Of a DNA stretch of 64,000 bases, positions 1 to 64,000 are shown piece by piece. The stretch spans positions 3,286,001-3,350,000 of the forward strand of contig NZ_CP107880.1 in NCBI RefSeq assembly GCF_036013745.1, in the 5' to 3' direction. Position numbers and translations under genes: made by a program. Position 1 is the first letter of the stretch. Every line of letters begins with the position of its first letter. This stretch comes from Streptomyces sp. NBC_00483 (GTDB taxonomy: Bacteria; Actinomycetota; Actinomycetes; Streptomycetales; Streptomycetaceae). Under the pieces are notes generated by a model that saw nothing but the letters and a program-made list of their open reading frames with translations, was not told the origin of the DNA and searched no databases.

Positions 1-516
1 GGCCACACCCGCATCGGCCTGGCCGTGGGTCCGCGCCGCTTCGTCCCCGTACAGCGGAAGATCGAGGGCTTCGTACGCACGATGGCGGAGCGGCTCGACC
101 TGCCGGAGGACCAGATCGAGCACGACTTCGTGCAGCACTCCCTCTACACCCTGGAGGGTGGGCAGGCCGCGACCTCCGCGCTGCTCGACCGGGGCTGCAC
201 CGCGGTGGTCTGCGCGAGCGACATGATGGCGCTCGGTGCGATCAGGGCGGTGCGCGAGCGCGGCATGGACGTGCCGAAGGACGTCTCCGTCGTCGGTTTC
301 GACGACTCTCCGCTGATCGCGTTCACCGATCCGCCGCTGACCACGATCCGCAAGCCGGTGCACGCGATGGGTCAGGCAGCGGTGCACACGCTGCTCGAAG
401 AGGTCGGCGGCACGCCCGCGCCGCCGAGCGAATTCGTGTTCATGCCGGAGCTGGTGGTGCGGGGGTCCACGGCCGCGTCAGCAGCGGTGTCCGTAGGGGT
501 TCGGCCTCGTCCGTAG
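1..516 (+). CDS. LacI-family transcriptional regulator, C-terminal part (5' end outside window)
   Basis: The reading frame is open from the first base, so the N-terminal helix-turn-helix lies upstream of the window. What remains is the second half of the periplasmic-binding-protein-like sensor domain: the segments TAVVCASDMMALGAIRAVRE and PKDVSVVGFDDSPLIAFTDP, then a TTIRKPVHAMGQAAV stretch, are the usual end of LacI/GalR proteins. Such proteins repress sugar-utilisation genes and release DNA on binding a sugar; the ligand cannot be read from this fragment. The last 15 or so residues are a low-complexity tail. The regulated genes are probably to the left. Confidence 0.9.
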   Translation, partial: GHTRIGLAVGPRRFVPVQRKIEGFVRTMAERLDLPEDQIEHDFVQHSLYTLEGGQAATSALLDRGCTAVVCASDMMALGAIRAVRERGMDVPKDVSVVGFDDSPLIAFTDPPLTTIRKPVHAMGQAAVHTLLEEVGGTPAPPSEFVFMPELVVRGSTAASAAVSVGVRPRP

Positions 517-577
517 GGCGTAGCGGGTGCGCCCGTGACCCGCCCAAGGGATGATCGGTCGGGGGGTCGGAATCTGG

Positions 578-591
578 CAGACTCTGTGCCT
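578..591 (+). promoter_or_regulatory. Candidate leaderless promoter (-10 CAGACT)
   Basis: CAGACT (578-583) lies 8 nt before the ATG at 592. No purine-rich ribosome-binding site precedes that ATG, which fits initiation at or next to the start codon. The first base departs from TANNNT, so this is weaker than other examples in the window. Confidence 0.4.
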
Positions 592-1428
592 ATGGGTGAA
601 ACGACCGTGACGACACGTGAAGGCCGAAAAGGGGCCACACCGTCACCCATCGCGGAAGACCGCGCGGGGCGTCGCCTTCGGGCGCCGCGGCGTCCGCGAC
701 TCTGGTTCGAGATCCTGCTGATCGCGGTGAGTTACTACACGTACTCCCTGATCCGCAACGCGGTCCCGGAGCAGAAGGCACAGGCGCTGCGCAATGCCGA
801 CTGGATCTGGCGGGCCGAGCACAGCCTCGGTATCGCCGTCGAGCAGGCAGTCAACCATGCCGCGAATTCGGTGAGTTGGCTCATCGTCGGCATGAACTAC
901 TACTACGCGACACTGCACTTCGTCATCACGTTGGGCGTCCTGGTGTGGCTGTTCCGCTGCCATCCCGGCCGCTACGCGGCGACCCGTCTCGCGCTGTTCG
1001 CGACGACGGCGGTCGCCCTCGTCGGTTATTACTTCTATCCGCTGGCGCCGCCGCGGCTGATGAGCGGCGGCCACTTCGTCGACACCGTCGCGGTGCACCA
1101 GACCTGGGGCTCGATGGCCTCGGGCAACCTGAAGAACATGTCGAACCAGTACGCGGCGATGCCGTCGATGCACATCGGCTGGTCGCTGTGGTGCGGCATG
1201 ACGATCTTCGCGCTGGCCTCGGTGCCGTGGGTGCGGGTCCTCGGGCTCGCGTACCCGGCGCTGACCCTGGTGGTCATCGTGGCGACCGCGAACCACTTCT
1301 GGCTGGACGCGGTGGGCGGCGTGCTGTGCCTGGCGTTCGGGTTCGCGGTGGCGCGGGCCTGGTACGGGGCGCTGCCGTATGCGCTGCCGCGTCTTGTGGC
1401 ACCACCACTGGTGCCGGTCAAGGCGTAG
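592..1428 (+). CDS. PAP2-superfamily membrane phosphatase/transferase
   Basis: A 278-residue membrane protein with about six hydrophobic segments after a basic N-terminal tail. Two PAP2 signatures are visible near the C-terminus: YAAMPSMHIGWSLW (the PSMH catalytic histidine motif) and ANHFWLDAVGG (the H...D motif). In actinobacteria this subgroup is annotated as phosphatase PAP2 or inositol-phosphoceramide-synthase-like, acting on lipid phosphates at the outer membrane face; the substrate is not identifiable here. The ATG at 592 is preferred over an upstream in-frame GTG because the hydrophobic core and a -10-like element fit it. It stands alone, between the LacI gene and a terminator. Confidence 0.85.
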   Translation: MGETTVTTREGRKGATPSPIAEDRAGRRLRAPRRPRLWFEILLIAVSYYTYSLIRNAVPEQKAQALRNADWIWRAEHSLGIAVEQAVNHAANSVSWLIVGMNYYYATLHFVITLGVLVWLFRCHPGRYAATRLALFATTAVALVGYYFYPLAPPRLMSGGHFVDTVAVHQTWGSMASGNLKNMSNQYAAMPSMHIGWSLWCGMTIFALASVPWVRVLGLAYPALTLVVIVATANHFWLDAVGGVLCLAFGFAVARAWYGALPYALPRLVAPPLVPVKA

Positions 1429-1457
1429 GGAACGGGGGCGTCGAGCGCCCCCGTTCC
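1429..1457. terminator. Bidirectional hairpin terminator
   Basis: A perfect 12-bp stem (1429-1440 with 1446-1457) and a 5-nt loop sit immediately after the PAP2 stop and just before the stop of the convergent amidohydrolase gene, so one hairpin can serve both. There is no long U tract, as is usual in Streptomyces. Confidence 0.8.
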
Positions 1458-1464
1458 TCTGGGC

Positions 1465-3039
1465 TCAGGCGCCCCGGTGCGTGATCCGGCCGTCCGTCAC
1501 GGTGAGGACGACGGGGGCCTCGGCGACCTCGTCCGCGGAGGCGGTGACCGGGTCGAGGCCGAGCACGGTGAGGTCCGCGCGCAGGCCGACCGCGATCCGG
1601 CCGCCTTCCGCCGCCCGACCCGCGGCGATCGCCGCGTGCGATGTGACGCCCTCCAGCGCTTCGAGGCCGGTGAGCCCCTGTGCGGGCCCGGCCGCGCCCT
1701 CCGGCACGCGCGCCATGGCGAGCACCTTCCGGGCGTCGTAGTGGGCGATCGGCCAGTCCGAGCCGAGCGCGAGGACGGCGCCCGCGTCCCGCAGGTCACG
1801 GGTGCGCCAGGCGCGGGCGGCGCGCGCGTCGCCGAGCCGCTTGGACCACTCGTCGCTGTGGTCGCCCTTCGTGTACGCGGTGTGCGGCGGCTGCATCGAC
1901 GCGGCGACGCCGAGCGCGGCGAACCGCGGGATCGTGTCGTCGGGCACGGACTCGATGTGCTCGATCCGGTGCCCGCCCCGGCCGCTCTCCCCGAGCGCCT
2001 CGATGGTGTCGAGGGCGTGCCGGACGGCGGCGTCGCCGATGGCGTGCGTCGCGGTGCGCACACCGGCCGCGTGCAGGTGACGTACGGCCTCGCTGTACGC
2101 GGCCGGGTCCGGCCAGAACGCGTCGGTGCCCTGGCCGTGGCAGTCGGCGTGCTCCAGCCAGGCGGTGCCGCCCTCGACGGTGCCGTCCATGAAGAACTTG
2201 ACGCCGCCGACCGTCCAGCGCCGCCCACCCCGCTTCTGCAACTCAACGAGCTCGTCGAGCCCGGCCTCGTCCACCCCCGGCATGCACCAGGGCGAGACGG
2301 TGAGCCTCATCGGCAGATCGGTGTCCTCCTCCACGGCGGCGAGCAGATCGAGCCCCGACCCGTCCATGACGTGCGCCCCGGTAAGGCCGGTGGCGGCCAT
2401 CGTGCTCAGCAGCTCGACGAGCCCGGCGCGGCGGTCCTGGTCCGAGGCCCGGGGCGCGACCTCGTACACCAGGTCCATGGCGGCGTGCTCGACGAGGTAC
2501 CCGGTGGGCCGCCCCTCGCCGTCGCAGACGACCTCGGCCCGCTGGTCGAACGACCGCGGCCCGGTGATCCCGGCGGCGTCCAGGGCGGCGCCGCTGACCA
2601 GCGCGGAGTGGCCGTCGTACAGCCGCAGGAAGGCGGGCGCGCCACCGAGCACGTCCTCGATCAGCTCGCGGTGGATGGGCCGCCCCTCGAAGGCGTTGTG
2701 GTCGAGCCCCCACCCGACGACCCACCCGCCGAGCCGGTCTGCTGTACGCAGGGCGGCCCGGAGTGCGTCGAGGTCCTGTACGCCGCTGAGATCGACGCCG
2801 GTCGCCATCTCCAGGCCCCAGACGGGGTGACTGTGGGAGTCGACGAGGCCGGGCATCACGTGGGCGCCGGCGAGGTCGAGCCGTTCGGTGCCGGGGCCCT
2901 GCCAGTCCCGTACGAGTTCGTCCGTGTCACCGACCGCCGCGATACGGCCTCCGGCCACGGCCAGGGCGGTTGCCTCCGGCCGGGTGGGGTCGAGGGTGCG
3001 GATGTGGGTGTTGGTGAGGAGGAGGTCGGCGGATGGCAT
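1465..3039 (-). CDS. Amidohydrolase family 3 (YtcJ-like metal-dependent hydrolase)
   Basis: A 524-residue cytoplasmic enzyme of the amidohydrolase superfamily. The N-terminus MPSADLLLTNTHIRTLDP followed by VMPGLVDSHSHPVWG carries the H-x-H metal-binding motif of the first strand. Downstream are GGVKFFMDGTVEGGTAWLEH and HAIGDAAVRHALD, and near the end ALGSDWPIAHYD with the conserved aspartate. YtcJ-like members hydrolyse N-acyl or imide bonds, often of unknown substrate. The frame stays open far upstream, but only the ATG at 3039 gives the standard N-terminus. It lies downstream of an APC permease on the same strand, which suggests the permease imports its amine or amino-acid-like substrate; that is inference. 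Confidence 0.85.
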   Translation of the reverse strand: MPSADLLLTNTHIRTLDPTRPEATALAVAGGRIAAVGDTDELVRDWQGPGTERLDLAGAHVMPGLVDSHSHPVWGLEMATGVDLSGVQDLDALRAALRTADRLGGWVVGWGLDHNAFEGRPIHRELIEDVLGGAPAFLRLYDGHSALVSGAALDAAGITGPRSFDQRAEVVCDGEGRPTGYLVEHAAMDLVYEVAPRASDQDRRAGLVELLSTMAATGLTGAHVMDGSGLDLLAAVEEDTDLPMRLTVSPWCMPGVDEAGLDELVELQKRGGRRWTVGGVKFFMDGTVEGGTAWLEHADCHGQGTDAFWPDPAAYSEAVRHLHAAGVRTATHAIGDAAVRHALDTIEALGESGRGGHRIEHIESVPDDTIPRFAALGVAASMQPPHTAYTKGDHSDEWSKRLGDARAARAWRTRDLRDAGAVLALGSDWPIAHYDARKVLAMARVPEGAAGPAQGLTGLEALEGVTSHAAIAAGRAAEGGRIAVGLRADLTVLGLDPVTASADEVAEAPVVLTVTDGRITHRGA

Positions 3040-3120
3040 GGTGCGGGTGACTCCGTTTCTGGTCGCGCTGTTGCGGGTGCCGACTACTGTCGCGTCGGCG
3101 AGTGCGGTTCTTGCTGTGGC

Positions 3121-3178
3121 CGGGTTTGCGCCCCGCGGCGGAGCCGCAAATCGACACAGCCCCGCGCCGGCCCCTAAT
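3121..3178 (-). repeat. Dispersed hairpin repeat, type C (GCGGCTCCGCCGC core)
   Basis: On the minus strand this reads TAGGGGCCGGCGCGGGGCTG, then GTGTCGATTTGCGGCTCCGCC and onward. From memory this block recurs hundreds of times in Streptomyces genomes just after stop codons. Its first bases are the TAG stop codon of the APC permease gene, and it lies between that gene and the amidohydrolase. It contains the near-palindromic GCGGCTCCGCCGC and may act as a weak terminator or RNA-stabilising hairpin. Confidence 0.55.
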
Positions 3179-4649
3179 CGCCGAACCGTGCGTACGTCTC
3201 CGGGCGGGAACGCCGTAGACGCCACGCCAAGGTCAGGCCCAGGACGAAGACTGCCGGGGCCACCGCCAGGAGGATCCAGTTGACCAAGGGGGACGCGCCC
3301 GTGAACAGGTCGATGTGGGTGGCGACCAGCCCGATCGCCACCGCCAGGAGCAGCGTCGCGGCGACCGGGGCGACGATCGTCCGCAGCGCGCCCTCCTGGT
3401 GCGTGATCCGGCGGAAGAAGAACGGGACGGCGAGCGCCGCGAGGAGTTGGAGGGCCATCAGGCCCAGCATGCCGGGGGTGTTGACCCACAGGAGGAGCTG
3501 GTCGTACGGGTCCGCCCCGGCCGCCCAGAAGCCGAGCACGACGACCGCGCCGAGCACCGTCTGCGCGAGCCCGGCGACGTACGGGGAGCGGTGCTTGGGG
3601 TGGATGCGGGCGACGGCGCGCGGCAGGACGCCCTCGTCGGCGAGGGCGAGCGCGTACCGGTTGATCGCGTTGTGGAAGGCGAGGAGCGAGGCGATGACGC
3701 TGGTGACGATGAAGACGTGCATCAGGTCCGCCGCCCAGCCACCGACGAACGTGGTGATCGCGGTGAAGAAGAGGTTCGCCGGGTCGCTGCCGGCCGCCTT
3801 GACGACGGCCGCGTCGCCGAAGGACTGGATGGCGATCCAGACGGTGAACGCGTAGAAGAGGCCGAGGAACGCGACCGCGATGTACGTGGCGCGGGGCACG
3901 GTGCGGTCCGGGTCGCGGGCCTCGCGCCGGTAGATGACGGTCGACTCGAACCCGGTGAACGCGGCGAACGCGAAGGCGAGGACGGCGGCCGTGCCGGGCA
4001 CGAGGACGTTGCCGGGCGTGAAGGAGGCCAGGGACAGGCCGTGCGCGCCGCCCTTGAGGAGCACGCCGCCCGCGAGCAGGATCAGGATGCCCGTCTCCGC
4101 GACCAGCAGGACGCCGAGCAGCTTGGCGCCGAAGTCGATCGAGCGGAAGCCGCCGTACCAGATCAGGACCAGACCCACGAGGGAGACCGGCAGCCAGGGC
4201 ACGTCCGCGCCGAACAGGGAGTGCACGGTGTCCTGGGTCGCCGAGCCGAGGAGCCCGTAGACGCCGATCTCCATGCCGTTGTAGCCGACCATCGCGAGCA
4301 GCGCCGCCCCGATTCCGGCCGGTTTGCCGAGGCCCTGCGCGATGTACGAGTAGAAGGCGCCGCCGCCGGTGACGTGGCGGCTCATCGTGGTGAAGCCGAT
4401 GGCGAAGACGGCGAGGGTGATGCCGGCGAGCAGGTATCCGGCGGGCGCTCCGACGCCGCCGAGGGAGATGGCGATGGGCGCGACGCCCGCCATGACGGTG
4501 AGCGGGGCGGCGGCGGAGATCACGAAGAACGCGATGTCGGACGTGCCGAGGGTGCCTGTGCGAAGGCCGGTCGGCGCGCTCGGCGGTGCGGTCTTCGTCT
4601 TCGTCTTCGTCTTCGTCTTCGTCTTCGTCTTCGGGGAGGTCACGGGCAT
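3174..4649 (-). CDS. APC-family amino acid/amine permease
   Basis: A 491-residue integral membrane protein with about 12 hydrophobic segments in the amino acid-polyamine-organocation fold. The first helix has GTSDIAFFVISAAAPLTVMAG, and MSRHVTGGGAFYSYIAQGLGKP is the typical helix 2-3 loop. It probably imports an amino acid or amine by cation symport. The N-terminal tail before helix 1 is unusual: seven Lys-Thr units encoded by a perfect hexanucleotide repeat. It is the first gene of a likely two-gene unit with the downstream amidohydrolase and is divergent from a TetR gene 140 bp away, its probable regulator. The ATG has only a weak ribosome-binding site. Confidence 0.88.
   Translation of the reverse strand: MPVTSPKTKTKTKTKTKTKTAPPSAPTGLRTGTLGTSDIAFFVISAAAPLTVMAGVAPIAISLGGVGAPAGYLLAGITLAVFAIGFTTMSRHVTGGGAFYSYIAQGLGKPAGIGAALLAMVGYNGMEIGVYGLLGSATQDTVHSLFGADVPWLPVSLVGLVLIWYGGFRSIDFGAKLLGVLLVAETGILILLAGGVLLKGGAHGLSLASFTPGNVLVPGTAAVLAFAFAAFTGFESTVIYRREARDPDRTVPRATYIAVAFLGLFYAFTVWIAIQSFGDAAVVKAAGSDPANLFFTAITTFVGGWAADLMHVFIVTSVIASLLAFHNAINRYALALADEGVLPRAVARIHPKHRSPYVAGLAQTVLGAVVVLGFWAAGADPYDQLLLWVNTPGMLGLMALQLLAALAVPFFFRRITHQEGALRTIVAPVAATLLLAVAIGLVATHIDLFTGASPLVNWILLAVAPAVFVLGLTLAWRLRRSRPETYARFGD
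4591..4632. repeat. Hexanucleotide microsatellite, seven perfect GTCTTC copies
   Basis: Seven uninterrupted GTCTTC units lie inside the start of the APC permease gene and encode alternating Lys and Thr on the minus strand. Because the unit is 6 bp, gain or loss of copies keeps the frame and only changes the length of the charged cytoplasmic tail. Confidence 0.95.
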
Positions 4650-4700
4650 GCGGCAGGAAGCCCCTCTGGAGGACGGCCCGCACTGCGGCGGACGGGCGTA

Positions 4701-4752
4701 AATCTAAAGGCTTTCGGTTTTCGCAATGTAGCCTCCCGTTGGGCATACGGGA
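4701..4752. promoter_or_regulatory. Divergent promoter/operator region between permease and TetR genes
   Basis: This is the most AT-rich stretch of the 140-bp divergent gap. On the minus strand TTGCGA and TAGATT could be -35/-10 elements for the permease, although the spacing (14 bp) is short. On the plus strand TAGCCT (4729-4734) could be a -10 for the TetR gene. An inverted repeat TCCCGT-N7-ACGGGA (4734-4752) overlaps it and is a candidate autoregulatory operator. Assignment is by inspection only. Confidence 0.35.
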
Positions 4753-4789
4753 AGACCCGATTTTGTGGAGCCACTGAGGAGGGACCTGG

Positions 4790-5398
4790 ATGGGGCGGCC
4801 GCGCACACCCCTCCTCGACCGGGAGCGGATCACCACGGCGGCGCTCGGCATCGTCGACGAGAACGGCGAGTTCAGCGTCCCGCAGGTGGCGCGCAGGCTC
4901 GGCGTACAGACGGGTTCGCTCTACCACCACGTGGAGGGCCGCGACGGCATCGTGGAGCTGCTGCGCGAGCGGATCTGCTCCGCGATCGACGAGACGCCGC
5001 TGACCTCGGGCCTCCCGTGGGACGAGGCGATCGCCGGGTGGGCCCGCTCCTACCGTGCCGCGTTCGCCGCGCACCCCAAGGCGATCCCGCTCCTGACGAC
5101 CCACCCGGTGCGGGCGCCCCGGGTCCTCGCGCAGTACGAGCTGGCGGTGGCGCTGCTGCTCGACGCGGGGTTCGCGCTGCCGGACGTGATGCCGGTGATC
5201 ATCGCCCTGGACAACATGGTGCTCGGTTCGGCGCTGGACATGGCGGCGCCCGACACGATGTGGGAGCCGACGGAGGAGGGCCTGACCCCGTTGCTCGAAC
5301 GAGCCCTGGGCGCCGGACTCGAGGGGCGCACGGACGCGGCGTTCGAGCTGGCGCTCACCGGGTTCGTGGCGCGGTGCCGGGTGCTGCTGGACGCGTAG
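4790..5398 (+). CDS. TetR-family transcriptional regulator
   Basis: A 202-residue protein with an N-terminal TetR helix-turn-helix: ITTAALGIVDENGEFSVPQV, then ARRLGVQTGSLYHHVEGRDG (residues about 14-50). The GSLYHHV recognition helix and a C-terminal all-helical ligand domain resemble the TetR_C_1 subgroup. A strong ribosome-binding site, GAGGAGGGA, precedes the ATG. It is transcribed away from the APC permease/amidohydrolase unit across a short AT-rich gap, the classic layout for a local repressor; the inducer is probably the transported substrate. Confidence 0.9.
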   Translation: MGRPRTPLLDRERITTAALGIVDENGEFSVPQVARRLGVQTGSLYHHVEGRDGIVELLRERICSAIDETPLTSGLPWDEAIAGWARSYRAAFAAHPKAIPLLTTHPVRAPRVLAQYELAVALLLDAGFALPDVMPVIIALDNMVLGSALDMAAPDTMWEPTEEGLTPLLERALGAGLEGRTDAAFELALTGFVARCRVLLDA

Positions 5399-5533
5399 GG
5401 CCCGTGTAGGGGTCGCGTAGGGCGTCAGGACTTTAGTCCCGTGCGTTCACGACCGATGGCATCTGCCGTCGCGGCCCGTCCGAGGGGATCGTCGGAGGTC
5501 CAGACCTCGACGTACGGACGGAGGGCCGGTTTC

Positions 5534-5743
5534 ATGGCACTGGCAACGGCGACAGCAGCGGTACGCAAGGGCGCGGCAGGCGCGAGGGTGGCGGCTCCGG
5601 GCGACGACGCCCACCCCTTCGGCGCGCTGCAGCGCAAGCATGCCCCCGACGACGAGCGGACGGCCGCGGCGATGGCGCTCGCCCACCGGGGGCCTTCGGG
5701 TCTGCCGTGGCTGTCGGAGACGACGTCGGCGAAGGTGGCGTAA
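5534..5743 (+). CDS. Small hypothetical protein, 69 aa
   Basis: A short frame with normal Streptomyces third-position GC and a good ribosome-binding site (GGAGGG, 8 nt before the ATG). The product starts MALATATAAVRKGAAGARVA and ends LAHRGPSGLPWLSETTSAKV; it has no membrane segment or motif that I recognise. An upstream in-frame ATG at 5441 would add 31 residues but lacks a ribosome-binding site. It lies alone between the TetR gene and glnE. It could still be a chance frame. Confidence 0.45.
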   Translation: MALATATAAVRKGAAGARVAAPGDDAHPFGALQRKHAPDDERTAAAMALAHRGPSGLPWLSETTSAKVA

Positions 5744-5772
5744 CCGAGCCGTCCGCTCCGCCACTGGGCCCC

Positions 5773-5821
5773 GCCGCCTTGGGCAATCTGCCGCCAGGGG
5801 CGGCAGGGTGGGCAAGGCGGC
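5773..5821 (+). repeat. Dispersed hairpin repeat, type B
   Basis: This unit begins GCCGCCTTGGGCAATCTGCC and ends GGTGGGCAAGGCGGC. The two halves form an imperfect 23-bp hairpin with perfect 9-bp outer arms (GCCGCCTTG / CAAGGCGGC) and a CTGCCGCC / GGCGGCAG inner stem. Further copies lie at about 24669, 24947 and 25225, and inside the SARP gene at 30304. The rest of 5744-5902 is GC-rich and shows nothing else. Confidence 0.75.
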
Positions 5822-5902
5822 ACCCCGGCGCCGGGCAGGCGCTACGCGAGGCCCCCACCACGGCCCCGCCACGCGGCACCCGGCACCCGGCACCCGGCAC
5901 CG

Positions 5903-8900
5903 TCACCCGCCGTAGAACCGCTCCTCCATCACGGCCCGCGCCCGCCGCGTCGTACGCCGATAGTCGTCGAGCATGTCCCCGACGTGCCCGGGGTCGTACC
6001 CCAAGTACCGCCCGACCGCGCCGAGTTCACGCCCGTCCGAGGGAAACGTGTCGCCGGGCCTGCCCCGCACCAGCATCACCGCGTTGCGCACGCGCGCGGC
6101 AAGGACCCACGCCTCGTCGAGGATCGCCGCGTCCTCGGTGGGGATCAGTTCGGCGGCGCACGCGGCGGCGAGGGCCTCGCGGGTGCGGGTCGTACGCAGA
6201 CCCGGTTCCACCCAACCGTGCCGCAGCTGGAGCAGCTGCACCGTCCATTCGACGTCGGAAAGACCCCCGCGGCCCAGTTTCGTGTGGAGCGTGGGGTCGG
6301 CGCCGCGCGGCATCCGCTCCGACTCCATGCGCGCCTTGAGGCGGCGGATCTCCAGTACGGCATCGTCGCCCAGGCCCTCGGCGGGGTAGCGCAGCGGGTC
6401 GATCAGGTCGATGAACGACCGACCCAACTCCTCGTCCCCGGCCACGTATTGGGCCCGCAGCAGCGCCTGCGACTCCCAGACCAGGGACCAGCGGCGGTAG
6501 TACGCCTCGTAGGACTTGAGCGTGCGCACCAGCGGGCCCGACTTGCCCTCGGGGCGCAGGTCCGCGTCGATGAGCAGCGGCGGATCGGCGCTCGGCAGGG
6601 CAAGGAGCCGGCGCATCTCGGAGACGACCTTGTTCGCGGCCTGCGCGGCCTCGTGGTCGTCGACGCCCTCGCGCGGTTCGTGCACGAACAGCACGTCGGC
6701 GTCGGAGCCGTAGCTCAGCTCGTGCCCGCCGAAGCGGCCCATGGCGATGACGGCGAAGCGGGTGGGCAGGGTGTCGCCCCAGCCGTCGCGGACCACGGCG
6801 CGCAGCGTCCCGGCGAGCGTGGCGGCCGTCAAGTCCGATACGGCGGAGCCCACTTGGTCCACCAGGGCGCCCTGGTCGGCGACCGCGGGCGTGTCCTCGG
6901 TGCCGTACGAGGCGATGATGTCGGCGGCCGCCGTGCGCAGCAGCTCGCGGCGGCGCACCGCGCGCGCCGAGGTGACCGCCTGCTCACCGGTGTCCGCGCG
7001 CCGCACCGCCGCGAGCGCCTCCTGCTCCAACTGGGCGTGCCCGCGCGGCTCCAGGCCCCGCTCGTCGCCGAGCAGCGCCACCGATTCGGGGGCGCGCATG
7101 AGGAGGTCGGGGGCGAGGCGCCCTGCGGACAGGATCCGCGCCAGGTTCTCGGCGGCCGCGCCCTCGTCGCGCAGCAGCCGCAGATACCAGGGCGTCTTGC
7201 CCAACGCGTCCGACACGTTGCGGAAGTTGAGGAGCCCGGCGTCAGGATCCGCCGAATCCGCGAACCAGCCGAGCAGTACCGGGAGCAGCGTCCGCTGGAT
7301 GGCGGCCTTGCGACTGACGCCGGAGGCCAGCGCCTCCAGGTGGCGCATCGCGGCGCTCGGGTCCGCGTAGCCGAGCGCGACGAGGCGCTCGCGGGCGGCG
7401 TCGGCGCGCAACCTGGTCTCGCCGGGGGCGAGTTGGGCGACGGCGTCGAGCAGCGGCCGGTAGAACAGCTTCTCGTGCAGCCGGCGGACGACGGATGTGT
7501 GCCGCCGCCAGGCCCGCTTGAGGTCCGTGATGGGTTCGGTGCGCATGCCCATCGAGCGGCCGATGCGGCGCAGGTCGGCATCGTCCTCCGGCACCAGGTG
7601 GGTGCGCCGCAACTTGTAGAGCTGGATGCGGTGTTCGAGGGTGCGCAGGAAACGGTAGGCGTCGTCGAGCTGCACGGCGTCGACCCGGCCCACGTATCCG
7701 CCGTCGGCGAGTGCGGCGAGCGCCTTCAGGGTCGTACTGCTGCGCAGCGCGGAGTCCGAGCGGCCGTGCACCAACTGCAGCAGCTGGACGGCGAATTCGA
7801 CGTCTCGAAGGCCGCCGGGCCCGAGCTTCAGCTCCCGGTCCTTCTCCCCCGGCGGGATGTTGGCCACGACCCGCTTGCGCATCTTCTGCACGTCGGGCAC
7901 GAAGTTGTCCCGCTCGGACACCTGCCACACCATCGGCGACACGGCCGCGACGTACTCCTCGCCGAGTTCCAGGTCGCCCGCGACCGGGCGGGCCTTGAGC
8001 AGCGCCTGGAACTCCCAGGTCTTGGCCCAGCGCTGGTAATAGGCGAGGTGCGAGGACAGCGTGCGTACGAGCGGCCCGTTGCGCCCTTCCGGCCGCAGAT
8101 TGGCGTCGACGGGCCAGATGGTGCCCTCGACCGTCGTGTCGGAGCAGATCCGCATCATGTGCGAGGCGAGCCGGGTGGCGGCCTGGATCGCCTTCCCCTC
8201 GTCGGCGGAGCCGTCGGCGGGCTCCCCGACGAAGATGACGTCGACATCGGATACGTAATTCAGCTCATGGCCACCGCACTTGCCCATCGCGATCACGGAG
8301 AGCCGGCACAGCGCGGCGTCGGCGGGAGACGCCGCTCGGGCGATGGCGAGGGCCGCGCGCAGGGTCGCCGTCGCCAGGTCGGCGAGTTCGGCGGCCGTCT
8401 CGGTGATGTCGGTCGTGCCGCACACGTCGCGGGCGGCGATGGACAGCAGGCAGCGCCGGTAGGCGACGCGCAGCGACACCTCGTCGGTGGCCTCGGCGAG
8501 CCCCTGCTCGAACTCCTCCACGCCGGGGTGCAGATCGCCCGACTCGTACGTGACGAGGGCCCGCCAGTCCTTCGAGTGCCGGGCCAGGTGGTCGGCGAGC
8601 GCCTCGGAGGAACCGAGCACGCCGAGCAGCCGGTCGCGCAGCGGCTTCGCCGCGACGAGCGTGTCGAGCAGCTCGCGCCGCGCCGTCTCGTCCTCCTGCG
8701 CCTCGACCAGCCGGACGAGGCCGAGGAGCGCCAGGTCCGGGTCGGCGGCGCCGCCGAGCGCGTCCAGGAGCAGCGGGTCGGAGCGCACGGCGGACAGGGC
8801 GGGGGCGTCGAGCAGTCGCTCAGCGGTGGACGGATCGGTGAAGCCGAGTCGCAGCAGCCGCGTGAAGGTGCTGCTCCTGCGGCCGCCCGTCCACCCTCCC

Positions 8901-8923
8901 CCTTCGTGCGGCACCGACGTCAT
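5903..8923 (-). CDS. glnE: Bifunctional glutamine-synthetase adenylyltransferase/adenylyl-removing enzyme
   Basis: A 1006-residue cytoplasmic enzyme, the usual length for actinobacterial GlnE. It adds AMP to, and removes it from, a tyrosine of glutamine synthetase, switching activity with nitrogen status. Two tandem nucleotidyltransferase halves are visible: GGHELNYVSDVDVIFVGEP near residue 226 (adenylyl-removing half) and GGHELSYGSDADVLFVHEP near residue 742 (adenylyl-transferring half), each with the D-x-D metal motif, followed by RPEGRNGPLVR and RPEGKSGPLVR. The ATG at 8923 has a strong AGGAGG site, and a -10-like TAGGCT lies about 35 bp upstream on the minus strand. A glnA2-like gene lies 1.5 kb away on the same strand. 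Confidence 0.97.
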   Translation of the reverse strand: MTSVPHEGGGWTGGRRSSTFTRLLRLGFTDPSTAERLLDAPALSAVRSDPLLLDALGGAADPDLALLGLVRLVEAQEDETARRELLDTLVAAKPLRDRLLGVLGSSEALADHLARHSKDWRALVTYESGDLHPGVEEFEQGLAEATDEVSLRVAYRRCLLSIAARDVCGTTDITETAAELADLATATLRAALAIARAASPADAALCRLSVIAMGKCGGHELNYVSDVDVIFVGEPADGSADEGKAIQAATRLASHMMRICSDTTVEGTIWPVDANLRPEGRNGPLVRTLSSHLAYYQRWAKTWEFQALLKARPVAGDLELGEEYVAAVSPMVWQVSERDNFVPDVQKMRKRVVANIPPGEKDRELKLGPGGLRDVEFAVQLLQLVHGRSDSALRSSTTLKALAALADGGYVGRVDAVQLDDAYRFLRTLEHRIQLYKLRRTHLVPEDDADLRRIGRSMGMRTEPITDLKRAWRRHTSVVRRLHEKLFYRPLLDAVAQLAPGETRLRADAARERLVALGYADPSAAMRHLEALASGVSRKAAIQRTLLPVLLGWFADSADPDAGLLNFRNVSDALGKTPWYLRLLRDEGAAAENLARILSAGRLAPDLLMRAPESVALLGDERGLEPRGHAQLEQEALAAVRRADTGEQAVTSARAVRRRELLRTAAADIIASYGTEDTPAVADQGALVDQVGSAVSDLTAATLAGTLRAVVRDGWGDTLPTRFAVIAMGRFGGHELSYGSDADVLFVHEPREGVDDHEAAQAANKVVSEMRRLLALPSADPPLLIDADLRPEGKSGPLVRTLKSYEAYYRRWSLVWESQALLRAQYVAGDEELGRSFIDLIDPLRYPAEGLGDDAVLEIRRLKARMESERMPRGADPTLHTKLGRGGLSDVEWTVQLLQLRHGWVEPGLRTTRTREALAAACAAELIPTEDAAILDEAWVLAARVRNAVMLVRGRPGDTFPSDGRELGAVGRYLGYDPGHVGDMLDDYRRTTRRARAVMEERFYGG

Positions 8924-9009
8924 TGCCCGGCCTCCTGTTCGATCAACGGTGGCCTTGAGCCTACTGCGCTCCGGGCTGCACCGATGAGTTGTGCGACCGC
9001 GGCAGGTCC

Positions 9010-9027
9010 CCACTCGTGTACGAGTGG
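9010..9027. promoter_or_regulatory. Candidate operator, CCACTCG-N4-CGAGTGG
   Basis: A perfect 7-bp inverted repeat with a TGTA centre lies in the 131-bp divergent gap between glnE and the PPOX-type gene, 28 bp before the latter's ATG. It is suitably placed for a dimeric repressor of the flavoenzyme gene. No matching regulator gene is adjacent. Confidence 0.4.
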
Positions 9028-9054
9028 CCCCGTACACGGAGAGGACCGCCCACG

Positions 9055-9582
9055 ATGCCGCACGACGCCCGCACCGGCACGCCGCACACGTCGCTCGACC
9101 CTCGCTACAGCTCCCCCGGCGCCGAACCCACCTCGTGGGCGGCAGCCGAAAAGCTACTGACCGGCGCCGAACTCTTCTGGATCTCCACGGTGCGCCCCGA
9201 CGGCCGCCCCCACGTCACACCCCTCCTCGCCCTCTGGCAGGACGGTTCCCTGCACTTCACCTCCGGCGCGCACGAACGCAAGTCGCTCAACCTCACCGCG
9301 AACCCTGAGGTCGTCCTCACCACCGGCACGAACACCTGGGCGGCGGGCTTCGACGTGGTGGTGGAGGGTCCTGCGACACGAGTCACGGAGCCGGAACGCC
9401 TCCACGCCCTCGCCAAGGCCTGGGAGGAGAAATACGGCCCGGCCTGGCACTTCGAGGTCCGCTCCGACGGCGCATTCCAAGGCCAAGAAGGCCCATCGCT
9501 CGTCTTCTCAGTCACCCCGAACACGGTCTTCGGCTTCGGCAAGGGCGAGGAGTTCACCCAGACCCGCTGGCAATTCGAGTGA
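9055..9582 (+). CDS. Pyridoxamine 5'-phosphate oxidase-family (split-barrel FMN/F420) protein
   Basis: A 175-residue cytoplasmic protein with the flavin/F420-binding split-barrel fold. Diagnostic stretches are ELFWISTVRPDGRPHVTPLL, ALWQDGSLHFTSGAHERKSL and NPEVVLTTGT. Family members are FMN- or F420-dependent oxidoreductases or cofactor-binding proteins. It is too small and lacks the residues to be called the vitamin B6 enzyme PdxH. The ATG at 9055 has GGAGAGG upstream; an in-frame start 66 bp earlier has no such site. It is divergent from glnE, with no obvious functional link. Confidence 0.82.
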   Translation: MPHDARTGTPHTSLDPRYSSPGAEPTSWAAAEKLLTGAELFWISTVRPDGRPHVTPLLALWQDGSLHFTSGAHERKSLNLTANPEVVLTTGTNTWAAGFDVVVEGPATRVTEPERLHALAKAWEEKYGPAWHFEVRSDGAFQGQEGPSLVFSVTPNTVFGFGKGEEFTQTRWQFE

Positions 9583-9621
9583 CCACCCGGCGCCGGTGGG
9601 CCGGAACCGACAATTCACCCC

Positions 9622-9634
9622 TACCGTTACGTCC
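9622..9634 (+). promoter_or_regulatory. Leaderless promoter -10 (TACCGT-N7-ATG)
   Basis: TACCGT (9622-9627) fits the Streptomyces -10 pattern TANNNT and is 7 nt before the ATG of the VOC gene, which has no ribosome-binding site. Transcription would start at the A of the ATG. Confidence 0.55.
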
Positions 9635-10051
9635 ATGGACATGACCCTGGAAGTGCTCACCATCCCGGTCTCGGACATCGACCGCGCCAAGGCCTTCTAC
9701 GTCGACAAGGTCGGCTTCCACTGCGACATCGACGCCGAAGTGATGCCGGGCGCCCGCATCGTCCAGCTCACGCCCCCGGGATCCGGCTGCTCGATCGCCC
9801 TCGCCTCCGGCATCCCGAGCCCCACGGGCACGGCGACCCCCGGCACGTACCACGGCATGCAACTGTGCGTCACCGACATCAAGGCGGCCCACGAAGAGCT
9901 CCGCTCCCGCGGCCTCGACGTCTCGGAACCGATCCAGTACGCCCCCGACGACGGCGGCACCTTCATGCACTTCACGGACCCGGACGGCAACGGCTGGGCC
10001 ATCCAGGAATACCGCAAACGCTCCGCTGTGCCGCTGCGGGACACCCTGTAG
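9635..10051 (+). CDS. VOC-superfamily (glyoxalase/bleomycin-resistance-like) protein
   Basis: A 138-residue protein with the two beta-alpha-beta-beta-beta modules of the vicinal-oxygen-chelate fold. LEVLTIPVSDIDRAKAFYVDKVGF opens the first module, and the C-terminal part ends DDGGTFMHFTDPDGNGWAIQ, the usual glyoxalase ending with a metal-ligand-like glutamine region. Such proteins are small dioxygenases, isomerases, or drug-binding immunity proteins; this one cannot be assigned further. The ATG at 9635 is chosen over one 39 bp earlier because of the position of the fold and of the leaderless -10. Confidence 0.85.
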   Translation: MDMTLEVLTIPVSDIDRAKAFYVDKVGFHCDIDAEVMPGARIVQLTPPGSGCSIALASGIPSPTGTATPGTYHGMQLCVTDIKAAHEELRSRGLDVSEPIQYAPDDGGTFMHFTDPDGNGWAIQEYRKRSAVPLRDTL

Positions 10052-10378
10052 CCGCCCCGACCTCAGGACGTTCGACCACGCCCCCAGCCGCAGGCTCCGG
10101 TCCCGCCGCAGCAGGAAGCCCCGGCCGACCGGCCGACGAAGAAGCGCCGCGTCTTCCTCTGGTTCTTCCTTGCGGTCCAGGCCCTGTTCCTGGTGTGGAT
10201 GATCGCGGGCGCGAACAGCGGCGGTTCCGGCGACTGCGGCACCCTCGACGCCCAGACCTGCAAGGACGCCGGCGACGTGGGCACCGCCATCGGCCTGGGC
10301 CTGTTCCTCGCCCTGTGGGCGGTCGTCGACATCATCCTCGGCGTCTCGTACGACATCTACCGCCTCTGCAAGCGCTGA
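10052..10378 (+). pseudogene. Small two-helix membrane protein gene lacking a 5' end
   Basis: The frame after the VOC stop codon encodes a Pro/Gln-rich stretch, then TKKRRVFLWFFLAVQALFLV (first membrane segment), a loop with GDCGTLDAQTCKDAGDVG, and a second segment ending VVDIILGVSYDIYRLCKR. This is the architecture of a common Streptomyces small membrane protein that normally begins with Met and a Pro/Gln-rich tail. Here no ATG, GTG or TTG precedes the first helix; the frame runs straight back into the TAG of the VOC gene. The only candidate starts (GTG/ATG at 10187-10193) fall inside helix 1. A 5' deletion is the simplest reading. Confidence 0.55.
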
Positions 10379-10400
10379 CGTAGCGGGCCGCCGAGACAGA

Positions 10401-10433
10401 ACGAACGGGCCGGGGAAACCCCGGCCCGTTCGT
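10401..10433. terminator. Bidirectional hairpin terminator
   Basis: A perfect 15-bp stem (10401-10415 with 10419-10433) with an AAA loop lies between the convergent membrane-protein gene and the glnA2-like gene. Confidence 0.88.
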
Positions 10434-10452
10434 CGTGGTGCAATGCCGCGCC

Positions 10453-11814
10453 CTACAACACCGGCAGGTTCTTCCGCAGCTCGAACGCCGTGACCTCGCT
10501 GCGGTACTCCTCCCACTCCTGCTTCTTGTTCCGGAGGAAGAAGTCGTAGACGTGTTCGCCGAGGGTTTCCGCGACCAGTTCTGAGCGTTCCATCAGGGTG
10601 ATCGCCTCGCCCAGGTTCTGGGGAAGCGGCTCGATGCCCATCGCGCGGCGTTCCGCGTCGGAGAGGGCCCAGACGTCGTCGTCGGCGCCCGGAGGGAGTT
10701 CGTAGCCCTCTTCGATGCCCTTGAGGCCGGCCGCCAGGAGGACCGCGTAGGTGAGGTAGGGGTTCGCGCCCGAGTCGATGGAGCGGACCTCGACGCGGGC
10801 CGAGCCCGTCTTGCCGGGCTTGTACATCGGGACGCGGATGAGGGCCGAGCGGTTGTTGTGGCCCCAGCAGATGTAGGACGGGGCCTCGCCGCCGGCGCCC
10901 GCCGTGCGCTCCGAGCCGCCCCAGATGCGCTTGTAGGAGTTCACCCACTGGTTGGTGACCGCGGAGATCTCGGCGGCGTGCTTCAGCAGGCCCGCGATGA
11001 AGGAGCGGCCGACCTTGGAGAGCTGGTACTCGGAGCCCGACTCGTAGAAGGCGTTCCTGTCGCCCTCGAACAACGACAAGTGCGTGTGCATGCCGCTGCC
11101 CGGGTGTTCCGAGAACGGCTTCGGCATGAACGTGGCCTGGACGCCCTGCTCCAGCGCGACCTGCTTCATGACCAGGCGGAACGTCATGATGTTGTCCGCC
11201 GTGGAGAGCGCGTCCGCGTAGCGGAGGTCGATCTCCTGCTGGCCCGGCGCACCCTCGTGGTGGCTGAACTCGACCGAGATGCCCATCGACTCGAGCATGG
11301 TGATCGCCTGGCGGCGGAAGTCCATGCCCACGTTCTGCGGGGTGTGGTCGAAGTAGCCGGAGGTGTCCGCGGGCACCGGGCGGGTGCCGTCCAGCGGCTT
11401 GTCCTTGAGCAGGAAGAACTCGATCTCGGGGTGGGTGTAGAAGGTGAAGCCGAGGTCCGAGGTCTTGGCCAGGGCCCGCTTCAGGACGTAGCGCGGGTCG
11501 GCGAAGGACGGCGAGCCGTCGGGCATCAGGATGTCGCAGAACATGCGCGCCGTGCCGGGGGCCTCGGCCCGCCACGGCAGGACCTGGAAAGTGCCCGGAT
11601 CCGGCTTGGCGATCATGTCGGACTCGTAGACCCGGGCGAAGCCCTCGATCGCCGAGCCGTCGAAGCCGATACCCTCGTCGAACGCCTGTTCCAGCTCGGC
11701 CGGAGCCACGGCCACCGACTTGAGGAAGCCCAGCACGTCCGTGAACCACAGACGTACGAACCGGATGTCGCGCTCCTCAAGGGTACGGAGCACGAATTCC
11801 TGCTGCTTGTCCAT
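10453..11814 (-). CDS. glnA2: Glutamine-synthetase-type I ligase, GlnA2-like (probable gamma-glutamylpolyamine synthetase)
   Basis: A 453-residue member of the GSI family. Recognisable signatures are GFDGSAIEGFARVYESDM (beta-grasp end), PEIEFFLL, EFSHHEGAPGQQEID (metal-ligand helix), FMPKPFSEHPGSGMHTHLSL (ATP site) and NNRSALIRVP. At 453 residues it lacks the extra segment of the 469-residue housekeeping GlnA. In S. coelicolor the protein in this neighbourhood (GlnA2) is reported to glutamylate polyamines rather than ammonia; that activity is inferred here from position and length. The motif GYELPP keeps a tyrosine where GlnA is adenylylated (NLYDLPP). The ATG at 11814 was chosen; a start 45 bp upstream is possible. 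Confidence 0.85.
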   Translation of the reverse strand: MDKQQEFVLRTLEERDIRFVRLWFTDVLGFLKSVAVAPAELEQAFDEGIGFDGSAIEGFARVYESDMIAKPDPGTFQVLPWRAEAPGTARMFCDILMPDGSPSFADPRYVLKRALAKTSDLGFTFYTHPEIEFFLLKDKPLDGTRPVPADTSGYFDHTPQNVGMDFRRQAITMLESMGISVEFSHHEGAPGQQEIDLRYADALSTADNIMTFRLVMKQVALEQGVQATFMPKPFSEHPGSGMHTHLSLFEGDRNAFYESGSEYQLSKVGRSFIAGLLKHAAEISAVTNQWVNSYKRIWGGSERTAGAGGEAPSYICWGHNNRSALIRVPMYKPGKTGSARVEVRSIDSGANPYLTYAVLLAAGLKGIEEGYELPPGADDDVWALSDAERRAMGIEPLPQNLGEAITLMERSELVAETLGEHVYDFFLRNKKQEWEEYRSEVTAFELRKNLPVL

Positions 11815-12216
11815 CTCTCGCTTCCACCCATCCTTGCTGGTCAGGCCTGCTGCTCCCACGCCGCCCAGAGGGCCTGGTCACATCCCACCACACGACCGTT
11901 TCCGACGCGTTGCCGACCTTGATCGTCACTGACCGGCCGGTGATGTGTTCATAGTGCCTGTCGAACACCCCAGGGTCATAGTGCCCGCCTTCCGAGCCGT
12001 GCCACCCGGTGGCCGACGCGGCACCGCACGACGGGCGGCGGACCGCCCACCGATGCGCCCAAATCGGCCTATCGCGACCGTAGTTGAGCCGACTTGACGT
12101 CTTCTTGATCGTCTCATTTCCCCCGCGTGAACGGTTGTTGGCAAGAGTGGGCTTTTCTTCGTGTGCATTACACATGCACCTCGGCGTCTCCAGCACCTCT
12201 ATCCAGGGGGGACCAC
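11815..12216. other. 402-bp divergent intergenic region (glnA2-like / S53 protease)
   Basis: This gap holds both promoters. On the protease side an inverted repeat GTGCAT-TACAC-ATGCAC (12163-12179) lies in the most AT-rich patch, about 40 bp before the ATG, and may be an operator over the promoter. On the other side TCATAGTGCC occurs twice (11949-11958 and 11976-11985). I looked for GlnR-type GTNAC-N6-GAAAC boxes upstream of the glnA2-like gene and saw none that were convincing. Confidence 0.4.
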
Positions 12217-14148
12217 ATGAGATCCAACCGCGGCACACGCCGCACCCGGGCAGGCCTGAGCATCGCGGCCACCCTTCCGCTGCTCGCCGGCGCCCTCGCC
12301 CTCGCCGCGCCCGCCCACGCCCAGCCGAGCCGCGACACCCTCTCCGGCACCAAGCCGCTGTGGGCCACCGGCGCCGCCGACAAGGGCGACACCACGGACA
12401 GCGGCAAGGTCGGCGCGCGCGTCTACCTCGCCGGCCGGGACGCGAAGGGCCTCGCCTCGTACGCGAAGTCCGTGGCCGACCCGTCGTCCGCGCAGTACCA
12501 GAAGTATCTGAGCGCCAAGGAGGCGCGCAGCCGCTTCGGGGCGACGAAAGAGCAGATATCCGAGGTCACGGCCTGGCTGAAGTCCGCAGGCCTGACCGTG
12601 ACCGGCTCCACTACGCACTACCTCTCCGTGTCGGGCGACGTGGCCGCCATCGAGAAGGCCTTCGGCACCCAGCTGCACGACTACACCAAGGGCGGGCACA
12701 CCTACCGCGCCCCGTCCGGCGCCGCCTCCGTGCCCGCCTCCCTCGACGGCGCCGTGCTCACGGTGACCGGCCTGGACAGCGCCCCGCACAAGGCGACGAA
12801 GCAGGACGAGCTGCCGCCGCCGAGCGCCGTGTTCCGCAACGCGGGCCCGTTCTCCACGTACTACGGATCCAAGACCGCGACCACGCTCCCGGACGCGTAC
12901 GGCACCAAGGTCCCGTACGCCCCGAAGGGCTACACCGGCAAGCAGCTGCGCGCCGCGTACGGCGCCGGCAAGGCGACCGGCAAGGGTGTGAAGGTCGCGA
13001 TCACCGACGCGTACGCCTCGCCGACCATCGCCAAGGACGCGGCGACGTACGCGAAGAAGCACGGTGACGCGCCGTACAACACACGGCAGTTGAAGCAGGT
13101 GCTGCCCAAGACGTACACGAAGACCGAGGAGTGCGACGCGGCCGGCTGGTACGGCGAGGAGACCCTCGACGTCGAGGCCGTGCACGCGATGGCCCCGGCC
13201 GCCGACATCACGTACGTGGGCGCGGCCTCCTGCTACGACGACGATCTGCTCGACTCGCTCGGCAAGGTCGTCGACAACCACCTCGCCGACATCGTCTCCA
13301 ACTCCTGGGGCGACATCGAGGCCAACCAGACCCCCGAGCTGGCCGCCGCGTACGACCAGGTGTTCCAGCTCGGCGCCGTCGAGGGCATCGGCTTCTACTT
13401 CTCGTCCGGCGACAACGGCGACAACGTCGCGTCGACGGGTACGAAGCAGGTCGACACGCCCGCCAACTCGGCGTGGGTGACGGCGGTCGGCGGCACCTCG
13501 CTCGCCGTCGGCAAGGGCGACAAGTACCAGTGGGAGACCGGCTGGGGCACGCTGAAGTCCAACTTGGCGGCGGACGGCAAGAGTTGGACCGACTTCCCGG
13601 GCGCGTACAACTCGGGCGCGGGCGGCGGCACCAGCAAGACGGTCGCGCAGCCCGACTACCAGAAGGGCGTCGTGCCGGACGCGCTGGCGAAGGCGAACGG
13701 CGGCACGCACCGCGTCGTCCCGGACATCTCCGCCATCGCCGACCCGAACACCGGCTTCCTGGTGGGCCAGACGCAGACGCTGCCCGACGGCACGCAGGGC
13801 TACGACGAGTACCGCATCGGCGGCACCTCGCTCGCCGCGCCCGTGGTCGCCGGTGTGCAGGCGCTCGCGCAGCAGACCGGCGGCGGCAAGCCGCTCGGCT
13901 TCGCGAACCCGGCGATCTACGACCGGTACGGTTCGGCCAAGTACCACGACGTGGTGGACCAGCCCAAGGGCAAGGACCTCGCCGTGGCGCGCGTCGACTT
14001 CGCGAACAGCTACGACGCGTCGGAGGGTCTGCTCACCTCGGTGCGCAGCCTCGGCAAGGACGCCTCGCTGAAGGCCGTCAGGGGCTACGACGACGTGACG
14101 GGGGTCGGCTCGCCGGCTCCGGGTTACGTGAACTCGTACCGCCGCTGA
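12217..14148 (+). CDS. Secreted S53 (sedolisin/kumamolisin) serine-carboxyl peptidase
   Basis: A 643-residue preproprotein. A Sec signal peptide (basic RSNRGTRRTR, hydrophobic core, cleavage after APAHA near residue 32) is followed by a pro-kumamolisin activation domain (about residues 45-190), then the catalytic domain. Sedolisin catalytic residues are visible: Glu314 and Asp318 in EETLDVEAVHAMAP, NSWGD, and the nucleophile Ser538 in RIGGTSLAAPVVAG. These enzymes are acid-active endopeptidases, matured by removing the prodomain outside the cell. The ATG follows an AGGGGGG site. It appears monocistronic and ends at a hairpin. Confidence 0.93.
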   Translation: MRSNRGTRRTRAGLSIAATLPLLAGALALAAPAHAQPSRDTLSGTKPLWATGAADKGDTTDSGKVGARVYLAGRDAKGLASYAKSVADPSSAQYQKYLSAKEARSRFGATKEQISEVTAWLKSAGLTVTGSTTHYLSVSGDVAAIEKAFGTQLHDYTKGGHTYRAPSGAASVPASLDGAVLTVTGLDSAPHKATKQDELPPPSAVFRNAGPFSTYYGSKTATTLPDAYGTKVPYAPKGYTGKQLRAAYGAGKATGKGVKVAITDAYASPTIAKDAATYAKKHGDAPYNTRQLKQVLPKTYTKTEECDAAGWYGEETLDVEAVHAMAPAADITYVGAASCYDDDLLDSLGKVVDNHLADIVSNSWGDIEANQTPELAAAYDQVFQLGAVEGIGFYFSSGDNGDNVASTGTKQVDTPANSAWVTAVGGTSLAVGKGDKYQWETGWGTLKSNLAADGKSWTDFPGAYNSGAGGGTSKTVAQPDYQKGVVPDALAKANGGTHRVVPDISAIADPNTGFLVGQTQTLPDGTQGYDEYRIGGTSLAAPVVAGVQALAQQTGGGKPLGFANPAIYDRYGSAKYHDVVDQPKGKDLAVARVDFANSYDASEGLLTSVRSLGKDASLKAVRGYDDVTGVGSPAPGYVNSYRR

Positions 14149-14159
14149 CCGAAGGACGT

Positions 14160-14194
14160 CCCGGCGGCGGGTGGGCGCTCACCTCGCCGCCGGG
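14160..14194. terminator. Bidirectional hairpin terminator
   Basis: CCCGGCGGCG (14160-14169) pairs perfectly with CGCCGCCGGG (14185-14194) around a 15-nt loop, between the convergent protease and APC permease genes. Confidence 0.65.
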
Positions 14195-14196
14195 GC

Positions 14197-15660
14197 TCAG
14201 GACTCCGAGCCGATCGCCGGGTCGCGGTGGTCCGGGTGGATCCAGCTCGGCTTGCGGAACTTGAGGAACGCGACCGGCGCCGCGACGCCGAGGACGAGCA
14301 GACCGCCACCGACGATCAGCAGATAGCGCCACAGCGGCCCGGTGTCGTACTGGTCCGGCGGTACGAAGCCGATCACGAGCGCGAGCACCGAGGCCACGAA
14401 CCCGATGCCCGCGACGGCGGTGACGGCCGGGACGACGAAGCCGCGCGGCACGTCCGGCTGCGAGCGCCGCAGCCGCACCACGGCCACGAACATCAGCAGA
14501 TACGCGACCAGATAGATCTGGATCGTGATGACGGAGAACATCCAGTACTGGCTGGAGACGTTGTCGCTGAACGCGTAGAGGACGCCGATGAGCGTCGTGA
14601 GCACGCCCTGGGCGATCATCACGTTCTGCGGCACGCCGTACTTGTTGAACTTCTGTAGGACCGGCGGCAGATACCCCTCCTGCCGGGACAGCAGCACGAG
14701 CCCCTTGGCCGGTCCGGCGAGCCACGTCAGCATGCCGCCGAGCGCCGCGCACACCAGCATCACGCCGACGATCCTCGTCATCCAGCCGACCCCGAAGTGG
14801 TCGAAGAACGCCTGGAACGCCTGCATAAGACCTGCGGTCAGGCTGAGTTGCTTCGCGGGCATCACCCAGCTGATCGCGAGGGCGGGCAGGATGAAGATCA
14901 GGAGTACGAGTCCCGTGGCGAGGAAGATCGAGCGCGGGTACTCGGCGCGCGGGCTGCGCAGCGACGACACGTGCACACCGTTCATCTCCATGCCCGCGTA
15001 GGACAGGAAGTTGTTGACGATGAGGACGAGGCTGGCGAGGCCCGTCCACGGCGGCAGCCAGTGGCTGGAGTCCATGGGGGCGGCGGACGGGTTGCCCTGC
15101 CCGAGGAAGACGATCCCGAGCACGACGAGCACGACGCCGGGGATGAGCGTGCCGATGATGAGCCCGAGGGACGACAGGCCGGCGATGGTCTTCGTACCGC
15201 GCGAACTCACGTACACACCGGCCCAGTACAGGACGACGATGCAAATCGCGACGTACAGGCCGTTCTCGGCGAGGCTCGGGTGGATGACGTACGCGAAGGT
15301 GGACGCCACGTAGGCGAGCAGGCTCGGGTAGTACGCGATGGTCATGGCGAACTGGCACCACACGGCGATGAACCCGAGCGGCTTGCCGAGCGCCTCGCTG
15401 ACCCAGCGGTAGATGCCGCCGGTCCAGCCGGAGGCCAGTTCGGCGCCGACGAGGGCGGTGGGCAGCAGGAAGACGACGGCCGGGAGCAGGTAGAGGAAGA
15501 CCGCGGCGAGTCCGTACAGCGCCATGGAGGGCGAGGGCCGCAGGCTGGCGACGGAGGCCGTGGTCATCAGGCCGAGAGTGACCCACGAGATGAACTGGCG
15601 GCGGGTGCCGTCGTCCGACGCGACCGATTCCCCGTGCCCCGAATTATCCGTTGTCGTCAT
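14197..15660 (-). CDS. APC-family amino acid permease, glutamate/GABA antiporter-like
   Basis: A 487-residue membrane protein with about 12 hydrophobic segments. The first helix region QFISWVTLGLMTTASVASLR and the later ELASGWTGGIYRWVSEALGK and FIAVWCQFAMTIAYYPSLLA recall the GadC-type glutamate:GABA antiporter branch of the APC superfamily rather than the branch of the permease at 3174. The long loop GMEMNGVHVSSLRSPRAEYP is also typical. It probably exchanges an amino acid for a decarboxylation or related product, but no decarboxylase is adjacent. The frame is open upstream; the ATG at 15660 gives the normal hydrophilic N-tail MTTTDNSGHGESV. Confidence 0.82.
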   Translation of the reverse strand: MTTTDNSGHGESVASDDGTRRQFISWVTLGLMTTASVASLRPSPSMALYGLAAVFLYLLPAVVFLLPTALVGAELASGWTGGIYRWVSEALGKPLGFIAVWCQFAMTIAYYPSLLAYVASTFAYVIHPSLAENGLYVAICIVVLYWAGVYVSSRGTKTIAGLSSLGLIIGTLIPGVVLVVLGIVFLGQGNPSAAPMDSSHWLPPWTGLASLVLIVNNFLSYAGMEMNGVHVSSLRSPRAEYPRSIFLATGLVLLIFILPALAISWVMPAKQLSLTAGLMQAFQAFFDHFGVGWMTRIVGVMLVCAALGGMLTWLAGPAKGLVLLSRQEGYLPPVLQKFNKYGVPQNVMIAQGVLTTLIGVLYAFSDNVSSQYWMFSVITIQIYLVAYLLMFVAVVRLRRSQPDVPRGFVVPAVTAVAGIGFVASVLALVIGFVPPDQYDTGPLWRYLLIVGGGLLVLGVAAPVAFLKFRKPSWIHPDHRDPAIGSES

Positions 15661-15703
15661 GGGCTCATGATCGGCTCGGGGCGGGGAGGGCGCACGTCGC
15701 GGG

Positions 15704-15729
15704 ATACCGGTAGGGGGTAGGGTGCGGGC
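15704..15729 (+). promoter_or_regulatory. Leaderless promoter with overlapping CsoR-like half-palindrome
   Basis: TAGGGT (15718-15723) is a good -10 and lies 6 nt before the ATG at 15730, which has no ribosome-binding site. It is overlapped by ATACCGGTAGGGGGTA (15704-15719). The TACC...GGGGTA ends resemble operators of the copper sensor CsoR, although the left half is imperfect. The downstream multicopper oxidase makes copper control plausible. Confidence 0.45.
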
Positions 15730-16152
15730 ATGGCGAGGACGAGGAGCGGCACGGGGCGGTGGCAGCGGTTGCTGCTGTTCGCGGCGCTGCTCTTCGGGAT
15801 CGTGGTGATGCATACGTTGGGGCATCCGTCGGGGCATTCGGCGGGGCGCGACGGGGCGATGCCGATGGGGAGCGCGCACGTCGCGACGGCCGAGCACGGT
15901 TCCCCGCACGACTCCGCCGCCACGGTTCACGAGCGCCCCGACTCCCCCGGCCACGGCGGCATGGATCCGCTGAACGTATGCCTGGCCGTGCTCGGCTCGT
16001 TCACGCTGCTGTTGCTGACGGCGGCGGTGCTGCGCCCGCTGCTCGTGGCGGCGGCTCCGGGACCGCGCGCCCGCGGACTCTCCTTCGCCCAGCGACCCAA
16101 CCCGCCACCTCCCCGAGGACTCCTCTCCCGGCTGTCGGTGCTGCGCATTTAG
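15730..16152 (+). CDS. His/Met-rich two-helix membrane protein (DUF6153-like)
   Basis: A 140-residue protein. A first membrane helix near residues 11-30 (RLLLFAALLFGIVVMHTLGH) is followed by an exported loop rich in His and Met (GHPSGHSAGRDGAMPMGSAH) and a second helix (VCLAVLGSFTLLLLTAAVLR), then a basic Pro-rich tail. I recognise this as the DUF6153 pattern seen next to copper-handling genes in Streptomyces. The His/Met loop suggests metal binding outside the membrane. It is 79 bp upstream of a multicopper oxidase on the same strand, probably one transcript. Function is unproven. Confidence 0.7.
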   Translation: MARTRSGTGRWQRLLLFAALLFGIVVMHTLGHPSGHSAGRDGAMPMGSAHVATAEHGSPHDSAATVHERPDSPGHGGMDPLNVCLAVLGSFTLLLLTAAVLRPLLVAAAPGPRARGLSFAQRPNPPPPRGLLSRLSVLRI

Positions 16153-16198
16153 GCCTGCGCACGGTTTCGCGCGCCTGAATCGCACCACACCCATCAAC

Positions 16199-16218
16199 AC
16201 CGACAGTTACCGACAGTT
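16199..16218 (+). repeat. Tandem 10-mer ACCGACAGTT x2 upstream of multicopper oxidase
   Basis: Two perfect head-to-tail copies of ACCGACAGTT end 13 bp before the oxidase ATG. A 10-bp period puts both copies on one face of the helix, so an activator or repressor site is possible. Confidence 0.6.
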
Positions 16219-16231
16219 GAGGTACTCACCC

Positions 16232-17860
16232 ATGCGCAAGCAGTCCCTTCCGCATGCCCCGGCCCGGCGCACCTTGCTTGGGGCGGCGATCGCCGCCGCC
16301 GGCACCGGAGCCCTGGCCGCCTGCTCCTCCGGCGCTTCGTCCGGCCACAACGGGCATGGCGCGCCCGGATCCGCATCCGGCGGCGGCTACGTCGACCCGG
16401 CGGGCGAGGAAGTCGCCGCCGCCGAACGGAAGCGCTCTGGGGGCGGCCGGGTCCGCGAGGTCCGGCTCACGGCCGCCGCGACTCGCCTCGACCTGGGCGA
16501 CCGCACCGTCAAGTCCTGGTCGTACGGCGGCGATCTGCCCGGCAAGGAGGTCAGGGTCACGGCCGGCGACACGCTCGCCCTCACCCTCGCCAACCACCTC
16601 CCCGAGCCCACGTCGATGCACTGGCACGGCATCGCGCTGCGCAACGACATGGACGGGGTGCCGGGCCTGACCCAGAAGTCCGTGGCACCCGGCGCCGACT
16701 TCACGTACCGCTTCAAGGTCGCTCACCCCGGCACGTACTGGTTCCACCCGCACTCGGGCACGCAGCAGGACCGCGGCCTGTACGCGCCACTGATCGTGGA
16801 GGACCCCAAGGAGCCCCTTTCCTACGACAAGGAATGGGTGGTCATCCTCGACGACTGGGTCGACGGGGTGGCCGGCTCGACGCCGGACGCGGTACTGAAG
16901 GAGCTGCGCTCGGGGATGGACCACGGGGACGGCTCCGGCAGTTCGGACGGCGGCCACTCCGGCCACGACATGCCGGGGATGGAAGGCATGTCGATGCACT
17001 CCGCGAAGTCATCCCCCGCACCCTCGATGGAGGGCCCGTCCCGCATGATGATGGGCGCGAAGAGCGACCTGCTGGGTGGCGACGCGGGTGACGTGAAGTA
17101 CCCGTACTACCTCGTCAACGGCCGTACGCCCGCGGCCCCTTCATCGTTCAAGGCCCGCCCCGGCGACCGCATTCGGATCCGGTTCATCAACGCGGGCGGC
17201 GACACGGCGTTCCGCGTCGCGCTCGGCGGCCATGAGATGACGGTGACGCACACGGACGGCTTCCCGGTGCGGCACGCGAAGACGGAGGCGCTGCTGCTCG
17301 GGATGGGCGAGCGGTACGACGTGCTGGTCACGGCGGGCGACGGGGTGTTCCCGCTGACGGCGCTCGCGGAAGGCAAGAAGGCGTCGGGCCTTGCGGTACT
17401 GCGTACGAGCTCGGGTACGACGCCGAAGGCCACATCCCGCCCCAAGGAACTGGACGGCCGCCTCCTCACGGCGGACAAGCTCCGCCCAGCCGACTCGGTG
17501 GCCCTCCCCTCCCGCAAGCCGGACCGCACGATCAGGCTCCGGCTGACCGGCGGGATGGCCAAGTACGACTGGGCGTTCAACAAGAAGCCGTACGACCCGG
17601 ACGAGCGCTACCCGGTGCGCGCGGGCGAGCGGGTCCGCCTGGTCTTCGCCAACTCGACGTCGATGTGGCACCCGGTCCACCTGCACGGCCACACGTTCTC
17701 CCTGCCGAACGGCCCCCGCAAGGACACGGCGATCGTCCTCCCGAACCGCACCCTGACGGCCGACTTCGACGCGGACAACCCCGGCCTGTGGATGCTCCAC
17801 TGCCACAACGTGTACCACTCGGAGGCGGGCATGATGACGGTCCTGGGCTACCGGCACTGA
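16232..17860 (+). CDS. Tat-exported lipoprotein multicopper oxidase
   Basis: A 542-residue oxidase. The N-terminus has ARRTLLGAAIAAAG (twin arginine) and ends in a lipobox LAAC (Cys about 31), so it is probably exported folded and lipid-anchored. All copper sites are present: SMHWHGIALR and YWFHPHSGTQ in domain 1, and WHPVHLHGHTFSL and MLHCHNVYHSEAGMM at the C-terminus (T1, T2 and T3 ligands). A Met/His-rich insert (GHDMPGMEGMSMH, near residue 250) is typical of cuprous-oxidase types used in copper tolerance. It is probably transcribed with the DUF6153-like gene. The ATG at 16232 rather than 16217 gives the standard Tat N-terminus. Confidence 0.93.
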   Translation: MRKQSLPHAPARRTLLGAAIAAAGTGALAACSSGASSGHNGHGAPGSASGGGYVDPAGEEVAAAERKRSGGGRVREVRLTAAATRLDLGDRTVKSWSYGGDLPGKEVRVTAGDTLALTLANHLPEPTSMHWHGIALRNDMDGVPGLTQKSVAPGADFTYRFKVAHPGTYWFHPHSGTQQDRGLYAPLIVEDPKEPLSYDKEWVVILDDWVDGVAGSTPDAVLKELRSGMDHGDGSGSSDGGHSGHDMPGMEGMSMHSAKSSPAPSMEGPSRMMMGAKSDLLGGDAGDVKYPYYLVNGRTPAAPSSFKARPGDRIRIRFINAGGDTAFRVALGGHEMTVTHTDGFPVRHAKTEALLLGMGERYDVLVTAGDGVFPLTALAEGKKASGLAVLRTSSGTTPKATSRPKELDGRLLTADKLRPADSVALPSRKPDRTIRLRLTGGMAKYDWAFNKKPYDPDERYPVRAGERVRLVFANSTSMWHPVHLHGHTFSLPNGPRKDTAIVLPNRTLTADFDADNPGLWMLHCHNVYHSEAGMMTVLGYRH

Positions 17861-17873
17861 CCACCGCACATGA

Positions 17874-17911
17874 CTGAGGGGCGGGACACACGCCTGTGTC
17901 CCGCCCCTCAG
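17874..17911. terminator. Bidirectional hairpin terminator
   Basis: A perfect 17-bp stem (17874-17890 with 17895-17911) with a CGCC loop lies between the convergent multicopper oxidase and MFS genes. Confidence 0.9.
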
Positions 17912-17932
17912 CCGCGCCGTTGGCGGCGCCTG

Positions 17933-19150
17933 TCAGCGCCGCACCGTCTCCTGCTCCGTCGGGACATGGGAGGCCACCAAGCGGCCCGGTGTGGCCGTGG
18001 CGCGGCCGCGGTCGACCGCGTATGCGAGCGAGGCGACGGCCACGCCGAGGACGGCGAGGGCTGCGCCTGCGAGGGCCGGGGAGGTTACGGCGAAGCCGGC
18101 GGCGAGGGTGAGGCCGCCGATCCAGGCGCCGCCGGCGTTGGCCAGGTTGAAGGCTGCCTGGTTCGCGGACGAGGCGAGGGAGGGGGCCGCGGAGGCCTTC
18201 TCCATCACGATCAGCTGGAGCGGGGAGCCCGTCGTGAACGCCGCCATGCCGAGGAGGAAGACCGCGAGCGCCGCGCTCCACTCCGTACGCATCAGGAGGG
18301 GGAAGAGGGCGAGGACCACGGCCAGTGAGGTCAGGCCGCCGAAGAGCGTGCGGCGCAGGGAGTGGTCCGCGAGGCGGCCGCCCATGAGGTTGCCGATCGT
18401 GGCGCCGAGGCCGAAGAGCGCGAGCAGCAGGGTCACGGACGCGTCCGCGAAGCCCGCCGCGTCGGTGAGCATCGGCGTGATGTAGCTGTACGCGGCGAAG
18501 AGCGCTCCGAAGCCGGCGACCGTCGTGCCGAGCGCGAGCCAGACCGGGAGGGACTTCAGGGCGCGCAGTTCGCCTCGCAGACCCGCGGCCGTCTCGCCGT
18601 GGCCGTGGTCCGCGGGGACCAGCGCAAGCAGCGCCGCGATCGCGACGAGCCCGATCGCGCTGACCGCGAGGAACGTGGCGCGCCAGCCCAGCTGCTGCCC
18701 CATCGCCGTCGCGGCGGGCACGCCGACGACGTTGGCGATGGTCAGACCGAGGAACATGAGCGAGACCGAGCGGGCCTTGCGCTCCGGCGCGACGAGCGAC
18801 GTCGCCACCACCGCGCCGACGCCGAAGAACGCCCCGTGCGGCAGCCCGCTCACGAAGCGGGCGAGCATGAGCGAGTGGTAGTCGGGGGCCGCCGCCGAGA
18901 CCGCGTTGCCGACGACGAACAGTGCCATCAGGCCGATGAGGACGCGGCGGCGCGGCATCCGCGCGGTGACCGCGGCGAGCAGCGGCGCGCCGATGACCAC
19001 ACCGAGCGCGTACGCGGAGACGAGGTGTCCGGCATCCGGGATCGATATGTGCAGGTCGTCGGCGACATTGGGCAGCAGGCCCATGATGACGAACTCGGTC
19101 GTGCCGATGCCGAAGGCGCCCACGGCGAGCGCGAGCAGGGCGAGGGGCAT
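17933..19150 (-). CDS. MFS drug-efflux-type transporter (DHA1, AraJ/CmlR-like)
   Basis: A 405-residue membrane protein with 12 predicted helices. The opening LALAVGAFGIGTTEFVIMGL is the hallmark of the AraJ/chloramphenicol-resistance branch of DHA1 exporters. The motif A-like loop TARMPRRRVLIGLM follows helix 2, and ARFVSGLPHGAFFGVGAVVA is helix 4. It probably exports a small hydrophobic compound by proton antiport; the substrate is unknown. Its promoter region has a perfect 18-bp palindrome, but no regulator gene is next to it. Confidence 0.85.
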   Translation of the reverse strand: MPLALLALAVGAFGIGTTEFVIMGLLPNVADDLHISIPDAGHLVSAYALGVVIGAPLLAAVTARMPRRRVLIGLMALFVVGNAVSAAAPDYHSLMLARFVSGLPHGAFFGVGAVVATSLVAPERKARSVSLMFLGLTIANVVGVPAATAMGQQLGWRATFLAVSAIGLVAIAALLALVPADHGHGETAAGLRGELRALKSLPVWLALGTTVAGFGALFAAYSYITPMLTDAAGFADASVTLLLALFGLGATIGNLMGGRLADHSLRRTLFGGLTSLAVVLALFPLLMRTEWSAALAVFLLGMAAFTTGSPLQLIVMEKASAAPSLASSANQAAFNLANAGGAWIGGLTLAAGFAVTSPALAGAALAVLGVAVASLAYAVDRGRATATPGRLVASHVPTEQETVRR

Positions 19151-19182
19151 GAAGGAACTTTCGGGTAGCGAGGGGGAGGTAG

Positions 19183-19200
19183 GTACGTAAGTTTACGTAC
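19183..19200. promoter_or_regulatory. Perfect palindromic operator GTACGTAAGTTTACGTAC
   Basis: Two 8-bp arms around a GT centre lie 33 bp before the MFS start in an AT-rich patch. On the minus strand TAAACT inside it could be the -10. The size and symmetry suit a TetR or MarR dimer. No plausible regulator gene is adjacent, so the cognate protein is presumably encoded elsewhere. Confidence 0.7.
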
Positions 19201-19270
19201 GGAACAAAGTCTCGCCCATCGACTATTCCGTGAGGTTAAGGCGCCGTGACGAGCGGCGAACCGCTGAACG

Positions 19271-20290
19271 TCACAAGTCCACGCGCGCCGCGATCGGCAG
19301 ATGGTCGCTCCCGGTCGCCGGCAGCGTCCACGACGTGACCGGCTCCACACCCTTGACCATGATCTGGTCGATGCGCGCCATCGGGAACGCGGCCGGCCAG
19401 CTGAACCCGAAGCCGCTGCCCGCCGCGCCCTGCGTGGACCGCATCTGCGCGGTGACCCCGTTCAGGGCGCGGTCGTTCATGGTGCCGTTCAGGTCGCCGA
19501 GGAGGACGACCTTCTCGATCGGCTCGTCGGCGATCGCCTCGCCGAGCGCGTCCGCGCTCTTGTCGCGCTGGCTGGCGGTGAACCCGGAGTTGAGCTTCAC
19601 ACGCACCGACGGCATATGGGCGACGTACACCGCGACCTTGCCCTGCGGCGTCGCGACGGTCGTGCGCAGCGCCCGCGTCCAGCCCAGCTTGATGTCGACG
19701 GCCTGGGTGCCGGCGAGCGGGTACTTGCTCCACAGCCCGACCGTGCCCTGGACCGTGTGGTACGGGTAGGCCTTCGCGAGCGCATCCTGGTACGACGGCA
19801 GCGCCTGCGCCGTCACCTCCTCCAGCGCGATGACCTGCGCGCCGGACGCGGCGACGTCCTTCGCGGTGCCCGCCGGATCGGAGTTCTCCGCGTTCACGTT
19901 GTGCGTGACGACGGTCAGATCGCCGCCGCTGCCCGTCTTGTCGGTGAGCAGCCCACCGAACAGGTTGAACCAGACGATCGCCGGGGCCAGCACCGCGATC
20001 ACCGCGGTCGCCGACCTCCGTACGAGGCCCAGGACGAGCAGCACCGGAATGAAGACACCCAGCCACGGCAGGAACGTCTCGATCAGGGAGCCGAGGTTGC
20101 CGACGGTGTTGGGGATCTGCGCGTGCAGCAGCATGACGAGCGCGAGCAGGATCGCGAGCACCGCGAGGACGATGCCGCGCCGCCAGTAACCGCGGTCGCC
20201 CAGCGGTCGGCCGCCCTGACGCCGGAACCGGGCCCCGGGTCCGGTGGTCCCGGTTCCGCTGCTGTCGCCGCCCTTGTACGCCTGCGCCAT
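19271..20290 (-). CDS. Membrane-anchored endonuclease/exonuclease/phosphatase-family protein
   Basis: A 339-residue protein with three N-terminal membrane helices (about residues 38-110) followed by an EEP domain. Key EEP motifs are LTVVTHNVNAENSD, IALEEVTAQALPSY (catalytic Glu), VVLLGDLNGTMND (Asp-x-Asn) and ATGSDHLPIAARVDL (the final Asp-His pair). Similar Streptomyces proteins are annotated as EEP-family hydrolases; the substrate (nucleic acid, phospholipid or other phosphodiester) is unknown, and the domain is likely outside the membrane. It is a single gene; no promoter elements are clear in 20291-20525. Confidence 0.87.
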   Translation of the reverse strand: MAQAYKGGDSSGTGTTGPGARFRRQGGRPLGDRGYWRRGIVLAVLAILLALVMLLHAQIPNTVGNLGSLIETFLPWLGVFIPVLLVLGLVRRSATAVIAVLAPAIVWFNLFGGLLTDKTGSGGDLTVVTHNVNAENSDPAGTAKDVAASGAQVIALEEVTAQALPSYQDALAKAYPYHTVQGTVGLWSKYPLAGTQAVDIKLGWTRALRTTVATPQGKVAVYVAHMPSVRVKLNSGFTASQRDKSADALGEAIADEPIEKVVLLGDLNGTMNDRALNGVTAQMRSTQGAAGSGFGFSWPAAFPMARIDQIMVKGVEPVTSWTLPATGSDHLPIAARVDL

Positions 20291-20525
20291 GCCGTCGTCG
20301 CCTCACTGCCTGCCGTGCCCGCTGCCCCCGCCAAACAGTAGGCGATGAGCAGCGGCTTTCCGTTCCGTCACGCCCGCGCTGCCGAGCGCGGACGTCAACG
20401 TCTCTACGACCACGGTGACGTACGCGGTGGCGTGCTGAGTTCCGTACGACCGGCCCGGAAGGGACGCTGTGACGAAACCCGCACATCGGCCACCTGACAT
20501 CGACACCCGGCACGGATACCCGGCG

Positions 20526-21239
20526 TCAGTGACCGGCGCGCAACCCCGCCAGCACCGTATCGACGATCCGCTCGGCCAGGTCCTCCGCCAGCGGCGCGTC
20601 GGACCGCATGACCGTGCGCAACAGCATCGGCCCGGTGAACAGATCCGCGGCGAACTCGACGTCCGTACCGGCCGGCAGCTCCCCGTCGGCGACCCCGCGC
20701 CGCACCACGTCGTGCGTCGCGCGCCGCCGCGGGTCCACGACGAGCTCGTGGTACGCGTCCCAGAGCCTCGGCAGGGTCTTCATCTGCGCGAGAACGTTGT
20801 GCAGCAGGGCGGAGGTGCGCATGCTGAGGCCGCGCCTGCGCATGTGCTCGAGGATCCGGACGAGGTCGTCGCGCATCGAGGTGCCGGGCAGTTCGGAGTC
20901 CGGTTCCTCGATGGAGGCGACGACGTCGACGAAGAGTGCCTCCTTGCCGCTCCAGCGCCGGTAGATGGTGGCCTTGCCGACGCCTGCGGTGCGGGCGATC
21001 CGCTCGATGGACAGCTCGGTGAGCGGCACGCCCTGTTCGAGGAGTTGGATGACGCCCTCGATGATCGCCTGTTCGACGGCCTCGCTGCGCGGACGGCCGC
21101 GCGCGGGGGCGGCAGGGGCCGGGGCCCCGGGGATCCTTCGCCGCCGCGTCTGCCCCTCGGCCCGTTCCGTGCCCGCGTCCACCGCGCTCCGCCTTTCGCC
21201 GCGCCCCGGGCCCCGCCGCTGTGGCGGGCCCCGGCGCAT
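20526..21239 (-). CDS. TetR-family regulator of adjacent MFS exporter
   Basis: A 237-residue protein with a long basic Ala/Pro-rich tail (about 45 residues) before the helix-turn-helix TELSIERIARTAGVGKATIY RRW (residues about 75-97). The C-terminal half is a helical ligand domain. It starts 27 bp after the stop of the MFS exporter on the same strand, so exporter and regulator form one transcript that the regulator probably represses from the palindrome at 22923. The first ATG is at 21239; a later GTG near residue 20 would shorten the unusual tail and cannot be excluded. Confidence 0.88.
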   Translation of the reverse strand: MRRGPPQRRGPGRGERRSAVDAGTERAEGQTRRRRIPGAPAPAAPARGRPRSEAVEQAIIEGVIQLLEQGVPLTELSIERIARTAGVGKATIYRRWSGKEALFVDVVASIEEPDSELPGTSMRDDLVRILEHMRRRGLSMRTSALLHNVLAQMKTLPRLWDAYHELVVDPRRRATHDVVRRGVADGELPAGTDVEFAADLFTGPMLLRTVMRSDAPLAEDLAERIVDTVLAGLRAGH

Positions 21240-21266
21240 TCTCTCAACCAGCAGGTCAGTGGCGGA

Positions 21267-22901
21267 TCAGTGGCCCGCGCCGACCTTCTCCGGCTGCTCG
21301 CCGCTCTGCCCGGCCGGCGGATCCTTGGGCTTGCGCGGCAGGAACATGCCGGTGAGGACGGCGCTGAGCACGGCGACGCCCGCACCGCACAGCGCGGTGA
21401 TGTGCATGGCGTTCACGAAGGAGTCATTGGCGGCCCCCACCAGCGCCTCGCCGCGCGGCCCGAGCTTCTCGGCGACGCCGAGGGTGGCCTCGATGGACGC
21501 GCCCGCGGCGTCCCGGAGTCCGGCGGGCAGCGGCAGCAGCTGGTCCTCGATCCCGTTCTTGTACGCGGTGGACAGCACCGAGCCGAGCACGGCGATACCG
21601 AGCGCGCCGCCGACCTGACGGAAGGTGTTGCTGAGCGCGGAGGCCGAACCCGCCTTCTCGCGCGGCAGCGACTGCATGATGACGACGCTGGTCGGCGTCA
21701 TGACGTGGGCCATGCCGGTGCCCATGAAGAAGAAGATGACCTCCATGATCCACATCGGACTGTCCTCGTCGAGCAGGGTGAACGCGGCGAGCATGGCCGC
21801 GAGCAGCACCAGGCCCCCGGTCGTGGTGACGCGCACGCCGAGCCTGTCGACGACGAGCCGGGCGCGCGGCGCGAAGATCAACTGGGCGGCGGCGAGCGGC
21901 AGCAGGAACGCGCCGGTCTGCAACGGCGAGTAACCGCGCACGCTCTGGATGTAGAAGGACGCGAAGAACGTGACACCCATCATCGCGAAGAAGACGAGCG
22001 CGATGCCGGCCATGGCGGCCGAGAACACCTTGTCCTTGAAGTAGTTGATGTCGAACGACGGGTGGTCGCTGCGCTTCTCGTACAGCACGAAGGCGACCAG
22101 GACGGCGAGGCCCGCGGCGATGGTGGCGAGCACCTGGGGGCTGGTGAAGTCGCCCTCGTCGCCGCCCTTGATGATCCCGTAGACGAGCAGCACGAGACCG
22201 ACGACGGACAGTACGACGCCGACGAGGTCGACCCGGCCGGGTTTCGGGTCCCTGGAGTCCGGCACGAGCGCGAGCATCAGCACGATGGCGATGATCACGA
22301 TCGGCACGTTCACGAGGAAGACCGAGCCCCACCAGAAGTGGTCGAGGAGCAGTCCCCCGGTGATCGGCCCGATCGCGATGGCGAGCCCGACGCCGCCGGC
22401 CCAGATGCCGATGGCCTTCGGCTGCTCGTCCCGCTCGAAGACGTTCATCAGGACGGCGAGCGTGGCCGGCATGACGAAGGCCGCGCCGAGTCCCATCACC
22501 GCGCGGAACGCGATGAGTTGGACCGGCGTGCCGGACTCGGCGGCGAGCGCGGAGCCGAGGCCGAAGACGACGAGGCCGCCGATGAGGACCTTCTTGCGGC
22601 CGATGCGGTCGCCGAGCAGTCCCGCCGTGAACAGCAGGCCCGCGAAGACGAGCGTGTACGCGTTGATGGCCCACTCGAGCTCGCTCTGCGAGGCGCCGAT
22701 GCCGATGGGCTCGGGGGTCGAGATCGTCTTGATCGCGACGTTCAGGATCGAGTTGTCGAGGACGACGATCAGCAGGCTCAGCATGAGCACGCCGAGGATC
22801 ACCCATCGACGGCGGTGCACGGACTCGGGTACGCGGGACCCCTGGGAGTCCCGGGAGTCCTGGGAACCCTGGGGGTCCCGAGGGGCGTCAGGAGTGGTCA
22901 T
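21267..22901 (-). CDS. MFS multidrug exporter, EmrB/QacA (DHA2, 14-helix) type
   Basis: A 544-residue transporter with about 14 hydrophobic helices. [17 protein letters not shown] is motif D1 of the DHA2 family, [20 protein letters not shown] is motif A, and [20 protein letters not shown] is motif B. It probably exports drugs or a self-made compound. The ATG at 22901 is 7 nt after a minus-strand TAGGGT, so the message is probably leaderless. Residues 5-19 come from a 9-bp DNA repeat. A TetR gene follows 27 bp downstream in the same direction. Confidence 0.92.
22841..22885. repeat. Five imperfect 9-mers (CCTGGGAGT-like) in MFS N-terminus
   Basis: Five consecutive 9-bp units (CCTGGGAGT, CCCGGGAGT, CCTGGGAAC, CCTGGGGGT, CCCGAGGGG) encode the Gln/Ser/Asp-rich cytoplasmic tail before helix 1. 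The period keeps the frame. Confidence 0.8.
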
Positions 22902-22942
22902 GTGAACGACCCTAGCCCCATTACGATACGGAACCGTCTCGT
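22902..22942 (-). promoter_or_regulatory. Leaderless promoter and TetR-type operator of the MFS exporter
   Basis: On the minus strand TAGGGT (22909-22914) is 7 nt before the ATG. Eight bp further upstream lies ACGATACGG-AA-CCGTCTCGT (22923-22942), 9-bp arms with one mismatch, covering the -35 region. This is the expected site for the TetR encoded downstream in the same unit. Confidence 0.6.
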
Positions 22943-23119
22943 ATTTAAAGTCTCGCGGAAAGCCTTGCCGAGGCTTTACGTGGACGGGGCACGGGTTCGG
23001 TGGGGGCCTGGCGCGGGATCGGGATGGGGCCTGGCGCGGGGGCGGCACGCGGTGCCACCATGGAGGCGATCCGGGGACGCCGTCAGGGCGCCTCGAGACG
23101 ACATGAAGGAGCCGTTGCG

Positions 23120-24052
23120 ATGACGCAACCCACAGAGCTTTCGGCTGCCCAGAACACCCAGAACATCCAGCAGGCCCAGCAGGCCCAGCAGACATCGAAC
23201 GACCAGAGCGCGCAGAACGCCCAGAAGTCCACCGTGCTGTACGGGGGCAAGGGCTCGCGGCGGGTCACGGTCCGGGACATCGGCCTCGCCAAGGAGCGGG
23301 GCGAGAAGTGGCCCATGCTCACCGCGTACGACGCGATGACGGCGTCGGTCTTCGACGAGGCAGGCATCCCCGTGATGCTGGTCGGCGATTCGGCGGGCAA
23401 CTGTCACCTCGGGTACGAGACGACGGTGCCGGTCACCCTCGACCAGATGGTGCTGCTCTCGGCGGCGGTGGTACGCGGCACGTCCCGCGCGCTGATCGTC
23501 GGTGACCTGCCCTTCGGGTCCTACCAGGAAGGGCCGACGCAGGCGCTGCGCTCGGCGATGCGGCTGGTGAAGGAGGCCGGGGTCGGGGCGGTGAAGCTGG
23601 AGGGCGGCGAGCGCTCGCACGACCAGATCAAGCTGCTCGTCGACGCCGGGATCCCGGTCATGGCGCACATCGGACTGACCCCGCAGTCGGTCAACACGCA
23701 GGGCTACCGGGTCCAGGGGCGCGGCGAGGAGGCGGCGCAGCAGTTGCTGCGCGATGCCAAGGCCGTCCAGGACGCGGGGGCGTTCGCGGTCGTCCTGGAG
23801 CTGGTTCCGGCGGAGCTCGCGGCCGAGGTGACGCGCACCCTGCACATCCCGACCGTCGGCATCGGGGCCGGGGCCGGTACGGACGCGCAGGTCCTGGTCT
23901 GGACGGACGCGCTCGGCCTCACCGGCGGGAAGATGCCGCGCTTCGTGAAGCAGTACGCGGATCTGCGGGGCGTGATGTCCGACGCGGCGAAGGCGTTTGC
24001 GGAGGACGTCATCGGCGGAACGTTCCCTCAGGAGGAGCACTCCGTCCACTGA
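23120..24052 (+). CDS. panB: 3-methyl-2-oxobutanoate hydroxymethyltransferase
   Basis: A 310-residue enzyme of pantothenate (vitamin B5/CoA) synthesis; it transfers a hydroxymethyl group from methylenetetrahydrofolate to alpha-ketoisovalerate in the cytoplasm. Diagnostic stretches are [72 protein letters not shown] and [15 protein letters not shown]. The first 45 residues are an extra Gln/Asn-rich tail ([17 protein letters not shown]), absent from typical PanB. The ATG has AAGGAG 8 nt upstream. No panC or panD is adjacent; a hairpin follows the stop. Confidence 0.96.
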
Positions 24053-24069
24053 GCCAACCCGGTACGACC

Positions 24070-24103
24070 GCGGCCCGCCGAACTTCCCCCATCGGCGGGC
24101 CGC
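24070..24103 (+). terminator. Hairpin terminator after panB
   Basis: GCGGCCCGCCGA (24070-24081) pairs perfectly with TCGGCGGGCCGC (24092-24103) around a 10-nt loop, 18 bp after the panB stop. Confidence 0.85.
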
Positions 24104-24125
24104 GCTGTGCTCCGCGGGTGACCGG

Positions 24126-24305
24126 GGGGGTGGGGGCGGCGCCGCGGGTGGTGGTGCGGGGGCGGCGCCGGGCGGTGGTGCGGGGCGGCGTCGGGCAGTG
24201 GCACTGGGGCGGCGCAGGGCAGCTCCGGGCGGTGGCGCAGGGGCGGCGTCGGGCAGTGGCGCGGGGGCGGCGTCGGGCAGCGCCGGGCGGTGGCGCAGGG
24301 GCTAC
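24126..24305 (+). repeat. G-rich imperfect tandem array (GGGGCGGCGTCGGGC-type units)
   Basis: Units such as GGGGCGGCGTCGGGCAGTGG and GGGGCGGCGCAGGGCAG recur at irregular 24-34 bp steps, with nearly every unit holding several G runs. The region has strong strand asymmetry (G on plus) and no coding bias; it could form G-quadruplexes. It starts the 1.8-kb gene-free stretch between panB and the ABC operon. Confidence 0.8.
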
Positions 24306-24570
24306 GGGGGCCGTCCGGGGTGGGAGGTCTGCGGAGGCCGGGGCGAACGGGGCCGCGGTAAGTGACGGCGTCCCGGGGCGCCGGGCGGTTTCTCGCCGCT
24401 GGGCGACTCTTCGTTCCCTTCCCCCCGCCGTGCTTGCCTCCTTTCCGTGCCTGCCTCCTTTCCTCTCCTCCGCTCATCTCCCACCCACCCGCCCCCTCCG
24501 GGGGCGTCGGCCACGCGCTGCCCGGCCTGCACCGGGACCGCTCCCCCGGCCCCGGCGAAGTTGCGCCCAC

Positions 24571-24621
24571 GGGGCTCCGCCCCGGACCCCGCGAGTCTCG
24601 TCCCAAAGCGGGGCTTGATTT
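24571..24621 (+). repeat. Dispersed repeat, type A (GGGGCTCCGCCCCGGACCCC...CTTGATTT)
   Basis: This ~50-bp element begins GGGGCTCCGCCCCGGACCCC, whose first 13 bases are a small hairpin, and ends GGGGCTTGATTT. Copies in this window lie at 30393-30442 (inside the SARP gene), 33879, 35899, 41173, 44059 and 52250-52345. Here it is followed by a type B copy at 24669, the same A-then-B order as in the SARP gene. Confidence 0.85.
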
Positions 24622-24647
24622 GCGCCGCCCTTCCGGGACGTGAGCCT

Positions 24648-25203
24648 CACGGGCTGCCGCCACCCCACCTCGGGCAATCTGCCGCCCAGGGCGGCAGGGT
24701 GGGCAAGGCGGCCCCCGGTGCCGCGCACCCATCACGACAGGCGCCGACCCCGGCCCCGGACGGGCCGAAGCCCCCGGAGGGGGCGGGCGGCGGGAGATGA
24801 GCGGATGCCGACGCAGCCCGAGAAAAGACCATGCCGCACCGCCCCTCCGGGACGTCCGCCTCACAGGATGCCGCCACCCCACCTCGGGCAACTCGATTTG
24901 CCCCACCCCACCGGAACGTCCGCCTCACGGGCTGCCGCCACCCCACCTCGGGCAATCTGCCGCCCAGGGCGGCAGGGTGGGCAAGGCGGCCCCCGGCACC
25001 GCACACCCATCACGACAGGCGCCGACCCCGGCCCCGGACGGGCCGAAGCCCCCGGAGGGGGCGGGCGGCGGGAGATGAGCGGATGCCGACGCAGCCCGAG
25101 AAAAGACCATGCCGCACCGCCCCTCCGGGACGTCCGCCTCACAGGACGCCGCCACCCCACCTCGGGCAACTCGATTTGCCCCACCCCTCCGGAACCTCGA
25201 CCC
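24648..25203. repeat. 278-bp direct tandem duplication
   Basis: Copy 1 (24648-24925) and copy 2 (24926 to about 25203) are almost identical; for example GCGCCGACCCCGGCC occurs at 24741 and again at 25019. Each copy holds one type B hairpin, a GAAGCCCCCGGAGGGGGCGG hairpin and a GAGATGAGCG block. A third, more diverged type B unit follows at about 25225. No gene with normal codon bias is visible on either strand; long open frames there are a by-product of GC content. Confidence 0.88.
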
Positions 25204-25360
25204 CACAGGGCGCCGCCACCCCAGCTCGGGCAATCCACCGCCCAGGGCGGCACCGTGGGCAAGGCGGCCCCCGGTGCCGCGCACCCATGACCGAAGGCGC
25301 CGACCCCGGCACCGCCCCCGCCCCGGACGGGCCGAAGCCCCCGGAGGGGGCGGGCGGCGG

Positions 25361-25745
25361 GAGATGAGCGAGGACCGGCACAGCCGGAGGAGGGACGGTG
25401 CCGCGTACTCGTACCGCAAACGCCCACCCCGACAATGGCCCGCTCCCAAGCGCCGCCCACCGGAAACGGGAGATGAGCGAGGGCCGGCACAGCCGGAGGA
25501 GGGGCGGTGCCGCGTACTCGTACCGCGGACGCCTGACCCGGCATTGGCCCGCGCCCAAGCGCCGCCCACCGGAAATGGGAGATGAGCGGGGACCGGCGCA
25601 GCCAGAGAAGGAGCGGTGCCGCGCACTAGTGCCGCAAACGCCCACCCCGACAATGGCCCGAGCCCAAGCGCCGCCCACCGGAAACGGGAGATGGGCGGGG
25701 ACCGGCGCAGCCAGAGAAGGAGCGGTGCCGCCTGCCAGTGCCGTA
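25361..25745. repeat. 109-bp tandem repeat array, about 3.5 copies
   Basis: The block starting GAGATGAGCG recurs at 25361, 25470, 25579 and 25688 (GAGATGGGCG), exactly 109 bp apart each time. Internal bases such as GACCGGCACAGCC and the CGCCCACCGGAAA end are conserved with scattered substitutions. Since 109 is not a multiple of 3, the copies cannot encode one repeated peptide. The array runs up to 110 bp before the ABC-transporter start codon. Confidence 0.92.
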
Positions 25746-25804
25746 GGCGTCCACCACCAACCCGCCCACCCCCTGTCGGCACCGTATCGGCGGCAGCCAC
25801 CCGT

Positions 25805-25854
25805 TGTCGGTCGGGTGTCGGTGGGTTGTCGGTGGGGGCTGACACCTTGAGGGC
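25805..25854 (+). promoter_or_regulatory. Probable SARP-activated leaderless promoter of the ABC exporter
   Basis: TGTCGGT occurs at 25805-25811, 25816-25822 and 25827-25833: three perfect heptamers at 11-bp spacing. Exactly 8 bp later is ACACCT (25842-25847), a plausible -10, and 7 nt later the ATG at 25855. Heptamers at 11-bp steps ending 8 bp before a -10 are the established SARP (OmpR-type BTAD) activator layout. A further pair, TGTCGGC (25774) and TATCGGC (25785), is also 11 bp apart. The SARP encoded at 27761-31159 is the obvious candidate. Confidence 0.65.
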
Positions 25855-26877
25855 ATGACGCGAATCGACAAGAACTCCGTGAGCGACCGACCGGTCGCCG
25901 TATCGGTGAGGGGACTGGTCAAGCACTACGGCGCGACCAAGGCCCTGGACGGCGTGGACCTGGACGTACACGAGGGCACCGTCATGGGTGTCCTCGGTCC
26001 GAACGGCGCCGGCAAGACCACCCTCGTCCGCTGCCTCTCCACCCTCATCACCCCCGACGCCGGCACGGCGATCGTGGCGGGCTACGACGCGGTGCGCCAG
26101 CCCCGCCAGCTGCGCCGCGTGATCGGCCTCACCGGCCAGTACGCCTCGGTCGACGAGAAGATCTCCGGCCGGGAGAACCTGTACATGATCGGGCGGCTGC
26201 TCGACCTGTCCAGGAAGGACGCCAAGGCCCGCGCCGACGCCCTGCTGGAGCGCTTCTCGCTCACGGACGCCGCCGGCCGCCCCGCGAAGACGTACTCCGG
26301 CGGTATGCGCCGCCGCCTCGACCTCGCGGCGTCGATGATCGGCCGCCCGCACGTCCTCTACCTGGACGAGCCGACGACCGGCCTCGACCCCCGTACGCGT
26401 AACGAGGTGTGGGAAGAGGTCCAGAGCATGGTGCGCGACGGCGTCACCGTCCTGCTCACCACCCAGTACATGGAGGAGGCCGAGCAGCTGGCCTCCGAGC
26501 TCACCGTCGTCGACCACGGCAAGGTCATCGCGCGGGGCGGCATCGACGAGCTCAAGGCGAAGGTCGGCGGCCGCACCCTGCGGATCCGCCCGGCCGACGA
26601 GCTGGAGCTGCGCCCGCTGGCGCACGCGATAGACGACATGGGGCTCACGGGCCTCGCCACCACCACCGTGGACACCCACTCCGGGTCCGTCCTGGTCCCC
26701 GTACTCAGCGACAAGCAGCTCACCGCCGTGGTCGGCGCGGTCACCGCGCGAGGCATCACGATCGGCTCCATCACCACCGAACTGCCCAGCCTGGACGAGG
26801 TGTTCCTGTCCATCACCGGCCACAAGGCCTCCGCCCCGGAGGACGCCAGGCCCGAACTCGAGGAGGCCGCCGTATGA
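25855..26877 (+). CDS. ABC exporter ATP-binding protein, DrrA (daunorubicin-resistance) type
   Basis: A 340-residue ATPase. Walker A is GPNGAGKTT (about residue 50), the signature is YSGGMRRRLDLA, Walker B is VLYLDEPTTGLDP, and the switch is TTQYMEEAEQL. The C-terminal extension LDEVFLSITGHKA is characteristic of DrrA-type subunits. With the overlapping permease it would form a two-plus-two exporter for a drug or lipid-like compound. GAGGG lies only 1 nt before the ATG, too close to serve as a ribosome-binding site, which supports leaderless expression from the promoter above. Confidence 0.93.
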   Translation: MTRIDKNSVSDRPVAVSVRGLVKHYGATKALDGVDLDVHEGTVMGVLGPNGAGKTTLVRCLSTLITPDAGTAIVAGYDAVRQPRQLRRVIGLTGQYASVDEKISGRENLYMIGRLLDLSRKDAKARADALLERFSLTDAAGRPAKTYSGGMRRRLDLAASMIGRPHVLYLDEPTTGLDPRTRNEVWEEVQSMVRDGVTVLLTTQYMEEAEQLASELTVVDHGKVIARGGIDELKAKVGGRTLRIRPADELELRPLAHAIDDMGLTGLATTTVDTHSGSVLVPVLSDKQLTAVVGAVTARGITIGSITTELPSLDEVFLSITGHKASAPEDARPELEEAAV

Positions 26878-27713
26878 GTGCCACCACCCTTGCCGCTCCC
26901 ACCGCGGCCCCCACGATCACCATCGAGGCCGACCCCAAGATCGGCCTGAGTGGCCATCTGCGTCACACGGGCGCGCTGATCCGCCGCAATCTGCTGTGGA
27001 TCCGCAACGACCCGGAGTCGATGATGGACGCGGTCCTGATGCCGATCGTCTTCACCCTCCTGTTCGTGTACGTCTTCGGCGGCTCGATCGGCTCCGCGAT
27101 GGGCGGCGGCCAGGACGCGTACGTGCAGTACGTGATCCCCGGCATGGTCGCGATGATGAGCATGAACATCGCGCAGGGCGTCGGCACCGGCTTCAACGAG
27201 GACTTCCAGAAGGGCATCATGGACCGCTTCCGGTCCCTGCCCATCGGCCGCGGATCGGTGCTCATCGCCAAGGTGGTCGTGGAGATGCTGCGGCTCCTCG
27301 TCGCCACCACGGTCCTGATGATCGTCGCGCTGCTCGTCGGATTCGACATCACCAGCTGGGCCGGTCTGTTCGGTGCCATCGGCCTGACCGCGCTGTTCGG
27401 CTCCGCCCTCATGTGGATCTTCCTGACGCTCGGCGTGGTCATGAAGAGCGCGCAGGCCGTGCAGGCCATGGGCTTCCTCGTGATGATGCCGCTGCAGTTC
27501 GGCTCGTCGATCTTCGCGCCGACCAAGTCGATGCCGGGCTGGCTGCAGGCCTTCACCGACTGGAACCCGATCTCGTCCCTCGCGGACGCCTGCCGCGGAA
27601 TGATGGTCGGCGGCCCGGTCGCCCACGACCTGTGGGTGACCCTCGGGTGGACGGCAGTGCTGACGGCCGTCATGGCGCCGATCGCGATCCGTAAGTTCAC
27701 CACCAAGAGCTGA
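26874..27713 (+). CDS. ABC-2-type exporter permease, DrrB type
   Basis: A 279-residue permease with six hydrophobic segments; its ATG overlaps the stop of the ATPase gene (ATGA), implying translational coupling. The stretch LIRRNLLWIRNDPESMMDAV before helix 1, then FVYVFGGSIGSAM and IPGMVAMMSMNIAQGVGTGF, then MDRFRSLPIGRGSVL, match the ABC-2 permease domain of DrrB proteins. It forms the membrane channel of the exporter. It is convergent with the SARP gene 48 bp downstream; no clear terminator is visible in that gap. Confidence 0.92.
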   Translation: MSATTLAAPTAAPTITIEADPKIGLSGHLRHTGALIRRNLLWIRNDPESMMDAVLMPIVFTLLFVYVFGGSIGSAMGGGQDAYVQYVIPGMVAMMSMNIAQGVGTGFNEDFQKGIMDRFRSLPIGRGSVLIAKVVVEMLRLLVATTVLMIVALLVGFDITSWAGLFGAIGLTALFGSALMWIFLTLGVVMKSAQAVQAMGFLVMMPLQFGSSIFAPTKSMPGWLQAFTDWNPISSLADACRGMMVGGPVAHDLWVTLGWTAVLTAVMAPIAIRKFTTKS

Positions 27714-27760
27714 CCCCGCGCAGAACGGGTCCGGGCGACCGGGTCGATTCGCGTCGGTCG

Positions 27761-30700
27761 TCAGTCGTCCAACAGGGCGGTGGCCTCCTCCAAGGAGAGG
27801 CCGCCGCCCTCTGCGTATGCCCGCTCGTACGTCGCCTCGTCGAGCAGCGCGCGGGTCTCCGCCGCGGCGGCCGCGCGCCAATTTCGTTCGAGTACGGCCG
27901 GCTTGTGGCCCTCGGGCATCGCCGCGTCGGCCGCGCCCATGAGCCGCGCGGCGGCCACCGCGTCGCCCTCCCCGCCCCGCTGGACGATGGCCCGGGCCGC
28001 CGTGCACAGATGCAGCCCCACCAGTTGCGGCATGACGAGCGCGGCCAGCGGGTCCCGCGCGATGTCGAGGCAGCGCCGTACGTTCGCGACGGCGTCCTCG
28101 GTGTGCCCGTCGACGGTGTCGATCATCGCCTCCATGCCGATGGTCATGCCGTGGAAGAACCCGATCTGCACCACCCTGAACTCACTGCGCAGCAAAGCGA
28201 GTTGCTCACGGGCCTCGACGGTGCGGCCGGTGAACGAGAGATGGGAGACGAGGAAGAGGCGGGCGGCGGGCCTGGACTCGTTGGTGTGCCGGCGCCCGTC
28301 CTCCAGCGACTCCCACAGCAGCGCCTCGCCCCCCTCGATGTTCCCCTGCTCGATGAGCGTCTGGCCGAGCCTGACCTGGAGGATCGCGGCCTGGGAGTGG
28401 GCGCCCATGCTGTGCGCGACCTCACGGGCGCGCGTGTAGTCGGCGGCGGAGCCCTCGAAGTCGCCGAGCTTCTCGCGCGCCTCACCGCGCGCGGACAGCG
28501 CCTCGGCCGTCCCCCACTCGTCGCCGAGCCGACTGAACAGCTCCAGCGACTCGTCGGCGTACGCGAGCCCTTCCTCGGCCCAGTCGCTGCGGTTGGCGAA
28601 CACGTTGGCCCGCATCTGGAGGACGAGCGCCAGCTCCCAGTCGTAGCCGAGCTCGCGGCAGGTCCGCGTGGACACCGCGGCGAGCTCCTGAAGCCGGCCC
28701 ATGTCGCCGGTCAACAGGACGGCGAAGTACCAGATGTTGCCGGGCGGGCGGCAGGCCTGCGGGAGGTCGGCGCGGTAGGTCTCGAGGACGGCGCGCAGCC
28801 GGTCCTGGCCCACCTCCGTCTGCCAGTGGTCCATCTCCATGTCCATGTAGCCGAGCCGGCACAGATGGACCTGGCGGCGCGCCTCTTCGAAGAGCTCGCC
28901 GGTCAGCGGGGGCGGGGTGTCGGTGCAGCGATCGAAGATCGGCGGGGCGGGGCTGCCGGGCCCGGCGAACGGGTCGGGGCCGAGCGCCGCGGCCTCCCCC
29001 GTCCACGTACGGGCGTCGACGCGCAGGTCCCGCATCTGCCAGAACCAGGACAGGGACAGGACGAGGCTGAACGCCTCCTGCTCGTCACGCGCCGCGACCG
29101 CGTGCCGCAGGGCCGTGCGCAGATTCTCGTAGTCCCGCTCGATCCGGGCGATGGCGGCGCGCTGGCCGCTGCCGCGGAGCAACGGGTCGGTGGTGCGGGC
29201 GAGTTCGCGGTAGTACGTGAGGTGGGCGCGCTCGGCGGCGGGGCGCTCCCCGGACTCGTCGAGGCGGTCGTCCGCGTACTCGGAGACGGTTTCGAGGAGG
29301 CGGTAGCGCATGTCGCCGCTGCCCTCCTCCGGGGCGGCGACCACGAGCGACTTGTCGACGAGGGAGGCCAGGGCGTCGAGCGCGTCCGGACCGCAGACCG
29401 ACTCGGCCGCGGACAGGTCGCAGCCGCCGCTGAACACGGAGAGGCGGGCGAGGGTGGCGCGCTCCGGCTCGTCGAGCAGGTCCCACGACCAGTCGACGAC
29501 CGCGCGGAGCGTCTGCTGGCGGGGCAGGGCGGTGCGGGCGCCGGAGGTGAGGAGACGAAATCGGTCGTCGAGGCGGTCGGCGATCTGGCGGGGCGTGAGC
29601 ATGCGCAGGCGCGCCGCGGCGAGTTCGATGGCGAGCGGGAGGCCGTCGAGGCGGCGGCAGATCTCGCCCACCGCGTCCGGGGCCTCGTCCACGGTGAAGC
29701 CGGGGCGCACGGCGGCGGCGCGCTCGCCGAACAGCCGCAGCGCGTACGGCTCCGGGAGCGGTTCCACCGGGTACAACAACTCGCCCGGTACGCCGAGGGG
29801 TTCGCGGCTCGTCGCCAGGATCGTGACACCGGGGCAGTGGGCGAGGAGGTCGTCGGCGAGGGCGGCGGCCGCGTCGATGACGTGCTCGCAGTTGTCGAGG
29901 ATCAGCAGGAGCCGGCGGTCCTCGCAGTGCTCCACGAGCCGCACGAGGGGGTCGTCGCCCTGCCGCTCCCCCGCGACGCGAAGCTCTTCGGCGCCGGCGC
30001 CGCGCAGCACGGTCTCCCGGGCCCCGAGCGCACTGACGACCGCCTCCGGCACGGCGGCCGGATCACTGACCGGCGCCAACTCCGCGAGCCACACACCGTC
30101 CGGGGCGGTCCCGACCCCCTCCGCGACCTCCTGCGAAAGCCGCGTCTTGCCCGCGCCGCCGGGCCCGAGCAGCGTGACCAGCCGCACGCGGCCCAGATCG
30201 GCACGGATGGCATCGATGTCGCCCGTGCGCCCGACGAACGAGGTGAGCCGGGCGCGGAGGTTACCCGGGGCGGGGGCCGAAGTGGGTGCGGCCTGCGCCG
30301 GGGGCCGCCTTGCCCACCCTGCCGCCCCAGGCGGCAGATTGCCCAAGGCGGCGGACTCGTCCGCACCGTCCAGCCCCTGTGGCGGGTGGGCCAAATCCAG
30401 CCCCTGCGGCGATTGAGCAGCGGGGTCCGGGGCGGAGCCCCGTGGCGTGAGCAACTCCTCGTGCAACGCTCGGAGTTCCGGCCCGGGATCCGCCCCCAAC
30501 GTGTCCGCCAACCCCCGCCGCACCCCCTCGTAAGCGGCCAGCGCCTCCGCCCCCCGCCCCGCGGAGCGCAACGCCCGCAGCCGCAGGACCTGCAACGGTT
30601 CGTCCAACGGATGCGCGTCACAGAGCGAGGTCAGCTCCGGCAGCACCTCATCCGCCCGGCCAAGCGCCAGATACGCGGCAAGCCGCGTGCGCCGGGCGTC

Positions 30701-31159
30701 GAGGTGCCGGGTGTCCCACCGCGTGGTCTCGGTCGACCGGTCCGGGAGATCGGCGAGGGCGGGCCCCCGCCACAACGCGAGCGCGTCGTCGAGAAGGTCG
30801 AGCGCCTTCTCCGGGGCACCGTCCGCGAGGGCCCGCGCCCCGTCGGCGGTCAGCCGCTCGAAGCGGAACAGGTCGACGTCGTCCGCGGCGGCGGCGAGCC
30901 GGTAGCCACCCTCGGACGAGGTGATCACCTCCGCCCCCAGAGCCCTGCGCAGCCGCCCGATCAACGCCTGCAGCGCACCCGCCGCGTCCGCGGGCGGCTC
31001 CTCGCCCCACACCTCGTCGACGAGAAACGCGACAGGTACGGCGCGGCCGGGCCGCAGCGCGAGCACCGTGAGCAGGGCACGCAGCCGCGCCCCGCCGACC
31101 GGGACGGCCGTGCCGTCGTCGCGGAATGCCTGGGTGGTGCCGAGGATGCGGTAGCGCAC
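27761..31159 (-). CDS. Large SARP-family regulator (BTAD, NB-ARC ATPase, TPR)
   Basis: A 1132-residue AfsR-like regulator. Residues 1-95 are an OmpR-type DNA-binding domain (MRYRILGTTQAFRDDG, LLTVLALRPGRAVPVAFLVD, LIGRLRRALGAEVI); about 100-240 is the bacterial transcriptional activator domain. From about 300 comes an NB-ARC-type ATPase: Walker A LLGPGGAGKTRL near 331, Walker B LLLILDNCEH near 418, and ATSREPLGVPGE. The C-terminal half holds helical TPR-like repeats. Such proteins activate antibiotic or exporter genes by binding heptamer repeats; the nearest match is upstream of the convergent ABC operon. Residues about 240-285 are encoded by dispersed repeats. It starts with GTG behind a GGGAGA site. 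Confidence 0.93.
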   Translation of the reverse strand: MRYRILGTTQAFRDDGTAVPVGGARLRALLTVLALRPGRAVPVAFLVDEVWGEEPPADAAGALQALIGRLRRALGAEVITSSEGGYRLAAAADDVDLFRFERLTADGARALADGAPEKALDLLDDALALWRGPALADLPDRSTETTRWDTRHLDARRTRLAAYLALGRADEVLPELTSLCDAHPLDEPLQVLRLRALRSAGRGAEALAAYEGVRRGLADTLGADPGPELRALHEELLTPRGSAPDPAAQSPQGLDLAHPPQGLDGADESAALGNLPPGAAGWARRPPAQAAPTSAPAPGNLRARLTSFVGRTGDIDAIRADLGRVRLVTLLGPGGAGKTRLSQEVAEGVGTAPDGVWLAELAPVSDPAAVPEAVVSALGARETVLRGAGAEELRVAGERQGDDPLVRLVEHCEDRRLLLILDNCEHVIDAAAALADDLLAHCPGVTILATSREPLGVPGELLYPVEPLPEPYALRLFGERAAAVRPGFTVDEAPDAVGEICRRLDGLPLAIELAAARLRMLTPRQIADRLDDRFRLLTSGARTALPRQQTLRAVVDWSWDLLDEPERATLARLSVFSGGCDLSAAESVCGPDALDALASLVDKSLVVAAPEEGSGDMRYRLLETVSEYADDRLDESGERPAAERAHLTYYRELARTTDPLLRGSGQRAAIARIERDYENLRTALRHAVAARDEQEAFSLVLSLSWFWQMRDLRVDARTWTGEAAALGPDPFAGPGSPAPPIFDRCTDTPPPLTGELFEEARRQVHLCRLGYMDMEMDHWQTEVGQDRLRAVLETYRADLPQACRPPGNIWYFAVLLTGDMGRLQELAAVSTRTCRELGYDWELALVLQMRANVFANRSDWAEEGLAYADESLELFSRLGDEWGTAEALSARGEAREKLGDFEGSAADYTRAREVAHSMGAHSQAAILQVRLGQTLIEQGNIEGGEALLWESLEDGRRHTNESRPAARLFLVSHLSFTGRTVEAREQLALLRSEFRVVQIGFFHGMTIGMEAMIDTVDGHTEDAVANVRRCLDIARDPLAALVMPQLVGLHLCTAARAIVQRGGEGDAVAAARLMGAADAAMPEGHKPAVLERNWRAAAAAETRALLDEATYERAYAEGGGLSLEEATALLDD
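30304..30442 (-). repeat. Type A plus type B dispersed repeats inside the SARP coding sequence
   Basis: On the minus strand a type A unit (30442-30393, GGGGCTCCGCCCCGGACCCC start) is followed by a type B hairpin (30353-30304). They are translated in frame as GSAPDPAAQSPQGLDLAHPP and AALGNLPPGAAGWARRPPA. The same A-then-B order occurs in the gene-free region at 24571-24712. The segment lies between the activator domain and the ATPase, where a linker tolerates insertion. Confidence 0.85.
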
Positions 31160-31325
31160 GGACCTATTCTCCCTGCTGCCGTTCGACCACCGCGCCTGGT
31201 ACCTGCCTCGACCTCGTCATGCCCCTACCTTGTCCGGAACTCCCGCAGTACCGCGACACGTTTCCCGCATACAGCGAGTACGTTCGGTGAGCCAGCCGAC
31301 CAGTCTGCCCCGGGAGTTCCACCCC

Positions 31326-32126
31326 ATGACCACCGCCACCGCACGCCGCGGCGACAACAGGATCAGCCCCGTCTTCCTCGGCATCGCCGCGATCACGGCG
31401 GTGGCCGGCTGGGCGGTGTGGACGGACTTCGCGTCCCAGCCGGGCTTCGCGGTGTTCCTGTTCGTGACGGGCGCCTGGGTCGTCTCGCTCTGTCTGCACG
31501 AGTACGCGCACGCGCGCACGGCGCTGCACAGCGGCGACATCTCGATCGGCGCGAAGGGCTATCTGACCCTGAACCCGCTCAAGTACACCCACGCGCTGCT
31601 CAGCATCGTGCTCCCGGTCATCTTCGTGATCATGGGCGGGATCGGACTGCCCGGCGGCGCCGTGTTCATCGAGCGGGGGCGGATCCGGGGGCGCTGGCGG
31701 CACAGCCTGATCTCGGCGGCGGGACCGCTGACGAACGTGCTGTTCGCGATCGTGTGCACGGCGCCGTTCTGGCTGGACGCGCTGGACGGGGTGCCGGACA
31801 CCTTCCGTTACGCGCTCGGGTTCCTCGCCCTGCTCCAGGTCACCGCGGCGATCCTGAACTTCCTGCCGGTGCCGGGCCTGGACGGGTACGGGGTGATCGA
31901 GCCGTGGCTGTCGCAGAAGGTCCGGCGGCAGGTGGAGCCGTTCGCGCCGTTCGGTCTGCTCGCCGTGTTCGCCGTGCTGTGGATCCCGGAGATCAACCAG
32001 TGGTTCTTCGACGCGGTCGACTGGGTCCTTGCCGCGCTCGGCGTGCACGAGTGGGACACGTACTGGGGCCTGCAGTTCTACCGGTTCTGGCAGGGCACCC
32101 CGGAGATCCCGACGTTCACGCAGTAG
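31326..32126 (+). CDS. M50-like (site-2-protease-type) membrane metalloprotease
   Basis: A 266-residue membrane protein with about six helices. The zinc motif HEYAH (HExxH) is in VSLCLHEYAHARTAL near residue 60, and the second site NFLPVPGLDGYGV (N-x-x-P-x-P-x-x-D-G pattern) lies near residue 180. This is the S2P fold with the active site in the membrane; substrates are probably membrane-bound regulators, but no anti-sigma factor is nearby. The ATG at 31326 is preferred over an upstream in-frame start at 31230, which would add a basic non-membrane tail. It is divergent from the SARP gene. Confidence 0.85.
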   Translation: MTTATARRGDNRISPVFLGIAAITAVAGWAVWTDFASQPGFAVFLFVTGAWVVSLCLHEYAHARTALHSGDISIGAKGYLTLNPLKYTHALLSIVLPVIFVIMGGIGLPGGAVFIERGRIRGRWRHSLISAAGPLTNVLFAIVCTAPFWLDALDGVPDTFRYALGFLALLQVTAAILNFLPVPGLDGYGVIEPWLSQKVRRQVEPFAPFGLLAVFAVLWIPEINQWFFDAVDWVLAALGVHEWDTYWGLQFYRFWQGTPEIPTFTQ

Positions 32127-32150
32127 GCGAGATTCAGGCAGTGGGCGAGG

Positions 32151-32351
32151 TCAGGCGGTGGGCGCGGCCTGGGCCTGCGTGGCCTGCTTCTCGGCCTTCG
32201 CCTTGCGCAGGTAGAACCACGTCATGTTCGACGTGACACCCGCGATCAGCACCCACACGATCCCGAGGAAGCTGCCCTCGACGAAGGAGACCACGGCCGC
32301 CACGACGGCCAGGGCGCAGACGACCAGGGAGAACAGTGCGATGCGGGGCAT
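32151..32351 (-). CDS. Small two-helix membrane protein, 66 aa
   Basis: A short protein with two hydrophobic segments (IALFSLVVCALAVVAAVVSF and FLGIVWVLIAGVTSNMTWFYL) and an Ala/Gln/Lys tail. No family assignment. Codon use is normal for the genome. It is convergent with the M50-like gene and transcribed in the same direction as, but 90 bp downstream of, npdG. Confidence 0.7.
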   Translation of the reverse strand: MPRIALFSLVVCALAVVAAVVSFVEGSFLGIVWVLIAGVTSNMTWFYLRKAKAEKQATQAQAAPTA

Positions 32352-32441
32352 GGGGGTCGGCTCCAGACGGCGGCGCGGCGGGTAGTACGCCGACCAGTGT
32401 CCCCCATGCCCCGTGAGCGCCGGAAGGCACCCCGTACGTGC

Positions 32442-33155
32442 CTATACGTCGGTTACGCGCAGTCCCGCGTGCGCCTTGTAGCGGCGGTTCACCGAGATGA
32501 GGTTCGCGACCAGGGACTCGACCTGGTGGGCGTTCCTGAGGCGGCCCGAGAAGATGCCGCGCATACCGGGGACGCGGCCGGCGAGCGCCTGGACCGTCTC
32601 CACGTCGGCACGCTCCTCGCCGAGCACCATCACGTCGGTGTCGATCTCGTCGACCTCCGGGTCGATGAGCAGCACGGCCGACAGGTGGTGGAAGGCGGCG
32701 GTGACCCGCGAGTCCGGGAGCAGCGCCGCGGCCTGTTCCGCCGCGCTCCCCTCCTCCGGCTTCAGGGCGTACGCGCCCTTCTTGTCGAAGCCGAGCGGGT
32801 TGACGCAGTCGACGACGAGCTTGCCCGCGAGGTCCTCGCGCAGGGCTTCGAGGGTGGCGCCGTGGCCGTCCCACGGCACGGCGACGATCACGATGTCGCT
32901 GCGGCGGGCGCACTCGGCGTTGTCGGCACCCTCGATGCCGAGGCCGAGCTCGTCGGCGGCGGACTGCGCGCGCTCGGCGGCGCGGGATCCGAGGATCACC
33001 TTCTGGCCCGCGCGGGCGAAGCGGTAGGCGAGGCCCTTGCCCTGGGGTCCGGTTCCGCCGAGGACGCCGACGACGAGTCCGGAGACGTCGGGGAGGTCCC
33101 AGGGGTCCTTGGCCGGGGCCTTCTGGCCGCTCGGGCTGCTTTCGGTAGAGGTCAT
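32442..33155 (-). CDS. npdG: NADPH-dependent F420 reductase (F420H2:NADP+ oxidoreductase)
   Basis: A 237-residue cytoplasmic enzyme passing hydride between NADP(H) and the deazaflavin cofactor F420. The Rossmann start GLVVGVLGGTGPQGKGLAYR and the NADP-binding SRAAERAQSAADEL, then IVIVAVPWDGH, DCVNPLGFDKKGAY and VTAAFHHLSAVLLID are typical of the Fno/NpdG family. It supplies reduced F420 for F420-dependent enzymes in actinobacteria. The message is probably leaderless. It lies divergent from a conserved hypothetical gene. Confidence 0.93.
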   Translation of the reverse strand: MTSTESSPSGQKAPAKDPWDLPDVSGLVVGVLGGTGPQGKGLAYRFARAGQKVILGSRAAERAQSAADELGLGIEGADNAECARRSDIVIVAVPWDGHGATLEALREDLAGKLVVDCVNPLGFDKKGAYALKPEEGSAAEQAAALLPDSRVTAAFHHLSAVLLIDPEVDEIDTDVMVLGEERADVETVQALAGRVPGMRGIFSGRLRNAHQVESLVANLISVNRRYKAHAGLRVTDV

Positions 33156-33167
33156 GCAGCGACCCTA
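33156..33167 (-). promoter_or_regulatory. Leaderless promoter -10 (TAGGGT-N6-ATG) of npdG
   Basis: On the minus strand TAGGGT (33167-33162) is 6 nt before the ATG at 33155, and no ribosome-binding site is present. ACCCT and AGGGT around it form a short inverted repeat. Confidence 0.65.
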
Positions 33168-33248
33168 CTCAAGGGTATGTGTCTCGTACGGGCGGACTTC
33201 CCTCGAACCAGACGAACCGGCAGACCACTTGAGGCACCATGCGACCCC

Positions 33249-33860
33249 ATGGACGCCGTACGAGTAGCACTGCTGCGCGAGGTACTCGCCGGAACCGAAT
33301 GGCCCTCCGCCACCCGCCGCTTCGCCGGGGCGCTGCGTTCCTCGGTCGCCGCGCACGGTGGCGGGCTCCTCCTCGTGGGCTCCCCGACGTACGAGCCCTG
33401 GCATCTGGCGGCCCATCTGGTCGACGAGGCGGCCTGGTCCGGGACGCCCGAGCTGGCCCCCACCCTCGTACGGCACGCGGCGCGTCCGGACGACCCCGCG
33501 CATCTGGCCGTCGGCCTCGGCCGGCTCGAGGCGGCGCGGCGCGGCGAGACGCTCCTCGTGGTCACGCCGACCGAGCCGGGCGCTCCTCTCCTCGAGCGGG
33601 TGCACGATGCGCGCCGCGCGGGGGCGACGATCCTGGCGCTCGACGCGGAGGCCGCCGGCGGTGGGGATCTGCACGCCATGGCCCATGACGGGCTGAGCGT
33701 TCCCGGCGACACCGACCTCGATCTCGACACGGTGCAGCATCTGGTCAGTGCGGCGGCCGGTGAGAACGCGGCAGCCGCTCCGCGGGGGCGGCGGGGGTTT
33801 CGGGATCGGCTGTCCCGGCTTGCGGATCACTTGACGGCGCCGCCGCCCGCGCGGTGGTGA
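33249..33860 (+). CDS. Conserved hypothetical protein, SIS-like fold possible
   Basis: A 203-residue soluble protein. Alternating hydrophobic strand and Gly-rich turn segments (GGGLLLVGSPTYEPWHLAAH, GETLLVVTPTEPGAPLLERV, RRAGATILALDAEAAGGGDL, DGLSVPGDTDLDLDTVQHL) suggest a SIS/phosphosugar-isomerase-like alpha/beta fold, but I cannot assign it firmly. A -10-like CACCAT lies 8 nt before the ATG, so it may be leaderless. It sits between npdG and map. The last 30 residues are basic and Pro/Ala-rich. Confidence 0.7.
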   Translation: MDAVRVALLREVLAGTEWPSATRRFAGALRSSVAAHGGGLLLVGSPTYEPWHLAAHLVDEAAWSGTPELAPTLVRHAARPDDPAHLAVGLGRLEAARRGETLLVVTPTEPGAPLLERVHDARRAGATILALDAEAAGGGDLHAMAHDGLSVPGDTDLDLDTVQHLVSAAAGENAAAAPRGRRGFRDRLSRLADHLTAPPPARW

Positions 33861-33878
33861 GGTGTCGCCCACCCGCGC

Positions 33879-33926
33879 GGGGCTCTGCCCCGGACCCCGC
33901 GGGCTCTCGTCCTACTGCGGGCTCTC
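33879..33926 (+). repeat. Dispersed repeat, type A, overlapping a gene end
   Basis: Starts GGGGCTCTGCCCCGGACCCC and runs into the convergent small gene, covering its stop codon at 33912 and last few codons. Shared end sequence (CTGCGGGCT) means the C-terminal residues ESPQ of that protein are repeat-derived. Confidence 0.75.
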
Positions 33927-34127
33927 CTTATTCCACTTGGGATCGTTGTCCCACTCCAGGTTTCGTTCCTTCGCGGTGTCCATCGCGTGTTGGGCCTCCT
34001 CGCGGGAGGCGTAGGGGCCGAAACGGTCCTTGTTGGGGCACTCCGGCCCCTCCTCGACCTTCTTGTGCTCCAGGCAGTAGTACCACTCGCCCGGCTTTCC
34101 GACGGTTCGCTTCTTGAACAGCGCCAC
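33912..34127 (-). CDS. Small conserved protein, 71 aa (SPOR-like motif)
   Basis: The sequence [20 protein letters not shown] is followed by [20 protein letters not shown] and [33 protein letters not shown] resembles the end of a SPOR peptidoglycan-binding repeat, and two cysteines (CLEHKK, PECP) could form a metal site. From memory this is a widely conserved streptomycete protein. The GTG at 34127 has GAGAGGAG 5 nt upstream. It lies back-to-back with map, start codons 58 bp apart. Confidence 0.8.
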
Positions 34128-34171
34128 GGCGGCTCCTCTCGTCCCCGCCATGCTCCCCCACGCGCGCTCGT

Positions 34172-34184
34172 TACACTCGCTGGC
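34172..34184 (+). promoter_or_regulatory. Leaderless promoter -10 (TACACT-N7-ATG) of map
   Basis: TACACT (34172-34177) lies 7 nt before the map ATG, which lacks a ribosome-binding site. Confidence 0.65.
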
Positions 34185-35057
34185 ATGTCTGGTCAGTCGG
34201 GGGCGTCGTCCGCCCTGCTCGTTCCGGGGGAGATCTCCCCCACCCGTTCCGTGCCCGGGAACATCCGGCGCCCCGAGTACGTCGGCAAGCCCGCGCCGAC
34301 CCCGTACACGGGCCCCGAGGTGCAGACCCCGGAGACCGTCGAGGCGATGCGGATCGCCGGACGGATCGCCGCGCGGGCCATGGCGGAGGCGGCGAAGGCG
34401 ATCGCCCCGGGTGTCACCACGGACGAGTTGGACCGGATCGCGCACGAGTACATGTGCGACCACGGCGCGTACCCGTCCACGCTCGGCTACCGCGGCTTCC
34501 AGAAGTCGCTGTGCACGAGCGTCAACGAGGTCATCTGCCACGGCATCCCGGACTCGACCGTCCTCAAGGACGGCGACATCGTCAACCTCGACGTCACCGC
34601 GTACATCGGCGGCGTGCACGGCGACAACAACGCCACGTACCTGGTGGGCGACGTCGACGAGGAGTCGAGGCTGCTCGTCGAGCGGACCCGTGAGTCCCTC
34701 GACCGCGCCATCAAGGCCGTCAAGCCGGGCCGCCAGATCAACATCATCGGCCGGGTCATCGAGTCGTACGCGAAGAGGTTCGGGTACGGCGTCGTGCGCG
34801 ACTTCACCGGGCACGGCATCAGCTCGTCGTTCCACAGCGGCCTGATCATCCCGCATTACGACTCCCCGCAGGCCACGACCGTGATCCAGCCCGGCATGAC
34901 GTTCACGATCGAGCCGATGCTCACGCTCGGCACGTACGAGTACGACATGTGGGAGGACGGCTGGACCGTCGTCACCAAGGACCGCAAGCGGACCGCCCAG
35001 TTCGAGCACACGCTCGTCGTCACGGAGAGCGGCACGGAGATCCTCACGCTGCCGTAG
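34185..35057 (+). CDS. map: Type I methionine aminopeptidase
   Basis: A 290-residue cytoplasmic enzyme that removes the initiator methionine. The five metal ligands are visible: Asp in [14 protein letters not shown], Asp in [11 protein letters not shown], His in FTGHGIS, Glu in [10 protein letters not shown] and Glu in [21 protein letters not shown] carries the substrate-site histidine. The N-terminal 45-residue extension ([20 protein letters not shown]) is the SH3-ligand-like tail of actinobacterial MetAP1c proteins. Many Streptomyces carry a second map in the ribosomal cluster. It is followed by a strong hairpin. Confidence 0.96.
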
Positions 35058-35076
35058 GCGACGCCTCTCGCGCATC

Positions 35077-35103
35077 GAGCCCGCCCCTTTGTGGGGCGGG
35101 CTC
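35077..35103 (+). terminator. Hairpin terminator after map
   Basis: GAGCCCGCCCC (35077-35087) pairs perfectly with GGGGCGGGCTC (35093-35103), with a TTTGT loop and a TGCTGTTT tail. Confidence 0.9.
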
Positions 35104-35174
35104 TGCTGTTTACGTTCCCCTGATCGGAGAACCGGGTAGGTTTTTACCGACAGCGTGTCGGGAAGGCTGTAATC

Positions 35175-35193
35175 TTAGGCAAGCCTAACCTAA
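35175..35193 (+). promoter_or_regulatory. IdeR/DmdR-type iron box before heme oxygenase
   Basis: TTAGGCAAGCCTAACCTAA matches the iron-box consensus TTAGGTTAGGCTAACCTAA at 16 of 19 positions. A -10-like TAATAC (35195-35200) follows directly, so a bound iron repressor would cover the promoter. The gene start is at 35221. Confidence 0.88.
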
Positions 35194-35220
35194 TTAATAC
35201 TCATCGGCGGAGGCCCCCTT

Positions 35221-35871
35221 ATGGACACCCCGTTCTCCACTCTGATCCGCACCGCTTCGCACGAGCAGCACACGGAGGCGGAGACGTCGACGTTCATGGG
35301 TGATCTGCTCGGCGGGCGGCTCGGCGTGGACGCGTACGCGCGGTACACGGAGCAACTGTGGTTCGTTTACCGGGCACTTGAGGACGGCGCCAAGCACCTT
35401 GCCGAGGATCCGGTGGCCGGGCCGTTCATTCAGCCGGAGCTGCTGCGCGTACCCGAGCTGGAGCGCGACCTCGCACATCTGCGGGGTCCTGACTGGCGGG
35501 AGACCGTGTCCGCGCTGCCGCAGACGCGGGCGTACGCGGAGCGGGTCGCGGAGTGTGCGGCGTCCTGGCCGGGTGGGTATGTGGCGCACCACTACACGCG
35601 CTACCTGGGCGACCTCTCGGGTGGGCAGATCATCCGCGACAAGGCGGAGAAGACGTGGGGGTTCGCGCGCAAGGGGGACGGCGTGCGGTTCTACGTTTTT
35701 GAGGGCGTTTCGAACCCTGCGGCGTTCAAGCGGCACTACCGGGAGCTGCTTGATGCGATCGCCGTGGATGAGCTGGAGAAGCAGCGGGTTGTCGCCGAGT
35801 GCAAGGCGGCGTTCGCCTTGAATACGGGGGTGTTTCGCGGGCTGGGCGAAGAGTTTCGGTCGGCCGCGTGA
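35221..35871 (+). CDS. hmuO: Heme oxygenase (biliverdin-forming)
   Basis: A 216-residue cytoplasmic enzyme that opens heme to biliverdin, CO and ferrous iron. The proximal histidine lies in RTASHEQHTEAETSTFMGDL (His17, aligning with QAHEKAEHS of HmuO), and the distal-helix glycine motif is YLGDLSGGQIIRD. Length is normal. The ATG has GGAGG upstream and an iron box 28 bp before it, so it should be made under iron starvation. It would process heme imported by HmuTUV, encoded 22 kb away in this window. Confidence 0.95.
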   Translation: MDTPFSTLIRTASHEQHTEAETSTFMGDLLGGRLGVDAYARYTEQLWFVYRALEDGAKHLAEDPVAGPFIQPELLRVPELERDLAHLRGPDWRETVSALPQTRAYAERVAECAASWPGGYVAHHYTRYLGDLSGGQIIRDKAEKTWGFARKGDGVRFYVFEGVSNPAAFKRHYRELLDAIAVDELEKQRVVAECKAAFALNTGVFRGLGEEFRSAA

Positions 35872-35898
35872 TCGTTTCGCGGCACCGGCGTTACGGCC

Positions 35899-35947
35899 TC
35901 GGGGCTCTGCCCCGGACCCCGCGCCTCAATCGCCGGCGGGGCTGGAA
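35899..35947 (+). repeat. Dispersed repeat, type A
   Basis: GGGGCTCTGCCCCGGACCCC, a CTCAATCGCCGGCGGGGCTG segment and GAAAT, located between the convergent heme oxygenase and PhzF genes. It may double as a terminator. Confidence 0.8.
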
Positions 35948-35969
35948 ATGCTCACCCGCCGCCGACCCG

Positions 35970-36623
35970 TCAAGCTAGCCGAACCCGGCCGCCCACCTCT
36001 ATCGAACCCCCCGGCTGGGGTGCCGTCAGGATTTGGGAGCCGCGGCCCTGGCGGATGTTGAGGGCGCGGCCGAGTCGACCGGTCAGCGCCAGTGCCGCCG
36101 CTCCCGTCGCCTCGTCCTCCACGATGCCGTCGCCGCGGCCGGGGAAGCCGCGGGCCCTGACCCGGCCCGCCGCCTCGTCCTCCCAGGCCCACGCGTAGAT
36201 CCACTCCCCCGCCGGAGGAACCGGCAGCGCGTCGACCTCGGCGACGGAGTCGTACTGCCGCAACGTACGGCCGGTCACCCACTCCGCGCGCGCCTCGACC
36301 CAGCTGAACTCGCCGTCCTGGCGCGCCCCGACGATCCCCGCGGGCACGACGAGTTCCGGTACGTCGAGCAGCCAGGCCGTGCCGACGCAGGGGTGCCCGG
36401 CGAACGGCAGGCGCGCGGTCGGCGTGTAGATGTCGATGACGCCGCGCTCGGGGTCGTCGACGAAGACCGTCTCGCTGAAGCCCAATTTGGTGGCGAACGC
36501 CTGCCGTTCGTCCCGGTCGCGCAGGCGGGAGCCGTCACGGACGACGCCCAGCGCGTTGCCCTCCCCGCCGTCGGGGGCGCAGAAGACGCGCACCACGTCG
36601 TACTCGATGCCGTACTCGTTCAT
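35970..36623 (-). CDS. PhzF-family isomerase-like protein
   Basis: A 217-residue protein of the PhzF/diaminopimelate-epimerase-like fold. VVRVFCAPDGGEGNALGVV gives the N-terminal DGxxGN-type motif; FSETVFVDDPERGVIDIYTP, LPFAGHPCVGTAWLL and the terminal DEATGAAALALTGRLGR are family signatures. It is shorter than classic PhzF (about 280 residues). The catalytic Glu of PhzF (usually in the segment before ETVF) is not obvious, so its reaction is open. No phenazine genes are present. An in-frame TTG 12 bp upstream is an alternative start. Confidence 0.82.
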   Translation of the reverse strand: MNEYGIEYDVVRVFCAPDGGEGNALGVVRDGSRLRDRDERQAFATKLGFSETVFVDDPERGVIDIYTPTARLPFAGHPCVGTAWLLDVPELVVPAGIVGARQDGEFSWVEARAEWVTGRTLRQYDSVAEVDALPVPPAGEWIYAWAWEDEAAGRVRARGFPGRGDGIVEDEATGAAALALTGRLGRALNIRQGRGSQILTAPQPGGSIEVGGRVRLA

Positions 36624-36697
36624 GCCGGAAGTCAACCACGCGACATCCGGCGCTTGACCGGCACTTGACCCTCCCCTGACTTGCCCATGGGTGGCAC

Positions 36698-36736
36698 TGA
36701 GGTAAGCCTCATATAAGTTAGGTCCGCCTTAGTTAC
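36698..36736 (+). promoter_or_regulatory. Two degenerate iron boxes upstream of efeO
   Basis: TGAGGTAAGCCTCATATAA (36698-36716) matches the iron-box consensus at 13 of 19 positions and contains the perfect inverted repeat TGAGG-TAAG-CCTCA. TTAGGTCCGCCTTAGTTAC (36718-36736) matches at 12 of 19. Their tandem arrangement in the AT-rich gap before efeO suggests IdeR/DmdR control by two weaker sites. Confidence 0.65.
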
Positions 36737-36787
36737 CCCCTGTTCCTGTGCACCCCCTGTACTGCTGCTGTACGTCTTGGAGCCTGC

Positions 36788-37933
36788 ATGCGCGCCGCCC
36801 GACTCACCGTTTCCACTGCCGTCGCCGCGGTCGCCGTTCTGACCGCCGTCACGGGCTGCACCCAGAAAAGCGACGCCAAGGGCGCCGGTTCCGGTTCGAT
36901 CAAGGTGACCGCCGACGACGACAGCTGCAAGGTCTCGAAGAAGCAGTTCCCGGCGGGGCACGTGGAGTTGGCGGTCGAGAACAAGGGGTCCCGGGTCACC
37001 GAGGTCGAGATCCTCTTCCCGGACGACCGGATCGTCTCCGAGCGCGAGAACATCGGCCCCGGCACCAGGCACAGCCTCACCGCCGAGGTGAAGAGCGGCG
37101 ACTACCGCATCGCCTGCATCCCGGGCATGAAGGGCAAGGGCCACCGCCAGGACGTCAAGGTGACCGGCGGGAAGAGCACGGCGAAGCGGGACCCGCGGCT
37201 CGACGACGCCGTCGCCGCCTACCGCCAGTACACCCAGACGCAGGCCGACGAGACGCTGCCGAAGGTGAAGACGTTCACCGACGCCGTCCGCGACGGCGAC
37301 CTGAAGGCGGCCAAGAAGGCGTACGCCCCCTCCCGTATCGGCTGGGAGCGCACCGAGCCGGTCGCCGAGTCCTTCGGTGACATCGACCCGAAGGTCGACG
37401 TGCGGGCCGACGGCCTCGAAGAGGGCCAGAAGTGGACCGGCTGGCACCGCCTGGAGAAGGCGCTGTGGAAGGACAAGAAGATCGGCAAGACCGAGAAGGG
37501 GCTCGCCGACCGGCTCGACAAGGACCTCGAGGACTGGCAGCAGCGCGTCGGCAAGGCGGAGATCACGCCCACCTCCATGGCCAACGGCGCCAAGGAGCTG
37601 CTCGACGAGGTCGCCACCGGCAAGGTCACCGGCGAGGAGGAGCGCTACTCGCACACCGACCTCGTCGACTTCAAGGCCAACGTCGAGGGCGCCGAGAAGG
37701 CGTACGAGCTGCTCAAGCCGGTCGCGTCGAAGAACGACGCCGCACTGACCAAGGAGCTGGACAAGCAGTTCGCCGCGCTCGACACGCTGCTCGACAAGTA
37801 CCGCGAGGACAAGAGCAGTTACGAGTTCACGTCCTACGACAAGGTCGGCAAGGCGGAGCAGAAGGAGCTGTCCGACGCGGTCAACGCGCTGGCGGAGCCG
37901 CTGTCCAAGCTGGCCGCCGCGGTCGTCAAGTAG
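36788..37933 (+). CDS. efeO: Iron uptake lipoprotein EfeO (cupredoxin plus M75 domain)
   Basis: A 381-residue exported lipoprotein (lipobox VTGC, Cys about 20). An N-terminal cupredoxin-like domain (about residues 35-120, PAGHVELAVENKGSRVTEVE, SGDYRIACIPGMKG) is followed by an imelysin/M75 helical domain with the HxxE metal motif in GWHRLEKALW. EfeO binds iron at the cell surface and hands it to EfeU. It is the first gene of efeO-efeB-efeU, with short gaps. A TTGGAG ribosome-binding site precedes the ATG. Confidence 0.94.
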   Translation: MRAARLTVSTAVAAVAVLTAVTGCTQKSDAKGAGSGSIKVTADDDSCKVSKKQFPAGHVELAVENKGSRVTEVEILFPDDRIVSERENIGPGTRHSLTAEVKSGDYRIACIPGMKGKGHRQDVKVTGGKSTAKRDPRLDDAVAAYRQYTQTQADETLPKVKTFTDAVRDGDLKAAKKAYAPSRIGWERTEPVAESFGDIDPKVDVRADGLEEGQKWTGWHRLEKALWKDKKIGKTEKGLADRLDKDLEDWQQRVGKAEITPTSMANGAKELLDEVATGKVTGEEERYSHTDLVDFKANVEGAEKAYELLKPVASKNDAALTKELDKQFAALDTLLDKYREDKSSYEFTSYDKVGKAEQKELSDAVNALAEPLSKLAAAVVK

Positions 37934-37985
37934 CCATCGTCAAGTAGCCGAGTACATGCACACGCACCACGAGGAGAGGGCCGCC

Positions 37986-39269
37986 ATGGCGGACGACGAG
38001 ACCTCCAACTCCCCTTCCCCTTCCCGGCGTTCCCTGCTCACCGTCGGCGGCGCCGGGCTCGCGCTCGGCGCCGCGGCCGCGGGCGGCGCCGTCGCCCTGG
38101 CCCGGTCCGACGACGGCTCGGACATGCAGCCCGCCGGCGAGGCGGGCGGCGCGGTGCCGTTCCACGGCGCGCACCAGGCCGGGATCGCCACGGCGGTGCA
38201 GGACCGGCTGCACTTCGCGGCGTTCGACGTGAAGACGGCCGACCGCGAGGAGTTCGTGCAGCTCCTGAAGGACTGGACGAAGGCCGCCGCGCGGATGACC
38301 GAGGGGCACACCGTCGGCGAGGGCGCGTACGGCGGGCTCGTCGAGGCGCCGCCGGACGACACGGGCGAGGCGCTGGGACTTCAGCCGTCCCGGCTCACGC
38401 TGACGATCGGCTTCGGCCCCTCCCTCTTCGAGAAGCACGGGAAGGCCCTCGGCATCGCCGACAGGCGCCCGGAGGCGCTCGTCGACCTGCCGAAGTTCCC
38501 CGGCGAGAACCTGGAGAGGACCCGCAGCGGCGGCGATCTGTGCGTCCAGGCCTGCGCCGACGACCCGCAGGTCGCCGTGCACGCCATCCGCAATCTCGCC
38601 CGGATCGGCATGGGCAAGGTCGCCATCCGCTGGTCGCAGCTCGGCTTCGGCAAGACGTCGTCGACGACGCCGGACGCGCAGACCCCTCGTAACCTGATGG
38701 GCTTCAAGGACGGCACCCGCAATATCGCGGGCACCGAGAAGGGCCGCCTCGCCAAGCATGTGTGGGTGGACTCTCCGGGCGACGGCGCCGGCTGGATGAA
38801 GGGCGGCTCGTATCTGGTCGCCCGCCGGATCCGGATGAACGTCGAGACCTGGGACCGTACGTCGCTTCAGGAGCAGGAGGACGTGTTCGGCCGGGACAAG
38901 GGTGTGGGCGCTCCGGTCGGCAAGGCGAAGGAGCGCGACGAGCCGTTCCTGAAGGCGATGAAGCCGGACGCGCACGTGCGGCTCGCGCACCCCGACTCCA
39001 ACCACGGGGCGACGCTGCTGCGCCGCGGCTACTCGTTCACCGACGGCACGGACGGCCTCGGCCGGCTCGACGCGGGCCTGTTCTTCCTCGCGTACCAGAA
39101 GGACATGCGCAAGGGGTTCATCCCGGTGCAGCGCAGCCTCGCGACCGACGCGCTCAACGAGTACATCCAGCACGTCGGTTCGGCGGTGTTCGCGGTGCCG
39201 CCGGGAGTGCGGGACGGCAGTGACTGGTGGGGCCGCGGCCTCTTCGAGCAGAAGCACAAGGAGGCGTGA
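37986..39269 (+). CDS. efeB: Deferrochelatase/DyP-type peroxidase EfeB
   Basis: A 427-residue Tat-exported heme peroxidase. SRRSLLTVGGAGLALGAAAA is the twin-arginine signal. The DyP signature GFKDGTRN (GxxDG, catalytic Asp) lies near residue 240, and the proximal heme histidine region is VRLAHPDSNHGATLLRRGYS. EfeB oxidises ferrous iron or releases iron from heme outside the membrane to feed EfeU. The ATG at 37986 follows GAGGAGAGG; an in-frame start 30 bp upstream would spoil the signal peptide. It lies 52 bp after efeO and 6 bp before efeU. Confidence 0.94.
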   Translation: MADDETSNSPSPSRRSLLTVGGAGLALGAAAAGGAVALARSDDGSDMQPAGEAGGAVPFHGAHQAGIATAVQDRLHFAAFDVKTADREEFVQLLKDWTKAAARMTEGHTVGEGAYGGLVEAPPDDTGEALGLQPSRLTLTIGFGPSLFEKHGKALGIADRRPEALVDLPKFPGENLERTRSGGDLCVQACADDPQVAVHAIRNLARIGMGKVAIRWSQLGFGKTSSTTPDAQTPRNLMGFKDGTRNIAGTEKGRLAKHVWVDSPGDGAGWMKGGSYLVARRIRMNVETWDRTSLQEQEDVFGRDKGVGAPVGKAKERDEPFLKAMKPDAHVRLAHPDSNHGATLLRRGYSFTDGTDGLGRLDAGLFFLAYQKDMRKGFIPVQRSLATDALNEYIQHVGSAVFAVPPGVRDGSDWWGRGLFEQKHKEA

Positions 39270-39275
39270 GACGCG

Positions 39276-40121
39276 ATGTTCGCGAACTATCTGATCGGGC
39301 TGCGTGAAGGGCTCGAAGCCAGCCTCATCGTGTGCATCCTCGTCGCGTACCTGGTGAAGACGGAGCGCAGGGACGCCCTGAAGCCGGTGTGGGCGGGGAT
39401 CGGGGCCGCCGTCCTCGTGTCGCTCGCCTTCGGCGCGGGCCTGGAGTTCGGCTCGCAGGAGCTGACGTTCAAGGCGCAGGAGGCGCTCGGCGGTTCGCTG
39501 TCGATCATCGCCGTGGGCCTGGTGACGTGGATGGTGTTCTGGATGCGGCGCACGGCCCGGCACCTGAAGACGGAGCTGCACGGAAAGCTCGACAGCGCCC
39601 TGCAGATGGGCACGGTGGCGCTGGTCGTGACGGCGTTCCTCGCGGTGGGCCGCGAGGGCCTTGAGACGTCGCTGTTCGTGTGGACGGCGGTGCACGCCAC
39701 CAGCAACGGCACGACGGACCCGGTGATCGGCGCGCTGCTCGGGCTCGCCACGGCGGTGTTCCTCGGCTGGCTGTTCTACCGGGGCGCGCTCCGCATCAAC
39801 CTGGCGAAGTTCTTCACGTGGACCGGCGCGATGCTTGTCGTCGTGGCGGCGGGCGTCCTCGCGTACGGCTTCCACGATCTCCAGGAGGCCGGATTCGTCG
39901 GCGGCCTCAACAACCTGGCGTTCGACATCAGTTCCACGATCGCGCCCGACGGCTGGCTCGGCACGCTCCTGAAGGGCGTCTTCAACTTCCAGCCCGACCC
40001 GACGGTTCTTCAGGTAACCGTCTGGTTCGTCTACCTTGTCCCCACTCTCGCCCTGTTCTTCGCGCCTCCCGGACTGTTTTCCCGCAGGGTCGCGGCAGTG
40101 CGGGCCTCCTCTTCCCGGTAG
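39276..40121 (+). CDS. efeU: FTR1-family iron permease EfeU
   Basis: A 281-residue membrane protein with seven hydrophobic segments. Both iron-ligand REGLE motifs are present: LREGLEASL (residues 10-14) in helix 1 and VGREGLETSL (about 124-128) in helix 4. It imports oxidised iron delivered by EfeO/EfeB. The ATG is 6 bp after the efeB stop. Gene order is O-B-U rather than the E. coli order U-O-B. The C-terminal Ser/Arg tail is short. Confidence 0.95.
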   Translation: MFANYLIGLREGLEASLIVCILVAYLVKTERRDALKPVWAGIGAAVLVSLAFGAGLEFGSQELTFKAQEALGGSLSIIAVGLVTWMVFWMRRTARHLKTELHGKLDSALQMGTVALVVTAFLAVGREGLETSLFVWTAVHATSNGTTDPVIGALLGLATAVFLGWLFYRGALRINLAKFFTWTGAMLVVVAAGVLAYGFHDLQEAGFVGGLNNLAFDISSTIAPDGWLGTLLKGVFNFQPDPTVLQVTVWFVYLVPTLALFFAPPGLFSRRVAAVRASSSR

Positions 40122-40169
40122 GGTTCGGGCCCGTGGCAGGGGCTGGGAGCGGAAGGTGAGTCGAACGTC

Positions 40170-41150
40170 ATGAGCGAGGCCAGGAACAGGTTCGGCCGAC
40201 CGGTCGCGGCGGCTGCGGCCGCGGTCGTGCTGTCCCTCACCGCCGGCGGCTGTGTGACCGTGCACGGCGAGTTGGAGATCGTCCCGACGACCACGAAGGG
40301 GCAGGCGGCGCGCGCCGTCGACGCCTTCGTGGACGCGTACAACGAGGCGGAGAAGAACTACGACGCCGACGCCGACGCTAAGTACGTCACCGGGGCGCTC
40401 GGCGCGATCGACGCGGCGAAGCTGAAGGCCGGTCGCGCTCTCCACCCGGACGGCAACCCGAAGCACGTGCCGCTGGAGCTCACCGACACGCAGATCACGG
40501 TGCCGAAGAAGGCGGGCTGGCCGCGCTGGTTCGTGTCGAACTCGGACACCGAGCGGGTCCCCGGCTACCGCTGGGTGATGGTCTTCACCCGCAACGCCGA
40601 GAACGCGCCGTGGGCGGTCTCGTACCTGTCGCTGTTCCGCGAGGGCACGGTCCCCAAGTTCAAGCAGGACAAGGACGGCCTGGGCGAGGCCGTCGACCCG
40701 GACGAGTCGGGTCTCGCGCAGCGTCCGAAGGACATGGGCAAGAAGTACATCCAGTACCTCAAGAAGGGCGGGGACGGCTACGTCCCGGGCCTGCACACCA
40801 CGCGCTGGCGCCAGACCCGCGACAAGATCGACACGCGCCCCGGCCTCACCACGCAGTTCATCGACGAGCCCCTCACCGAGGGCAACTACGCGCCTGTGGC
40901 CCTGCGCACCGAGAACGGCGGCGCCCTCGTCTTCTTCACGACCCGCCGCTACGAGAAGCTGACCGCGTTCCCCGGCAGCAACCTGCCCACGATCGGGGAG
41001 GACGTGAAGGCGCTGATGAAGGGCGAGCCCAAGCAGTCGGCGATGTACGGCTACGTCTCCGGCCAGGCGGCCATCGACCCGCCGAAGTCCTCGGGGAAGG
41101 TGAACGTGGTGTCGCGGGTGGAGGGCATCACGACGGCCGAAGGCAGCTGA
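40170..41150 (+). CDS. Conserved secreted lipoprotein
   Basis: A 326-residue protein with a signal peptide and lipobox (SLTAGGC, Cys about 28). The mature part is mixed alpha/beta without cofactor motifs; notable stretches are RWFVSNSDTERVPGYRWVMV, KFKQDKDGLGEAVDPDESG and YAPVALRTENGGALVFFTTR. I recall a streptomycete family of this kind (DUF8094-like) downstream of efe genes, but the name is uncertain. It starts 48 bp after efeU in the same direction and may share the iron-controlled transcript. Confidence 0.78.
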   Translation: MSEARNRFGRPVAAAAAAVVLSLTAGGCVTVHGELEIVPTTTKGQAARAVDAFVDAYNEAEKNYDADADAKYVTGALGAIDAAKLKAGRALHPDGNPKHVPLELTDTQITVPKKAGWPRWFVSNSDTERVPGYRWVMVFTRNAENAPWAVSYLSLFREGTVPKFKQDKDGLGEAVDPDESGLAQRPKDMGKKYIQYLKKGGDGYVPGLHTTRWRQTRDKIDTRPGLTTQFIDEPLTEGNYAPVALRTENGGALVFFTTRRYEKLTAFPGSNLPTIGEDVKALMKGEPKQSAMYGYVSGQAAIDPPKSSGKVNVVSRVEGITTAEGS

Positions 41151-41172
41151 CGGTCACCCGTTGTCGCGGTCC

Positions 41173-41222
41173 CGGGGCTCCGCCCCGGACCCCGCCGGCT
41201 CTCGTCCAGATGCGGGCTTGAT
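41173..41222 (+). repeat. Dispersed repeat, type A
   Basis: GGGGCTCCGCCCCGGACCCC start and GGGCTTGAT end, filling the gap between two convergent genes; its last base is the first base of the prim-pol gene's stop codon. Confidence 0.8.
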
Positions 41223-41974
41223 CACGGCCACGCCGACGTGTAGTCCGGCTCCTCCGCCCCCACATACCGCGCACACGCATCCGTCAACGTTTCCAACAAC
41301 GTCAACGGATCCGGAAGCGGATGCTCCAGACCCCGCACCCAGAACACCTCCCGCTCACCGGGCAACCGCGCCGGCGGCACCAGAACGTACGACCCACGGC
41401 AGTGCCACCGCAGCCCGGGATGCTCGTCCATGGTCTCGGGATGGCAGTCCAGCTCGCAGGGCCACCACTCGTCCTCCTCGTCCGGCGTCCCGCGCGTCGC
41501 CGTGAAGAAGAGCATGCGGTCACCGCCGGACTCGGCGACGGGCCCGACCTCGATCCCGGCGGCAAGGAGCCGCTCCAGCGCCTCGTGCCCGGCGTCCAGC
41601 GGAACGTCGAGGACGTCGTGGACCATGCCGGTCGCGGTGATGAAATTGGCCTGCGGCTGATGCCTCGCCCAGCGCTCGATCTGCGCGCGGTCCGTCGTGG
41701 ACTGGGTCTGCCAGGCGAAGGAGACGGGGTGCCTGCCGGGGGTCGGACAGCCGACGCGATTGCACGAACATCGGTAGTCGGAAGGGTACGCGGCCGGGGC
41801 CAGCGGCAGTCCGGCGGCGGCAGCGGCGAAGAGCAGGTCCTCGCGGGCCGCATCGGCGGCCGCGGTGTCCTTCGGGCCGCGCGCGCCCCTCAGCCACCGT
41901 GCGATGAGGCCGCCCGTCGTGCGCCCCTCGGTACCGCTCCGCCCGCCGAATCGGCGGCCCTGCTCCGCGCCCAT
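41222..41974 (-). CDS. Bifunctional primase/polymerase N-terminal-like protein
   Basis: A 250-residue protein resembling the prim-pol N-terminal domain of actinomycete replication-type proteins: EDLLFAAAAAGLPLAPAAYP, a cysteine cluster CSCNRVGCPTPGRHP, then HQPQANFITATGMVHDVLDV and GGDRMLFFTATRG. The canonical D-x-D/H catalytic pattern is not clear (VLDVPLDAGHEALERL replaces the usual VVDVD), and no helicase or phage genes adjoin it. It may be a non-catalytic or regulatory descendant. The ATG at 41974 was chosen for its GAGGGG site; starts at 41989 or 42073 are possible. Confidence 0.7.
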   Translation of the reverse strand: MGAEQGRRFGGRSGTEGRTTGGLIARWLRGARGPKDTAAADAAREDLLFAAAAAGLPLAPAAYPSDYRCSCNRVGCPTPGRHPVSFAWQTQSTTDRAQIERWARHQPQANFITATGMVHDVLDVPLDAGHEALERLLAAGIEVGPVAESGGDRMLFFTATRGTPDEEDEWWPCELDCHPETMDEHPGLRWHCRGSYVLVPPARLPGEREVFWVRGLEHPLPDPLTLLETLTDACARYVGAEEPDYTSAWP

Positions 41975-42109
41975 CAATCCCCTCACCATCGCCGTCGAGC
42001 GACTGCTGTCGTGCCGAGTCCGGATGAACCTTGGACCAAAAGTGTCCCACCATCCTGCGCCTCGGGTGGCCACAGTCCATATCCGGGGTATGTGAGGGGT
42101 CTTCTCCGG

Positions 42110-42769
42110 CTAGTTGCGGGGGCCGATGCCGTAGAGGGCGTACTCGACGATCGTGTCCGCGTACGCGTGGTCCAGCGGGCCGGTGTTCTGCAGCCAGCGC
42201 TGGGCGAGCGGGCCGGAGAAGAGGTCGCGGGCGACCAGTGGGTCGACCCCGGCGCGGATCTGGCCGGCCTCCTGCGCGGCGCGCAGCCTGGCCGCGTACA
42301 GGTCGAGTCCGGGCATGAGGAGCTTGGCGACGAAATCCTCGGCGAAGTCGCGGTTGGCGAGTCCCTCGGCGGCGAGCGCGCGGGCCGGGGCCTCGAAGCG
42401 GGGGTCCTTGAGCTCGTCGACGGTGGCGCGCAGCACCAGCTTGAGGTCTGCCTCGATGTCGCCGGTGTCGGGCAGGGAGTCGAAGTCGAGCGGGTAGTCC
42501 GGGTGCTTCTCGGCGGCGGCTTCCTGGTTGCGCTCGCCGAGGTCGATGAAGGCCTCCATCAGGACCTCGGCCTTCGAGCCCCACCACCGGTAGATCGTCT
42601 GCTTGCCGACACCGGCGCGGGCGGCGATGCCCTCGATGGTGGTGCGCGGGTAGCCGATCTCTCCTACGAGGGCGAGGGCGGCGTCGTAGATCGCGCGGCG
42701 GGAACGTTCGCTGCGGCGGGTGGCGTCGGGGACGGCCTTCTTCGCCGACTGGCTCTTCGTGTCTGACAT
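42110..42769 (-). CDS. TetR-family transcriptional regulator
   Basis: A 219-residue repressor. The helix-turn-helix is in RTTIEGIAARAGVGKQTIYR, then WWGSKAEVLMEAF (residues about 43-75); the rest is a TetR_C ligand domain. The recognition helix AGVGKxTIYR is nearly the same as that of the TetR at 20526. It is divergent from a small DUF6243-like gene, with three similar palindromes in between. Its ATG is 6 nt after a minus-strand TACATT, so the message is probably leaderless and autoregulated. Confidence 0.9.
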   Translation of the reverse strand: MSDTKSQSAKKAVPDATRRSERSRRAIYDAALALVGEIGYPRTTIEGIAARAGVGKQTIYRWWGSKAEVLMEAFIDLGERNQEAAAEKHPDYPLDFDSLPDTGDIEADLKLVLRATVDELKDPRFEAPARALAAEGLANRDFAEDFVAKLLMPGLDLYAARLRAAQEAGQIRAGVDPLVARDLFSGPLAQRWLQNTGPLDHAYADTIVEYALYGIGPRN

Positions 42770-42781
42770 GGTTCGAATGTA
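42770..42781 (-). promoter_or_regulatory. Leaderless promoter -10 (TACATT-N6-ATG) of TetR gene
   Basis: On the minus strand TACATT (42781-42776) lies 6 nt before the TetR ATG. The first operator starts 13 bp further upstream, at the -35 position. Confidence 0.55.
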
Positions 42782-42794
42782 GCAGCGCGCGAGC

Positions 42795-42881
42795 CGAGAC
42801 GTTCCGTCTTGCGAGGCCTTGACAAGACGCACCGTCTCGCTCACAGTGGAGCACATCCAGGCAACGAGACGATACGTATCG
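42795..42881. promoter_or_regulatory. Triple TetR-type operator, CRAGACG-N3-CGTCTYG
   Basis: Three 17-bp near-palindromes: CGAGACGTTCCGTCTTG (42795-42811), CAAGACGCACCGTCTCG (42823-42839) and CGAGACGATACGTATCG (42865-42881). Each has 7-bp arms with one mismatch and a 3-bp centre. The first two starts are 28 bp apart, the last two 42 bp. They fill the divergent gap between the TetR gene and the DUF6243-like gene, so both are probably controlled. Confidence 0.75.
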
Positions 42882-42920
42882 TTGCGGCGCAGCGGCTCAA
42901 TGACCCAAGGAGATACGACC

Positions 42921-43106
42921 ATGACCCGAGGTGGAGCAGGCGGCATGCTGGGCGTCGGTGGCGCCCGCAGCAACATGTCCCGCAAGGCGATGCGCGGCGG
43001 CGGCCGTGGTGGCCGCGTCGGCGGCGGAGGCACCGACCCCGTGGCGCAGAAGCGTGAACTCCTGCGCAGGCTGCAGGAGAAGAACGGCACGCACGACGCG
43101 TCGTGA
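42921..43106 (+). CDS. Small basic Gly-rich protein, DUF6243-like, 61 aa
   Basis: The product has a Gly/Arg-rich N-terminal part (GGMLGVGGARSNMSRKAMRG) and a short helix VAQKRELLRRLQEKN. I recognise this as the DUF6243 pattern, a streptomycete family without known function; a nucleic-acid role is only a guess. The ribosome-binding site AAGGAG is strong, with the ATG at 42921. An in-frame start 102 bp upstream would run through the operators and is unlikely. Divergent TetR control suggests it responds to a small molecule. Confidence 0.72.
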   Translation: MTRGGAGGMLGVGGARSNMSRKAMRGGGRGGRVGGGGTDPVAQKRELLRRLQEKNGTHDAS

Positions 43107-43146
43107 TCAGAGCCGGCCGTGAACCACCCGTTCGGTTCACAGCCCC

Positions 43147-43204
43147 GAGGGCTCCTCCGACCGCACCATGGGCTTCACCCAGCCCTGCGGTCGGAGGAGC
43201 CCTC
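43147..43204 (+). promoter_or_regulatory. Perfect 19-bp hairpin masking the ddaH ribosome-binding site
   Basis: Bases 43147-43165 pair without mismatch with TGCGGTCGGAGGAGCCCTC (43186-43204), with a 20-nt loop. The 3' arm contains GGAGGAG, the only ribosome-binding site for the TTG start at 43206. The hairpin could terminate the DUF6243-like transcript, block ddaH translation, or both. Confidence 0.75.
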
Positions 43205-43205
43205 A

Positions 43206-44036
43206 TTGCGTAATCCGAGCCTTGTCGAACGTCGCGCCACACCCCGGCGCTATCTCATGTGCCCACCGGCACACTTCAAGGTCACGTACTCGATCAACCC
43301 GTGGATGGACCCGACGAAACCCGTCGACGTCCCGCTCGCGGTCGCCCAGTGGGAGGTCCTGCGGGATCGCTACCGCGGGCTCGGTCACACCGTGGAACTG
43401 CTCGACCCGCGCCCCGGCCTCCCGGACATGGTGTTCGCGGCGAACGGCGCGACCGTGGTGGACGGCCGGGTGCTCGGCGCCCGATTCGCGCACCGGGAAC
43501 GGGAGGCCGAGGCCGCCGCGCACCTGGAGTGGTTCCGGGCGCACGGCTACGCCGAGGTCCACGAGCCCGTCCACGTCAACGAGGGCGAGGGCGACTTCGC
43601 CGTCACCGCCTCGTACGTACTCGCGGGGCGGGGCTTCCGGGCCTCGCCGCTGTCGCACGGGGAGGCGCAGGAGGTGTTCGGGCGGCCGGTGATCGGGCTC
43701 GATCTGGTGGACCCGCGCTTCTATCACCTGGATACGGCGCTCGCGGTCCTGGACGACGCGGACGACTCCGTCATGTACTACCCGGCGGCGTTCTCGCCCG
43801 GGAGCCGGGCGGTGCTGCGGCGGATGTTCCCCGACGCGCTGATCGCCTCCGAGGAGGATGCGGGGGCCTTCGGCCTCAACGCGGTGTCGGACGGCCGGAA
43901 CGTGGTGCTGCCGCAGGGGGCGGTGGGGTTGTTCGGGCCGCTGCGGGAGCGGGGGTTTGTGCCGGTGGGGGTGGATCTCGGCGAGTTGTTGAAGGGGGGT
44001 GGGTCGGTGAAGTGCTGCACGCTTGAGCTGCGCTGA
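43206..44036 (+). CDS. ddaH: Dimethylarginine dimethylaminohydrolase
   Basis: A 276-residue guanidino-modifying enzyme of the amidinotransferase fold that hydrolyses methylated arginines (or arginine-like substrates). Family marks: RRYLMCPPAHFKVTYSINPWM at the start, MVFAANGATVVDG, NEGEGDFAVTASYVLAGRGF, FYHLDTALAVLDD with the catalytic His, and a C-terminal active-site cysteine region GGGSVKCCTLELR. The TTG at 43206 has GGAGGAG 6 nt upstream; the next candidate is the ATG of MCPP. The ribosome-binding site lies inside a perfect hairpin. A type A repeat follows the stop. Confidence 0.88.
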   Translation: MRNPSLVERRATPRRYLMCPPAHFKVTYSINPWMDPTKPVDVPLAVAQWEVLRDRYRGLGHTVELLDPRPGLPDMVFAANGATVVDGRVLGARFAHREREAEAAAHLEWFRAHGYAEVHEPVHVNEGEGDFAVTASYVLAGRGFRASPLSHGEAQEVFGRPVIGLDLVDPRFYHLDTALAVLDDADDSVMYYPAAFSPGSRAVLRRMFPDALIASEEDAGAFGLNAVSDGRNVVLPQGAVGLFGPLRERGFVPVGVDLGELLKGGGSVKCCTLELR

Positions 44037-44058
44037 ACGGGAGGCGTGGCCGGGGTCT

Positions 44059-44108
44059 CGGGGCTCTGCCCCGGACCCCGCTCCTCAATCGCCGGAGGGG
44101 CTTGATTT
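44059..44108 (+). repeat. Dispersed repeat, type A
   Basis: GGGGCTCTGCCCCGGACCCC, then a CTCCTCAATCGCCGGAGGGG segment and CTTGATTT, between the convergent ddaH and Rsm22-like genes. Confidence 0.85.
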
Positions 44109-44119
44109 GCCGGAGCCGC

Positions 44120-45109
44120 TTAATTAGGCCGAGGCCACTCGTCTCCCCACTCCACGTTCCGGGCCTCGCGGTAAGCGGTGCCGTGCTTCTTCGTCACCGT
44201 GGTCCGGGTCAGGCCCCCCTTCGACTCGCAGAGGTCGAGGAGGACCTGGCCCTTGCGGGTCTGGGGCTTGCGGATCACGCGGGCCTCGGCGGGTGTCGGG
44301 TCGAAGCGGGTCGCGGCGACGTAGGCGAACTTCTCGTCCTCGTACGCGAGGGAGCCACCCTTGACCTGGCGGTGGAGGGAGGAGCGGGCGACCCGGGCCG
44401 AGAAGTGGCACCAGTCCGTGCCGGGCACGATGGGGCAGGCGGCGCTGTGCGGGCAGGGCGCGGCCACCTGGAATCCGGCGGCGATGAGCCGGTCCCGGGC
44501 CTCGATGACGCGGGCGTAGCCGTCCGGGGTGCCGGGTTCGATGATCACCACGGCGCCGGTGGCGGCCCGCGCGGCGGCGTCGACGACGACCGCCCGGTCG
44601 GCCTCGGTCAGCTCCTTGAGCACGTACGAGACGGTGACGAGGTCGGCCTCGGGGGTGTCGTGCGCGCCGATCCGCCCCCGCTCCCAGCGTACGGAGTCCG
44701 CCAACTCGCCCTGGGTGGAGGCCAGTTCGCGGCCGAGGTCGAGTGCGGGCTGTGACCAGTCGACGACCGTCGTGGCCCGCTCCCCCGGCCACACGTCCTG
44801 CGCCGCCCACACGGCCGCGCCCGTGCCGCCCCCGATGTCCAGGTGCCCGGCGGGCCGCCAGTCGGCCGCGGCGTCCAGCGCGTCGAGCGCGGAGCGCACC
44901 GCCTCGAACGTGGCCGGCATCCGGTACGCCGCGTACGCCACGACGTCGGCCCGCTCGCGCAGGATCGGGGCGTCGGTCGGGGTGGTCCCCCGGTAGTTCG
45001 CGATGAGCCGCTCGACGGCCTTCGCCGCCTGCGTGGGCGGGAGGCCGTCGAGGAGTGCGGCGAGGGTGGACCGGAGGGTGTCGGAGGCCGACTGGAGCGG
45101 GGCGTTCAC
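44120..45109 (-). CDS. Rsm22-like small ribosomal subunit methyltransferase-type protein
   Basis: A 329-residue SAM-dependent methyltransferase-fold protein. The SAM-binding glycine motif is HLDIGGGTGAAVWAAQDVWP and motif II-like VTVSYVLKELTEADRAVVVD follows. A cysteine cluster CPHSAACPIVPGTDWCHF (about residues 216-233) marks the Rsm22 family, where it may hold a metal or Fe-S cluster. Mitochondrial Rsm22 acts in small-subunit assembly; the bacterial role is unproven. It starts with GTG (45109) and is probably leaderless. Confidence 0.85.
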   Translation of the reverse strand: MNAPLQSASDTLRSTLAALLDGLPPTQAAKAVERLIANYRGTTPTDAPILRERADVVAYAAYRMPATFEAVRSALDALDAAADWRPAGHLDIGGGTGAAVWAAQDVWPGERATTVVDWSQPALDLGRELASTQGELADSVRWERGRIGAHDTPEADLVTVSYVLKELTEADRAVVVDAAARAATGAVVIIEPGTPDGYARVIEARDRLIAAGFQVAAPCPHSAACPIVPGTDWCHFSARVARSSLHRQVKGGSLAYEDEKFAYVAATRFDPTPAEARVIRKPQTRKGQVLLDLCESKGGLTRTTVTKKHGTAYREARNVEWGDEWPRPN

Positions 45110-45121
45110 CCCGCGATTCTA
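45110..45121 (-). promoter_or_regulatory. Leaderless promoter -10 (TAGAAT-N6-GTG)
   Basis: On the minus strand TAGAAT (45121-45116) is 6 nt before the GTG of the Rsm22-like gene; no ribosome-binding site is present. Confidence 0.65.
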
Positions 45122-45151
45122 CGGAGCGGTGGCGGTGGTCACGGGTCCGCG

Positions 45152-46195
45152 TCAGACCACGGCCCGCGCCAGCCGGTTCGCCGCCGCCACCCGTGGGCCG
45201 TTGGCGGGACCGCGGCGGCGGGGGTGCACGGTGTTGGCGAGCAGGACCAGGAACGTGTCGGTCGCCGGGTCGATCACCAGCGACGTGCCCGTGAAACCGG
45301 TGTGGCCCGCCGCGCCGCGCCCCGCCAGTTCGCCCATGAACCACGACTGGTCGAGGCGGAAGCCGAGGCCGGGCGGGGTCAGCATCAGGTCGACGAAGTC
45401 GGGGCCGAGGATGCGGGCCGTGCCGTAGGAGCCGCCGGTCAGGAGGGTGCGGCAGAGGACGGCCAGGTCGTACGCCGTGGAGAAGAGGCCCGCGTGACCG
45501 GCCACGCCGCCGAGCGCCCAGGCGTTCTCGTCGTGCACCTCGCCGCGCACCATGCCCCGCTCCGCCTTCGCCCAGGGGCGGCGCTGGTCCTCGGTGGCGG
45601 CGGCGCCCGGGCACGGCCCGTACGACGTGGCGGTCATGCCGAGGGGGCGGGTGATGCCCTCGCGGATCAGGACGTCGAGGGGGTGGTCCGTGACGCGTTC
45701 GAGGACGTGCTGGAGGAGCAGCATGTTCAGGTCGGAGTAGAGGTAGTCGCCCGGTGGTGAGGACGGTGCCTCCGCGCGCAGCAGGGCCAGCCGCGCAGCG
45801 GCGTCCGGGGCGTCGTACAGCGGGAGTTCGGGGCGCAGGCCCGAGGTGTGGGTGAGGAGCTGGCGGACTGTGATGGCGCCCCTGGCGGCGGCCTTGAACT
45901 CGGGGACGTACGCGCCGACCTTCGCGTCGATGCCGAGTCTGCCGCGCTCGATCTGCTGCACGGCGGCGATCGAGGTGAAGAGCTTGGTGAGCGAGGCCAG
46001 GTCGAAGGGGGTGTCCACCGTCATCGGGACGCGGGCCTCGGGCGGCAGCTCGATGCCGGTGTCCGTCGCCTCGTCGTACGACGCGTAGCGCGCCGCCCAG
46101 CCGTGCGCCGCCTCCGCCGCGATCACCGGGCCGCGCCCCGCGAGCACGACGACCCCGGCGCACCAGGGCCGGGCGCCCTCGGGCAGCCGGCGCAC
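45152..46195 (-). CDS. Serine hydrolase, beta-lactamase/class C-like; N-terminus disrupted or unusual
   Basis: A penicillin-binding-fold hydrolase. The catalytic SxxK is DLASLTKLFTSIAA, the tyrosine motif is YLYSDLN, and the third motif region is GAAGHTGFTGTSLVID (HTG). Such enzymes cleave beta-lactams, peptides or esters. From the GTG at 46195 the protein has 347 residues, but the frame continues upstream as LRHDTPERAGLDGEQLAGLL, the usual start of this family, up to a CTG at 46276 without ATG, GTG or TTG. A GTG at 46286, overlapping the MFS stop, is in another frame (MSSAERAET). A 1-nt frameshift or a CTG start is likely. Confidence 0.8.
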   Translation of the reverse strand: MRRLPEGARPWCAGVVVLAGRGPVIAAEAAHGWAARYASYDEATDTGIELPPEARVPMTVDTPFDLASLTKLFTSIAAVQQIERGRLGIDAKVGAYVPEFKAAARGAITVRQLLTHTSGLRPELPLYDAPDAAARLALLRAEAPSSPPGDYLYSDLNMLLLQHVLERVTDHPLDVLIREGITRPLGMTATSYGPCPGAAATEDQRRPWAKAERGMVRGEVHDENAWALGGVAGHAGLFSTAYDLAVLCRTLLTGGSYGTARILGPDFVDLMLTPPGLGFRLDQSWFMGELAGRGAAGHTGFTGTSLVIDPATDTFLVLLANTVHPRRRGPANGPRVAAANRLARAVV

Positions 46196-46272
46196 ATCGG
46201 AGAGGAGCCCGGCGAGCTGCTCCCCGTCGAGCCCCGCCCGCTCGGGGGTGTCGTGGCGCAGTCTCGGCGCGT

Positions 46273-47595
46273 TCAGCGCTGCTCACCCGCCGCGCGCTGT
46301 TGCCAGGGGCGGCACAGGGTCACGAAGGCGAGCGCCGCCACCAGGCCGCTGACGAGCTGGACCGTCGCCATCGGGACCGCCGTGTGCTCGCCCGCGATGC
46401 CGACGAGCGGCGAGGCGATCGCGCCGATCAGGAACGAGGACGTGCCGAGCAGCGCCGACGCGGAGCCCGCCGCGTGCGGGGTGCGCATGAGGGCGAGGGC
46501 GTTGGTGTTGGGCGTGGTCAGGGCCATGCAGGCCATGAGGACGAAGAGGCCGGCGGCGATGGGGGCGAGGCCGAGTTCCTCGGGCGTTCCGAAGGCGCCG
46601 CTCGCGGCCAGGAGGAGGAAGGCGGCGGCGAGGACGACCAGGGTGAGGCCGATGCCGAGCACCTTGTCGAGGTTGACCCGGCCGACGAGCACCTTGCCGT
46701 TGAGCTGGCCGATGGCGATCAGGCCGATCGAGTTGAGCCCGAAGAGGAGGCTGAACGTCTGCGGGGACGCCCCGTAGATCTCCTGGATCACGAACGGGGA
46801 GGCCGATACGTAGGCGAAGAGCGCCGCGAACGCGAAGCCGCCGACGACCGTGTAGCCGAGGAAGACGCGGTCGGCGAGCAGTCCGCGCATCGTGCGCAGC
46901 GCCTCCATGGTGCCGCCGCTGTGCCGCCGCTCCGGCGCGAGGGTCTCCGGCAGGAACTTCCACACGACGGCGGTGAGCGCGATGCCGATGACGGTGAGCA
47001 CGATGAAGACGCCGCGCCAGTCGGTGAACCGCAGGATCTGGCCGCCGATGAGCGGGGCCACGATCGGGGCGATGCCGGAGATCAGCATCAGCGACGAGAA
47101 GAACCGGGCCATCGCGACGCCGTCGTAGAGGTCGCGCGCCACGGCGCGGGCGATCACGATGCCCGCCGAGCCCGCGAGTCCCTGGAGGAGCCGGAAGGCG
47201 ATGAGGAGGGCGGCGTTCGGCGCGAAGGCGCAGATCGCGGTGGCCACGATGTAGATGAGCAGGCCGACGATCAGCGGTCTGCGCCGGCCCCACTTGTCGC
47301 TCATCGGGCCGACCACCAGCTGCCCGAGCGCCATGCCGGTCAGGCACGCGGTGAGGGTGAGCTGGGCGGTGGCGGCCGAGGTGTGCAGGACGCCCGTGAC
47401 CTCCGGCAGGGCCGGGAGGTACATGTCCATGGAGAGCGGCGGTACGGCGGTGAGCCCGCCGAGGAGGAAGGTGACGAGGAGGCTCGCGCCGGCCCCGACC
47501 ACCACCTTGGGAACGGGCGTCGGGGTGGCATCACGGACCTCACCGGTCGCGTTCTCCCCCATGGTGCTCCCGGTGGAACATCCGCTGTCCTTCAT
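46273..47595 (-). CDS. MFS multidrug exporter, Bcr/CflA type
   Basis: A 440-residue membrane protein with 12 helices. PLSMDMYLPALPEVTGVL near the N-terminus and QLVVGPMSDKWGRRRPLIVG (motif A) are hallmarks of the Bcr/CflA branch, and RLLQGLAGSAGIVIARAVAR is motif C-like. It probably exports drugs or sulfonamide-like compounds. The ATG at 47595 has AGGGG upstream; an internal ATG at 47562, with GGGAG, is equally possible. The gene's end overlaps the likely start of the serine hydrolase. Confidence 0.9.
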   Translation of the reverse strand: MKDSGCSTGSTMGENATGEVRDATPTPVPKVVVGAGASLLVTFLLGGLTAVPPLSMDMYLPALPEVTGVLHTSAATAQLTLTACLTGMALGQLVVGPMSDKWGRRRPLIVGLLIYIVATAICAFAPNAALLIAFRLLQGLAGSAGIVIARAVARDLYDGVAMARFFSSLMLISGIAPIVAPLIGGQILRFTDWRGVFIVLTVIGIALTAVVWKFLPETLAPERRHSGGTMEALRTMRGLLADRVFLGYTVVGGFAFAALFAYVSASPFVIQEIYGASPQTFSLLFGLNSIGLIAIGQLNGKVLVGRVNLDKVLGIGLTLVVLAAAFLLLAASGAFGTPEELGLAPIAAGLFVLMACMALTTPNTNALALMRTPHAAGSASALLGTSSFLIGAIASPLVGIAGEHTAVPMATVQLVSGLVAALAFVTLCRPWQQRAAGEQR

Positions 47596-47701
47596 CCCGT
47601 TGCCCCTCGTTTCCCTTCGTCTCTCCCGGCCATCTGTGCGATTCCCTATGCTCTCAGCTCGGCGGTGCGGTCGAGACCAATATCTGGAGTGGGTGGGCAC
47701 G

Positions 47702-48697
47702 ATGGTGAAGCGGGTGCGCTGGGGAATCCTCGCGACGGGCGGGATCGCCGCGTCGTTCACGGCCGATCTGCTGGATCTGCCGGATGCCGAGGTGGTGGCG
47801 GTGGCCTCGCGCACGGAGGCCTCCGCGAAGGCGTTCGCGGAGCGCTTCGGGATCGAGCGGGCGTACGGCGACTGGGCCTCGCTCGCCGCGGACGAGGACG
47901 TCGATGTCGTGTACGTCGCGACGCCGCACGCAGCGCACCGGGAGGCGGCCGGGCTCTGTCTGGAGGCGGGACGCGCGGTGCTGTGCGAGAAGGCGTTCGC
48001 ACTGAACGCGCGGGAGGCGGCGGAGCTGGTGACGCTGGCGCGCTCGCGGGGCGTGTTCCTGATGGAGGCCATGTGGATGTACTGCAATCCGCTGGTGCGG
48101 CGGATGAAGGCGCTCGTCGACGAGGGGGCGATCGGTGAAGTCCGCACGGTGCAGGCCGACTTCGGTCTCGCCGGCCCCTTCCCGCCCTCGCACCGGCTGC
48201 GTGATCCGGCGCAGGGCGGCGGCGCGCTCCTCGACCTCGGGGTGTACCCGGTGTCGTTCGCGCAGCTGCTGCTCGGGGAGCCCGCTGCCGTGACGGCGTC
48301 CGCGCAGCTCTCCGAGGAGGGCGTCGACCTCCAGACGGGGATGCTGCTCTCGTGGGACAACGGCGCCCACGCGCTGCTGCACTGCGCGCTCAACGCCGGT
48401 ACGGGTGTGACCGCTTCGGTCACCGGGTCGGCCGGGCGGATCGACGTGCCGGGCGGGTTCTTCTCCCCGGAGCGGTTCGTGCTGCACAGGGACGGGCGGG
48501 ACCCGGAGGAGTTCGTGGCGGCGCCGGAGGACGGGCCGCACGACTCGATGCGGCACGAGGCGATCGAGGTGATGCGGCGGGTCCGGGCGGGCGACACGGA
48601 GTCGCCGCTGGTGCCACTGGAGGGTTCGCTCGCCGTGATGCGGACGCTCGACACCGTCAGGGAACGGGTCGGCGTCCGCTATCCCGGCGAGCACTGA
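47702..48697 (+). CDS. Gfo/Idh/MocA-family NAD(P)-dependent oxidoreductase
   Basis: A 331-residue enzyme. The N-terminal Rossmann domain starts VRWGILATGGIAASFTADLL and includes VVAVASRTEASAKAFAERFG and VDVVYVATPHAAHREAA; the usual EKP motif is changed to CEKAFALN. The C-terminal alpha/beta domain carries GGGALLDLGVYPVSFAQLLL. Relatives oxidise sugars, inositols or trans-dihydrodiols; the substrate is unknown. It is divergent from the Bcr/CflA exporter; TATGCT (47647-47652) may be its -10. Confidence 0.87.
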   Translation: MVKRVRWGILATGGIAASFTADLLDLPDAEVVAVASRTEASAKAFAERFGIERAYGDWASLAADEDVDVVYVATPHAAHREAAGLCLEAGRAVLCEKAFALNAREAAELVTLARSRGVFLMEAMWMYCNPLVRRMKALVDEGAIGEVRTVQADFGLAGPFPPSHRLRDPAQGGGALLDLGVYPVSFAQLLLGEPAAVTASAQLSEEGVDLQTGMLLSWDNGAHALLHCALNAGTGVTASVTGSAGRIDVPGGFFSPERFVLHRDGRDPEEFVAAPEDGPHDSMRHEAIEVMRRVRAGDTESPLVPLEGSLAVMRTLDTVRERVGVRYPGEH

Positions 48698-48703
48698 GGG
48701 TGC

Positions 48704-50332
48704 CTACGCGGGCTTGAGCCCCGGCTCACCGGCGGCCGTCACGAACGAGGCCGCCGTGGTGAGGGCCGCCCCCGGCGTGGTCACCGCGGACACCGTCTTG
48801 AAGTCGGCCCGTGCCGCCTCCTGCCCCAACTCCACGGTCACGTAGCCGCGTTGACCGTTGTAGTGCTTCATGTGCGGGTTGCGGTCGAGGTACCCGGCCC
48901 AGTTGGCCGGCTTGGCGGAGCCGTCCTTGCCGCTGGTGATCGACGTCGTGACGATCTCGGTGCCGACCGTGCGCGAGCCCTGGTCGGCGGCGTCCCGCTT
49001 GATGTCCATGGCGTACGAGACGTGGACGTCGCCGGTGAGGACCATCAGGTTCTCGACGCGGGCGGCCTCGGCGCCCTTGAGGATCCGCTCGCGGGAGGCC
49101 GGGTAGCCGTCCCAGGAGTCCATGGAGAGCGTGCCGTCGCCCGCGGGGTTGGCGCGGCGGGCGAAGGTGACCTGTTGCGGGACGACGTTCCACAGCGCCC
49201 GCGAGTTCCGCCAGCCGTCGGTCAGCCAGCGCTCCTGGGTGAAGCCGGGCAGCGTCTGCGAGGCGGCCTCGGACTCGGGCGTCGGGGCCTTCCAGCCGTC
49301 GCCGTTGGCCTGGTCGGTGCGGTACTGGCGGGTGTCGAGGATGTCGAACTGGGCGAGCCGGCCCCAGTGCAGCCGCCGGTAGAGCCGCATGTCGGGGCCG
49401 CTCGGCACCTGGGGGCGGCGCAGCGGCTGGTTCTCCCAGTACGCGCGGTACGCGGAGGCGCGGCGCAGCAGGAACTCCTCGGGCGGGTTGCCGTTCTCGT
49501 CGGTGTCGCCCGCGTAGTTGTTCTCGGTCTCGTGGTCGTCCCAGGTGACGACGAAGGGGTGCGCGGCGTGCGCGGCGCGCAGGTGCTCGTCGCTCTTGTA
49601 GAGGGCGTACCGCAGCCGGTAGTCCTCCAGCGTCACGGTCTCCCGGTTGAAGACGTCGGGCAGCACGCGGTCGGTGTAGTTCCGGGCGCCGCCGACGGAG
49701 GTGACGGCGTACTCGTAGAGGTAGTCGCCGAGATGGAAGACGACGTCCACATCGTCCTGGGCCAGGTGCTCGTACGCGGTGTAGTACCCGTCGTGGTACG
49801 CCTGGCAGGACACGGCGGCGAGGGTGAGCGCGGAGGTCTTCGCGCCGGCGGCGGGCGCGGTGCGGGTGCGGCCCGCGTCGCTCACCCAACTCCCCACGCG
49901 GAAGCGGTAGTAGTACACGCGCCCCGCATCGAGCTTGTCGACCTCGACGTGCACGGTGTGGTTGTACTCGGGGTGCGCGGTGGTGGTGCCGCGCCGCACC
50001 ACGCGCCGGAACTTCTCGTCGAGCGCCAGCTCCCAGGCCACGTCGACGCGGGCGGCGGGCAGGCCGCTGCCGGTCTCGTACGGGGACGGGGCGAGCCGCG
50101 TCCACAGCAGCACGGAGTCGGGCAGCGGGTCGCCGGAGGCGATGCCGAGCGTGAAGGGATCGCTCTTGATCTTCCGGGCGTCGAGCTCGGCGGCGGCCGC
50201 GGTGCCCGCGGTCGGGAGGTTGGTCGCGAAGGCGAGCGCGGCGGCGGCGCCGGTGACGGTCAGGAATCTTCTGCGGCCCAAGTGCTGGGCAGCGACACGG
50301 AGTTCGGCTGCGTGCTGCGGTATGTGAGGCAT
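48704..50332 (-). CDS. phoD: Secreted alkaline phosphatase D (PhoD)
   Basis: A 542-residue Tat-exported metallophosphatase. The signal is [20 protein letters not shown]. The PhoD N-domain ([20 protein letters not shown]) precedes the metallophosphatase core with [23 protein letters not shown] and [13 protein letters not shown] as metal and phosphate ligands. It releases phosphate from phosphomonoesters and diesters, using calcium and iron in this family. It is convergent with the oxidoreductase gene 6 bp away and divergent from an SDR gene. I saw no clear PhoP direct-repeat box upstream. Confidence 0.94.
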
Positions 50333-50427
50333 GAAGCGTTATTGCAGTGGCCGGGGACGACGGTGGACTGTCGCGTACACAACAGCCACATGGCGGATCG
50401 ATGATCTCCGCGTGGCCGCGCGACCCG

Positions 50428-50441
50428 TACGCTGCCGCCTC
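50428..50441 (+). promoter_or_regulatory. Leaderless promoter -10 (TACGCT-N8-ATG)
   Basis: TACGCT (50428-50433) lies 8 nt before the SDR ATG, which lacks a ribosome-binding site. Confidence 0.6.
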
Positions 50442-51212
50442 ATGAACGCTTCGCAAACGGACACCGCTTCGCGCACCGCCGTCGTCACCGGCGCGGGCTC
50501 CGGCATCGGCCGGGCCGTCGCCCTCGAACTGCTGCGCGCGGGCTGGCGTGTGGCCCTCGCGGGCCGCCGCACCGAGACGCTGGAGGCGACCGCGGCCCTC
50601 GCCCCGGACGCCGACTCCCTCGTGGTCCGCGCGGACGTGTCGGACGCCGATGCCGTGGCGGCCCTCTTCGCCACCGCTGCGGACCGCTTCGGCCGCCTCG
50701 ACCTGCTGTTCAACAACGCGGGCACGTTCGGCCCCGGCGGCGTGGGCATCGAGGACCTGGAGTACGACGCGTGGCGGCAGGTCGTCGACGTGAACCTCAA
50801 CGGGGCGTTCCTGTGCGCGCAGGCGGCGTTCCGGCAGATGAAGGAGCAGGACCCGCAGGGCGGCCGGATCATCAACAACGGCTCCATCTCGGCGCACGCG
50901 CCGCGCCCGCGTTCGATCGCGTACACGACGACGAAGCACGCGCTGACCGGCCTGACGAAGTCGCTCTCCCTGGACGGCCGCCCCTACCGGATCGCCTGCG
51001 GCCAGATCGACATCGGCAACGCGGCGACCGACATGACCGAGGTCATGCAGCGCGGCATTCCGCAGGCGAACGGGGAGCTGGCGGCGGAGCCGGTGATGGA
51101 CGTCGCGGACGTGGGCCGCACGGTGCGGCACATGGCGGAGCTGCCGCTGGAGGCGAACGTCCAGTTCGCGACGGTGCTGGCGACGAACATGCCGTACATC
51201 GGCCGCGGCTGA
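50442..51212 (+). CDS. Short-chain dehydrogenase/reductase
   Basis: A 256-residue classical SDR. The cofactor motif is [20 protein letters not shown] (TGxxxGIG), [12 protein letters not shown] is the NAG motif, and the catalytic site has [25 protein letters not shown] (Ser, Tyr-x-x-x-Lys). Acidic-then-basic AGRRTE after strand 2 suggests NADP preference. The substrate is not deducible. Only the ATG at 50442 gives a normal N-terminus. It is followed 110 bp later by a DoxX-like gene. Confidence 0.92.
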
Positions 51213-51322
51213 GTCCAGGCTCCTCCCACGATCCGGTGTGTGGACTTGATCCACTGCACTACTGTCACTCGAACGGGCCTGCGCACCAGGTGCGGGCCGG
51301 ACGAGTGCCGGACGGTGAGGTC

Positions 51323-51886
51323 ATGACCTGCTCACGTTTTCGTACATCTCGTAATTCCCGCTCCGGGCGCCTCGACCTGGGGCTGCTCGCGCTGCGCGTC
51401 GGCACCGGCGGGGTGCTCGCCGCGCACGGCGCGCAGAAACTCCTCGGCTGGTTCGGTGGCGGCGGGGTGTCCGGCACGGCCGCCGGCATGGAGGCCATGG
51501 GGTACCACCCGCCCAAGGCGAGCGCCATCGCCGCCGGGCTCGGGGAGGCGGGCGGCGGAGTGCTGCTCGCGCTCGGGCTCGCGACGCCGGTGGGCGGGGC
51601 GGCCGCCGCCGGGACCATGGCGGGCGCGGCCGCGGTGCACGCGCCGAACGGGTTCTTCGCGATGAGCGGCGGCTACGAGTACCCGGCGTTCCTCGGCTTC
51701 GCCGCGGCGGGCCTCGCGGTGACCGGGCCGGGCCGCTACTCCCTGGACCACGCGCTCGGCCACGCCCTGAACCGGCACTGGATGGTGCCGGCGGCGCTCG
51801 TCGGGGCGGGCGCGGCGGCGGTGGCCGTGGTGGCGTCCCGCAACAAGCAGGTGGCCGCGCGCCAGGACGAGAAGGAAGAGGAATAG
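51323..51886 (+). CDS. DoxX-family membrane protein
   Basis: A 187-residue protein with four to five hydrophobic segments. LGLLALRVGTGGVLAAHGAQ KLLGWFGGGG followed by GMGYHPPKASAIAAGLGE-type sequence (here MEAMGYHPPKASAIAAGLGE) is the DoxX signature; the later AVHAPNGFFAMSGGYEYPAF fits too. DoxX proteins associate with redox or antioxidant complexes in actinobacteria, but the role here is unknown. The ribosome-binding site is GTGAGG just before ATG 51323. Its TAG stop is also the start of the next promoter's -10. Confidence 0.85.
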   Translation: MTCSRFRTSRNSRSGRLDLGLLALRVGTGGVLAAHGAQKLLGWFGGGGVSGTAAGMEAMGYHPPKASAIAAGLGEAGGGVLLALGLATPVGGAAAAGTMAGAAAVHAPNGFFAMSGGYEYPAFLGFAAAGLAVTGPGRYSLDHALGHALNRHWMVPAALVGAGAAAVAVVASRNKQVAARQDEKEEE

Positions 51887-51897
51887 CGTCGTCCCTC
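51884..51897 (+). promoter_or_regulatory. Leaderless promoter -10 (TAGCGT-N8-GTG) overlapping a stop codon
   Basis: TAGCGT (51884-51889) is 8 nt before the GTG of the MazG-like gene; its first three bases are the TAG stop of the DoxX-family gene. Confidence 0.55.
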
Positions 51898-52245
51898 GTG
51901 ACTACGGACGACGACAACGACCTGTGGGCGACGGTCGACCGGCTGCGCGCCTGGCTCGACGACAACAACGCGCGCCCGCCCCAAGAGGCCCTTCTCCTAC
52001 GGCTGTTGAAGCTCTCCGAGGAGGTCGGCGAGGTCTCCCAGGCGGTGATCGGCGCGGTCGGCCAGAACCCCCGCAAGGGCGTCAGCCACTCTTGGGGCGA
52101 CGTCGAGTCGGAGCTGTGCGACGTGGTGGTGACGGCCCTGGTCGCCCTCGGCACGCTTACGCAGGATCCGCGGGGGGCGTTGCGGGCGCACGTGGCGAAG
52201 GTGGCGGAACGCTCCCTGGGCCGTTCTAGTCCCGGCGACGGTTGA
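51898..52245 (+). CDS. MazG-like nucleotide pyrophosphohydrolase
   Basis: A 115-residue all-alpha NTP-PPase. LLKLSEEVGEVSQAVIGAVG gives the E-E-x-x-E metal motif and SWGDVESELCDVVVTALVAL gives the E-x-x-D motif of the MazG/dUTPase-like superfamily. Such enzymes hydrolyse non-canonical or excess nucleoside triphosphates. It starts with GTG, without a ribosome-binding site. A large hairpin follows the stop. Confidence 0.87.
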   Translation: MTTDDDNDLWATVDRLRAWLDDNNARPPQEALLLRLLKLSEEVGEVSQAVIGAVGQNPRKGVSHSWGDVESELCDVVVTALVALGTLTQDPRGALRAHVAKVAERSLGRSSPGDG

Positions 52246-52249
52246 GCCA

Positions 52250-52345
52250 ATTTAGCCCCTGCGGCGATTGAGCAGCGGGGTCCGGGGCAGAGCCCCGAGG
52301 CGTGTCGACGGGGAGCCGTCTGCTCAATCGCCGCAGGGGCTAAAT
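52250..52345. repeat. Large palindromic element made of two inverted type A repeats; likely bidirectional terminator
   Basis: Bases 52250-52275 are perfectly complementary to 52320-52345 (26 bp, ATTTAGCCCCTGCGGCG start). Inside is a second hairpin, CGGGGC-AGA-GCCCCG. The arms are the same sequence as type A repeats elsewhere, here as an inverted pair. It fills the gap between the convergent MazG-like and Nudix genes, and its last base is the first base of the Nudix stop codon on the complementary strand. Confidence 0.92.
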
Positions 52346-52743
52346 CAGAGCCACCCCAACTCCCGCAGCAGCGGCACCACCTGCCCACCGACCGCCGGCG
52401 CGAGCCGTACGTCGCCCAACCCGTCGGTCCACCTCATCGCGGCCAGCTCCGCCGCAGGCGACGGCTCACCGGACAACGTGGCCCCGAAAACCACCATCCG
52501 CATCGGCACGCCCTCAAGCGCCGCCACGTCCTCCACCACGGCGAGCCGCTCGACGTCACCCGGCACGACCCCGAGCTCCTCGTCCAGCTCGCGCGCCAAC
52601 GTCTCCTCGGGGCACTCCCCCGGATCCGGCTTGCCACCCGGAAGATAGAAGACGTCCGGCGCGGCCTGCTTGCTGACGACGAGCAGCCGCCCGTCCCGCA
52701 CAACGGCCGCGGCTACCACGTCCATCACTGTTCCCTGCTGCAT
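52345..52743 (-). CDS. Nudix hydrolase
   Basis: A 132-residue pyrophosphohydrolase. The Nudix box is complete: GGKPDPGECPEETLARELDE followed by ELGV (G-x5-E-x7-R-E-U-x-E-E-x-G-U), at residues about 36-59. The substrate (nucleoside diphosphate derivative) is unknown. Its promoter overlaps that of the divergent MOSC gene. Confidence 0.92.
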   Translation of the reverse strand: MQQGTVMDVVAAAVVRDGRLLVVSKQAAPDVFYLPGGKPDPGECPEETLARELDEELGVVPGDVERLAVVEDVAALEGVPMRMVVFGATLSGEPSPAAELAAMRWTDGLGDVRLAPAVGGQVVPLLRELGWL

Positions 52744-52774
52744 GCGGCGATTCTCTCCCGGCTACGCTGACGCC
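52744..52774. promoter_or_regulatory. Compact divergent pair of leaderless promoters
   Basis: In a 31-bp gap between two start codons there are two -10 elements: minus-strand GAGAAT (52755-52750), 6 nt before the Nudix ATG, and plus-strand TACGCT (52763-52768), 6 nt before the MOSC GTG. Each -35 region must lie over the other gene's promoter or coding start. Confidence 0.6.
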
Positions 52775-53326
52775 GTGGACAACGGCATCGTTACAGCGGT
52801 CAGCAGCAACGGCACCTACTCCTTCACCAAGCCGAACCGCGAGAGCATCACGCTGCTCGCGGGGCTCGGTGTCGACGGAGACGTGCACGCGGGCGTCACC
52901 GTCAAGCACCGCTCGCGCGTCGCCCAGGACCCGACGCAGCCGAACCTCCGCCAAGTGCACCTGATGCACGAGGAGTTGTTCGAGGAGGTCGCAGGGGTGG
53001 GGCACGCGGTGCGGCCCGGTGACCTCGGCGAGAACGTCACCACGCGCGGCATCGACCTGCTCGCCCTGCCCACCGGGGCCCTGCTGCACTTCGGCGAGGG
53101 CGGCGCCGTCGTCGAGATCACGGGCCTGCGCAACCCGTGCGTACAGATCGACGCGTTCCAGGACGGACTCCTCAAGCGGGTCGTGGGCCGGAACCCGGAG
53201 ACCGGCGAACTGGTCCGGAAGGCCGGTGTCATGAGCGTCGTACGGGAGGGTGGCGAGGTCCGCCCCGGTGACGCGATCCGGGTGGAGCTGCCGGCCGAGC
53301 CGTTCCGGCCGCTGGAGAGGGTCTGA
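52775..53326 (+). CDS. MOSC-domain protein
   Basis: A 183-residue protein with the molybdenum-cofactor-sulfurase C-terminal fold: GVDGDVHAGVTVKHRSRVAQ, NLRQVHLMHEELFEEV, VRPGDLGENVTTRGIDLLAL and ITGLRNPCVQIDAFQDGLLK, the last with the conserved cysteine. MOSC proteins of this YiiM-like type use molybdenum cofactor to reduce N-hydroxylated substrates; the substrate is unknown. The GTG start gives the natural N-terminus VDNGIVTAVSSNGTYSF. The next gene begins 1 bp after the stop. Confidence 0.9.
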   Translation: MDNGIVTAVSSNGTYSFTKPNRESITLLAGLGVDGDVHAGVTVKHRSRVAQDPTQPNLRQVHLMHEELFEEVAGVGHAVRPGDLGENVTTRGIDLLALPTGALLHFGEGGAVVEITGLRNPCVQIDAFQDGLLKRVVGRNPETGELVRKAGVMSVVREGGEVRPGDAIRVELPAEPFRPLERV

Positions 53327-53327
53327 G

Positions 53328-53915
53328 ATGCCCGAGCACGAGAAGCCCGTCGTCGTCCCGTACGACCCCGAATGGGCCGCCGGTGGGCGGGAGTTGTGCG
53401 CCCGGCTGCGGGAGCGCCTCGGCCCGTCGGCGCTGCACGTGGACCACATCGGGTCCACCTCCGTGCCGGGCATGGCCGCCAAGGACATCTACGACGTGCA
53501 GGTGAGTGTCGCGGATCTGGATGCGGCCGCGGACGTCTTCGAGGCGCCGCTGGCCGCGCTCGGGTTCGTACGCTCGCCGTATCTGCGCGATCACGTACCG
53601 GCCGGGCGCGAGGCCGACGAGGACCCCGCCGACTGGGCCAAACGGTACTGGTCGCGGCGGAGCGGCACCGCCCCGGACGTCAACCTGCATGTCCGCAGGG
53701 CGGGTTCGCCGAACGAGCGGCTCGCGCTGCTGTTCCGGGACTGGTTGCGCGCCACGCCGGACGCGGTCCCGGCGTACGCGCGCTTCAAGTACGCACTCGC
53801 CGAGAACGTCCCCGACACCGGCACGTACGCCGACGTGAAGGACCCCGTCGTCGACCTGGTCGCGGTCGTCGCTGAGCAGTGGGCGGCGGCCACCGGCTGG
53901 CGCCCCCACCCGTGA
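53328..53915 (+). CDS. GrpB-family (UPF0157) nucleotidyltransferase-fold protein
   Basis: A 195-residue cytoplasmic protein. VVVPYDPEWAAGGRELCARL and LHVDHIGSTSVPGMAAKDIY DVQV are the GrpB signature: the GSTSVPG motif and the K-x-x-x-D pattern of a minimal nucleotidyltransferase fold. NLHVRRAGSPNERLALLFRD follows. The function is not established; some relatives are linked to dephospho-CoA or glutamate-rich-protein operons. It starts 1 bp after the MOSC stop, so it is translationally coupled. Confidence 0.87.
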   Translation: MPEHEKPVVVPYDPEWAAGGRELCARLRERLGPSALHVDHIGSTSVPGMAAKDIYDVQVSVADLDAAADVFEAPLAALGFVRSPYLRDHVPAGREADEDPADWAKRYWSRRSGTAPDVNLHVRRAGSPNERLALLFRDWLRATPDAVPAYARFKYALAENVPDTGTYADVKDPVVDLVAVVAEQWAAATGWRPHP

Positions 53916-53948
53916 CCCCGCGGCAGTGGAGCGCACAAGGTGAACGGC

Positions 53949-53961
53949 TACCATCGCCGCC
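53949..53961 (+). promoter_or_regulatory. Leaderless promoter -10 (TACCAT-N7-ATG)
   Basis: TACCAT (53949-53954) is 7 nt before the glycosyltransferase ATG; no ribosome-binding site is present. Confidence 0.65.
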
Positions 53962-54867
53962 ATGACTGACAGGCACCGAAGCACCGAACTCCCGCGCCTG
54001 GGTGTGGCCATCGTCACCATGGGAAATCGGCCCAAGGACGTGGACGCCCTCCTGGAATCGGTGGCCAAGCAGGATGCGGTGCCGGCCCGCGTCGTCATGA
54101 TCGGCAACGGGACGCCGCTGCCCGCGTATCCCGGCTACCCGTTCGAGGTCACGACGGTCGAGCTGGACGAGAACCTCGGCTGCCCCGGCGGCCGCAACGT
54201 CGCCCTCGCCCGGCTACGCGAATTCGGCGACGTGGACGTGGCCGTGGAGCTGGACGACGACGGGCTGCTCGTCGACGCCGACGTGTTCTCGACCATTCAG
54301 CGGCTGTACTCGGAAGACCCGAGGCTCGGCATCGTCGGCTTCCGGATCGCCGACGAGCTCGGTGAGACCCAGCGCCGCCATGTCCCGAGGCTGCGCGCAA
54401 AGGATCCGATGAAGCGGGGGCTCGTGACCGCGTTTCTCGGTGGCGCGCACGGTTTCTCGATGAAGATGCTCGACGAGACCGGCGACTGGCCCGCCGACTT
54501 CTTCTTCACGCACGAGGAGACCGATCTTGCGTGGCGGGCGCTGGATGCCGGCTGGAAGGTGCTGTACGAGCCGTCGCTGCTGCTCCAGCACCCGAAGACG
54601 TCCCCGGCCCGGCACGCCGTCTACCACCGGATGACCGCCCGGAACCGGGTGTGGCTGGCCCGCCGCCGCCTCCCCCTCCCGCTGATCCCGCTGTACCTGG
54701 CGGTGTGGACCGGGATCACGCTGCTGCGTACGAGGTCGCTCGGCGGCCTGCGCGCCTGGGCCGGCGGCTTCGCGGAAGGGCTGCGCGCCTCCGCCGGGGA
54801 GCGCCGCCCCATGCGCTGGCGGACGGTGTGGCGGATGACGCGGCTCGGCCGCCCGCCGCTGATCTGA
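53962..54867 (+). CDS. Family 2 glycosyltransferase (GT-A)
   Basis: A 301-residue inverting glycosyltransferase. LGVAIVTMGNRPKDVDALLE opens the nucleotide-sugar domain; LDENLGCPGGRNVALARLRE and VDVAVELDDDGLLVDADVFS hold the D-x-D metal site, and GDWPADFFFTHEETDLAWRA gives the ED base motif. A C-terminal hydrophobic stretch (LPLPLIPLYLAVWTGITLL) may anchor it to the membrane. The acceptor is unknown; cell-wall or exopolysaccharide rhamnosyl-type transfer is possible. Confidence 0.9.
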   Translation: MTDRHRSTELPRLGVAIVTMGNRPKDVDALLESVAKQDAVPARVVMIGNGTPLPAYPGYPFEVTTVELDENLGCPGGRNVALARLREFGDVDVAVELDDDGLLVDADVFSTIQRLYSEDPRLGIVGFRIADELGETQRRHVPRLRAKDPMKRGLVTAFLGGAHGFSMKMLDETGDWPADFFFTHEETDLAWRALDAGWKVLYEPSLLLQHPKTSPARHAVYHRMTARNRVWLARRRLPLPLIPLYLAVWTGITLLRTRSLGGLRAWAGGFAEGLRASAGERRPMRWRTVWRMTRLGRPPLI

Positions 54868-54895
54868 CGGGCGACGGACGGCCGGGCTCGGGCGG

Positions 54896-56437
54896 TCAGG
54901 ACTGCGTGCGCCGCCTGCGCGTGGCGTACACCGTGCCCGCACCGGCCGCGGCGATCAGCGCGGCGGCAGCGGCCAGCGGACCGGCCGGGACGTCGGCACC
55001 GGTCGAGGCCAGCGAACCTCCGGTGGTGGAACCGGTGCCGCCCGTCGTCGAGCCGGTGCCGCCCGTGGTGCCCGAAGTGCCGCCGCTCGTACCGCCGTTG
55101 GGCCCTGTGGGGAGTTCGGCGTTCTCGTCGAGGGAGACGGCCGCGGTGACCGGGTCGAGCGCGGCGCCCGCCTCGTAGAAGCCGCCGAAGGCCTTCGCTC
55201 CGCCGGCGGTGAGGGTGGCGGCGGCGCCGTCCACCTCGACGACGTCGTTCTTCGCGGTCAGGGCGCCGGAGCCGAGCTTCAGGGTGGCCACGGTCAGACC
55301 GTCGTACGTGGAGACCTTCCCGGTCTCCTGGTCCTTGCTGGAGACGTCGGCGACGAGCTTGCCGCTGCCGCCCTCCGCCGTCACGCGCAGCTCGCTGAAC
55401 TGCAGGTCGAGGGCGTACTCGCCGCCCTCCTCGTGGCCGAGGAAGCGGACCTTGCCGGCGAACTTCGCGTCCAGCGACTTGGCGTCGGCGTCGTAGCTGC
55501 CGCTCGCGTCGCCGAACCGGTACCCCGAGCCGTTCTTGCCCGCGCCGCCGGAGAGTTCGACCTTGCCCTTGGCGATCGGCCCGGTGATGTACGTACGGAA
55601 GGACTCCTTGACGCCCCAGTCCAGGTTGCCGTCGACGATCTCGCCGGAGACGGCGGCCGCGGGGGCCGTCGACGCGGCCGCGGTCGGCTTGCCGGTCGGG
55701 GTCGCGGTCTTCGTGGGCTTCGGCGCCGCCGTGGCCGTGTCGGTCGGGGACGGTGACTTCGTCGGGGGCTTGGTCGGCGCGGGCGAGGTCGGGGCAGAGG
55801 CCGCGGTGACGGTCAGCGTCGCCGGGTCGAGGGCGGTGCCCGCCTCGTACATCCCGTTGAAGGCCTTGGCGCCGTCGGCGGTGAGCGTCGCCGGGATGTC
55901 CTTGAAGGTCATGGCGCCGCCCGCGCCCTGGCCCGGCTTCACGGCGGACAGGTCGAGCGTGGCGAACTCGATGTCGTTCTGGGTGCTGCCGTTGAGCGTG
56001 ACGTCGGCGTCGATGTGACCGGTCGTGCCGGAGGTCACCACCTTCACGTCGGCGACCTTGATGTCGAAGCGGTGGGCGGTGGAGGCGAACCGGACGGCGC
56101 CCTTGAACTTCGTGTCCGTGCCGTGCGTCGCCGTGTCGTACGTTCCCGTGCCGCCGCCGAAGGTGAAGGCGCCGTTGCCGGCGGCCTGCGTGGCCCCGTC
56201 GGTCGCCTCGATCTTCCCGAGGGCGATGCCGGTGACGTACTTGCGGAAGGACTCCTTGATGCCCCAGTCGAGCGTTCCGTCCTTCAACTCGACGCTCGGC
56301 GCGGCCTTTTCGGCACCGGGAGCGGCCTTTTCGGCGGCGAAGGCGGGCAGGCTCAGCGCGCCGCTGCCGAGCGCGACGGCGGTCGCGGCGGCGAGGGCTA
56401 TGGGGTGTCTGGTGATCGGGTGGCCTGTGCGAGACAT
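54896..56437 (-). CDS. htaA: Sortase-anchored HtaA heme-binding protein (two HtaA domains)
   Basis: A 513-residue surface protein. A signal peptide ends near AFA. Two HtaA domains start at about residue 50 (DGTLDWGIKESFRKYVTG) and 262 (DGNLDWGVKESFRTYITGPI), separated by a Thr/Pro/Lys linker (PTKPPTKSPSPTDTATAAPK). After a Gly/Ser/Thr spacer comes LASTG (476-480), a membrane helix and RRRR: an LAxTG sorting signal for a class E sortase. It probably takes heme from host or soil proteins and passes it to HmuT. It lies 38 bp downstream of the second HtaA gene in the same direction. Confidence 0.93.
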   Translation of the reverse strand: MSRTGHPITRHPIALAAATAVALGSGALSLPAFAAEKAAPGAEKAAPSVELKDGTLDWGIKESFRKYVTGIALGKIEATDGATQAAGNGAFTFGGGTGTYDTATHGTDTKFKGAVRFASTAHRFDIKVADVKVVTSGTTGHIDADVTLNGSTQNDIEFATLDLSAVKPGQGAGGAMTFKDIPATLTADGAKAFNGMYEAGTALDPATLTVTAASAPTSPAPTKPPTKSPSPTDTATAAPKPTKTATPTGKPTAAASTAPAAAVSGEIVDGNLDWGVKESFRTYITGPIAKGKVELSGGAGKNGSGYRFGDASGSYDADAKSLDAKFAGKVRFLGHEEGGEYALDLQFSELRVTAEGGSGKLVADVSSKDQETGKVSTYDGLTVATLKLGSGALTAKNDVVEVDGAAATLTAGGAKAFGGFYEAGAALDPVTAAVSLDENAELPTGPNGGTSGGTSGTTGGTGSTTGGTGSTTGGSLASTGADVPAGPLAAAAALIAAAGAGTVYATRRRRTQS

Positions 56438-56475
56438 CTGCTTCTTTCCTCAACTCTTCGAGTGGGAGCGCCCGT

Positions 56476-57882
56476 TCAGGGGCGCGGGGAACGGCGCGAG
56501 CGAAGGACCAGGAATCCGACGGCGGCGAGCACGAGGGCCACGACGGCGACGATCCCGGAGACCGCGCCACCGGAGAGCCCCGAACTCTCGGCCGCCGAAG
56601 TGGACTTGGCCTTCGGGGCGTCGGAGCTGTGGGCGGGACTGGGCGAGGCGGAGCTGCCGAGGTCGGGCAGCGCGGGCAGTGCGGCGTCGGCGTCGAGCGC
56701 GACCGCGAGGGAGACCGGGTCCATCGCGACCCCCTTGCGGTACATGCCACCGAAGGCCTTCGCCCCGGCGGCGGTGAGCTTCGCCGGGGCCTCGTCGACC
56801 CGTACGAGCCCGTCCTTCGCGGCGAGTTCGTCGACGTCGAAGGTCACGAGTGCGGTGTCCTTACGGGTGCGGCCGTCGCCGGTGACGTCGGCGCGCAGCG
56901 TGCCCTTGCCGTCGGCCACGTCGACGGCCACGTCCGCGAACTTCAGGTCGAGCCCGTGTTTCCCGGTGAACCGCACGGACCCGGTGAACTCGGCGTCCAG
57001 GGTCTGCTTCTTCTTGTCGTACGACCCTTCGCCCTCGGGGAAGCGGAACAGCGCGCCGCCGTCCCGCGCCCCGTCGGCGAGCTTCCATTTCCCCTGGGCG
57101 ATGTCCCCGGTGACGTACTCGCGGAAGGTGCGGCGCACGCCCCAGTCGACAGCTCCGTCCCGGACGGTGCCGGTGCCTGTGTCGGTGTCGTCCTTCTTGG
57201 CCTTCTTCTCCTTGGACCCGGCCGTCGCGGTGGGGGAAGGCTTCGCGGGGTCCTTCTTCGGCTCGACGTCGGCGGACAGGCTGACCGGGTCGAGCGCGGT
57301 GCCCGCCGTGTAGTAGCCGGCGAAGGACTTGGCGCCCTGCGAAGTGAGCGTGGCGGGAACACTGTTGAGGGTCACGGCGTCGCCGTCGCCCTTCATGTCG
57401 ATCCCGCCCAGGGAGAGGGAGGCGAAGGGCACCTGGCGGGACGACGTGACCGTCCCGGTGCCCTTCGCCTTGCTCACGACATCGACGTAGAGCGTCCCGC
57501 CGCCGCCCGCGATACGGACGGACGGGTTGCTGATCGTCATGTCGAGTTCGTGCGAACCGTCGTCCTTCTTGTGTCCGACGAAGTGCACACCGCCGGAGAA
57601 CGAGGAGTTGAAGGCGCCGGTCGAACCGTCGTAGCCGCCGCTGGCCGAGTGGAAGCGGAACCCGCTCGCGCCGACGGTCGCCGCTCCCCCGGTCAGGGTG
57701 TAACTCCCCTTCGCGATGGGCCCGGTGATGTAGCTCTGGAAGGACGACTTCACACCCCAGTCGAGCCGGCCGCCCTGCACGGTACGGGTCGCGGCGTGCG
57801 CTCCGGGGGCCGGCAGCAGGGCGGCGAGCAGGCCCGCGAACAGGGCGAGAGCAAAGACGCGTAGGGGTGCGCGTCGAATCAT
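56476..57882 (-). CDS. Membrane-anchored HtaA heme-binding protein (two HtaA domains)
   Basis: A 468-residue exported protein. The signal peptide ends near GAHA. HtaA domains begin at about residue 37 (GGRLDWGVKSSFQSYITGPI) and 240 (DGAVDWGVRRTFREYVTGDI), joined by a Lys/Asp-rich linker. The C-terminus has a single membrane helix (GAVSGIVAVVALVLAAVGFL) and a basic tail but no LPxTG/LAxTG motif, so it is probably held in the membrane, between the wall-anchored HtaA and HmuT. Its ribosome-binding site is GGAGG. An iron box 62 bp upstream is shared with hmuT. Confidence 0.92.
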   Translation of the reverse strand: MIRRAPLRVFALALFAGLLAALLPAPGAHAATRTVQGGRLDWGVKSSFQSYITGPIAKGSYTLTGGAATVGASGFRFHSASGGYDGSTGAFNSSFSGGVHFVGHKKDDGSHELDMTISNPSVRIAGGGGTLYVDVVSKAKGTGTVTSSRQVPFASLSLGGIDMKGDGDAVTLNSVPATLTSQGAKSFAGYYTAGTALDPVSLSADVEPKKDPAKPSPTATAGSKEKKAKKDDTDTGTGTVRDGAVDWGVRRTFREYVTGDIAQGKWKLADGARDGGALFRFPEGEGSYDKKKQTLDAEFTGSVRFTGKHGLDLKFADVAVDVADGKGTLRADVTGDGRTRKDTALVTFDVDELAAKDGLVRVDEAPAKLTAAGAKAFGGMYRKGVAMDPVSLAVALDADAALPALPDLGSSASPSPAHSSDAPKAKSTSAAESSGLSGGAVSGIVAVVALVLAAVGFLVLRSRRSPRP

Positions 57883-57943
57883 GACGGTTCCTCCGGGACT
57901 CCAGCACCAGACGCCACAGGGTCCTGACGCAGACTCTGGCGAC

Positions 57944-57970
57944 TTAGGTAAGGCTAACCTAAACTATGAT
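57944..57970. promoter_or_regulatory. Divergent heme-uptake promoter with strong iron box
   Basis: TTAGGTAAGGCTAACCTAA (57944-57962) matches the IdeR/DmdR box at 18 of 19 positions. TATGAT (57965-57970) follows as a good -10 for hmuT. The htaA-type genes start on the other side, so one repressor site can shut both transcripts. Confidence 0.93.
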
Positions 57971-58033
57971 CGCTTCTGCCAACAGCCCCTCCGCTTGCAA
58001 CAGCCCCTACGCTCACGACAGGACGGACCCCGC

Positions 58034-59107
58034 GTGCCGACGCCAGCCGCTCCCGCCCCGCCCGCCACCCGACGGCCCGGCCTGCTGATCTCCGTACTCG
58101 TCGCCGTCCTCGCGCTGGCCGCCACGGCCTGCGGCGGCGGCTCCACGAAGACGAATGCAGGGACGAACGCGGGGACGGACGCGACCGGATCCGGCGGCGG
58201 AACCAAGTCGTCCGCGACCTCGAACCGCCTCGAACCGCTCGCCCCTTCGCCGAAACCGGAACTCCCGGCGACCGTCACCTCGGCCGACGGCAAGAAGGTC
58301 ACGGTGAAGCGGGCCGACCGGATCGTTCCGCTGTCGGGCAGCCTCAGCGAGATCGCCTTCGCCCTCGGGCTCGGCAAGCGGGTCGTGGCGCGGGACATCA
58401 CGGCCACGTTCGACCAGGCGAAGAAGCTGCCGGTGGTCACCCGCAACCACGACGTCTCCGCGGAGAACGTGCTCTCGCTCAAGCCGGACCTGGTCCTCGC
58501 CGAGACGACCTCGGGCCCCGACGAGGCGATGGAGCAGATCCGCGACGCGGGCGTCCCGGTGGTCGTGATCGACCCGGCGAAGGGCCTCGACGACGTCGGC
58601 ACCCGCATCCAGGCGGTCGCGAAAACACTCGGAGTCCCCGCCGCCGGGCGGGAGTTGACGCAGCGGTCGGAGGACCGGATCGCTGCCGTACAGAAGGACA
58701 TCCCGGCGCGGCACGGCGACGAGCCGCGCGTCGCCTTCCTCTATCTGCGCGGCTCGGCCTCCGTCTACCTCATCGGCGGCAAGGAGTCCGGCGCGACCTC
58801 ACTCCTGAAGGCGGCGGGCGCGGTCGACGCGGGCGCGGACTCGGGCCTGAAGAAGGACTTCACCGCGATCACCAGCGAGGCCCTCGCGAAGGCCGCGCCG
58901 GACGCGATTCTCGTCATGGCCAAGGGACTTGACTCCGTCGGCGGCATGGACGGACTGGTGAAGATCCCCGGCGTCGCCGAGACCCCGGCAGGCGTCGACC
59001 GCAGGGTCGTCTCCGTCGACGACGGCGTGCTGCTCAACTACGGCCCGCGCACGGACCAGGTACTGAGATCGATCGTGGACCAGCTGTACGGGAAGGACGG
59101 CGCGTGA
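58034..59107 (+). CDS. hmuT: Heme ABC transporter substrate-binding lipoprotein
   Basis: A 357-residue lipoprotein (lipobox ALAATAC, Cys about 33) of the class III (TroA-like) metal/heme-binding fold. RIVPLSGSLSEIAFALGLGK and VSAENVLSLKPDLVLAETTS are typical; the conserved heme-ligand region is in VVTRNHDVSAENV, with a Tyr-rich site later (LNYGPRTDQVL). It receives heme from HtaA proteins and docks on HmuU. The GTG at 58034 is chosen since the frame upstream runs into the iron box. It heads hmuT-hmuU-hmuV. Confidence 0.92.
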   Translation: MPTPAAPAPPATRRPGLLISVLVAVLALAATACGGGSTKTNAGTNAGTDATGSGGGTKSSATSNRLEPLAPSPKPELPATVTSADGKKVTVKRADRIVPLSGSLSEIAFALGLGKRVVARDITATFDQAKKLPVVTRNHDVSAENVLSLKPDLVLAETTSGPDEAMEQIRDAGVPVVVIDPAKGLDDVGTRIQAVAKTLGVPAAGRELTQRSEDRIAAVQKDIPARHGDEPRVAFLYLRGSASVYLIGGKESGATSLLKAAGAVDAGADSGLKKDFTAITSEALAKAAPDAILVMAKGLDSVGGMDGLVKIPGVAETPAGVDRRVVSVDDGVLLNYGPRTDQVLRSIVDQLYGKDGA

Positions 59108-59108
59108 C

Positions 59109-60200
59109 ATGGCGGCGACGGTGACGAAACCCACGGCGCCCGGAGCGCCACCCGCCGAACCGCGTCCCCAACACCGCAGCAGAGCATGGGTTCTGACGGC
59201 CTGTCTGATCGCGGCCCTGATCACCCTCGCCCTGCTCTCGGCGGGAATCGGCGCTTACCACATCGCACCCCTGGACGTGCTCGCCTCCGCCCAGCACCGC
59301 CTGGGCCTCGGCGGGCAGGCGCTCGACCGGGTCGGCGAATCCGTCCTGTGGAACGTGCGCCTGCCCCGCGTCGTCCTCGCCCTCCTCGTCGGCGCCTCGC
59401 TCGGCTGCGCGGGCGCGCTCATGCAGGGCGTGTTCGGCAACCCGCTCGCCGAGCCCGGCGTCATCGGCATCTCGTCGGGCGCGGCGGTCGGCGCGGTGGC
59501 CTGCATCGCACTCGGCCTGAACTTCTTCGGTACGTGGACCATCACGGCCTGCGCGTTCGCGTCGGGCCTCGCGACGGTCCTGATCGTCTACGTGATGTCC
59601 CGCTCGGGCGGCCGCACGGAGGTCGTCACGCTCATCCTCACGGGCATCGCCGTGAACGCCTTCGCGGGCGCCCTGATCGGCCTGTTCCTCTCCTACGCCG
59701 ATGCCGCCGCCGTCAACCAGATCACGTTCTGGCAGCTCGGCTCGCTGGCGCAGGCGACCTGGCCGAAGGTGCTCGCGGTGCTGCCCTGCGCGGCCGTCGG
59801 CCTGCTGGTCGCGCCCTTCTACTCCCGGAAACTGGACCTGCTGTCGCTCGGCGAACGCCCGGCCCGGCACCTGGGCGTGGACGTCGAGAAGCTCCGGATC
59901 ACGCTGATCCTCGTCATCGCACTGCTCACGGCGGCGGCCGTGGCGGTCTCCGGCGTCATCGGCTTCGTCGGCCTGGTCATCCCGCACCTGCTGCGGATGC
60001 TCGCGGGTCCGGGACACCGCTTCCTGGTCCCGGGCAGCGCCCTCGGCGGCGCCGCCGTCCTGGTCGCGGCCGACCTCGCCGCCCGTACGGTGGCGGCCCC
60101 CGCCGAACTCCCCATCGGGGTGCTCACCGCGCTGACCGGCAGCCCGTTCTTCTTCTGGCTGCTGCGCCGCACCCGCCGTAAGCAAGGAGGCTGGGCATGA
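59109..60200 (+). CDS. hmuU: Heme ABC transporter permease (FecCD family)
   Basis: A 363-residue membrane protein with about ten helices. VGESVLWNVRLPRVVLALLV (the R-L-P-R signature), GVFGNPLAEPGVIGISSGAA and GVIGFVGLVIPHLLRMLAGP are FecCD/BtuC marks. It forms the channel for heme with HmuT and HmuV. The start is 1 bp after hmuT, and its stop overlaps the hmuV start (ATGA), so the three genes are coupled. Confidence 0.95.
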   Translation: MAATVTKPTAPGAPPAEPRPQHRSRAWVLTACLIAALITLALLSAGIGAYHIAPLDVLASAQHRLGLGGQALDRVGESVLWNVRLPRVVLALLVGASLGCAGALMQGVFGNPLAEPGVIGISSGAAVGAVACIALGLNFFGTWTITACAFASGLATVLIVYVMSRSGGRTEVVTLILTGIAVNAFAGALIGLFLSYADAAAVNQITFWQLGSLAQATWPKVLAVLPCAAVGLLVAPFYSRKLDLLSLGERPARHLGVDVEKLRITLILVIALLTAAAVAVSGVIGFVGLVIPHLLRMLAGPGHRFLVPGSALGGAAVLVAADLAARTVAAPAELPIGVLTALTGSPFFFWLLRRTRRKQGGWA

Positions 60201-61039
60201 AGGGCCGTTGGAGCACGCTGCTGCGGGGCCCGCGCCACCGCGCCCTGCCCGAGCGGTACGCCGCCGGGGACACGGTCGCCGAGGCCCGCGCCCTGCACGT
60301 GCACCTGGGCGGCAGGCCGGTCCTGTCCGGCGTCGACCTGGACGTGCGGGCGGGCGAGGTGCTCGCGCTGGTCGGGCCCAACGGGGCGGGGAAATCAACC
60401 CTGTTGGCGGCCCTGGCGGCGGATCTCCCGGCCGCCTCCGGCGAGCTGCGTGTCCACGGGCGGGCGGCCGACGCCTGGTCACCGGCCGAACTGGCGCTGC
60501 GCCGTTCCCTGTTGCCGCAGTCGGCGACGCTCTCCTTCCCGTTCCCGGTGGCGGACGTCGTCCGGATGGGCCGGGCGCCGTGGGCGGGCACGGAACGCGA
60601 GGACGAGGACGACGCGGCGGTCGCGGCGGCCCTCGCGGCGACGGAGACCGCGGCCTTCACCGCCCGCCCCTTCTCGGCGCTGTCCGGGGGCGAGCGCGCC
60701 CGGGTGGCGCTTGCCCGGATCCTCGCCCAGTGCGCGGGGCTGCTGCTCCTGGACGAGCCGACGGCCGCGCTCGACCTGCGCCACCAGGAACTGGTGCTGC
60801 GGGTGTGCCGCGAACGGGCCGCCGCGGGCGACGCGGTGGTCGTCGTCCTGCACGACCTGGGCCTGGCCGCCGCGCACGCCGACCGGGTGGCGGTGCTGCA
60901 CGAGGGACGCATCACGGCGCTCGGCCCGCCGGCCGAGGTGCTCGAAGGTCCGCTGCTCAGCGACGTGTACCAGCACCCGGTCGAGGTGCTGCCGCACCCG
61001 CGGACCGGGGCACCTCTGGTGGTGCCGGTACGGCCGTGA
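60197..61039 (+). CDS. hmuV: Heme ABC transporter ATP-binding protein
   Basis: A 280-residue ATPase: Walker A VGPNGAGKSTLLAALAAD, Q-loop LLPQSATLSFPF, signature LSGGERARVALARILAQ, Walker B LLLLDEPTAALDLRHQ and H-loop VVVLHDLGLAAAH. It powers HmuU. Start and upstream stop overlap by 4 bp. The first 30 residues (WSTLLRGPRHRALPERYAAG) are an extra basic tail before the usual domain. Confidence 0.95.
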   Translation: MKGRWSTLLRGPRHRALPERYAAGDTVAEARALHVHLGGRPVLSGVDLDVRAGEVLALVGPNGAGKSTLLAALAADLPAASGELRVHGRAADAWSPAELALRRSLLPQSATLSFPFPVADVVRMGRAPWAGTEREDEDDAAVAAALAATETAAFTARPFSALSGGERARVALARILAQCAGLLLLDEPTAALDLRHQELVLRVCRERAAAGDAVVVVLHDLGLAAAHADRVAVLHEGRITALGPPAEVLEGPLLSDVYQHPVEVLPHPRTGAPLVVPVRP

Positions 61040-61055
61040 CTGGTTGGGTGTCCCC

Positions 61056-61535
61056 ATGGTCGTCGTCATCACGAGCGTCATCGCGGTCCTCGGCACCCTG
61101 CTGGGCGCCGCACTGAGCCACATACTGCAGAGCCGCACGGCCGCCCGCGGCCAGGACTTCACGCGCACGGAACGGCTCCGCCAGGAACGCATCGACGCGT
61201 ACTGCGCGTTCGGCGGGGCGCTCGCCAACTATCGGCGGGGGCAGCTGGATCGCTGGTTCCCCGAGCACGTCGACCGGCCCGGCGAGACGGCCGACGTGCA
61301 CGAACTGCGGCGCGAGGCCTTTCGGTTGAGGGCGGCGGCGATGGAGGCGATGTTCCGCGTCGAGCTGCTCACCGAGGCCCCGTCGCTGGCCGTGCTCGCC
61401 CAGGAGGCGATGGCGTCCGTCGACCGCATCCCCACGGCCGACGACCGCGAGGAACTCCGGGTCGTACGCGACGAGTCGCGCGGCCTCATCCACCAGTTCA
61501 TCGCGGCGTCCCGCCCCCACGTGAACCCGGCCTGA
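61056..61535 (+). CDS. Small membrane-anchored hypothetical protein, 159 aa
   Basis: One N-terminal membrane helix (VVVITSVIAVLGTLLGAALS) is followed by a charged helical cytoplasmic region (FTRTERLRQERIDAYCAFGG, REAFRLRAAAMEAMFRVELL). It resembles conserved actinobacterial proteins of unknown function. It lies 17 bp after hmuV in the same direction and may be read with it. No cofactor motif is visible. Confidence 0.75.
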   Translation: MVVVITSVIAVLGTLLGAALSHILQSRTAARGQDFTRTERLRQERIDAYCAFGGALANYRRGQLDRWFPEHVDRPGETADVHELRREAFRLRAAAMEAMFRVELLTEAPSLAVLAQEAMASVDRIPTADDREELRVVRDESRGLIHQFIAASRPHVNPA

Positions 61536-61562
61536 TCCAAACGACAGGCCCTATGACCCGCC

Positions 61563-62978
61563 TCAGATCGACTCCAGACTCCGCCCCGTCGTCCGCGGCC
61601 CCAGGATCCGTACGTTGAGGCACAGAATCAGCATCAGCACACCCGACCCGATGAACACCGCGTCCGCGCCCAGGTCCTCGAGCACGTCGATCGCGATGAA
61701 CGGCAGCACGACCGAGGTGAGCCGGGACAGCGAGTACGCGATGCCGATGGCGCTGGAGCGCATGCCCGTCGGGAAGATCTCCGTCTGGTAGACGTGGAAG
61801 GCGTTCGAGAAGACGTTGCTGCTGACGGTGAGCAGGAAGCCCGCCCCGACGATCAGCCAGGACGCCTCCGCGAACCCGAAGACCAGGCCGAACGCGGCGA
61901 TCCCGAGCGCCGACAGGATGATGAGCGTGCGCCGCTCGATCCGGTCGATCAGCGGCACGGACAGCGCCGAGCCCACCGGGTAGCCGAGGTAGCTGAGGGC
62001 CGCGTAGGTGAGGGACTCCGTGACGGTGTGCCCCTTGGCCTGGAGGACGACCGGAGCCAGCGAACCGAAGCCGTAGTAGCCGACGGTCTGAAGGATCTGG
62101 AAGATCCACCACATGACGGTGCGGCGCGCGTACGGGGCCTTGAACATCTGGCCCAGCGGCACCTTCGCGGCGGCCGGTTCCGGGGTTTGGGCGGTCCCGG
62201 CGGTCTCGGCGCGCGGAGCCGGAATCGCCGCGGGTTCCGCACCCGCCTGAGCCTCGATGCCCCGCACGACCGCGTCCGCCTCGGCCGTCCGCCCTTGCGA
62301 GGCCAGCCAGCGCGGCGACTCCGGCAGCCGGGTCCGCAGGAGCTGAATGAACGCGGCACCGAGCGCGCCCCCGACGAGCAGCCAGCGCCAGCCGTCCACC
62401 CCGAACAACTCGTGCTTGGCCACGAGTCGGGCGCCGAGCAGCGCGGCGACGGGCACGCCGACGAAGCCGAGGGTGTAGGCCCAGGCGATGTAGCGCCCGC
62501 GCACCTTGCGGGGCAGGAACTCGGCCAAGTACGTGTCGACGAGGACCAGTTCGGCGCCGAGCCCGAGCCCGGCGAGGAAGCGGAGCACGGAGAGCTGGGT
62601 GGCGTCCTGCGCGAAGGCGCACGCCAGCGAGAACAGCGAGTAGAGCCCCAGGTTGACCAGGAACATCTTGCGCCGCCCGAACCGGTCGGCGAGCACGGAC
62701 AGCACGTTCGCGCCGACGAACATGCCGAGGAACCCGGAGGCGATCAGCCACGACTTCTCGGTGCCGGACAGCTGCCAGGACTCGGCGAGCGCGGCGGCGA
62801 GTACGCCGCCGAGGAACACCTCGTAGAGGTCGAAGAAGGCACCGATGCCGACGATCGCGGTCAGTCGGCGGTGCCACGGCCCTACGGGCAGCCGGTCGAG
62901 CCTGCCGACCGGGTCCGTGCTGTCGATGTCGTTCGTGTCCGGGGTTGTGGCGGCCCCCGTGACGCCGTGCTCACTCAT
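61563..62978 (-). CDS. MFS transporter, metabolite:H+ symporter-like (sugar-porter/SHS group)
   Basis: A 471-residue membrane protein with 12 helices. GIGAFFDLYEVFLGGVLAAA in helix 1 (the FxDxYE/D pattern), VLADRFGRRKMFLVNLGLYS (motif A), and RFLAGLGLGAELVLVDTYLA EFLPRKVRGR match the metabolite/sialate/aromatic-acid symporter groups; TEIFPTGMRSSAIGIAYSLS is the C-half motif. A long Ala/Pro/Glu loop (about residues 245-280) sits mid-protein. It probably imports an organic acid or sugar. The ATG at 62978 is 8 nt after a minus-strand TAGCGT. Confidence 0.88.
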   Translation of the reverse strand: MSEHGVTGAATTPDTNDIDSTDPVGRLDRLPVGPWHRRLTAIVGIGAFFDLYEVFLGGVLAAALAESWQLSGTEKSWLIASGFLGMFVGANVLSVLADRFGRRKMFLVNLGLYSLFSLACAFAQDATQLSVLRFLAGLGLGAELVLVDTYLAEFLPRKVRGRYIAWAYTLGFVGVPVAALLGARLVAKHELFGVDGWRWLLVGGALGAAFIQLLRTRLPESPRWLASQGRTAEADAVVRGIEAQAGAEPAAIPAPRAETAGTAQTPEPAAAKVPLGQMFKAPYARRTVMWWIFQILQTVGYYGFGSLAPVVLQAKGHTVTESLTYAALSYLGYPVGSALSVPLIDRIERRTLIILSALGIAAFGLVFGFAEASWLIVGAGFLLTVSSNVFSNAFHVYQTEIFPTGMRSSAIGIAYSLSRLTSVVLPFIAIDVLEDLGADAVFIGSGVLMLILCLNVRILGPRTTGRSLESI

Positions 62979-62992
62979 GCTCACAGACGCTA
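62979..62992 (-). promoter_or_regulatory. Leaderless promoter -10 (TAGCGT-N8-ATG)
   Basis: On the minus strand TAGCGT (62992-62987) is 8 nt before the MFS ATG, and no ribosome-binding site is present. The flanking gap to 63128 is the AT-richest stretch nearby and also holds the promoter of the divergent gene. Confidence 0.6.
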
Positions 62993-63128
62993 GCTGTAAG
63001 CGGCACGTAAATGAAGAGGCAATTCCCCCTCTCCGCACCTTCCTCACCTGCGCATACGCCCCGCATCTCTTTACACAGCCATTACTCGCATACTGGACAT
63101 AACCCCTATCCACTTGAAAGGCGGACTC

Positions 63129-63893
63129 ATGCCCACGGACGCCGACACGACCGAACCGGACACAGCCCTGGAAGTGGGCGAGTGGACCACGCTCGACAGC
63201 GGCCTCGCCGTGACGATCGACGAGATGGAGACCTTCTCGCCCACCTATCTGGACCGGGACCACGAGGACGGTGACACCTACGTCAGCTTCACGGTCCGCG
63301 TGAAGAACATGGCCCCGGGCGTGCGCCGCGCCATGCGTGCGCACCACGCCGAGCACCCGCGCCGCGCGCCGCGCAGGGGCTACTCCAGCGAGGCCGCGCA
63401 CACGAGGGCGGTCGAGCAGCACACCAAGGCGCGCTCCGACGCGCTGCGCCGCGCGAAGGGCGGCGTACGGATGCGCCTCACCGCCCGCGTCCAGGTGTGG
63501 GCGGGCGATACCCGGGCCGTCCGCACGTACGACGCCGACCAGGACATCCTCACCGGCCTGCACACCGAACTGCGCCGCCGCCGCACCGGCACCACGACCT
63601 ACGCCTTCCGCGTCCCGGCGGAGGGCCTGGACGACCTGCGCATCCGCGTGAGCCCCGCGGTGAACGGCGCGACCCGCGAGTCCGCGGACTGGGCGGCATC
63701 CCTCACGGCCCCACCGGAGGACCTCCTCGACGACTCCCTGATACGGGAGCCCGTGGAGCAGGCCCCCGCAGAGGAGGCCACGGACGAGGCCCACGAAACG
63801 GAGCACACCCCGAAGAAGCGCAAGCAGCGCCGTCAGGAGAAGCGGGACCACCGCCGCCAGCAGATCCGCTCCACGCACGGCGCGGCACTCTGA
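63129..63893 (+). CDS. Hypothetical protein with highly charged C-terminal tail, 254 aa
   Basis: No signal peptide or membrane helix. The first half has beta-rich segments (SGLAVTIDEMETFSPTYLDR, GDTYVSFTVRVKN, RMRLTARVQVWAG, TTTYAFRVPAEGLDDLRIRV) that look like an immunoglobulin-like (DUF4352/Telokin-type) sandwich, interrupted by an Arg/His/Ala-rich insert (residues about 65-110). The tail is acidic, then strongly basic (KKRKQRRQEKRDHRRQQIR). I do not recognise the family. AAAGGCGG precedes the ATG at 63129. It may bind nucleic acid or act at the ribosome, but that is a guess. Confidence 0.7.
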   Translation: MPTDADTTEPDTALEVGEWTTLDSGLAVTIDEMETFSPTYLDRDHEDGDTYVSFTVRVKNMAPGVRRAMRAHHAEHPRRAPRRGYSSEAAHTRAVEQHTKARSDALRRAKGGVRMRLTARVQVWAGDTRAVRTYDADQDILTGLHTELRRRRTGTTTYAFRVPAEGLDDLRIRVSPAVNGATRESADWAASLTAPPEDLLDDSLIREPVEQAPAEEATDEAHETEHTPKKRKQRRQEKRDHRRQQIRSTHGAAL

Positions 63894-63920
63894 CCGTGGT
63901 CGGAGGTGTGAGCGGCAGAC

Positions 63921-64000
63921 GAGTCGGGCTGTACGCCGGGTTCTGTCACCCGAGGCCCTCGCGGGCCTCGGGGAGACGGCCATCCATCTAGGACCGGCGT
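63921..64000 (-). ncRNA. rnpB: RNase P RNA, 3' portion (rest beyond window)
   Basis: Read on the minus strand, the edge begins GCCGGTCCTAGATGGATGGC and ends ACAGAACCCGGCGTACAGCC then CGACTC. The CCTAGATGGATGGCCG block and the GACAGAACCCGGCNTACAGNCCGACTC ending are the conserved 3' part of bacterial type A RNase P RNA; a local hairpin (GAGGCCC/GGGCCTC) lies between them. Only about 80 of roughly 400 nt are inside the window. It processes tRNA 5' ends. Confidence 0.9.

Follow-up and report, generated by a model that had tools for sequence, protein, structure and literature searches.

Heptamers kept across Streptomyces before a drrAB-like exporter operon: a likely operator for a SARP-type activator

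The window, that is, the whole stretch of DNA analysed (64,000 nucleotides of Streptomyces sp. NBC_00483), contains a two-gene operon for a DrrAB-like ABC exporter, preceded by a short array of heptamers and followed by a convergent gene for a large SARP-type regulator. These features are as follows.

25774–25791, forward strand: accessory pair TGTCGGC / TATCGGC at an 11-bp step, 31 bp 5′ of the first two main heptamers
25805–25811, forward strand: distal main heptamer TGTCGGT (T, G, T and GG at 93–96 % and C at 84 % in 186 relatives)
25816–25822, forward strand: middle heptamer TGTCGGT (positions 1–6 at 90–100 % in 186 relatives)
25827–25833, forward strand: proximal heptamer TGTCGGT (near-invariant save for position 5, G/A 80/19 %, and position 7, T/C 76/23 %)
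25840–25848, forward strand: TGn (25840–25842) and weak −10 hexamer CACCTT (25843–25848), placed by conservation in relatives
25855–26877, forward strand: drrA-like gene for an ABC ATP-binding subunit with an ATG start (TIGR01188, DrrA1-3_C)
26874–27713, forward strand: drrB-like gene for an ABC-2 permease (PF01061), with an ATGA overlap with drrA
27761–31159, reverse strand: large SARP with winged HTH (Trans_reg_C), BTAD, NTPase and TPR parts (Pfam), kept beside drrAB and the proposed activator

The ATP-binding subunit belongs to the DrrA subfamily (TIGR01188, 385.5 bits against a cut-off of 312.45). The highest-scoring model was that of the Otr(C) oxytetracycline exporter (NF000106), although its 420.7 bits were below the cut-off of 750. 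The permease scored below the cut-offs for the DrrB subfamily (TIGR01247, 60.1 against 223.05 bits) and for the drrC model (55.3 against 165.65 bits) and is classed as an ABC-2 permease only. The SARP gene lies just past the operon, where the original prediction had placed it, and its product has the parts of a large-type SARP (OmpR-type winged HTH, BTAD, NTPase and TPR). PF00486 and PF03704 scored above their Pfam cut-offs and AAA_22 just above, with AAA_16 and TPR_12 below theirs. Four solved structures were matched by its sequence, namely the AfsR chains 8hvr, 8k60 and 8jke, with which residues 1–239 align, and EmbR (2fez). The protein is AfsR-like but not AfsR, with 184.7 bits against a cut-off of 1430 for the AfsR model NF053617. 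A frame for an M50-family peptidase (31230–32126, forward strand) lies 5′ of the SARP gene and divergent from it.

The original prediction described three perfect heptamers at 11-bp spacing before drrA, then exactly 8 bp (25834–25841), ACACCT (25842–25847) and 7 nt to the ATG at 25855. The sequence agrees at every position and also contains the pair at 25774 and 25785 that had been put forward as a possible accessory site. The array was returned by TRF as 3.0 copies of an 11-bp unit (25805–25837), and its proximal heptamer is 28 nt from the drrA ATG. Searching both strands of the 64-kb window for two TGT[CA][GA]G[CT] heptamers separated by a step of 11 or 22 bp, and tolerating a single mismatch over the pair, brought up the main array and the accessory pair and nothing else. 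The exact pattern TGTCGGT-N4-TGTCGGT was confined to the main array, as two overlapping pairs. With two mismatches tolerated, shuffled sequences gave a mean of 0.47 matches to this pattern and seven of 100 shuffles reached two. The SARP promoter carried no heptamer-pair box in the window scan and autoregulation through the box was therefore not seen. Across the 10.2-Mb genome, a pattern of three TGTMRGY heptamers matched one exact site and, at one mismatch, one further site before a short-chain dehydrogenase gene, with zero matches for the reversed control. Two longer tandem-repeat arrays (24617–25370, 278 bp × 2.7; 25358–25731, 109 bp × 3.4; TRF) lie immediately 5′ of the drrA promoter and occupy most of the gap between it and a panB-like gene (23000–24052).

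Of 150 genomes sampled from the genus Streptomyces, 138 have a relative of drrA at E ≤ 1e-120, and 63 loci, with organisms named, were reached via the permease. A total of 213 loci with a drrA match was examined, some representing the same place twice; 190 promoters remained once identical ones had been merged and any with an upstream stretch shorter than 140 nt removed. Alignment of orthologous promoters had been proposed as a check on the predicted site, and the 11-bp heptamers proved to be conserved: at 11-bp steps, at least two were present in 186 of the 190 distinct promoters and at least three in 176, with one mismatch per heptamer permitted. The four exceptions comprised one promoter with two mismatches in its middle heptamer (L221) and three with no heptamers (L098, L121 and L123). 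The distance from proximal heptamer to start codon was 29 nt in 139 promoters, 28 nt in 45, and 27 and 30 nt in one each. None of 3800 mononucleotide shuffles reached two in-phase heptamers, a comparison with a mild bias, as the best-fitting in-frame start codon was picked for real loci and the start was fixed for shuffles. Kinship of the compared genomes inflates all conservation counts. Because the promoters are related by descent, the contrast between heptamers and spacers is a stronger argument than these counts; heptamer positions 1–6 carry 1.3–2.0 bits of information and the seventh (C/T) 0.5–1.2, against 0.2–0.9 for spacer positions other than the G following the middle heptamer (1.25 bits). 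The exact three-heptamer pattern matched 133 times, 121 times at drrA (in 107 of the 150 genomes) and 12 times at other places, against 16 matches of its reversed control in seven genomes, ten of them in two genomes (G010 and G045).

Heptamer pairs at longer distances also recurred in the 190 promoters. There were 48 pairs at a lag of 31 bp (12 at lag 30 and 24 at lag 32) and 44 at a lag of 42 bp (13 at lag 41 and 17 at lag 43), with shuffles giving approximately none; these two lags are close to three and four helix turns. This recurrence above neighbouring lags makes the accessory site at 25774/25785 plausible. In one promoter (L203, genome G034), 11 heptamers follow each other at 11-bp steps, with one mismatch permitted in each. 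A variant heptamer, TGTCAGC, belongs to Streptacidiphilus. Tandem repeats abound just upstream of drrA in the window (the 278 bp × 2.7 and 109 bp × 3.4 arrays), and the 11-bp array could in principle be a slippage product with no regulatory role. This explanation is extremely improbable, as the heptamers are kept genus-wide, with constant spacing to the start codon, while most intervening bases vary, and the same box precedes unrelated genes.

Conservation also refined the placement of the −10 element. ACACCT is found where it was predicted, but the conserved element is more likely to be CACCTT, one base further 3′. Of 187 relatives, 167 retain the TG of the TGn motif, and the final T of the hexamer is conserved in 97 % of 186. 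Hexamers among the 187 relatives included CACCTT (26), CACCGT (25), TCCCAT (20) and CACTGT (14), plus others. As described in the source on AfsR (PMC10936776), the afs box consists of two 11-bp repeats, each with eight contacted bases, between −40 and −19, with a suboptimal −10 element, CACTGT, and a poor −35 element. The direct repeats at 11- or 22-bp steps by which the same source defines a SARP-activated promoter are present before drrA. The 3′ repeat of such a promoter lies approximately 8 bp from the −10 element, with a weak −35 element; in drrA, the gap measures 8 bp if ACACCT is taken as the −10 element and 9 bp for CACCTT, the hexamer with more support. Once the conserved C is aligned, the drrA and afsS promoters have the same register. 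By analogy, placing drrA in the AfsR/afsS register by this C predicts a transcription start at 25855, the A of the ATG, and hence a leaderless transcript. In the register so inferred, the proximal heptamer and its preceding T, which match the eight base pairs contacted in a direct repeat of the AfsR type, would sit at −29 to −22 (geometry from PMC10936776).

The recognition helix of the SARP, ALQALVGRLRR, is nearly fixed in 149 copies, a set that includes duplicates. Arg69, which aligns with AfsR R92, is present in 149 of 149 copies, but AfsR T88 is replaced by Ala65 in all 149 and Q48 by Arg25 in 148. The AfsR base contact T-38 aligns with a G at the drrA promoter. With this G and the replacement of T88 and Q48, specificity is therefore not readable from AfsR.

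Linkage between array and SARP was assessed in the 166 distinct loci where the sequence continues for 3 kb or more beyond drrA; the remainder of the 213 were dropped for short downstream sequence (39), as duplicates (seven) or for having no upstream sequence (one). The SARP was scored as present where the window's protein, used as tblastn query, reached 200 bits or more in the sequence available for the locus. It was present in 159 of the 166 loci, and its best match was convergent with and downstream of drrA in all 159. Both SARP and array were found in 157 loci, the SARP only in two, the array only in four and neither in three. A SARP beside an operon that lacks the heptamers would have counted against the original prediction, and the array was present in 157 of the 159 SARP-bearing loci. 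The two that lack it by rule are a locus whose contig begins inside the promoter (L079) and L221, with its two mismatches in the middle heptamer. The loci with neither are L098, L121 and L123. Heptamers without an adjoining SARP were found in L229 (genome G145), L106, L069 and L108, with clean triplets in L106 and G145, and the link is therefore strong but not absolute. No regulator in place of the SARP was recognized by Pfam in the frames scanned downstream of drrB in L286 (G145; four frames, one an MFS protein and three without a Pfam match) or L106 (three frames, one an APH-type phosphotransferase and two without a match).

Twelve of the genomes had no drrA match at 1e-120. One of these (G079) actually has the locus, its drrA match being split in two. 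In another (G057), the SARP match is broken into two parts and the permease is incomplete, with no drrA match and no heptamer pair; this locus (L284) is apparently a decaying copy. In the other ten, SARP matches were more distant or there were none. The 11 genomes that lack an intact drrAB–SARP locus also lack the exact three-heptamer pattern, although some have other large-SARP matches (G047 and G105 with more than 470 bits; G120 and G121 with several weaker ones).

These data bear on the identity of the activator. A paralogue in the window's genome (C1:5282785–5286021, L269) shares 65 % identity with the adjacent SARP in its DNA-binding part. This protein and four further paralogues (L255, L257, L268 and L270) have an identical or almost identical recognition helix. 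The box may therefore be a real SARP-type box driven mainly by a paralogue that shares this helix, or by more than one SARP, at drrAB and other targets. Locus L106, which retains three heptamers with no adjoining SARP, lies in a genome (G151) with one of these paralogues, L257. However, it is the adjacent SARP that accompanies the operon at 159 of 166 loci, and the 11 locus-less genomes have no three-heptamer arrays despite the large-SARP matches in some of them; the latter is a weak test, because most arrays belong to drrA itself. Activation mainly by paralogues is thus rather unlikely and the adjacent SARP is preferred as the candidate activator.

The 150 Streptomyces genomes were also scanned for a pattern of two heptamers plus NANNNT. 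It gave 140 matches against six for the reversed control, such that approximately six of the 140 are expected by chance, and no matches in the 11 genomes without the locus. There were 82 matches at drrA, four on the opposite strand beside drrA and 54 elsewhere. An opposite-strand heptamer pair lies divergently beside the drrA promoter in four genomes (L338 in G019, L339 in G005, G100 and G149). Of the 54 non-drrA sites, 52 were examined in sequence and classed by homology and Pfam. Flavin monooxygenases accounted for 23, comprising TetX/AbsH3-like (16), rifampin-monooxygenase-like (four) and tetracycline-destructase-like (three) proteins. Short-chain dehydrogenases accounted for nine (two clearly broken and a third, in G081, with an internal stop), and siderophore-interacting flavoproteins, DUF4440-like proteins (below the Pfam cut-off) and MFS transporters for two each. 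There was one alpha/beta hydrolase, one AraC-type regulator and one S9 peptidase, and 13 sites were unassigned or unrelated, the two remaining sites (both in G101) being counted among these. None of the seven boxed proteins submitted reached an NCBIfam resistance-model cut-off, so that these classes denote family resemblance only. For example, one co-boxed monooxygenase (L322) gave 128.2 bits against a cut-off of 750 for Tet(X) (NF033111), and its best solved structure by sequence was AbsH3 (6n04), with TetX chains further down; it is TetX/AbsH3-like on this sequence evidence.

Further candidates in the window's genome are the dehydrogenase gene (C1:528 kb) and, at C1:9.54 Mb, a TetX/AbsH3-like monooxygenase gene that is preceded by a degenerate array. 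A leaderless start was considered for the short-chain dehydrogenase gene, which has an ATG 28 nt from the proximal heptamer, but was rejected since most orthologues show a likely start further on. This later start sits behind a stretch resembling a ribosome-binding site, which by eye is also present in the window's genome; leaderless transcription is therefore proposed for drrA only. TetX/AbsH3-like monooxygenases were absent, at 1e-90, from all 11 locus-less genomes and also from three of nine others searched. Four box-less members of this family (L362–L365, one of them the second copy of the window's genome) show, by eye, short palindromes near the start, suggesting TetR-type operators and TetR-type control instead of the SARP box. 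In the five flavin monooxygenase leaders that were folded (L272, L278, L329, L336 and L337), there is a GC-rich hairpin 3′ of the predicted start site, with predicted energies of −18 to −25 kcal/mol per 60 nt, values that carry no shuffle control.

Part of the drrA promoter also resembles a different class of site. DNA-damage promoters read by PafBC have the RecA-NDp consensus TTGTCRGTG-N8-TANNNT, one copy of which suffices, and their targets are repair genes. The proximal unit, TTGTCGGTG-N8-CACCTT, fits this consensus save for the first −10 base, raising the possibility that it is read by PafBC and the housekeeping RNA polymerase, with the upstream copies incidental or secondary. The proximal copy is mostly TTGTCRG(T/C)G in relatives, and a loosened pattern, with NANNNT as the −10 element, has 74 matches in the window's genome against three for the reversed control. 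Sigma adaptation is common to PafBC and SARPs (PMC10936776, PMC11804915). However, a single copy is enough for this motif, yet all three copies at drrA are conserved. Among 30 of the 74 sites that were examined, a heptamer 11 bp upstream was found only at drrA, the other 29 showing two to six mismatches. The leading T of the −10 element is missing in drrA, where CACCTT replaces TANNNT, and in approximately three-quarters of relatives. The other genes preceded by the two-heptamer box encode mainly flavin monooxygenases, a dehydrogenase and transporters, with no repair gene among those assigned. An initial reading of TTGTCGGTG-N8-CACCTT as a PafBC promoter was consequently set back, given the tandem repeats that are conserved in relatives and missing at the other 29 of the 30 sites examined, and this reading is now considered improbable. 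The genome-wide enrichment of TTGTCRGTG-N8-NANNNT (74 against three) is an observation in its own right; some sites lie immediately 5′ of possible starts, and the 74 sites are a candidate DNA-damage regulon of Streptomyces.

A combination is also conceivable, in which PafBC uses the proximal repeat upon DNA damage and the SARP uses the entire array. The proximal unit is the most constrained (preceding T 69 %, following G 91 %), in line with an overlaid motif, but additional constraint is also expected from closer contact with RNA polymerase and such dual input is assigned a low probability, similar to that of PafBC acting on its own.

The conservation of the array, its AfsR/afsS register and the adjacency of the SARP support the original prediction of a SARP-type activator site on a DrrAB-like exporter operon. 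The heptamers probably form the site from which a SARP-type activator acts, the adjacent large SARP being the best candidate, within a regulon for export and modification. In the proposed mechanism, neighbouring SARP protomers would occupy successive 11-bp repeats along the same face of the DNA, with the two proximal repeats equivalent to the afs box. The SARP would recruit RNA polymerase containing HrdB to the weak TGn-CACCTT promoter by sigma adaptation, and the drrA transcript would begin at the drrA ATG. Binding and activation of this kind would explain the fixed spacing and the weak promoter. Additional heptamers may allow cooperative occupancy, and the NTPase–TPR part of the SARP may gate activation on some signal.

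The same box before flavin monooxygenase and short-chain dehydrogenase genes points to a regulon of export plus modification, that is, detoxification, and a genus-wide SARP-controlled regulon of this type is the likeliest interpretation of the sequence comparisons. The SARP family is known for turning on antibiotic production; the present locus suggests a built-in detoxification switch and not an antibiotic-making one. There is about an even chance that the regulon is one of defence across the genus, in which the NTPase–TPR sensor would detect toxic natural products, as presumed inducers, and elicit their export, as presumed substrates, together with lineage-specific modifying enzymes. If so, the SARP family would also serve protection. 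The operator code ties the large SARP of most of the genus to drrAB and to scattered flavin monooxygenases and, should this interpretation hold, could provide a simple listing of intrinsic drug-response genes in any Streptomyces, a ready reporter promoter with which to find the signal of an NTPase–TPR SARP, and a natural operator series, from two to 11 copies, for testing SARP occupancy against output.

Elements of this arrangement have precedents. The SARP DnrI, which is located in a biosynthetic cluster, reportedly acts on drrAB and drrC in S. peucetius, whereas the drrAB–SARP pair described here occurs through most of the genus and has no cluster assigned. Three-heptamer SARP operators, as for PimR, and a SARP acting on drrAB, as for DnrI in the title of a 2017 paper cited by PMC10972967, are already known. 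A genus-wide locus, or a SARP regulon of exporter and modifying enzymes, was not found in the titles and abstract starts among the matches listed, a search with subscription journals mostly outside it. SCO2256–SCO2259 are possible S. coelicolor equivalents of the locus; no paper on SCO2259 was found in the literature search, and the four names together matched a metabolic-modelling paper in which SCO2256 appears once. PafBC promoters resemble the proximal unit of drrA in motif and spacing but differ in their single copy, TANNNT −10 element and repair targets, and 29 of 30 such sites examined here are without the 11-bp array. Sigma adaptation is a further likeness (PMC11804915). The PapR2 motif, GTCAGSS, has a core closely similar to that of the drrA heptamers (GTCRG), but PapR2 activates antibiotic gene clusters and its motif, in the accessible part of the source (PMC7040171), comes with no fixed triplet. 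In S. natalensis, the main operator of PimR at pimM has three heptamers with 4-bp spacers, and there is a secondary operator of two, comparable with the array and accessory pair before drrA. It differs in its consensus, CGGCAAG, in lying clear of the −35 box and in having a pathway regulator as target, and PimR is a SARP-LAL protein (PMC5930380). The promoter register is shared with AfsR and afsS of S. coelicolor. There, too, the regulator is a large SARP that has NTPase and TPR parts, the repeats are of 11 bp with eight contacted bases, and a weak −10 element lies in the same register to the start site (PMC10936776); CACTGT, the hexamer of afsS, is also found in 14 of the 187 drrA relatives. 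By the same account, the −35 element of afsS is TTCAGC, compared with TGTCGGT here, and there are two repeats, compared with three or more here. The target here is an exporter operon, and the adjacent protein is not AfsR by NCBIfam.
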